Virus record (IMG/VR): IMGVR_UViG_3300007722_000097
Span: 1-26,033 of that record
Direction: 5' to 3' (one strand)
DNA from: a virus
Length of the DNA: 26,033 nt
In this document: positions 1 through 26,033 of the stretch, piece by piece
How the letters are laid out: every line of letters begins with the position of its first letter
Numbering within the stretch: the stretch's first letter is position 1
The notes under the pieces: generated by a model
Seen by the model: the letters and a program-made list of their open reading frames with translations, nothing else
Databases searched by the model: none
What the model was told of the DNA's origin: nothing
Made by a program: the position numbers and the translations under genes

Positions 1-251
1 CCCATCTCAAAATGTTCTTGATCAGCTTCAACATCAATCATTCCATAGCCTAATCTTAAACGTATGTAGTCAATGATGTCAGCTCTAACGGATGCTACAG
101 AATCTAACTGTGCCTGTAGATTAGCGTCAAACGCTATGTGTCCGGCCCCACTACCTGTAACATTAGAATACAGATTCTTTGGTTCGACTGTCAGGGTAGA
201 AGTCAGGTTACCTGAGGTGTTTGATATAAATTCTGGTAATTCGTTGGGCAT
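1..251 (-). CDS. Probable gp13-like neck protein, N-terminal part (runs off the window)
   Basis: This reading frame starts at the ATG at 249-251 and runs left past the window edge, so only the first 83 residues are present. The start follows an AGGAT-like ribosome site and a late promoter about 20 bases further upstream. The visible protein begins MPNELPEFISNTSGN and contains RADIIDYIRLRLGYGMIDVE followed by ADQEHFE. From memory, this 'DYIRLRLG..M.DVE.D.EH' pattern is typical of neck proteins annotated gp13 in marine T4-like phages. Gp13 helps complete the head so that the tail can join. The gp14- and gp15-like genes at 1889-4725 support a neck role, although they lie on the other strand. With the C-terminus missing, another virion connector protein remains possible. 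Confidence 0.55.
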   Translation of the reverse strand, partial: MPNELPEFISNTSGNLTSTLTVEPKNLYSNVTGSGAGHIAFDANLQAQLDSVASVRADIIDYIRLRLGYGMIDVEADQEHFEM

Positions 252-272
252 TAGTTTTATCCTGTTATTCTG

Positions 273-279
273 TATTTAT
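273..279 (-). promoter_or_regulatory. T4-type late promoter for the gp13-like gene
   Basis: Read on the minus strand this is gcATAAATAcag, a close match to the T4 late -10 element TATAAATA. A start about 6 bases beyond the box would give a leader of roughly 16 bases before the ATG at 251. The same element stands before several other structural genes in this window. Confidence 0.6.
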
Positions 280-298
280 GCTGAACAACAGGATAAAT

Positions 299-1504
299 TT
301 AGATTACTTTAAGGAGTATAGTATCTGCGTTGATACGTCCGTTGAGTTTAGTATCGGTTGTCTTGATTGATTCTATAAACTTACGTAATTGTATTTTTCC
401 TGCACCTTTAAAGTCTTTTAACTGTTGTTCGGGCTTACGTAGAGTTTTTTGTACACTGTGGGATTGATCAAATCCCACAATACTAGTACCTTTAACACCT
501 AGTGTGCTAGCATGTGCATCAGCTACATATTTTCCTAGCTTACGAGTTTTAGTATTATAAATCCACAGTGTTTCTGCAGTTAATATGTCTACAGGATTTA
601 CTGATACCAATTTACTTTTGCTATCTTCTTTGAGATATTTTAGTTTAGCAACAACTTTTTCTTTTGCTGGTGCTTTGCGTACTCTTGCCTGTTTTGTTGC
701 TTTCTTGACTTGTGCATAAGCTTCTAGATCAGCAAACAATTTAGCATAAAACGCCTCAAACCGCTTGTAATCTGCCGCTTTATAGTGACTATAACCTTCT
801 TTTAGTTGCTCATTTTGTCCTGCTTTAGCTTCTATTAGTTCTTGCCTGTGTACTTCAAAAAATGCACTAATCTTTTTAATTAAGGCTTGTGGACAGTTTT
901 CTGTTTTAAGATATTCAAATGCTTTAGGATCAGACACAGTTTCACCATTCATTAATTGATCTTCAAACAGTTCAAAATGCAAGATGTGCTTGTCAGCGAT
1001 CTCGTTCATACGATTTTGTATTGTAGGAACGTTTACTTTGGGCTTGCTATCACTGACAACTGTGTCAACAATACCAGTTGCCTGGGTTAACAGTCTATCT
1101 AATTCTTTGTTTATATAATTTGTAACTGGTTTAACTTTTCCTGTAGTACCACCAAGGCTTTCCCAATAGTCATTGTATTGTTGGTGAACATCAGGCATAC
1201 CTAACATTAGCATACGACACACCCCACCTAGAGTGCTACCAAATTGACTGTCTGAATTTTTAGCTATGCTTTTGCTATGTTTAGACCATTGCTCGCTGGC
1301 ATTTACCCAATTAATTACCCATTTTTTGTATTGAGCCGTTTTAGCCTCTATGCTGTAGTAATACATAGCATCGTGTAAGTGCTTAGAATATGCGGCACCT
1401 AACATTGCTGTTGCATTGTCCCATTTAGGTTCTTTAGCAGTGGCCATGCTCATTGCCTTGGTTGCCTTCGCTTTTCTTTTTGCACCGTCGATCTGTATCG
1501 CCAT
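299..1504 (-). CDS. Conserved-looking phage protein of unknown function, 401 aa, early-type promoter
   Basis: I do not recognise the function. The protein is soluble and mostly helical in appearance, with no signal peptide or membrane segment. It is basic at the N-terminus (GAKRKAKATKAM) and has a Lys/Ala-rich stretch near residues 265-290 (VKKATKQARVRKAPAKEK), which suggests nucleic-acid contact or a flexible linker. The last 100 residues look like a separate folded domain (ETLWIYNTKTRKLGKYVADA onward). The ATG at 1504 has an AAGGAA ribosome site 8-9 bases upstream. A consensus sigma70 promoter lies directly upstream, so expression by unmodified host RNA polymerase early in infection is likely, unlike the virion genes around it. 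It ends 48 bases before the gp13-like start. A role in takeover or DNA metabolism is plausible but unproven, and a virion protein cannot be excluded. Confidence 0.8.
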   Translation of the reverse strand: MAIQIDGAKRKAKATKAMSMATAKEPKWDNATAMLGAAYSKHLHDAMYYYSIEAKTAQYKKWVINWVNASEQWSKHSKSIAKNSDSQFGSTLGGVCRMLMLGMPDVHQQYNDYWESLGGTTGKVKPVTNYINKELDRLLTQATGIVDTVVSDSKPKVNVPTIQNRMNEIADKHILHFELFEDQLMNGETVSDPKAFEYLKTENCPQALIKKISAFFEVHRQELIEAKAGQNEQLKEGYSHYKAADYKRFEAFYAKLFADLEAYAQVKKATKQARVRKAPAKEKVVAKLKYLKEDSKSKLVSVNPVDILTAETLWIYNTKTRKLGKYVADAHASTLGVKGTSIVGFDQSHSVQKTLRKPEQQLKDFKGAGKIQLRKFIESIKTTDTKLNGRINADTILLKVI

Positions 1505-1530
1505 TTAGATTATTCCTTGTTGTTTCAATT

Positions 1531-1559
1531 ATTATATTAGTAAAGTTCCCGTCTGTCAA
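1531..1559 (-). promoter_or_regulatory. Consensus sigma70 promoter for the 401-aa gene
   Basis: On the minus strand TTGACA (1554-1559) is followed by exactly 17 bases and then TATAAT (1531-1536), a perfect match to the bacterial housekeeping promoter. Transcription should start near 1524, leaving a 20-base leader that carries the AAGGAA ribosome site. The TGA inside the -35 box is also the stop codon of the upstream 87-aa gene. Confidence 0.85.
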
Positions 1560-1819
1560 CCATTTAATAAAGTGCCAAATGTAATCATTTGTTCATAATT
1601 TGTTATTTCTTCGTTAATCTTAGTTATCATCTCTAGATGTTTTTTTGTTTGTTTCTGTTTTCTACGGCATTCTACTTCTTCAATACTTAGTTCAGTAATC
1701 ATTGAATCAAAATTTCCCACAATCTTTTTCATTTGATTCTGATGAATACCAGTACCTTCTGCTAGCTTAATTAAACTAGTACGGACTTCTTGCCAATCAA
1801 CACTTGATTCTATCTTCAT
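1556..1819 (-). CDS. Small phage protein of unknown function, 87 aa, predicted leaderless early mRNA
   Basis: The protein starts MKIESSVDWQEVRTSLIKLA and is predicted to be almost entirely helical. It has a charged coiled-coil-like second half (IEEVECRRKQKQTKKHLEMI, then KINEEITNYEQM). No family is recognised. The ATG at 1819 is preferred over the in-frame TTG at 1855, because the TTG lies inside the -35 box of the gene's own promoter and could not be transcribed from it. The -10 box ends only 7 bases before the ATG, so transcription would begin at or next to the A of ATG and no ribosome site is possible. It is followed by the 401-aa gene, which has its own promoter. Early expression is inferred. 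A small regulator or inhibitor of a host protein would fit, but nothing in the sequence proves it. Confidence 0.75.
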   Translation of the reverse strand: MKIESSVDWQEVRTSLIKLAEGTGIHQNQMKKIVGNFDSMITELSIEEVECRRKQKQTKKHLEMITKINEEITNYEQMITFGTLLNG

Positions 1820-1826
1820 AATACTA

Positions 1827-1855
1827 ATTATACATTCATTTGGGCAGAATGTCAA
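1827..1855 (-). promoter_or_regulatory. Consensus sigma70 promoter for the 87-aa gene
   Basis: Minus-strand TTGACA (1850-1855), 17 bases, then TATAAT (1827-1832): again a perfect housekeeping promoter. Seven bases (1820-1826) separate the -10 box from the ATG at 1819. It stands back to back with a late promoter on the plus strand whose box is at 1861-1867. Confidence 0.85.
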
Positions 1856-1860
1856 TGACG

Positions 1861-1867
1861 ATAAATA
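1861..1867 (+). promoter_or_regulatory. T4-type late promoter for gp14-like / gp15-like genes
   Basis: The sequence cgATAAATActag matches the T4 late element except for its first T. The predicted start near 1873 leaves a leader of about 16 bases containing TAGGA before the ATG at 1889. It probably serves the plus-strand block up to the terminator at 5141. Confidence 0.7.
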
Positions 1868-1888
1868 CTAGATAATTAGGATTTTACA

Positions 1889-3289
1889 ATGCCGCGTTTA
1901 AGTTTATATAAGCCTACTAAAGGTAACGACTACAAGTTTTTTGATAAGAGAATTTCGGAGATGTTCACTGTGGGCGGCGTTGATGTCAACGTTCACAAAT
2001 ATCTCGGGCCTCTTGATCAAGGATTTGTTAGTAATACTGAGCCTGGTGGAACAAGCCTTACTAGCATACAAGATCTATTGTTCCTAGAAAATCGCGATCG
2101 CAAGTATGATACCAGTATCTATACCATGCGTACCATTTACCGCATCAATGATAATGATTTTGATCTGACACAGTTTGGCCTTTTCCTAACAGGTGACACT
2201 ATGTTTGCCGTGTTCCATTTAAGCGATATGGTACAGACCATTGGTAGAAAATTGATAGTAGGTGATGTCTTAGAACTTCCAAACCTTAAGGATCTGTATC
2301 CGTTAGACGATACATTGCCTGTTGCACTTAAAAGATATTATGTAGTTAATGACGCTACACGTGCCGCAGAAGGGTTTTCACCAAGTTGGTATCCACACCT
2401 ATGGCGCGTTAAACTACAACCATTGGTAGACAGCCAAGAATACAAAGATATCATTGACAATATTGCGGCTGGTGACGGGACTGATAGTAGCATATCTGAC
2501 GTGTTAAGTACATATGACAAATATCTTGACATCAATGATGCTATTGTTGAACGTGCAGAAGCTGATGTTCCTAAGAGTGGATATGACACTACTAATCTAT
2601 ACACTGCGCCAGTAACAGCATCAGGACTTCCAGGCGACCCAGACGGAGTACTTACAAGCTCGAATGCCAATGTTTCTAGCAATACCTATTCAAGTTCTAG
2701 CACATTATCACCAAGTGCTAAAGTAGAAGGATATCTGACTAGTGATGCATTACCGCCAAATGGGGCTAGTGTGTCAGCTGGCATATCATTCCCTACAAGT
2801 CCAGTAATAGGTGAGTTCTTCCTTAGATTAGATTATGTGCCAAATAGATTATTCCGCTATGATAGCCGTCGTTGGGTTAAAATGGAAGACGGCGTTAGGA
2901 CAAATCTTACTCCGGGTGCTAGCAACCAAACACAGCGTAGTGGATTTGTTAATAATACCGATGCTAACTATGCTAATGCATTAGCCTGGGATGCCATACG
3001 TATTCCAACAGGAGCATATACTCCTGCGGCAAATGCACAGACATTGTCATTTACTCTTAGTTCTAAACAAGTAGTTACTAAGACCCTGTATGTAAGTACA
3101 TACGGTGTTAAAACAAAACTTAACAGCACTATTATAACTAATACCATTAGCAATACCAGTGGTAACATATCATTTACTGTATCTACTGCATTGAATACCG
3201 AGGATGTATTAGAATACACAATCTATGCTAACGTAACATATCAGCGGCAAGGGCTCAGTGACGCTCTTAGCCCCACAGCGGACAATTAA
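1889..3289 (+). CDS. gp14-like neck / virion structural protein
   Basis: The N-terminal ~200 residues (MPRLSLYKPTKGNDYKFFD, then IQDLLFLENRDRKYD near 60-75, IGRKLIVGDVLELP near 117-130 and WYPHLWRVKLQPLVDSQEY near 168-186) match, from memory, a protein common in marine T4-like phages and often annotated as neck protein gp14. Gp14 joins gp13 on the head vertex so that the tail can attach. At 466 aa it is much longer than T4 gp14 (about 256 aa). The extra part is a Ser/Thr-rich linker (about 240-290) and a small domain with PNRLFRYDSRRWVKMEDGVR. It is followed after 2 bases by the gp15-like gene, the order expected for T4-like phages. A TAGGA ribosome site supports the start. The gp14 name is moderately sure; virion structural protein is secure. 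Confidence 0.7.
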   Translation: MPRLSLYKPTKGNDYKFFDKRISEMFTVGGVDVNVHKYLGPLDQGFVSNTEPGGTSLTSIQDLLFLENRDRKYDTSIYTMRTIYRINDNDFDLTQFGLFLTGDTMFAVFHLSDMVQTIGRKLIVGDVLELPNLKDLYPLDDTLPVALKRYYVVNDATRAAEGFSPSWYPHLWRVKLQPLVDSQEYKDIIDNIAAGDGTDSSISDVLSTYDKYLDINDAIVERAEADVPKSGYDTTNLYTAPVTASGLPGDPDGVLTSSNANVSSNTYSSSSTLSPSAKVEGYLTSDALPPNGASVSAGISFPTSPVIGEFFLRLDYVPNRLFRYDSRRWVKMEDGVRTNLTPGASNQTQRSGFVNNTDANYANALAWDAIRIPTGAYTPAANAQTLSFTLSSKQVVTKTLYVSTYGVKTKLNSTIITNTISNTSGNISFTVSTALNTEDVLEYTIYANVTYQRQGLSDALSPTADN

Positions 3290-3291
3290 TT

Positions 3292-4725
3292 ATGGCGGCA
3301 CTTCAGCAGTTTTTTTATGATGCTCAGATTGAGCGATTCCTAGCACAGTTTATTAGGATGACTTCAGGATTCCAAGTGGAGTTTGGCAAAGACAGAGATG
3401 GCAACAAGACATTACAAAGAGTTCCTGTTTACTACGGAGATGGTAGTCGACAAGTAGCATCAATACTTAATAATATGAGTGAAAATGCTATGATGGCAGT
3501 TCCGGCGATGACTGTGTACATTAATAATGTGACCTATGACAGAGATCGGGTGCAAGAACCTAACTTTGTTGGTAAGATGAACATACGGCAAAGAAACTAC
3601 AACGAAGAAACACAAGAATATGAGGCAAAGCAAGGCAATGCATTCTCAATTGAGAGATTGATGCCTGTGCCATACACATTAGAACTTAAACTAGATGTGT
3701 GGACCAGCAATACTAAACAAAAACTACAACTGTTAGAACAATTGATAGTGTTGTTTAATCCGGCATTAGAAATACAATCAACTGACAACTACATTGATTG
3801 GACTAGTTTAAGTGTGGTTTATCTTGAAAATCCAAATTGGACAAGTCGTACTGTGCCAATTGGTACTGAAAATCCCGTTGATGTTGCTACATTAACATTC
3901 AAACTACCAGTTTGGATTAGCCCTCCTGCAAAAATTAAAAAATTAGGGGTTATACAAAAGATTATTGCTAGCATACACGACAGTGATGGCAATCTTAGCG
4001 AAGATGTATACAATAGCACTAATTTAATGGGAGCGAGACAATACTTTACTCCATTGGATTACGGTGTGTTATTGATTGGTAATACCCTTACCTTATTAAA
4101 ATACAGCGAGTTTGAAGATCCGCGTGATCCACGGACGGAATTAGTTCCAAAATATCCTGTTACCGAAACTCCGGTTAAGGTTGGTACTAGAGACGTATGG
4201 CGAGATCTTATTAACGTTTATGGTGTTCTTGAAAATGGGATTAGCCAAGTTCGATTATTAACCCAAGATGGTGTTGCTGAAGTAGTTGGTACTGTAAGTT
4301 TTCATCCTACTGATGACAGCCTGCTAATATTTAATGCCGACATTGACACATATCCGGCTAACACATTGGACCCAATTGACGCTATCATTGACCCACGCAA
4401 AGTTACAGTAGATGCTAGCATTACGGCCCCTGCCACTGGCACTAGATATCTATTATTGCATGGTGTTGGTAGTTTTGACAATCCATCCGGAACTGGGCCA
4501 AGTGCTTGGCGCGGCAGTGACGGGCAGGATTTAGTAGCCAATGCCAACGACATCGTGCAGTACAATGGCACACACTGGGTAGTAGTATTTGACAGCCCAG
4601 CGGCAGATAGTGTACAATATGTAAGTAATCTAAATACTGGAACTCAATATAAATGGAATCTCGATCAGTGGGTAAAAAGCTGGGAAGGCGAGTACAAAAA
4701 CGGCCTGTGGACTCTCGTACTATAG
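3292..4725 (+). CDS. 15: gp15-like tail sheath stabiliser / tail completion protein with C-terminal extension
   Basis: Residues 1 to about 225 show the plan of T4 gp15: YDAQIERFLAQFIRMTSGFQ, a RVPVYYGDGSRQV strand as in the family's 'RVPITYA', then PVPYTLELKLDVWTSNTKQK, LFNPALEIQSTDNY and TLTFKLPVWISPPAKIKKLG. Gp15 caps the tail tube and sheath and joins the tail to the neck. The protein is 477 aa, while T4 gp15 is about 272 aa. The last ~100 residues form an extra Trp-rich module (SAWRGSDGQD, then YNGTHWVVVFDS, YKWNLDQWVKSWEGEYKN) that resembles small appended virion domains. No clear ribosome site is seen at the start, so translation is probably coupled to the gene before it. The 3' end overlaps the Nudix gene by 73 bases in another frame. 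Confidence 0.78.
   Translation: MAALQQFFYDAQIERFLAQFIRMTSGFQVEFGKDRDGNKTLQRVPVYYGDGSRQVASILNNMSENAMMAVPAMTVYINNVTYDRDRVQEPNFVGKMNIRQRNYNEETQEYEAKQGNAFSIERLMPVPYTLELKLDVWTSNTKQKLQLLEQLIVLFNPALEIQSTDNYIDWTSLSVVYLENPNWTSRTVPIGTENPVDVATLTFKLPVWISPPAKIKKLGVIQKIIASIHDSDGNLSEDVYNSTNLMGARQYFTPLDYGVLLIGNTLTLLKYSEFEDPRDPRTELVPKYPVTETPVKVGTRDVWRDLINVYGVLENGISQVRLLTQDGVAEVVGTVSFHPTDDSLLIFNADIDTYPANTLDPIDAIIDPRKVTVDASITAPATGTRYLLLHGVGSFDNPSGTGPSAWRGSDGQDLVANANDIVQYNGTHWVVVFDSPAADSVQYVSNLNTGTQYKWNLDQWVKSWEGEYKNGLWTLVL
4629..4636 (+). promoter_or_regulatory. Weak candidate late promoter inside gp15, upstream of Nudix gene
   Basis: TCTAAATA followed by ctgg matches the T4 late box at seven of eight positions. 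It would start transcription near 4642, 11 bases before the Nudix ATG. It lies inside coding sequence (codons for N-L-N-T-G), so it may be chance. Confidence 0.3.
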
Positions 4726-5135
4726 AAGGTGTCGGAACTTTCATCTACTGTACATCTACCAAACGTTATCTATTCCTCTTACGCAACAGTAGCAAGTATT
4801 CGGGCTCTTGGGGAGTTCCTGGTGGCAAGGTTGAAATCAACGAGAACATCTTAGGAAGTCTACTCAGAGAGATTCAAGAAGAATTGGGCGGTACCATCGA
4901 AGACGCAAAAATTATTCCTATAGAAAAATTTACCAGCGACAATGGTAATTTTACATACCACACATTTATAGCACCCGTAGAAGATGAATTTACTCCCATA
5001 TTGAACGAAGAACATCGTGGGTATTGTTGGGTGGCATTAGAGGATCATCCCAAACCGTTACACCCTGGAGTGTGGCGCACGATCAATTTTGAGTCTGTGG
5101 TTAGTAAGATTAAAACCTTAGAGTTGATACTTTAG
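4653..5135 (+). CDS. Nudix hydrolase
   Basis: A complete Nudix box (G-x5-E-x7-RE-U-x-EE-x-G-U) lies at residues 58-80: G58, E64, R72-E73, E76-E77 and G79. The Glu residues bind the metal used to split a nucleoside diphosphate linked to another group. Position 80 is Gly where a bulky hydrophobic residue is usual. The domain starts near residue 22 (TIEGVGTFIYC), and the first 21 residues are basic and overlap the end of gp15 in another frame. The ATG at 4653 has only a weak ribosome site; the in-frame GTG at 4668 is the one alternative. No motif outside the box fixes the substrate (dNTP cleaning, ADP-ribose, NADH, capped RNA or nucleotide sugars). It shares an operon with neck genes, so late expression is likely. 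Confidence 0.85.
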   Translation: MESRSVGKKLGRRVQKRPVDSRTIEGVGTFIYCTSTKRYLFLLRNSSKYSGSWGVPGGKVEINENILGSLLREIQEELGGTIEDAKIIPIEKFTSDNGNFTYHTFIAPVEDEFTPILNEEHRGYCWVALEDHPKPLHPGVWRTINFESVVSKIKTLELIL

Positions 5136-5140
5136 TCAAA

Positions 5141-5165
5141 ATAAAAGCCCACTAAGGGCTTTTAT
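5141..5165. terminator. Bidirectional rho-independent terminator
   Basis: A perfect 10-bp stem, ATAAAAGCCC (5141-5150) with GGGCTTTTAT (5156-5165), closes a 5-base loop (actaa) and has T-rich flanks on both sides. It lies between the converging Nudix gene (ends 5135) and the minus-strand gene ending at 5184, and can end transcription both ways. Confidence 0.85.
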
Positions 5166-5183
5166 CTTTTATTAGTCTAACAA

Positions 5184-5924
5184 TTATAGATCTGCTTCTA
5201 ACACCATATCTCTATGAGAAATTTGTCTAAAATTAGCGTAGCCTTTCCAAGATGCATGTGTAGGATATCTACCATTCGGTGTTACTAGTGCAAAATCTAC
5301 ATCATCATATACTGCGAATAGTTGGCTATAGCTTTCTTCCCAATTATTTCCAGTTTGATCAACACCAATCGCATCATATCCGTTAGTACCAGCATATATG
5401 TTACTGTTGTATCCTGAGTCAAATTGTCCTTCACATCCTACTAGGTATATTTTCTTGTGTCCATCGAAACAAGCAAGATACGTAGCTGTTGCACCAGCGT
5501 CAGCATATAAATCATGCGGAGTTAGGTAAAACGCTCCCGGAAATTCTAAGGTAAGTGGGGCCTGGGCGTACACAATATTAGCAGTAGTAAATCCACTGTC
5601 AACACATTCTTGAGCCATTGCCATAGTAGTTACTACTAGGAAATCTGGAGTATGATCTCTGTAAAAAGCATTACACGCATAACTTTGCAATGTATCAGCT
5701 CCAAGCAATCCGTTGAATTTGTTAAGCGTATGAGAAACTGGAAACTTCTTCCTACTCTCACCGTTACCAAATACTACAGCACGATTTGAAACTTGATTAT
5801 TAACAACATTATTTGGAACCGTTTCTTCAACTGAAGTCCATTCTCCATGTTCTAATCTACGTTCTTGGATAATATCTTCACCTTCATAGTTGGATCTATA
5901 TTGTTTTGTATATAATTTAAGCAT
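5184..5924 (-). CDS. Rossmann-like protein resembling DUF115 / GT42-type glycosyltransferases
   Basis: The 246-aa protein has the layout of a single Rossmann-like nucleotide-sugar fold. RAVVFGNGESRKKF (about 48-61) is a first strand with a Gly-rich turn. YACNAFYRDHTPDFLVVTT (about 81-99) resembles the 'CNALYR...PD.YV' motif of DUF115. ADAGATATYLACFDGHKKIYLVGCEG (about 141-166) resembles the 'SG..A..LA...G...IYL.G.D' motif shared by DUF115 and GT42 sialyltransferase-like proteins. From this I infer a glycosyltransferase-like or sugar-nucleotide-binding enzyme. It sits just downstream of the large repeat fibre protein, so modification of a virion protein or host surface glycan is possible. The first ~45 residues (KQYRSNYEGEDIIQERRLEH) are a separate small region. 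No catalytic residue is proven, so the fold assignment is moderate and the activity only suggested. Confidence 0.55.
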   Translation of the reverse strand: MLKLYTKQYRSNYEGEDIIQERRLEHGEWTSVEETVPNNVVNNQVSNRAVVFGNGESRKKFPVSHTLNKFNGLLGADTLQSYACNAFYRDHTPDFLVVTTMAMAQECVDSGFTTANIVYAQAPLTLEFPGAFYLTPHDLYADAGATATYLACFDGHKKIYLVGCEGQFDSGYNSNIYAGTNGYDAIGVDQTGNNWEESYSQLFAVYDDVDFALVTPNGRYPTHASWKGYANFRQISHRDMVLEADL

Positions 5925-5948
5925 TTATTTTTTCTCTGTTAAGCGAAT

Positions 5949-5974
5949 ACTGAGACCTATTACTAGGCCTCAGT
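5949..5974. terminator. Hairpin between fibre gene and glycosyltransferase-like gene (possible attenuator)
   Basis: ACTGAGACCT (5949-5958) pairs with AGGCCTCAGT (5965-5974) over ten base pairs, one of them wobble, with a 6-base loop. On the minus strand it follows the stop of the gene ending at 5987 but has no run of U, so it may be a weak terminator, a processing site or an mRNA end protector. Confidence 0.5.
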
Positions 5975-5986
5975 TTCTAATTTACA

Positions 5987-8900
5987 TTAAACAATATAAG
6001 TTGTTTGCACTTTAATGTTAGCGTTTATGCCAGCACCAACTGGAACCATAATCAATCTAACAACGTTACTTGCAATGTTTGATACAAATGTACCTATCTC
6101 ACCGTCCGGAGCAATAACAGCATACGAACTATGTGTTACTACAGCATCTTCTTGTGCTAACATTGTTTCTTGACTATGTACACTTGATGTAGCGCCATCT
6201 CTCATTTGGATGAAGTACTTAGCTGAGTGATATGCTGTGTCAGGGAAACTGTCAATTATTACCATGTTACCAGCTTGTGTAGTAATTGGTGTTTCGTCAT
6301 ACACAATAGTACCTGTTAGCTGTACCTTGTCGCCACTTTCATTACCAATGTTAATGTTACCACTTGAATCACCTAATACTGTAAGTTGTCCTTTAACAGT
6401 AAGATCTTGCTCAATTACAACACTACCTGCGGCGTTAACTGAAATTCTTACAGCACTACCAGTTACAATATTTGCAAAGTTGTTGTCACCTGCATTGAGC
6501 TGTACTGTACCAGTACCATTGGCTAGCGAATTAACTGTTGCTGTGGTTACAAATCTACGTGCATCAATCACATCACCAGCTGCCGGAGCTTCTGTAAATG
6601 TCATTGTAGTACCTGATACTGCGTAAGCCGTAATTGGTATTTGCACGATACCGTTAATAGATACTATAGTTGCGGCTGTTGTTGATGCCACGTCTAAAGT
6701 AAATGCTACTGTTGTACCGTCACCGTTAAACTGGTCTGATGCTACAACAGTAAATTCAGTACCTGGTTGGACCCATTCACTGCCATTATAGTATTCAATA
6801 CCAGATGCTGTAGTACTGTACCGTAACATACCAGCTACAGCGACGTTTGCTGTTGCACCTGGACGATTTGAGTTTGATCCAACTGGAAGAACAATAGCAC
6901 CAGTACTGTCAAATTTCACTACTGCGCCGTCTTGTACTAAGGTATTACCGGTTGAACTAAACACTGCGGCATTCTTAGCAGTGTCTATTACCATTAGTGC
7001 ATCATTACCTTGACCTTTAACTGTTACTGATGTTGCAACTTTAGTACTGTTAATAGTTGCACCAATACCAATGAATACTGATTTAGCCATTGCTACACCA
7101 CCCGGAGTAACAATTGCTCCAGTGTCAGTAGCACTTGCTTCTGTTGCATTTGAAACTGTAGCAACACCACTTGCATTAAATGTACCTGTGTTCATTACTG
7201 CGGCACTAATGTTAGCACTTGAGTTAAGGAATCCACTTACGTTAGTTGCGGCCAGTGTTGTAGTACCAGTTGCATTTAATGCACCTGCATTAACTACTGC
7301 ACCACTGATATTACCAGTTGTGTTAATTAAACCAGTTGAGTTAATAGCACCACCATTAACCACTGAAGCACTAAGATTGCCTGCTAAGTTTACAAAGCCA
7401 CTTGCAGCCAATGTAGTAAATGAACCACTACTTGCTGTTGCATTACCAATTGGAGTTGCATTAATTGACGCAAACGATGCTAGTCCGCCGATTACATTAC
7501 CAGTTGCAGTTAATGTATCTGCGTTAACTGTTCCGCCATTTAATACTGCGGCACTAAGGTTACCTGCTAAGTTCACAAAGCCACTTGCATTTACAGTAGT
7601 AAATGATGCCGCGGCCGCCGTTACATTACCAATCACGGTACCTTGGATACCACTACCTACATACAGTCTACCACCGATACCAGCACCACCAAGTACTTGT
7701 AATGCACCTTCGTCAGCGGCTGTTGCCGCGTCAGTCCCTTCAATTATCGTAGTACGGTTAAGATTCCAACTTGTTGTTGCGTGTGTGTATGTGATGTTAG
7801 CACCTACGTTTCCGTAAGCAACGTTAATACCAGCACCATCTGCTGAAGCACTATCGCCAGCACCATTGGCTACCGTAATTTGTAGATCTTCAACGTCTAA
7901 TGTAGCAACGTTAAGTGTTGTATAGTCACCTTGTACTGTTAATCCACCAGTAACAACTACATCACCACCAACGTTCAAGTTTTTAGCAATACCAACACCA
8001 CCTGCTGTAATTATAGCACCTGTTGTTGTGTTAAGACTTTGCCAGTCAGCCAACGATTTAAGTTGTAGACTAGCAACCACATTACCTGTAACACCAACAC
8101 CACCCGCTGAAACTATAGCACCTGTTGCCGCACTTGTTGAAACTGTTGCATTAGCAACGTTTAAATTATTTAAAACTTGAGTTGTATCTTGTGTTATCAA
8201 TCCAACTCTGTCTGCATCTACATTAATTACAATGTTACCACTTGCACCACTATCATTAACAGCTACAAAACTATCATCTGCTATAATTTGAGTAACATCT
8301 GATGACAATGCTGATTCTAAGTATGTTAGTGTTACTGCATCTTGTGCTGATGTTGGATCTGCAAGGTTAATAGCTGATGAGCCGTTAAAGTCAACGTCAT
8401 CTGTTGCCGCAAGAACTAAATCACCTGAAGTAGTTCCAATCCAACCTGCGGCATTTGCTGTAATTTTTGCGCCTACTGTTAATGTATTAGATGCAAATCT
8501 TAAACCATCGTTATCAATCATTAAGCCGTCTGCACTAGTAGTTACAACTCTTCCTGTTGTTAATCCACTTGCTTTTACTGTTGCTACGCTTGCTTGGCTA
8601 GCTGATACGTTACCTGTTGTGTTAATTAATCCAGTTGAGTTAATTGCTCCGCCGTTAATAATTGTGGCACTTATGTTACCAGTTGTATTAATAAAGCCAG
8701 TTGAGTTAAGTGCACCTGCGTTAACCACTGGAGAACTTATGTTACCAGCTAGGTTAGTATACCCTGCTACAGTTAAATCATTGGTAAGAGTAGCATTTTT
8801 TGCATCAACATCATATTGTGCTGTTACGTTACCAAGTAATAAATCACTGTATGATGATTCTGTAGCAATACTACCATATGTAGTACCAGTCTCTGTTGTT

Positions 8901-9235
8901 GCAATCATTTTGAATGCATCAGAGCTTTCGTCCCAATAAAACGCTTGGTTGACTAAACTACCACGTTCAAAAACAAAACCTAGATCATATCCGTTAGTAC
9001 CCGAAAACGCATTGTTTAACACGAGCAACGGATCGTTAACGTATGTGTTTGTTGATGCTAGTGTTACATAACTGGTTGCACCAGTAACATATAAGTTACC
9101 AGTGATAACAAAATCACTAGTTACTACAATATTGCTACTGAATAATGCACCGGTTACGGAACCTGGTATAATTTTACTGTTTGCCCAGATACCTGAATCC
9201 AGTATCTGGTTATTTTTAATTCTGGTCACTGCCAT
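5987..9235 (-). CDS. Large repetitive virion fibre / adhesin-type structural protein, 1082 aa
   Basis: The N-terminal module (about 40-110) runs FVITGNLYVTGATSYVTL, then NTYVNDPLLVLN and RGSLVNQAFYWDESSDAFK. Its plan recurs in the 185-aa protein at 14579-15136. The body is made of glycine-, asparagine- and threonine-rich beta repeats: 22-residue units of the form GNIS..V.N.GA.NSTG.INTT (residues 164-207 and again about 540-690), and four copies of a TGAI..AGGVGI.KNL.VGG motif. Near residues 830-890 lies FNGDGTTVAFTLDV...ISINGIVQ...PAAGDVI, shared with the 467-aa protein, followed by a C-terminal domain (IIDSFPDTAYHSAKYFIQMR) shared with the same protein. Such repeats build long trimeric fibres or head and tail appendages. 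The exact virion site is unknown. No lysis or enzyme motif is visible. Confidence 0.8.
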   Translation of the reverse strand: MAVTRIKNNQILDSGIWANSKIIPGSVTGALFSSNIVVTSDFVITGNLYVTGATSYVTLASTNTYVNDPLLVLNNAFSGTNGYDLGFVFERGSLVNQAFYWDESSDAFKMIATTETGTTYGSIATESSYSDLLLGNVTAQYDVDAKNATLTNDLTVAGYTNLAGNISSPVVNAGALNSTGFINTTGNISATIINGGAINSTGLINTTGNVSASQASVATVKASGLTTGRVVTTSADGLMIDNDGLRFASNTLTVGAKITANAAGWIGTTSGDLVLAATDDVDFNGSSAINLADPTSAQDAVTLTYLESALSSDVTQIIADDSFVAVNDSGASGNIVINVDADRVGLITQDTTQVLNNLNVANATVSTSAATGAIVSAGGVGVTGNVVASLQLKSLADWQSLNTTTGAIITAGGVGIAKNLNVGGDVVVTGGLTVQGDYTTLNVATLDVEDLQITVANGAGDSASADGAGINVAYGNVGANITYTHATTSWNLNRTTIIEGTDAATAADEGALQVLGGAGIGGRLYVGSGIQGTVIGNVTAAAASFTTVNASGFVNLAGNLSAAVLNGGTVNADTLTATGNVIGGLASFASINATPIGNATASSGSFTTLAASGFVNLAGNLSASVVNGGAINSTGLINTTGNISGAVVNAGALNATGTTTLAATNVSGFLNSSANISAAVMNTGTFNASGVATVSNATEASATDTGAIVTPGGVAMAKSVFIGIGATINSTKVATSVTVKGQGNDALMVIDTAKNAAVFSSTGNTLVQDGAVVKFDSTGAIVLPVGSNSNRPGATANVAVAGMLRYSTTASGIEYYNGSEWVQPGTEFTVVASDQFNGDGTTVAFTLDVASTTAATIVSINGIVQIPITAYAVSGTTMTFTEAPAAGDVIDARRFVTTATVNSLANGTGTVQLNAGDNNFANIVTGSAVRISVNAAGSVVIEQDLTVKGQLTVLGDSSGNINIGNESGDKVQLTGTIVYDETPITTQAGNMVIIDSFPDTAYHSAKYFIQMRDGATSSVHSQETMLAQEDAVVTHSSYAVIAPDGEIGTFVSNIASNVVRLIMVPVGAGINANIKVQTTYIV
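7190..7600 (-). repeat. Degenerate 22-residue beta-repeat cluster (second block)
   Basis: Repeats of GN(I/L)S..V.N.G..N(A/S).. are interleaved with the near-identical segment SGFVNLAGN, whose coding copies are about 178 bases apart (near 7378-7412 and 7556-7590). The DNA copies are similar enough to suggest duplication and to allow recombination. Confidence 0.6.
8615..8746 (-). repeat. Two tandem 66-bp coding repeats (22-residue units)
   Basis: Residues 164-185 and 186-207 of the 1082-aa protein are successive units (GNISSPVVNAGALNSTGFIN and GNISATIINGGAINSTGLIN, each followed by TT). A third unit begins at residue 208. The DNA repeats are imperfect, which suggests an old duplication under protein-level selection. 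Confidence 0.75.
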
Positions 9236-9310
9236 TTTTAAATTCCTAAATTAGATGTTACGTTAATGTATTTGTACGAACAGCCAGATTCCGTGTTCCG
9301 GGCAGTTGCT

Positions 9311-9348
9311 CAAACAGTAAAATTAGGTTCCATATCCCCCACTGTTTG
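9311..9348. repeat. Inverted repeat in the 193-bp gap upstream of the fibre gene
   Basis: CAAACAGT (9311-9318) and ACTGTTTG (9341-9348) form a perfect 8-bp stem with a 22-base loop. The gap 9236-9428 has no gene. It also holds TATTTAG at 9367-9373 (minus-strand CTAAATA, a weak late-promoter match) and a TATAAT-like box near 9411-9416 without a good -35 partner. The hairpin would lie in the leader of the 1082-aa gene. Confidence 0.45.
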
Positions 9349-9428
9349 GTATTTGATTATTAGTAATATTTAGCCGGAATGGAGTAAAATAGTCCGTCTA
9401 AGATGGCTGTATTATAAGATACTATATG

Positions 9429-10832
9429 TTATTTTATGATGTAGTTTTTACTTAATCGAACGTTGGTGTTCGCGTAGTCTGCGGTAAATTGGATTAAAAC
9501 ATTATTTCCACTGATTGTAGCAGTAACGTTCCCTACCTGTTCAGCTGTTGTGATACTTGTTATTTGATTTGACACTGCGGCGGTGCCATTATGTGTTACT
9601 AATACTTCATACGCGGCAAATCTAGTATCATCTGTGGCTTGGATTGTATATTTTACTGTTCTGTACACTAGCTTGCTAAAGCTGTCTATGGTTGTTGCTA
9701 CACCAGACGATGACACAGTTGTATTTGCATTTGTGGTTGCAAATGCACCTGCAACTTCTATCGAACCGTCGGCAACTGGTATTGCTATACTAGTTGTTCC
9801 TAACTGTAATTTATCAATACTAACTACACCACCAGAGACATGTCTGACTTCAATAACGTCGCCGGCGGCAGGTGCTTCTGCAAATGTTAGTGTTGTCCCG
9901 GACACAGTATATGCTGTAGTTGGTTGTTGCATAGTACCGTTAATACTAATAATTAAATCATTTACTGACCCTGCCGCAGAACTTAGCGTAAATTCAGTAT
10001 CGGAACCATTCCCGTTGAGTATCTGTGAGGTAATGGTTGCAGTTCCACTATCCCATGCTGACCCATCATATACTTCTAAGCCTCCGGTATCAGTATTAAA
10101 TCTTATATATCCTGCATTAAGTGTTGACGGTCTATCATCTGTGCCACCCAATGGCAGACCAATGGCATTGCCTGTAAACTGTACTGCACCCGCGCCATCT
10201 GATGCAATGATTATATTTGCGCCACTGTTTACTGACGATATTGTGGTATTATTGACCTGTAAGTTACCAATATTGGCAATTGAGCCGGAACTACTGCCTA
10301 CACCAAATGTTCCTGTATATCTACCGCCTGATATATAAACTGATTTACCCGCAAAGTTAACTCCATTTGGTAAATTAGTTCCAATAAAATGTAGGACTCC
10401 TGACTGATAGTCAAAGAACCATTCGTCATTGTTGCCTGACCCAGTAGCAAATACTTGCACTCCGTTCGCCGCGGCATTACCAGCAAAACTTGAATAGTGT
10501 ATGTAGACTTTTGCTTGATATGTTGACCCTAATTCAGGTGGTATCCAATCTGTCAGGCTAGCCTTCCAAGTTCTGTTTGCTGTTGATGTTAAGTCTGCTG
10601 AGCATTCAAATGGTAATGATGTTGTGTGAACTGTTACTGGAGCCGCGTTGGACCCGGGTAGCGTTCCTGGTATGCTTGACGCTTGTTGCCACACCTTGTC
10701 ACCACGCAATAACAGCGGGCTTGGTATAGCTTCGTTAGGTGCTTTCTTGTTGTCGTTGGTGTCAGTTTTAGTAGCACCGTAACCTAGTTTCTTCCAAAGG
10801 TAATCAACTTTCTGGGTATCTGAAATTGCCAT
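9429..10832 (-). CDS. Virion structural protein, 467 aa, marine T4-like family
   Basis: The N-terminus (MAISDTQKVDYLWKKLGYGA, then KKAPNEAIPSPLLLRGDKVW) and the following beta domain (TDWIPPELGSTYQAKVYIH, NNDEWFFDYQSGVLHFIG, KSVYISGGRYTG) are, from memory, the signature of a structural protein common in marine T4-like phages. About residues 265-330 carry GNGSDTEFTLSSAAG...ISINGTMQQP...APAAGDVIEVRH. The last ~90 residues (TIDSFSKLVYRTVKYTIQAT onward) form a C-terminal domain. Both modules also occur in the 1082-aa protein downstream. Its ATG overlaps the stop of the 972-aa gene (TAATG), so the two are translationally coupled. It is probably a fibre or baseplate-attached appendage; the exact place in the particle is not known from sequence. 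Confidence 0.82.
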   Translation of the reverse strand: MAISDTQKVDYLWKKLGYGATKTDTNDNKKAPNEAIPSPLLLRGDKVWQQASSIPGTLPGSNAAPVTVHTTSLPFECSADLTSTANRTWKASLTDWIPPELGSTYQAKVYIHYSSFAGNAAANGVQVFATGSGNNDEWFFDYQSGVLHFIGTNLPNGVNFAGKSVYISGGRYTGTFGVGSSSGSIANIGNLQVNNTTISSVNSGANIIIASDGAGAVQFTGNAIGLPLGGTDDRPSTLNAGYIRFNTDTGGLEVYDGSAWDSGTATITSQILNGNGSDTEFTLSSAAGSVNDLIISINGTMQQPTTAYTVSGTTLTFAEAPAAGDVIEVRHVSGGVVSIDKLQLGTTSIAIPVADGSIEVAGAFATTNANTTVSSSGVATTIDSFSKLVYRTVKYTIQATDDTRFAAYEVLVTHNGTAAVSNQITSITTAEQVGNVTATISGNNVLIQFTADYANTNVRLSKNYIIK

Positions 10833-13750
10833 TAGCTAGCCACCCCCACGCTTAGTGCAGTGATGCTTTCACCACTTGCTAATGCAATACGAACTAGTAC
10901 AACATTGCCTGTTGCGTTTGTTGCGTTTTCAGAACCTAGTGTCATTGTGTATCCGCCACTAAGTGATGTACTTGTTGCTATCCTATCACCCGATGTAAAT
11001 GCACAACCGTTTGACCCATTACCACCGTCACCTGTGCTAGCACCCGGAACACCTGCTCCAGCATAGGTTGTTGCTGTGTCTAACCAACCATTTAATGTTG
11101 AGGCATCATCTATTCCTGTTCCTGGAGCCGCTATCCATACGCCTGTTACACCAGAAGAGCTTGTAATGTTTAAATCAAAGTTTGCCATTGTTGTTCTACG
11201 GAAAGCAAATGTAAAGTATTGTGTTCCTGTGTCGCCACTTCTATCTGGTCCTACTGGCAAGTATCCTGCTGAGTAATCTACAACATTGTGTGCTAATACC
11301 CCCAATCTAATAGTTGCTTCTTTGGTACCTTCAACGCCCGGATCAGCCGATTCAGCGTATAGGCTGTTAGTATAAAAGTTTGTTGCTCCGTTGTATGTTG
11401 GTGTGTTTGTTGTCTCGGCACTAAAGTCAAAGATACGTACGCCATCATCATCAAAGCCAGCGCCTAATGCATCAGCTACTGCGATAGCGATCTCACTGAT
11501 ACCGCTCTGTGCGGCTGTATGTACTTGTACTTTGGTTGCGTGAGTTGCTGTTGACCCAGTTCCGTTGGTGTTATAAGCAAGCACACCTATTTGTTCAACT
11601 GTTCTAACAGAACTTGATGTTATTGCTACTGTTATATTGCCTAAAGAGTATGCTGATCCTACTCCGGTTCCTGCTTTAGGTATTCCTCCACTAAGCATGG
11701 TAGTTGTACCATCAATATTAGTGTATGTATATGACTGTGTTGCTACTGCAGATCCTGTTGTGCTTTCTGCATTAGTACTAGATACCACTTCGAGTGGAGT
11801 TGTTGTGTTTCTATACGTTTGCCCAATAAAATTAGTTACTTCTAACCCATAAAATCTTAATGTTGGTGATCCTGAATTATAATAAGGAATCCCAGACACA
11901 TACCGTTTTGTTCCAGCCGCAGTTTCAAGCAACAATCCAGTGTCTGACATCGTTGGTGCACTTGTTAAATCATCTTTAACAAACTCTACTAGATTTGTTT
12001 GCCCTGTTTCATTGTGCGTCAATCTAAAGCTGTTGATACCAGTAGGTATCTTGCTGGTAGCTGACGTTGCTCTTGCTGTAAATCCTGTAAATGTTCCAGG
12101 AGCGTATATTGAACTAGCAAATGACACGGTACTTCCAGCGGCATTTAATAAATTATAGTCACTTTCTGCTATTATCTGCAGATTTCCTGTTGTACCAACT
12201 TGACTGCCAGAGCTTAATGTTATGTTACCTTGATCTGTACCGTTAATTAGTGCTGACAAGTACCCACTGTCAGCGTTGTATGCATACGATGTTGTTGTAA
12301 CCGTACGTATTTGTGATGCTGACGTTGTTGTTCTGCTAACCGAGTCGCCTGGGCTTAATGTTGTTCCACTTGTGTTATCTGTAGCGTCTGCCGCTAGTAG
12401 TGGGCTTGTTCCAATTGATGTGTCGAACGTTATTGTTTTTGTGCTTAATCCGTTTGGAGCGGCAATATTAGCGTCATAGACTTTTAAACTCAGTGATGCC
12501 TTTGTTGGGATTACTGCTGGGTTTGCTGTGGTGTGGCTAGTTAGATACAATTGAACAGGTAACGTTCCAGTTCCTGTTGATTTATTAAATGCATATGAAT
12601 AATCATATCTATCACCCGATACTCCGCCTGTTGCAGAATCGCTTGCTACACTTGCATTCGCTGTACCATCACCAAAGTTAATGTTATATTCAACGTCAGC
12701 CATTGAGGTATTTGTTGTGGTGTTTTTTACGTAAAACGTTTCACCTTCAGTTACATATAAGGTTGATCCTGATAACGCTGACCCACCGGATGCCGCTCTA
12801 TAAAGTTCTAATCCTGCAACTGGATTGGCAGTATAAATTATTATATAATCTGTTCTACTTGCACTTGCAGTGCTACCAGTCCCCGAACCACCGTTATTAT
12901 ACGCCGTTACTGCTACGGTAAATGGACTATTTGTGTTGTCAGTGTATGTATGGCTTGGCGTAGAGTCTGTGGTTGCCGTTGTTGGTGTTTCACCATCTCC
13001 CCAATCAATATCATACCTATTAGGATTACCATCGGTACTTAATGTTAATGTTACTGTTGTTCCTTCTCCACCTGCTGTTGGTGTTCCTGTAAATGATATT
13101 GATTTAACAAAGGTGTTGTTACGAACATTCTCCATCATTTCGTTCAAATCGTCGATGGCATCTGTAACTTTTGTTGCTGTTGTCCATCCGGTATAGGCCG
13201 CAGGACTAATTAGATTGCCATCAGACGATGTTCCTAATGTTATTACATTAGCAATTAGTGTTGACCCTGCTACTATGGCGTTATCAACGTACCCTTTCGA
13301 TGCGGCGTCTTGGTCTGTTTGTGGGCTAGCAACGTGGTGAACTATATTATTTCCAAAACTTATAAACGAGCTAGGAGCGATAATAGTGTTATCTAAGGTA
13401 CTGTCACCACTGACTGTTAATGCTGTTAGTGTGCCTAATGATGTTATGTTTGGTTGGGAAACTGTGGAAATAGTGCCAAGAAGTTTTTCTGCATTAACAT
13501 AATTCCACGGGTGAGATACGTTACCAATATTAGAAAATCCTGCGCTATCAGTACGTAGATCACCACCAACTATTATTGTATGGCCAACTACATGTAGTTT
13601 TTGTTCTGGGGTGTCCGTCCCAATACCAAATCTATAATTACTAACGTCCCAATATGTTAAAGATTGGCCATTCGAGCTGATATATAGATCTGTGCCTTGA
13701 CGATCTAAATTCGCTACTAAAGAATACCCGGGAACTCGACTAATTGCCAT
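10832..13750 (-). CDS. Large adhesin-like virion protein with PKD-type domains, 972 aa
   Basis: The N-terminus (MAISRVPGYSLVANLDRQGT, then YWDVSNYRFGIGTDTPEQKL with HVVG) is the attachment module found in many marine T4-like fibre proteins. DQDAASKGYVDNAI (about 145-158) is a tail-fibre motif. Residues about 220-305 form a PKD-like Ig fold (RYDIDWGDGE, then SHTYTDNTNSPFTVAVTAYN). A second copy follows near 345-425 (YNINFGDGTANAS, YDYSYAFNKS). PKD domains usually bind carbohydrate or protein at cell surfaces. The C-terminal ~280 residues include YFTFAFRRTTMANFDLNITS, APGTGIDDASTLNGW and a Gly-rich NGSNGCAF stretch, which I recall from other marine phage structural proteins. A late promoter and AAAGG site precede the ATG. 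It is a likely host-binding appendage; its receptor is unknown. Confidence 0.82.
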   Translation of the reverse strand: MAISRVPGYSLVANLDRQGTDLYISSNGQSLTYWDVSNYRFGIGTDTPEQKLHVVGHTIIVGGDLRTDSAGFSNIGNVSHPWNYVNAEKLLGTISTVSQPNITSLGTLTALTVSGDSTLDNTIIAPSSFISFGNNIVHHVASPQTDQDAASKGYVDNAIVAGSTLIANVITLGTSSDGNLISPAAYTGWTTATKVTDAIDDLNEMMENVRNNTFVKSISFTGTPTAGGEGTTVTLTLSTDGNPNRYDIDWGDGETPTTATTDSTPSHTYTDNTNSPFTVAVTAYNNGGSGTGSTASASRTDYIIIYTANPVAGLELYRAASGGSALSGSTLYVTEGETFYVKNTTTNTSMADVEYNINFGDGTANASVASDSATGGVSGDRYDYSYAFNKSTGTGTLPVQLYLTSHTTANPAVIPTKASLSLKVYDANIAAPNGLSTKTITFDTSIGTSPLLAADATDNTSGTTLSPGDSVSRTTTSASQIRTVTTTSYAYNADSGYLSALINGTDQGNITLSSGSQVGTTGNLQIIAESDYNLLNAAGSTVSFASSIYAPGTFTGFTARATSATSKIPTGINSFRLTHNETGQTNLVEFVKDDLTSAPTMSDTGLLLETAAGTKRYVSGIPYYNSGSPTLRFYGLEVTNFIGQTYRNTTTPLEVVSSTNAESTTGSAVATQSYTYTNIDGTTTMLSGGIPKAGTGVGSAYSLGNITVAITSSSVRTVEQIGVLAYNTNGTGSTATHATKVQVHTAAQSGISEIAIAVADALGAGFDDDGVRIFDFSAETTNTPTYNGATNFYTNSLYAESADPGVEGTKEATIRLGVLAHNVVDYSAGYLPVGPDRSGDTGTQYFTFAFRRTTMANFDLNITSSSGVTGVWIAAPGTGIDDASTLNGWLDTATTYAGAGVPGASTGDGGNGSNGCAFTSGDRIATSTSLSGGYTMTLGSENATNATGNVVLVRIALASGESITALSVGVAS

Positions 13751-13771
13751 TTAATTTTCCAACCTTTCTAC

Positions 13772-13778
13772 TATTTAT
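13772..13778 (-). promoter_or_regulatory. T4-type late promoter for the 972-aa gene
   Basis: Minus-strand ttGATAAATAGtag. The predicted start near 13766 gives a 16-base leader with an AAAGG-type ribosome site before the ATG at 13750. It probably also serves the coupled 467-aa gene. Confidence 0.65.
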
Positions 13779-13786
13779 CAAAAAGG

Positions 13787-14254
13787 TTATGAGGCGATTG
13801 TAGAATTTATTCCGTGGATAACAGTAATCTGAGCTGAATTGCTAGGATTGGAAGTAAATGATATGTCAGTACCTGATATGGCGTTTGCGGCAAATTCGTA
13901 GTTGGTTCCTGGAATTTGATAAACTGTACCTACATGCACTAAGATATTAGCCGCCCACAATTGTGGAGCCGCTGTGTTATAGTTAACTGCTAGAGGGCCG
14001 TAGTCTGAAACCGCACTGTCACCGGAAAAGCTGTCTTTGGTAATAAGTGATGTTCCACTGCCAACTGTTGATACTGACTGCCATGTGTTTGACGTATGTG
14101 AATAATACTCAATTTTATCTGAGGATGTGCTGTAACGTAATGATGTTTGATCTGTAGTTCCGTTTACATTAGATCTAAAGCTGGCGGATGTTGCCGGGAG
14201 ACCTAAAGCATAGTTGCCGGATGAAAATACAGTATTTTTTGCAAAGCGTCCCAT
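13787..14254 (-). CDS. Small virion structural protein, 155 aa
   Basis: The start MGRFAKNTVFSSGNYALGLP followed by FRSNVNGTTDQTSLRYSTSS and KIEYYSHTSNTWQSV is the common plan of small marine T4-like structural proteins, with a short N-terminal arm and an 'LRYxxxxxxIEYY' beta hairpin. The C-terminal half (ILVHVGTVYQIPGTNYEFAA then DISFTSNPSNSAQITVIHGI) is a reduced copy of the 'ING..Q.P...Y..SGT...F...P..GD.I.V' module in the 467- and 1082-aa proteins. The ATG directly follows the stop of the 104-aa gene (TAAATG), so translation is coupled. A capsid or neck decoration role, or a fibre-base role, is possible; the sequence does not decide. Confidence 0.75.
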   Translation of the reverse strand: MGRFAKNTVFSSGNYALGLPATSASFRSNVNGTTDQTSLRYSTSSDKIEYYSHTSNTWQSVSTVGSGTSLITKDSFSGDSAVSDYGPLAVNYNTAAPQLWAANILVHVGTVYQIPGTNYEFAANAISGTDISFTSNPSNSAQITVIHGINSTIAS

Positions 14255-14569
14255 TTAGATTCCTATATAACTTACAGTCATTGAAATAGCGTTAGTAGCG
14301 TCAGTATTGGCTTTTATCATATCTCCAGCACTTAAAATTAACTTTTCACTGTCAACAACATAGGTATCACCTGTTTGTACTTGTATACCTGAATATACTC
14401 GATGGCTTAGTGTAGTTAGTGAGTTACCTGCTGGACATACATAGATATCAAATGTCCTTGCTGAACTGTCTGTATTACAAAGATACATGGCTGTGATAGC
14501 ACTAGCCCCAACACTAATATATACATTAGCCGCATCGCCATTTGTTACTAAAGAATTTGTTATTGCCAT
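14255..14569 (-). CDS. Small virion structural protein, 104 aa
   Basis: The 104 residues (MAITNSLVTNGDAANVYISV, TAMYLCNTDSSARTFDIYVC, ending ANTDATNAISMTVSYIGI) alternate polar and hydrophobic residues as in a compact beta sandwich. There is no signal peptide or membrane helix. From memory, similar short proteins with 'YLCN.......F..Y..P.G' occur in marine T4-like structural clusters. It lies in a run of four small structural genes between the fibre proteins and the capsid block. It is coupled to the next gene by an abutting stop and start, and has a TAGGATT ribosome site. Its exact function is not known; a decoration or fibre-tip protein is a reasonable guess. Confidence 0.7.
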   Translation of the reverse strand: MAITNSLVTNGDAANVYISVGASAITAMYLCNTDSSARTFDIYVCPAGNSLTTLSHRVYSGIQVQTGDTYVVDSEKLILSAGDMIKANTDATNAISMTVSYIGI

Positions 14570-14578
14570 TTTCTAATC

Positions 14579-15136
14579 CTATAAAATTATTGAAAACACT
14601 ATGGCTTTCGATTTTGTTACTAATTCGTCGCTGGCTGTGTCGGAGTTTACTACAAACAATCCGCTACCTGCACTGCCTATTGCATCTGCGTAAATTTTTG
14701 TTTTGTTAGAGGTTGCTGTTGGTATATATGTAGTTTCATCAAATTGAACATGGAACCCATTAGTTTCTAAGTTGCCACCTAATTGTGGAGTTGTGTCGTC
14801 AACAACTGCTGTTAATCCACCACCGGCCGATGTTAGTATCGTGCTATAGCTACTGCCATCTACAGTAAGTTCCCACAAATCTGATGTTTCGTTCCATCGC
14901 AACGCCACGTTGGCTTGCAATCCCCTGTCAACCGACAGGCCTGATGTACCTGGTGACGCATTGCCACCAACACCCCATCCAGCTTCACCAACATTTAATG
15001 TGATGTCTTTATCTTGGACATCAGTATTTGTTACTGTGGTTGTGTCATACACCCCCGCAACGTGTAGGTTGCCGGTTACGTAGACATCTGCGGTATCTAT
15101 AGTATAATCTGTATTAAGTTTTTTAACTGCGGCCAT
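14579..15136 (-). CDS. Virion structural protein, 185 aa, sharing the N-terminal module of the large fibre
   Basis: Residues about 14-95 (DTADVYVTGNLHVAGVYDTT, NTDVQDKDITLNVGE, TSGLSVDRGLQANVALRWNE followed by TSDLWEL) follow the same order as residues 40-110 of the 1082-aa fibre, so the two share an ancestral module. The middle (TAVVDDTTPQLGGNLETNGF) is a common phage fibre motif, 'D.TPQLGG.L...G'. The C-terminus is short (DELVTKSKAIVFSIIL). It is preceded by its own late promoter at 15159-15165 and starts the small cluster 15136-13787. A role as a short fibre, adaptor or decoration protein is inferred from the shared module. Confidence 0.75.
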   Translation of the reverse strand: MAAVKKLNTDYTIDTADVYVTGNLHVAGVYDTTTVTNTDVQDKDITLNVGEAGWGVGGNASPGTSGLSVDRGLQANVALRWNETSDLWELTVDGSSYSTILTSAGGGLTAVVDDTTPQLGGNLETNGFHVQFDETTYIPTATSNKTKIYADAIGSAGSGLFVVNSDTASDELVTKSKAIVFSIIL

Positions 15137-15158
15137 TTTAATTTATTCCAGTTTCTAT

Positions 15159-15165
15159 TATTTAT
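15159..15165 (-). promoter_or_regulatory. T4-type late promoter for the 185-, 104- and 155-aa genes
   Basis: Minus-strand agaGATAAATAatag, with a predicted start near 15153 and a leader of about 16 bases to the ATG at 15136. It lies just beyond the terminator of the preceding gene, so this is a separate transcription unit. Confidence 0.65.
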
Positions 15166-15182
15166 CTTCTAAGTAAGAACTC

Positions 15183-15207
15183 AAAAAAATAGCACCCGGA
15201 GGTGCTA
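15183..15207 (-). terminator. Rho-independent terminator after the 212-aa gene
   Basis: On the minus strand TAGCACC, loop tccg, GGTGCTA and then a run of seven T. It lies 21 bases after the stop of the gene ending at 15228 and directly before the next late promoter. Confidence 0.85.
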
Positions 15208-15227
15208 ATTTAATACTAAGTTTTAAA

Positions 15228-15866
15228 TTAGTTAGTTAATGCAACCGATACATTTTCAACTGCTGTGTCGGCCCATGCTACCTTGGCGTCTTCGGCAAAC
15301 TGTACCCCAGTTCCAGGAAGAACAACTGCTGTACGATTTGTTAATTTTTTAACAAAGTAAGTGCCGCCTGCTGAGTCAGTAGCAGTAATACGCAGTTGGC
15401 CTTCAACTGGTTCACTGGTAACTAACAAGCACTCACTAGTGCCTTGTGCTGTTGTTACATTATAGATTTTGCTACCTTTTTGTGAGTTGATGTCACCAAT
15501 AACTGCCGATGACCCACCCGTAACAAATGCCAAAATTGCAATTGCATTTGATGTAGTAGTTGATAATACACCTGTTAGTGTTAGGTTACCTTGTGTGCCA
15601 GTGCCGGCTGTAATTGTTAGTGCTGATGTATAGCCACTACCTCCGTCGACAACTATTACACCGTCAATAACACCTGCTGTTTCTGTGATTGTAGCAACTG
15701 CTTGTACACCACCCGGTAAGTTTGGTGCTGAAATTGTTAGTGCATCTACATTTGTGTAACCTGTTGAGTTATTAGTACCACCGAGCGTCACTGATACTAA
15801 CCCTTCGCCACCAATACCTAGTGTGTTACGGTTACCAATGAATAACTTTTTAATAGGACGTCCCAT
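15228..15866 (-). CDS. Virion structural protein, 212 aa (MGRPIKK family), next to the capsid gene
   Basis: The start at 15866 is chosen because an AAGGAG ribosome site lies 9 bases before it and the late promoter 80 bases upstream could not express the longer frame to 15986. MGRPIKKLFIGNRN is, from memory, the usual start of a structural protein found in marine T4-like phages. The body contains two related beta motifs (STGYTNVDALTISAP and GGSGYTSALTITAG) separated by an alternating strand region. The C-terminus (VKKLTNRTAVVLP, then FAEDAKVAWADTAVENVSVA) is a small compact domain. It has its own promoter and terminator, as expected for a protein needed in quantity, and its place next to gp23 suggests a capsid decoration protein, but this is inference. 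Confidence 0.75.
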   Translation of the reverse strand: MGRPIKKLFIGNRNTLGIGGEGLVSVTLGGTNNSTGYTNVDALTISAPNLPGGVQAVATITETAGVIDGVIVVDGGSGYTSALTITAGTGTQGNLTLTGVLSTTTSNAIAILAFVTGGSSAVIGDINSQKGSKIYNVTTAQGTSECLLVTSEPVEGQLRITATDSAGGTYFVKKLTNRTAVVLPGTGVQFAEDAKVAWADTAVENVSVALTN

Positions 15867-15902
15867 TTGTTTTATCTCCTTATTAAATGGCGTTCTAGGC
15901 CT

Positions 15903-15920
15903 ACGCGGTGGGTACCGCAT
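15903..15920 (-). promoter_or_regulatory. Hairpin in the leader of the 212-aa gene
   Basis: GCGGT (15905-15909) pairs with ACCGC (15914-15918) around a 4-base loop, and two outer pairs extend it to 7 bp. The palindromes CTCGCGAG and TAGGCCTA flank it within the predicted 74-base leader (15941 to 15867). It may stabilise the message. Confidence 0.45.
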
Positions 15921-15946
15921 AAACTCTCTCGCGAGTGAACTAAAAG

Positions 15947-15953
15947 TATTTAT
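15947..15953 (-). promoter_or_regulatory. T4-type late promoter for the 212-aa gene
   Basis: Minus-strand gacGATAAATActt. It lies just after the gp23 terminator and 81 bases before the chosen ATG, with a predicted start near 15941. Confidence 0.7.
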
Positions 15954-15974
15954 CGTCTTTAAGATATTTTGTCC

Positions 15975-16003
15975 AAAAAAAAGCACCCCTAAAGGTGCTT
16001 TTT
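15975..16003 (-). terminator. Rho-independent terminator after gp23
   Basis: On the minus strand AAAAAGCACC, a 6-base loop, then GGTGCTTTTT running into further T. The 10-bp stem lies at 15978-15987 and 15994-16003, 28 bases after the gp23 stop, and separates the capsid operon from the next late promoter. Confidence 0.85.
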
Positions 16004-16031
16004 AATTTCTTTACTATACCAATAAATCGAT

Positions 16032-17207
16032 CTATTGGAATGTTAAGTTTGAGATAGCTACTTCTTCTAAGTAATCAGCCGCATTACCAAGAGATGATGC
16101 TGTGTTTGATAATTCAACATAGCCATATCTTGTCATAAAGCCAACTACTGGTTCGAAAGTAGTCGGATCAAGCACAACGCCACTGCTCATTAATGGTACG
16201 TATGGGCAATAGAACGCGGCTGCATCAGCTTCTGATGAACCTTTGTAACCAACTAATACTGGTGTACCGTCTGCCGCATAACCATCAACATAAATTCTCA
16301 TAGCACTGTTTAATGTACCAACGAATTTAGTGTTTGTAGGTGCTTCAAATGTACCTTCTGTAGTACGAGCAAAAGCTGAAGTAGTAGCAGATTGTAGTAC
16401 AGTTAAAGCCGCAGGAGATACAACAGCCCAGTTACCAGCGCCTCTACGTGTACGTTGAGCGATTAAGTTTGCCGCACGGTTGATTGTAACCGCTAATGCC
16501 GCATGCTCGTCACCTACGAATGTAGCTGTACCAGATACTGTTGCTTGGTTGTATGTATAAGTTTGACCAGATAAACTTCTTAATGAAGCAAGAACTTCTT
16601 GATCAATTTCAACTGTAATTTCTTGAGCTAGTGCCGCCATGATTTCAGCTTCTACGTCTAGACCGTGCATTGCTTGAGCGTCTTGAGCCGCTTCAAAAGT
16701 CCAACGTGCTGATAACTTACGTGTTTTAGCTTCAACAGTTTGTTTAAGAATCTGAACATTGATTCTACGACCTGCTTGGCCTTCAAGTGCTGATGTTGTA
16801 GCACCTAATCCAGCAGTTCCATCTCCAGAGTAAGCAACGCCTACTTTGAATGGTGATAGAGCTTCATCACCGGCTGTTACGGCGTTTGCTGTATCTGTTG
16901 CATTGTTTGTATCAGCATATCGTACACGTAATGTATGGATCTGAGCAACTGGGCCAGTCATTGGTTGTACACCAACAATTTCGTTAGCGATAACTGTTGG
17001 CATTACTCGACGAATTACAGGAAGAATAACTCTATTTAATGTAGCAACGTTACTTGAACTAGTTGCGCCACTTGTAGCGTTTTCTTGCAAGTGTTTCTTT
17101 GTGTTTTCTAAAATTACTGCCATTGTGGTTCTACGTGAACCTTGTAAGCCTTCTAACAGGGCGTCCTTGGTTTCGTTCCAACGGCCTTCTAATAGTTGGG
17201 TTGTCAT
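16032..17207 (-). CDS. 23: Major capsid protein gp23
   Basis: The core sequence LNRVILPVIRRVMPTVIANE with IVGVQPMTGPVAQIHTLRVR (about 57-96) is the conserved beginning of the mature T4-type HK97-fold capsid protein. The later blocks KLSARWTFEAAQDAQAMHGL, RRGAGNWAVVSPAALTVLQS and the end VVGFMTRYGYVELSN also match. At 391 aa it is clearly shorter than T4 gp23 (521 aa), so the insertion domain is probably reduced. The N-terminal ~42 residues are a likely propeptide: KHLQE at 38-42 fits the (L/I)-x-E cleavage rule of gp21 and precedes a Ser/Thr/Ala-rich stretch. An AAAGGAAAA ribosome site precedes the ATG. No separate late promoter is seen in the 30-base gap, so it is read through from upstream. 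A strong terminator ends the unit. Confidence 0.95.
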   Translation of the reverse strand: MTTQLLEGRWNETKDALLEGLQGSRRTTMAVILENTKKHLQENATSGATSSSNVATLNRVILPVIRRVMPTVIANEIVGVQPMTGPVAQIHTLRVRYADTNNATDTANAVTAGDEALSPFKVGVAYSGDGTAGLGATTSALEGQAGRRINVQILKQTVEAKTRKLSARWTFEAAQDAQAMHGLDVEAEIMAALAQEITVEIDQEVLASLRSLSGQTYTYNQATVSGTATFVGDEHAALAVTINRAANLIAQRTRRGAGNWAVVSPAALTVLQSATTSAFARTTEGTFEAPTNTKFVGTLNSAMRIYVDGYAADGTPVLVGYKGSSEADAAAFYCPYVPLMSSGVVLDPTTFEPVVGFMTRYGYVELSNTASSLGNAADYLEEVAISNLTFQ

Positions 17208-17237
17208 TTCTTTGTTTTCCTTTAAAAAAAATTAATA

Positions 17238-18332
17238 CTATTTTAGCCCTGCTAAACGTCGAATCTCTACAACATTGTTGTGCGATTCATCGTTGGCTTT
17301 AGCAGATTTATCACCAGACATTTCTACACGAGCTTCAGCTAACACGGGCCTTTCAGCTTTTGGTTTGCTAGAGTTGTTTAGTACTGCTGGCAGATACTTT
17401 TCATATGCATTCTGAAGACGTTCAGTTTGCACACCTTCGAGCAAGCTAGACATTACATCAGCTTTCTCTTTGTTTAGAGGTTTCAATAATTCTTCAAGTT
17501 TTGCTTTGCGAGCTACACTTTCAGTTATCATTTTAACTTCACGATTCTTACTTTCAACTAGAGCTTCTTTTTCTTCGATTGCTTTTTGACTTTCAGCTAT
17601 GATTGATTCTTTCTTTTCAATTATTGCTTGAAGTTTAGCAAGTTCAGTGTTCTCATTTAAATGAGTGACAGCAAACTCGTTTGCAAACGCTTCAAAGATA
17701 CGACGGCCAAACATGTTCTCACGAGCATTTTGGATGTCTTCTTTTAGTTGAGCTAATTCTGAGCCTAGATTGTCTGTTACTGATTCTTTAACAAGTTTAG
17801 CCGAACGTTTAACAAAAGCTGACTGTAGTTCTGCTAGTTTTGATTTAGCTTCTGCTACTAATTTTACTTTAGTTTCAACGACTGCTTTCTTGTCTTGGTC
17901 AAACTCTTTGATCTCTTCGGCTAAGGCATGGATAACAAATTTCTCTAACTTAGCAATAGCTTCGTTTTGAGTTTTGCGATCTGATCTTAGTTCGTTGATT
18001 TCTTCTGCAAGTTTAGTAACTAGGAAGTTATTAAACTTACCTGCAGATTCAATCATGTGAGTTTTAAATTTCACGCGATCTTCTGCAAGAGCCTGTTTCT
18101 CTTCGGCAAACTCTTTGAGTTCAGCGGTGAGACTTTCAGTAACCATTTTGTCTAGAGCTTCAACCATTACATTTTTGTCATGATCGTAGCGACCAGCAAA
18201 CTCTTCACGCAATTCAGCACGAATAGTTTCTCTGGCTTCATTAATTTGTAATTCCCAAGCTTCATTTAAAGCAGTTTGAGTTTCTTCATTAATGATGCCA
18301 CTATCTAACAATGGTTTGATAGCGTCTAACAT
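17238..18332 (-). CDS. 22: Prohead core scaffolding protein gp22
   Basis: MLDAIKPLLDSGIINEETQT followed by ALNEAWE is the typical gp22 start. The rest is highly charged and helical, with long coiled-coil stretches (TAELKEFAEEKQALAEDRVK, AEEINELRSDRKTQNEAIAK, EKKESIIAESQKAIEEKEAL) and KPLNKEKADVMSSLLEGVQT near the C-terminus. Gp22 forms the core around which gp23 assembles and is later cut by gp21 and removed. The internal near-repeat 'LAEEI.E......K' occurs three times (about 78-85, 108-115, 136-145). It is 364 aa; T4 gp22 is about 269 aa. The AGGAGA ribosome site lies 5-6 bases before the ATG, 9 bases after the gp21 stop. Confidence 0.9.
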   Translation of the reverse strand: MLDAIKPLLDSGIINEETQTALNEAWELQINEARETIRAELREEFAGRYDHDKNVMVEALDKMVTESLTAELKEFAEEKQALAEDRVKFKTHMIESAGKFNNFLVTKLAEEINELRSDRKTQNEAIAKLEKFVIHALAEEIKEFDQDKKAVVETKVKLVAEAKSKLAELQSAFVKRSAKLVKESVTDNLGSELAQLKEDIQNARENMFGRRIFEAFANEFAVTHLNENTELAKLQAIIEKKESIIAESQKAIEEKEALVESKNREVKMITESVARKAKLEELLKPLNKEKADVMSSLLEGVQTERLQNAYEKYLPAVLNNSSKPKAERPVLAEARVEMSGDKSAKANDESHNNVVEIRRLAGLK

Positions 18333-18341
18333 TGTGATCTC

Positions 18342-18983
18342 CTATTTAATTTTCAAATCTTTGATAAGACTAGTTACAGCCTGTTTCAAATATTTTTGTA
18401 CCCTTTGATCTGCACTGGCTTCACGTGCCATTTCGAATACCTTTTGCCCACCTTTCATATTCATCAGTCCTTCGTAAATCGCTGTTGGATATGCATTAGG
18501 GGCACTAGGTTGTGCAACTACATCGACCGTGACTATTTCAAAGTCACTTACTTTGCCGTCTCCCTCGCTCACGTTTCCGCTACCACGAGATGAAACACCA
18601 AGTTTTACTCCTGATTCCAACATGGTTTCAACTAACTGACCCATTGGAGTAGGAAGAATCTTTAATTTACCAAAGCCATTAGGCCCATCCATCCACATAT
18701 CAGTGATCATATGTGATACACGGTCTAAATTAATTTTCAAATCATCTGGATGATCTACTTCGCCTAAGACGCTATAGCCACTCTTGATTTGTTCATTTAA
18801 TGTAGAAACGGCCGTTTCAATCTCAGTCACAGGATATACACGTTCGTTGTGATTTTTAACGCCACCTTGAATGAATACTCCCTTCATGTAAAGACTCTTA
18901 CCTTTGCCGTCAGCGTGAGCTTCGGATAAAATTTCCATCCTTGCCGCGTCAAATGTTAAGTGCTCTTTAAGATATAAAGCCAT
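18342..18983 (-). CDS. 21: Prohead protease gp21
   Basis: The protein (213 aa, T4 gp21 is 212 aa) shows the herpes-type serine protease pattern of prohead proteases. VLGEVDHPD places the catalytic His at residue 78, and GVKLGVSSRGSG places the Ser at 131 or 132, followed by VTVDVVAQPSAPNA. GVFIQGGVKNHNERVYP near 35-51 is also a family block. It matures the capsid by cutting gp22, the core proteins and the gp23 propeptide at (L/I)-x-E sites. It lies between the core protein gene and gp22, the standard T4-like order. A TAGGAAAC ribosome site precedes the ATG. Nothing unusual is seen. Confidence 0.95.
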   Translation of the reverse strand: MALYLKEHLTFDAARMEILSEAHADGKGKSLYMKGVFIQGGVKNHNERVYPVTEIETAVSTLNEQIKSGYSVLGEVDHPDDLKINLDRVSHMITDMWMDGPNGFGKLKILPTPMGQLVETMLESGVKLGVSSRGSGNVSEGDGKVSDFEIVTVDVVAQPSAPNAYPTAIYEGLMNMKGGQKVFEMAREASADQRVQKYLKQAVTSLIKDLKIK

Positions 18984-18996
18984 TATTGTTTCCTAA

Positions 18997-19788
18997 TTAT
19001 TTTCCTACTGGCGATTTTGTATCAGTGCCAGAAGCTTGTGTATTAACTGCTGTTTCTTTTTTATCAAATGCTTTACCTGCTTTAGCACCTGGTTTGTTTA
19101 ACGGATCATTAACTAACTGACCTTTTGGTTTTGGAGCAGTAGCTGGTTTAGCACCATCTTGATCTACATTTCCGCCTGCTGACATATCAACTGGTTTACC
19201 ACCCATATTGTTTTTACCAGCAACTGGTGATTTAGTTTGTGCACCTTGTTCAGTTTTTGGAGGAGCTGGAACTTTTTCTACGTATTCACGTACAATTTCT
19301 TCGCCTTCTTCAACTGCTTCTTCTTCAGACTCTGTAGCTTCTGCCATTGGCATTTCTTCTTCACTTGGTACTTCCATTCCTACCATTTCTTCACCCGGTA
19401 CTTCTTCACCTGGTACTTCTTCAGCCTCGCCGCCCATTAATGCGTCAAATTCTGCTTTAAGCTCGTCAAGTGCATCTTCAAGATCAACAACGCGGTCTTC
19501 AATTTCTTCTTCTGCTGGTGCTTCTTCAGCGTCAACATCCATGTCCATAGATACTTCATCGTCTTCTTCTTCGTCGTGTTCTTCTTCTGAAATGCCTTGT
19601 TCGTCAACGTTGATTTCGTCTACTAGATCGCTAACTTCATCAGTAGCAACTTCAGATAAATCTGCGTCGTCGATTAAATTTTCGTATATATCGCGTGATT
19701 TTTCAACAACGATAGTGTGAAATAATTCACGGGCTTCGTCATTCTGATCGTTGATAATGTGCTCAATTAGTTGTTCGTACTTGTTCAT
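18997..19788 (-). CDS. Acidic prohead core protein (gp67/gp68 position)
   Basis: The N-terminal ~45 residues (MNKYEQLIEHIINDQNDEAR, then ELFHTIVVEKSRDIYENLI) match the start of proteins called prohead core or gp68-like in marine T4-like phages. The middle (about 60-165) is extremely acidic, with VPGEE repeats (EEVPGEEVPGEEM) and runs such as EEEHDEEEDDE. The C-terminal ~90 residues are basic, low complexity and Pro/Gly/Lys-rich (KPATAPKPKGQLVNDPLNKP). Its place between the portal block and gp21 supports a role in the prohead core, where it would be digested before DNA packaging. An AAGGAG site is seen upstream of the ATG. Low complexity limits homology, so the exact T4 equivalent is not certain. 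Confidence 0.75.
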   Translation of the reverse strand: MNKYEQLIEHIINDQNDEARELFHTIVVEKSRDIYENLIDDADLSEVATDEVSDLVDEINVDEQGISEEEHDEEEDDEVSMDMDVDAEEAPAEEEIEDRVVDLEDALDELKAEFDALMGGEAEEVPGEEVPGEEMVGMEVPSEEEMPMAEATESEEEAVEEGEEIVREYVEKVPAPPKTEQGAQTKSPVAGKNNMGGKPVDMSAGGNVDQDGAKPATAPKPKGQLVNDPLNKPGAKAGKAFDKKETAVNTQASGTDTKSPVGK

Positions 19789-19853
19789 TCTGGTGAACTC
19801 CTTTTAAAAATAAAAATAGATCAAATATTGATTCGTGTATTCGTTATGTTATG

Positions 19854-19860
19854 TATTTAA
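19854..19860 (-). promoter_or_regulatory. Candidate late promoter for the core protein - gp21 - gp22 - gp23 unit
   Basis: Minus-strand cgTTAAATAcat, one mismatch more than the better copies. The predicted start near 19848 would give a 60-base AT-rich leader to the ATG at 19788. The gap 19789-19917 holds nothing else recognisable. Confidence 0.45.
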
Positions 19861-19917
19861 CGAATTGTTTGGATTTTGTGGTTAAATGCGTTGTTTTTGA
19901 TTGTTTTTGGCGGATAA

Positions 19918-20142
19918 TTACAGAGATGTCATGTCAGCAACTGGTGCTTTGTATTGGGTACGCACGGTTTCTAATTTCTGCTCATGTTCTAACTTACGTA
20001 CATCATTCATTATACGTAATCGATTTAACTGTTTTAAGGTTAATTTGGTTTTGCGTAAGTCGCTGAGGTTAGATACGGTATTATCTTCTTTTTCCGTATT
20101 GTAACCTTGTGGTGTAGGTTCAAAAATTTCTAGTATATTCAT
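19918..20142 (-). CDS. Small conserved protein between portal and core protein, 74 aa
   Basis: The protein reads MNILEIFEPTPQGYNTEKED, then VSNLSDLRKTKLTLKQLNRL and RIMNDVRKLEHEQKLE. It is a short, basic helical protein. From memory, a protein of this plan ('DLRKT.LT.KQL..LR.MND.RK.E') lies downstream of the portal gene in many marine T4-like phages, usually without assigned function. The ATG at 20142 is chosen over an in-frame TTG at 20157, because the latter precedes the predicted late transcription start. The promoter box ends five bases before the ATG, so a transcript made from it would be leaderless. Read-through from gp20, 20 bases upstream, would also supply this message. Its place suggests a prohead initiation or core role, which is inference. 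Confidence 0.75.
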   Translation of the reverse strand: MNILEIFEPTPQGYNTEKEDNTVSNLSDLRKTKLTLKQLNRLRIMNDVRKLEHEQKLETVRTQYKAPVADMTSL

Positions 20143-20147
20143 AAGTG

Positions 20148-20154
20148 TATTTAC
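20148..20154 (-). promoter_or_regulatory. Late promoter giving a predicted leaderless mRNA (74-aa gene)
   Basis: Minus-strand ttgGTAAATAcacttATG. If the box occupies -13 to -6, as in T4 late promoters, the first transcribed base is the A of the ATG at 20142. The box is a weaker match (GTAAATA). Confidence 0.5.
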
Positions 20155-20162
20155 CAAAATGC

Positions 20163-21872
20163 CTATAAACCTAACTCACCACCTGGTGCTTCTGGTCCAG
20201 ATCCTGCTGTATCAACTCCGCCCAAGTCTCCAGGCTCCCCATCGATTGGTTCAATTGGGGTTAGGTTGTCTAGATCAGATTGTAGTCCAGCGGTTGTTAC
20301 TCCAACTGATCGCAGTCCTGCTTCTGGTGCCGTCGTTGATTCACCAGATTCATTTTCTTCATTCCACCACTCTTCATTTTCTTGCATTTCTTCTTCACTT
20401 AAATCTAGATATCGTTTGAGCAAGAAACGTTTTGAAAGATATGGTGTTTGTTCCAGTTGTGTAAATGCTTGTATGCGTACTGCATCAACTTCTGCTTGCC
20501 TATATTTGGCAAAGTTCTGCGGCTCATTGAAACGGAGTTCAAACACTGATCCATCAATGTTTACTCCTCTCCATCGCATGAACATTTTAAATTCTTGATC
20601 TAACTTGTCTACTATCAAACTTTGTAAACGTTTGCAATATTGATTAAATCTCCATTCCTGAATTAATGCTGTAGTACCACGACCGTCACTGTACCCACGT
20701 TCGCTGTCTTCAGCTCCTGTTGGTAGATATGAACTAGGAACTCTTAACCCACGTGCCAATTTATTGTTGAAATATCTTAGATCGTCAATCTCACCAAGAT
20801 TTTGTCCACCTGGTAGTGTGGTAACGTCACTTCCTCTGCCGTCTGCTGTTACTGGGAAGAAGTAGTCTTCGTTTGTACTCAACGGATTGTATGTAGCATC
20901 CATCATGTTTTCACCTCCGCCAGTCTGAGTGGGAATGCGACGTTGGTGAATTTCATTTTTAATACGATCAACAAATGCCATGGCCATATGACTCGGCATA
21001 TTACCCACATCAATTTTAAATACTCTACGTTCCGGAGCACGCTGTATTCTATAGATAAGGATCGCGTCTTCTAACAGTTGTTTTTGTTTGAATATCTTAA
21101 ATACTGATTCTAATGCGCTGTTACCAAACGGCCAATTAAGATCTAATCCTTCTGTTAGGCTTATATGTACTACGTGTTCTGCATTAATTGGTGCTTCATT
21201 TTGTGCATGACTAAATCGACTTCCGCCACTATAAGGCACATTTGGTTGTACATAGGCTCCACTTGGGCCGCCTACCTGTGGGTGGTTGATGTATGTGTCA
21301 CTGGATGCAACTGACGTGGCTGTTAAATTCATGAAGTTAACATTAAGATCTTTGATCAGATATTGTTCTGGTTCTTTGCCTTCACTTTCGTTAACAATGA
21401 CTTTAACTACCTTGTGCATCTCTGTCCAGTAAAGTTCGAATGTTTCCGGATCACGCAAGAATACTTGGTCACCATATTTTAAAACATTACGCACCAATTT
21501 GAATAATCTTTTATTCATTTGGTTAATACTGCACCATTGGTTTAGTTGATCTTTAAGAATTTTAATTTCGTTGTCTGTTGGTTTTTCTTTAAAGTATAGA
21601 TCAAACCCAGTACCGTTTTCGATATTGGACTGTGTCATGAACTCGGCTAGTATGTCTAGGGCCGCATTGATTTCTGAGTCCTGATCCATCTGTTCGTATT
21701 GGTTGTATCGTTCGGTTCTGTTTGGATGGCCAATGTAAACTTCCGGAAGTTTACTAGCAAAATTACGAAATCCAGGATCAAGAGGACTATTACCTTTGTT
21801 ACTATTGCCCAACGGACTCATTAGTCCACCAGATTCTGGATTTGCTTGTTTAAAATATTTTTTCCATGACAT
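20163..21872 (-). CDS. 20: Portal vertex protein gp20
   Basis: The N-terminus (MSWKKYFKQANPESGGLMSP) and the blocks RYNQYEQMDQDSEINAALDI, LFKLVRNVLKYGDQVFLRDP, IYRIQRAPERRVFKIDVGNM and DLRYFNNKLARGLRVPSSYL are the conserved core of T4-type portals. Gp20 forms the 12-subunit ring at the unique vertex, starts prohead assembly and carries the DNA through during packaging. It is 569 aa; T4 gp20 is 524 aa. The C-terminal ~60 residues are acidic and low complexity (SGESTTAPEAGLRSVG, then IEPIDGEPGDLGG). A TAGGAACG ribosome site overlaps the end of the endonuclease gene and the ATG starts one base after its stop, so the portal may depend on that gene's promoter or on read-through from the tape measure gene. 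Confidence 0.95.
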   Translation of the reverse strand: MSWKKYFKQANPESGGLMSPLGNSNKGNSPLDPGFRNFASKLPEVYIGHPNRTERYNQYEQMDQDSEINAALDILAEFMTQSNIENGTGFDLYFKEKPTDNEIKILKDQLNQWCSINQMNKRLFKLVRNVLKYGDQVFLRDPETFELYWTEMHKVVKVIVNESEGKEPEQYLIKDLNVNFMNLTATSVASSDTYINHPQVGGPSGAYVQPNVPYSGGSRFSHAQNEAPINAEHVVHISLTEGLDLNWPFGNSALESVFKIFKQKQLLEDAILIYRIQRAPERRVFKIDVGNMPSHMAMAFVDRIKNEIHQRRIPTQTGGGENMMDATYNPLSTNEDYFFPVTADGRGSDVTTLPGGQNLGEIDDLRYFNNKLARGLRVPSSYLPTGAEDSERGYSDGRGTTALIQEWRFNQYCKRLQSLIVDKLDQEFKMFMRWRGVNIDGSVFELRFNEPQNFAKYRQAEVDAVRIQAFTQLEQTPYLSKRFLLKRYLDLSEEEMQENEEWWNEENESGESTTAPEAGLRSVGVTTAGLQSDLDNLTPIEPIDGEPGDLGGVDTAGSGPEAPGGELGL

Positions 21873-21873
21873 A

Positions 21874-22422
21874 TTATAGCGTTCCTATTAATTCTTTATT
21901 TTTTAAATAAGCATCTCTTCTTGCCTGAGTCCATTGTGTACCTTTGATTCCTTTATTCCATGGTATATTACCTTTAAGAGTATTAGATATCTTTTGTCTT
22001 ACTTCGTTAGCAACATGTTTTCCTAAATTAGCTTTACGTATATTTTCTGCATGTTCTTTAGTTTTAGGTTGTCTATATTTTTGTTTATGTTCTTCTGTTC
22101 TTACTTTGCCGCGATTGGCTTTACTAATTTTGTGTTTAGTTTCTTCAGAATGTTTCCATCCTGTTGCACAAGCCCATTGATTTAATTTTATATTATCTAA
22201 TACGCCACCGTCAATCTTTCTACCATATTCTCTAATCAATTTATTTTCTAAATTAAATGCCTGTTCTTCGGTTAAGGCCGATTTAACAATTATGCGTCTT
22301 TCAATGGGAGGCACTACCGTATATAGATGTTTTTGTCTAATACGATACTTTGATCCCTTACCGATATAATAAGGGGTTCCTTGTTCAGTAACATACTGGT
22401 AAACATAAAATTCTGTTGTCAT
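21874..22422 (-). CDS. GIY-YIG homing endonuclease with NUMOD3-type repeats
   Basis: Residues 5-30 hold the GIY-YIG core in variant form: FYVYQYVTEQG then PYYIGKGSKYRIRQ. The catalytic Arg is probably R27 or R29 and the metal-binding Glu is E60 in LENKLIREYG. Three NUMOD3-like DNA-binding repeats follow at about 89-106 (GWKHSEETKHKISKANRGK), 120-136 and 139-152 (NEVRQKISNTLKGN), then a tail with PWNKGIKGTQW. Such free-standing enzymes cut phage genomes that lack the gene and spread by copying into the break. The gene sits as a clean insertion between tape measure and portal (16 bases after one stop, one base before the other gene's ATG) and carries its own late promoter. It appears intact. 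No intron boundary is visible in the neighbouring genes. Confidence 0.9.
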   Translation of the reverse strand: MTTEFYVYQYVTEQGTPYYIGKGSKYRIRQKHLYTVVPPIERRIIVKSALTEEQAFNLENKLIREYGRKIDGGVLDNIKLNQWACATGWKHSEETKHKISKANRGKVRTEEHKQKYRQPKTKEHAENIRKANLGKHVANEVRQKISNTLKGNIPWNKGIKGTQWTQARRDAYLKNKELIGTL

Positions 22423-22427
22423 AACAG

Positions 22428-22434
22428 TATTTAT
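22428..22434 (-). promoter_or_regulatory. Late promoter giving a predicted leaderless mRNA (homing endonuclease)
   Basis: Minus-strand gacGATAAATActgttATG, a strong late box. With the T4 geometry the start is the A of the ATG at 22422. The box directly follows the tape measure stop codon. AGGA upstream is too far (14 bases) to be a good ribosome site on read-through mRNA. Confidence 0.65.
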
Positions 22435-22438
22435 CGTC

Positions 22439-24436
22439 CTAGTAACTGTTCTGTGCTATTTGTGATGTTAGGCTGTTGGTTGATTGCATGGCACGGAGTA
22501 TTTCGGCTAGCACTCCTGTCTGTTGATTTATTGATGCAGTGATGCTACTGCTGTCTAAACTTACGGGGATTGATTTGTTGTCTGGCAATGGTACTACTGC
22601 TTCTGTGCCGTGTAGGACTTCAGAGTACCCACTTATAGGTCCTGTACTGATGCCGCCTATGGCCATGCCAGGGGACGAAATAGCCTCACCAATAGTTTTT
22701 GGTGGTGTAAAACCAGGCGGAAGTGGCACTGGACTTGGTTCTGGGCCTTTTCCTGTTATAAAGTTTAGGAATTGTGCCATTCCAGCATTTATCTTTTCGG
22801 TCGTTTGTGCATAAGTGCCTAACAACGGTAAAAGTTTGTCTTCAAGCAACACTGCCATCTCTTGCGCGGCCCTAGTTGCTCCGGTCATTCCTGTTGTTAA
22901 TGGATCTTGGGTGTCTTTAAGTTCAGTTAGGCTAGCTAATACTCCTGCAACTCCTTCTTTACTCATCTTGATGGCTTGGTTATATACGTCAATACCTGCT
23001 TGTGATACCGCTTGCAAACTTGAATCGCCTGTTGCGTATGCACCAACGAATAACGCCTGATTTGCCCTAAATGAGCCAATCATAGCTTGTGCATATTGGG
23101 CATTGGCTTGGGCTACTGCCGTAGGATCAAACATGTTGTTTATAAATTTGTCGTATAGCAATCGGCCTTTATCGGCGGCCGCCCTGTTAGTTGCTTCGTA
23201 TATCGCCGCTTCTTGATTTATGACTGACCCGTTATATATCACTCGATCTCTAAATGCTTTCTTCTCAGTTTCTGTCATCAATGCCATTGATGCGTCTATC
23301 TGGGCCGCTACTTCTGGACCCTTTTTGGCTATCTCATTTTGGAAGGCCGCAATCTGATTCTGTTCTTGTACCTGTTTAGTTTTGGCTTTAGCATCTTCAC
23401 CGGTCAATGCCGATATTAATCTTAGATTTTCTGCATATTTCTGTGTTTCGACCGCTAACATGGCTGGATTAACTGATTGTGCTGTCCTGCGGATATTAGC
23501 CATTACCGTGGCTGTTATCTCTGCCTGTTCTTCAAAGCCATAACCTAAATTCTGTAGTTGCTCTCTTATCCGTCCGTTGTTCTGGTCAAATATTTTGCCG
23601 ACCTCTCCGACCTTGCGGGCACCTTCAGCAACACCAACTCCGCTCATGGCCAAATCGGCGGACTGCTTGCTTATTACTTTAGAGAATTGTTCTAGGGTCA
23701 GTCCAGCGCCCACACTGGCTTCACGCATACCAGACATACCATCAGCAAATATCGCACCACTGGCATTGACTGTGTTAAAGGCTTTTTCTGTCTTGGCCAG
23801 TTCCTTAGCAAGGACTTCAACTGAGAATTTTAGGAATTTTGCACTGGCTTCGGCGCCAAGTTGCATTGCCTTGCCACCAACATATATCACACTACCTATT
23901 GCGGCACCCCAACCTTTTGTGCCAGCTAGATCTTTACCTACACTAGTTAAGAAGCCACCAAGGCCACCAACTGCTCCAGTTACAGCATCTATAGCAGAAT
24001 TTAATAAGATTGTTGATACTTCAGTGCCACTAGCGCCACTTTGCAATGATTTAGTTAAATCGGCTGTGAGTTTTGTCGCACCATTGGTAAGACTTTTTCC
24101 AAATGCAATGGATGCTTCTTTAGTCCGTTCATTGGCTGCCAGTTTAACTAGTTCTTCTCTTTGTTGGAGTAGTTTACTTTTTTTAGCGTTGTCTGCGGTG
24201 GTACTGCCTAAATCATCAATGGCATCGTCAAGCGATTCGATCGAGTTAACAATTTGTTTAAAGCTAGCACGACCTTTTTCAACATCTCTATTGAGATCTT
24301 TTAGAGTCTTTGTGAAGTCAACAGAACCTTTCTTGGCCGATATGCCAAGATTTTTAAGTTCGTTGGAGAGGGCAGGAAATCTATCAACTAACTGCTCAAT
24401 CAGCTCCCGTGCCTTTTCTGCGTCTAAATCATCCAT
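22439..24436 (-). CDS. Tail tape measure / baseplate hub protein, gp29-like
   Basis: The 665-aa protein has the tape measure layout. A charged helical N-terminus (DDLDAEKARELIEQLVDRFP, then LKDLNRDVEKGRASFKQI) is followed by an Ala/Gly-rich hydrophobic stretch at about 145-195 (VTGAVGGLGGFLTSVGKDLA, IGSVIYVGGKAMQLGAEA), a long helical rod, and a C-terminal motif GPISGYSEVLHGTEAVVPLP typical of tape measure ends. In T4 this job belongs to gp29 (590 aa), which is part of the hub and sets tail length. The gene is divergent from gp26, whose product helps assemble the hub. A late promoter lies upstream at 24502-24509. The ribosome site is weak (AAGG about 14 bases away). Confidence 0.8.
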   Translation of the reverse strand: MDDLDAEKARELIEQLVDRFPALSNELKNLGISAKKGSVDFTKTLKDLNRDVEKGRASFKQIVNSIESLDDAIDDLGSTTADNAKKSKLLQQREELVKLAANERTKEASIAFGKSLTNGATKLTADLTKSLQSGASGTEVSTILLNSAIDAVTGAVGGLGGFLTSVGKDLAGTKGWGAAIGSVIYVGGKAMQLGAEASAKFLKFSVEVLAKELAKTEKAFNTVNASGAIFADGMSGMREASVGAGLTLEQFSKVISKQSADLAMSGVGVAEGARKVGEVGKIFDQNNGRIREQLQNLGYGFEEQAEITATVMANIRRTAQSVNPAMLAVETQKYAENLRLISALTGEDAKAKTKQVQEQNQIAAFQNEIAKKGPEVAAQIDASMALMTETEKKAFRDRVIYNGSVINQEAAIYEATNRAAADKGRLLYDKFINNMFDPTAVAQANAQYAQAMIGSFRANQALFVGAYATGDSSLQAVSQAGIDVYNQAIKMSKEGVAGVLASLTELKDTQDPLTTGMTGATRAAQEMAVLLEDKLLPLLGTYAQTTEKINAGMAQFLNFITGKGPEPSPVPLPPGFTPPKTIGEAISSPGMAIGGISTGPISGYSEVLHGTEAVVPLPDNKSIPVSLDSSSITASINQQTGVLAEILRAMQSTNSLTSQIAQNSY

Positions 24437-24468
24437 GGATCGTTTTTATTACCTTGTGTATTTGGTGC

Positions 24469-24476
24469 TATAAATA
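24469..24476 (+). promoter_or_regulatory. Exact T4 late promoter (TATAAATA) for gp26
   Basis: ctaTATAAATAgtg style box, an exact match. The predicted start near 24482 gives a 40-base leader with TAGGA before the ATG at 24522. It faces the minus-strand late promoter at 24502-24509, so the two 5' ends would overlap by about 15 bases. Confidence 0.75.
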
Positions 24477-24501
24477 GTGTAAAGTACTAATCAATTATAT
24501 A

Positions 24502-24509
24502 TATTTATA
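24502..24509 (-). promoter_or_regulatory. Exact T4 late promoter (TATAAATA) for the tape measure gene
   Basis: Minus-strand cctTATAAATAtata style box, an exact match. The predicted start near 24496 gives a 60-base leader to the ATG at 24436. It also covers the region upstream of the gp26 ribosome site on the other strand. Confidence 0.7.
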
Positions 24510-24521
24510 GGATTTTCGACC

Positions 24522-25382
24522 ATGGATCAAAACACTCCACAAGTTGCTTCGGCTAATCCGCTGTCCAAGCATTTTAGACAGCCCGCAATCTACTTCAAGT
24601 TGCCCAGTGGTGGCAAGTATTGGCCAGCAGATGCAATCACCATGCCAGCTACCGGTGAGATTGGTGTCATGCCAATGACTACCAAAGATGAGATAACATT
24701 AAAGACGCCAGATGCATTATTAAACGGTCAGGGCGTGGTCAACGTGATACAGAGTTGTTGTCCGGATGTCCATGATGCTTGGCAGATGCCTAGTATTGAT
24801 GTTGACGCTACGTTAATTGCGATACGGATAGCCAGCTATGGTAATCAAATGGATTTTACTGCTCAATGTCCTCACTGTAAAGTTGAAGACAGTCATGCTA
24901 TCGACCTCGGAGTAACAATGTCAAGGATTACTGCTCCTAGTTATGATGTTCCTTTAGCTGTTGATGGTCTGAAGATACACATACATCCGCAACCATATTT
25001 TAGCCTTAACAAAACTAACATGATCGCATTTGAGGAACAACAGATAGTCAGGAGTTTAGGTTCGCTAGAAGACGACCCTGTTGAAGCCAAGAAACGTTTT
25101 GACGAACATCTTGCTAAAATTATTGAAATGAACATTAACCTATTAGCTAACAGCACCAAATCTATCACAATCAGCGATGGCACTGTGGTAACCAATTCGG
25201 AACACATTGCAGACTTTTACAACAATGCTGACACTAAGGTTATTAAAAAATTACAGCAGTACTTAACAGAACTAAACGAGCTTGCTAGCATGAAGCCGGT
25301 GGATGCTGTTTGTCCAAACGACGAGTGCGGTAAAGAATTCTCCATAAACATCACATTCGACTACGCAAGTTTTTTCGTATAA
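24522..25382 (+). CDS. 26: gp26-type baseplate hub assembly protein (T4 baseplate protein family)
   Basis: The N-terminal ~130 residues (HFRQPAIYFKLPSGGKYWPA, then GEIGVMPMTTKDEITLKTPD, LLNGQGVVNVIQSC) are the signature of the T4 baseplate hub family that includes gp26 (Pfam T4_baseplate). Two cysteine pairs, C116-PH-C119 and C264-PNDE-C269, could together bind one zinc ion. In T4, gp26 is needed to build the hub but its place in the finished particle is doubtful, so a chaperone role has been considered. At 286 aa it is longer than T4 gp26 (208 aa). TAGGA lies about 9 bases before the ATG. The last codons TTT TTC GTA TAA contain a slippery heptamer, and a second reading frame follows at 25376. 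It is divergent from the tape measure gene. Confidence 0.85.
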   Translation: MDQNTPQVASANPLSKHFRQPAIYFKLPSGGKYWPADAITMPATGEIGVMPMTTKDEITLKTPDALLNGQGVVNVIQSCCPDVHDAWQMPSIDVDATLIAIRIASYGNQMDFTAQCPHCKVEDSHAIDLGVTMSRITAPSYDVPLAVDGLKIHIHPQPYFSLNKTNMIAFEEQQIVRSLGSLEDDPVEAKKRFDEHLAKIIEMNINLLANSTKSITISDGTVVTNSEHIADFYNNADTKVIKKLQQYLTELNELASMKPVDAVCPNDECGKEFSINITFDYASFFV

Positions 25383-25453
25383 GGCTCTTAACTTTAGAAC
25401 AAGCGGCAGTCGAAGAGCTGATTGACAGCTACGACAAAGAGATAAGGGCCTTA
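25370..25453 (+). promoter_or_regulatory. Probable programmed -1 ribosomal frameshift signal at the end of gp26
   Basis: The heptamer T TTT TTC (25370-25376) fits the X XXY YYZ slippery rule in the gp26 frame. After a 3-base spacer, TAAGGCTCTTA (25380-25390) pairs with TAAGGGCCTTA (25443-25453), 11 base pairs with one G-U. Inside the loop GTCG (25409-25412) pairs with CGAC (25432-25435) and AGCTG (25416-25420) with CAGCT (25426-25430). The spacer is shorter than the usual 5-9 bases unless the outer A-U pairs open. Confidence 0.65.
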
Positions 25454-25606
25454 AAAGATGATGCGTTAAGGATGGCATGGTACATGCGTGGTGCCCTGAG
25501 CTATGACGAGGCTATGCAACTCGGGCTAACTGATAGAGAACTAATCAACAAGATTATCAAAGACAATATCGAAACAACAGAAAAAACCAAGATGCCATTC
25601 TTCTAA
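25376..25606 (+). CDS. -1 frame extension of gp26 (tail-assembly-chaperone-like short frame)
   Basis: This frame reads RIRLLTLEQAAVEELIDSYD, KEIRALKDDALR, then MAWYMRGALSYDEAMQLGLT and ends EKTKMPFF. It has no ATG, GTG or TTG from its opening at 25334 to the ATG at 25472, and that ATG has no ribosome site at a usable distance (AAGG directly abuts it). Yet the first 30 codons encode a convincing amphipathic helix, so expression as an extension of gp26 by -1 slippage at 25370-25376 is the best explanation, giving a product of about 361 aa. The MAWYMRG...Y part resembles short proteins found beside gp26 in other marine T4-like phages and the second domain of tail assembly chaperones. Alternatively, a 44-aa protein starts at 25472. 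T4 has gene 51 beside 26; homology to it is not shown. Confidence 0.65.
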   Translation, partial: RIRLLTLEQAAVEELIDSYDKEIRALKDDALRMAWYMRGALSYDEAMQLGLTDRELINKIIKDNIETTEKTKMPFF

Positions 25607-25611
25607 GATAG

Positions 25612-25629
25612 TGTGGCTTTTCTGCCACA
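25612..25629 (+). terminator. Hairpin after gp26 unit (weak terminator candidate)
   Basis: TGTGGC (25612-25617), loop ttttct, GCCACA (25624-25629), six base pairs plus a possible wobble pair. No U-run follows. It lies 5 bases after the -1 frame stop and upstream of a new promoter. Confidence 0.45.
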
Positions 25630-25647
25630 TGTAACATAGTTATCCTC

Positions 25648-25676
25648 TTGACAAAACTCAAAAAAGGTGTTATATT
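25648..25676 (+). promoter_or_regulatory. Strong sigma70-type promoter for the small membrane protein
   Basis: TTGACA (25648-25653), a 17-base spacer, then TATATT (25671-25676, five of six matches). The predicted start near 25683 leaves a leader of about 95 bases. A weak late-type box, CTAAATA, lies at 25693-25699 within the leader. Confidence 0.75.
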
Positions 25677-25680
25677 ATTA

Positions 25681-25765
25681 TAGTAAGACTACCTAAATAG
25701 TAGAGCAAGATTAATTCTACGCTTTATTTTATAGTCTTGCTATTTTTAAAACGGGGCAATTCCCC
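25681..25765 (+). promoter_or_regulatory. Structured 5' leader of the membrane protein gene
   Basis: TAGTAAGACTA (25681-25691) pairs with TAGTCTTGCTA (25732-25742), 11 bp with one G-U. Inside, GTAGA (25700-25704) pairs with TCTAC (25716-25720). AGCAAGA (25704-25710) can instead pair with TCTTGCT (25735-25741), which would exclude the long stem. GGGG (25753-25756) with CCCC (25762-25765) forms a hairpin that touches the AGGAGG ribosome site. Confidence 0.55.
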
Positions 25766-25778
25766 AGGAGGAAGTAAA

Positions 25779-26012
25779 ATGGAAGTATTAACACACGTTA
25801 AGAAATGGGCGGCAGGTATCGCTGATGTAGCAGTTTCACTAATGGCAATGTTTATTGCATTAGAAATTCTACTCAAAGGATCTGCAGTTGCATTCTTACC
25901 AGCTACTGATGTTATCGGTTCAGTTACTGGCGTTATCAAAACCTTAGGAGCTGAAGGCTTAGTAGGATTGGTAGCAGTATGGGTACTATACTCAATCTGG
26001 AATAAGAAGTAA
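25779..26012 (+). CDS. Small two-helix membrane protein, 77 aa, early-type promoter
   Basis: The ATG at 25779 follows a perfect AGGAGG site by 7 bases and is preferred over the in-frame ATG at 25737, which lies inside the leader stem. The protein starts MEVLTHVKKWAAGIADVAVS. It has two hydrophobic helices, about residues 17-40 (VAVSLMAMFIALEILLKGSA) and 57-74 (GLVGLVAVWVLYSIW), joined by PATDVIGSVTGVIKTLG, and ends with basic NKK. The size and topology fit a holin or antiholin, an Imm-like superinfection-exclusion protein or a small virion membrane protein. The sigma70 promoter and very strong ribosome site predict early and abundant expression, which fits exclusion or membrane takeover better than lysis. 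The family is not recognised with certainty. It ends 21 bases before the window edge. Confidence 0.8.
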   Translation: MEVLTHVKKWAAGIADVAVSLMAMFIALEILLKGSAVAFLPATDVIGSVTGVIKTLGAEGLVGLVAVWVLYSIWNKK

Positions 26013-26033
26013 GCATAGACTTACACCATTTCC

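Follow-up and report, generated by a model that had tools for sequence, protein, structure and literature searches.

Comparative evidence for a programmed −1 frameshift at the gp26-like gene of T4-like jumbo phages and their uncultured relatives

The lambda gpG/gpGT and P2 E/E′ tail-assembly chaperones each consist of a short form and a long form that is made by −1 frameshifting near the end of the short gene (PMC5009743), and a 2016 review describes T4 as the exception to this conserved G-T frameshift of the long-tailed phages (PMC5009743). T4 gp26 and gp51 are listed among the hub assembly chaperones (PMC3004832). The phrog_150 'baseplate hub' profile covers T4 gp26 at 14–235 and T4 gp51 at 13–280, and the second match indicates that gp51 is built like gp26 but carries a C domain in addition; gp26 corresponds to the short form, and gp51, a full-length paralogue, has the fused form in a single gene of its own. 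The two forms are on separate, divergent genes, the end of T4 gene 26 has no slippery heptamer, and T4 has two separate full-length phrog_150 matches where the PA5oct, RaK2 and Phosso genomes have one place each. There is a third arrangement in P-SSM2, in which phrog_150 is split over gp26 (frame 0) and a 'gp51' C domain (frame −1), and in the cyanophages it is this short −1 C domain that is annotated as 'gp51'. The site T_TTT_TTC/T/G is also present in S-CAM22, Melnitz-3, phi-Grn1, Desulfovibrio phage 7757 and Rhizobium phage RHph_I1_9; a classical heptamer was looked for in gp26 of Vibrio K469 and phiA8-29 and is absent. An initial sequence-only reading of the locus considered here did not recall frameshifting as having been described for T4-like phages, but at gp26 it had already been described in outline, reportedly by Vladimirov et al. 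in 2022, who are said to find it conserved in several T4-like groups, with T4 itself using genes 26 and 51. We found no description of gp26 frameshifting in jumbo phages in the open-access literature, and what is added here is the breadth across jumbo phages, the covariation of the stem and a stretch of RNA that is synonymously frozen.

The sequence under study is a 26-kb virus record (26,033 nucleotides; the window), and among cultured phages it is closest to jumbo myophages, for example Phosso, Atu_ph07 and PA5oct. The gp26-like gene (Table 1) is homologous in its N domain to T4 gp26 and gp51, as seen in matches to PF12322 (T4_baseplate; E 3.6e-18, 66.5 bits against a curated cut-off of 24.5) and phrog_150 (E 4.5e-19). 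An AlphaFold2 model of the product (pLDDT 84.5) matches models of T4-like gp26 and baseplate-hub proteins in BFVD, including Aeromonas phage 25 gp26 (E 1.8e-5), and Foldseek searches of the PDB with gp26 and with the C domain gave nothing significant. We note that there are two conserved Cys pairs, at residues 116–119 (CPHC) and 264–269 (CPNDEC), with Cys residues that are invariant in 18 sequences, which suggest a zinc-binding site in the putative chaperone N domain; T4 gp26 and gp51 have Cys pairs too.

Table 1. Features of the gp26-like locus in the window.
Feature	Position	Strand	Basis
Divergent neighbour, 665 aa, possible tape measure (inferred)	22439..24436	−	BLASTP to RaK2 ORF088; position
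gp26-like gene, short form (TAC-N)	24522..25382	+	286 aa, C-terminal S-F-F-V-stop; PF12322, phrog_150, fold match
Slippery heptamer T_TTT_TTC, gp26 frame	25370..25376	+	Sequence; in phase in 45/45 loci; without synonymous change
−1 extension (TAC-C domain)	25370..25606	+	76 aa past F-F, 361 aa as fusion; homologous in 45 loci
gp26 stop codon TAA	25380..25382	+	One codon past heptamer
Stem left arm TAAGGCTCTTA	25380..25390	+	11 bp, 3 nt past heptamer
Synonymously frozen stretch	25433..25465	+	11 −1-frame codons (21–31); includes right arm and extends beyond it
Stem right arm TAAGGGCCTTA	25443..25453	+	9-bp core, compensatory changes
First possible −1 frame start (ATG)	25472..25474	+	Without spaced Shine-Dalgarno; inside predicted helix 11–38

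The gp26 gene ends in frame with AGT TTT TTC GTA TAA, a junction identical to that of P-SSM2, and the slippery heptamer noticed initially is where it was placed, one codon before the stop. It differs from the lambda slippery site, which is G_GGA_AAG, and lambda also has another gene order with respect to the tape measure. The window has TTTTTTC three times on its + strand, and a single heptamer from a single sequence is no more than suggestive; it is conservation that lifts the heptamer and the stem beyond it above chance. We compared 45 loci, 29 from uncultured IMG/VR relatives and 16 from cultured jumbo phages (e.g. Phosso, PA5oct, 121Q and RaK2), and in every one T_TTT_TTC/T lies in phase where gp26 ends, the T_TTT_TTT variant being that of XacN1 and CM1. 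The 0-frame tail past the heptamer ranges from 1 to 11 codons. Among 20 distinct sequences of the window clade there is no synonymous change at the three codons of the site, as against 0.51–0.53 at the other two invariant Phe codons, and a complete lack of it is seen at just 0.7% of gp26 codons. The residue preceding F-F is variable (S, H, N, R, D, Y or A), yet the third base of its codon is always T. With gp26 codon usage, the probability of keeping NNT-TTT over 20 lineages is ~1e-13 if the lineages are treated as independent, an overstatement, since they are related.

The −1 frame is open from 25334 to 25606 and its first ATG is at 25472, with no GTG or TTG upstream of it, just as the initial reading had it; that reading was also right that this ATG has no spaced ribosome site, as an AAGG abuts it directly. 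The extension is nearly constant in length (69–80 residues) and homologous in all 45 loci. From the gp26 stop to 25472, the −1 frame has a pN/pS of 0.35 and the other frames have 0.82 and 1.29, and after 25472 the values are 0.28 versus 1.03 and 1.70. By these in silico measures, the −1 frame is under coding selection upstream of any start codon. A helix had been proposed for the codons before 25472, and the AlphaFold2 model supports it, with a long helix (pLDDT ~88) at residues 11–38 counted from F-F in the predicted C domain. The Met at 25472 is residue 35, so a start there would cut off this predicted helix.

An explanation implied by current annotations is translational coupling, in which ribosomes that have finished gp26 reinitiate nearby and translate a short gene in its own right, for a gp51-like 'assembly catalyst'. 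Annotators have called a separate downstream gene in many of the relatives, and there are ATGA or TAATG overlaps in Phosso, 121Q, XbC2, Kaldavass and others. The expectation that relatives would have no start codon holds in part: the open −1 frame lacks ATG, GTG and TTG altogether in PA5oct and Desulfovibrio phage 7757, whereas in Phosso, Atu_ph07, 121Q, XbC2 and phi-Grn1 an ATG overlaps the gp26 stop. In the last five an extra reinitiation could give a separate C-domain protein in addition to the fusion. However, with no start before 25472 in the window and none anywhere in PA5oct and 7757, with conserved coding that begins at F-F-R, upstream of any start, and with the phase and codons of the heptamer frozen, reinitiation cannot be the conserved mechanism, and we regard coupling as a very improbable account of the locus. 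In PA5oct the conserved −1 extension (6825–7061; locus L003) is unannotated.

Kinship of the extension with the C domain of gp51 is less evident from sequence. The window C domain gave no single-protein HMM match to gp51 (Pfam, PHROG), and a profile-profile comparison of the window-jumbo C domain with that of gp51 shows a weak link (hhalign E 4.6e-4, probability 33%). Similarly, phrog_634, which is matched by the extensions of cyanophages and of KVP40-type phages, has no match in the window. With the gp51 link this weak, the argument for kinship is carried by position and the shared slippery site. In common with the described T4-like gp26/gp51 family (PF12322, phrog_150/phrog_634), the window has the homologous gp26 domain and a polyT slippery site. 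There are also departures: the C domain is ~70–80 aa in the window and the jumbo clade and ~60 aa in the known T4-like family, the gp26-like gene runs divergently from that of the presumed tape measure, and in the window clade the slippery site is followed by a conserved stem.

This stem is the 11-bp helix first noted three bases past the heptamer, and it is present with the arms listed in Table 1, enclosing a weaker branched fold. The minimum free energy of 25377–25480 is −28 kcal/mol compared to a shuffle mean of −19.3 (z −2.8). The first 50 nt past the site fold in an ordinary manner in the window clade (z ~−0.3, in L007, a near-identical copy), so that the unusual stability depends on the inclusion of the distal arm. 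Of 400 random anchors within the window, 21 have a stem of at least 11 bp, and the stem alone therefore proves nothing. RNAalifold analysis of 22 relatives recovers the same stem as a 9-bp core, with eight of the nine pairs kept in all 22 sequences. Compensatory changes across relatives are present in this core: one branch (L033–L035) has C-G to U-A and A-U to G-C replacements, and there are G-U variants elsewhere. The 11-bp stem is the best in both cells paired and covariation when compared with 500 shuffles and with slid registers (0/500); the compensatory changes represent few independent events, and the two outer pairs are often broken. All sequences of the window clade have the same AGG CTC and GCC codons in the stem arms. 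Outside this clade, there is an unusual fold at the site in Phosso, Atu_ph07 and XacN1 and none unusually stable in many of the enteric jumbo phages, indicating that the stimulator differs between groups.

The low synonymous change at 25433–25465 was not equalled in any of 2000 permutations of a scan statistic (20 sequences). The right arm accounts for only part of this frozen stretch, and a pseudoknot or other RNA element is possible. A scan for a second conserved helix pairing with the frozen 3′ stretch, as in a pseudoknot, found none, and there is no Rfam match in 24400–26033. We tentatively suggest, while thinking it somewhat less likely than its opposite, that the shift in this clade is set by a larger RNA element comprising the 9–11-bp stem, its ~50-nt loop and the frozen stretch, perhaps as a pseudoknot or junction; the wide occurrence of the frameshift among T4-like and jumbo phages would likewise imply that the separate genes 26 and 51 of T4 descend from an ancestor with the frameshift.

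The stem and the site bear also on transcriptional slippage, by which RNA polymerase slipping on the T6 run would yield mRNAs of two lengths and the same two proteins. The site is indeed a homopolymeric T run and the same fusion is obtainable from it. However, most lineages keep six T followed by C when TTT TTT would encode the same residues, the conserved stem just downstream fits ribosomal pausing, and RNA polymerase slippage generally needs longer runs than T6; we consider this explanation very unlikely. A sequencing error or a recently split gene is excluded by conservation, as the same architecture is found in 45 loci and there is purifying selection in the −1 frame.

On the comparative evidence, this locus very probably yields a tail-assembly chaperone in two lengths, 286 and 361 aa, through programmed −1 frameshifting in the manner of lambda G/GT, and the initial proposal that gp26 plus its extension is the T4-type counterpart of that pair is supported. 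In the window virus we infer the slippage itself, its efficiency and the chaperone role. Most ribosomes would terminate at 25382 and release gp26 (TAC-N), and a minority, slowed by the downstream stem, would slip by −1 on T_TTT_TTC, both tRNA-Phe re-pairing as TTT TTT. The slipped ribosomes would then read the −1 frame to 25606 and produce the long form (TAC-NC) with its helical C-terminal domain. Lambda G/GT suggests by analogy that the N domain may cover the tape measure protein and that tail-tube subunits may be recruited by the C domain, with neither domain being left in the virion. The chaperone role is suggested by this analogy together with the listing of T4 gp26 and gp51 as hub assembly chaperones. 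The PA5oct record has ESI-MS/MS notes on the neighbours of gp26 and none on gp26. In CBB, gp26 is named 'structural protein', a name that, if it is based on virion data, would be at odds with a chaperone of purely transient role.

The gene to the left of gp26 had been read as a gp29-like tape measure. There is an adjacent gene of 665 aa, with weak similarity to RaK2 ORF088 (BLASTP E 2e-8) and the same position in the jumbo phages, but it is divergent from gp26 and not downstream of it, there is no tape-measure HMM match in Pfam or PHROG, and we regard it as a candidate tape measure gene. Between the portal and presumed tape measure genes there is a leftwards gene (21874–22422, − strand) for a NUMOD3-containing protein that matches the homing-endonuclease family phrog_314; the jumbo relatives have no NUMOD3 gene at this junction. 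At the other side of the locus, a 77-aa hydrophobic protein is encoded at 25779–26012 (+ strand) with a strong ribosome site (AGGAGG), preceded by a promoter-like TTGACA-17-TATATT at 25648–25676. It has no Pfam or PHROG match and may be a small membrane protein, for instance a holin.

The gp26 frameshift signal is present in every T4-like jumbo phage and uncultured relative among the 45 loci, and the records of these genomes show two separate 'hypothetical' or 'baseplate hub' genes, or miss the second half, as in PA5oct. Correct annotation would give many jumbo phages, a large group, a named tail chaperone and provide a ready test set for −1 shift signals. The data also support the idea that in T4 the short and long forms have been separated into genes 26 and 51.
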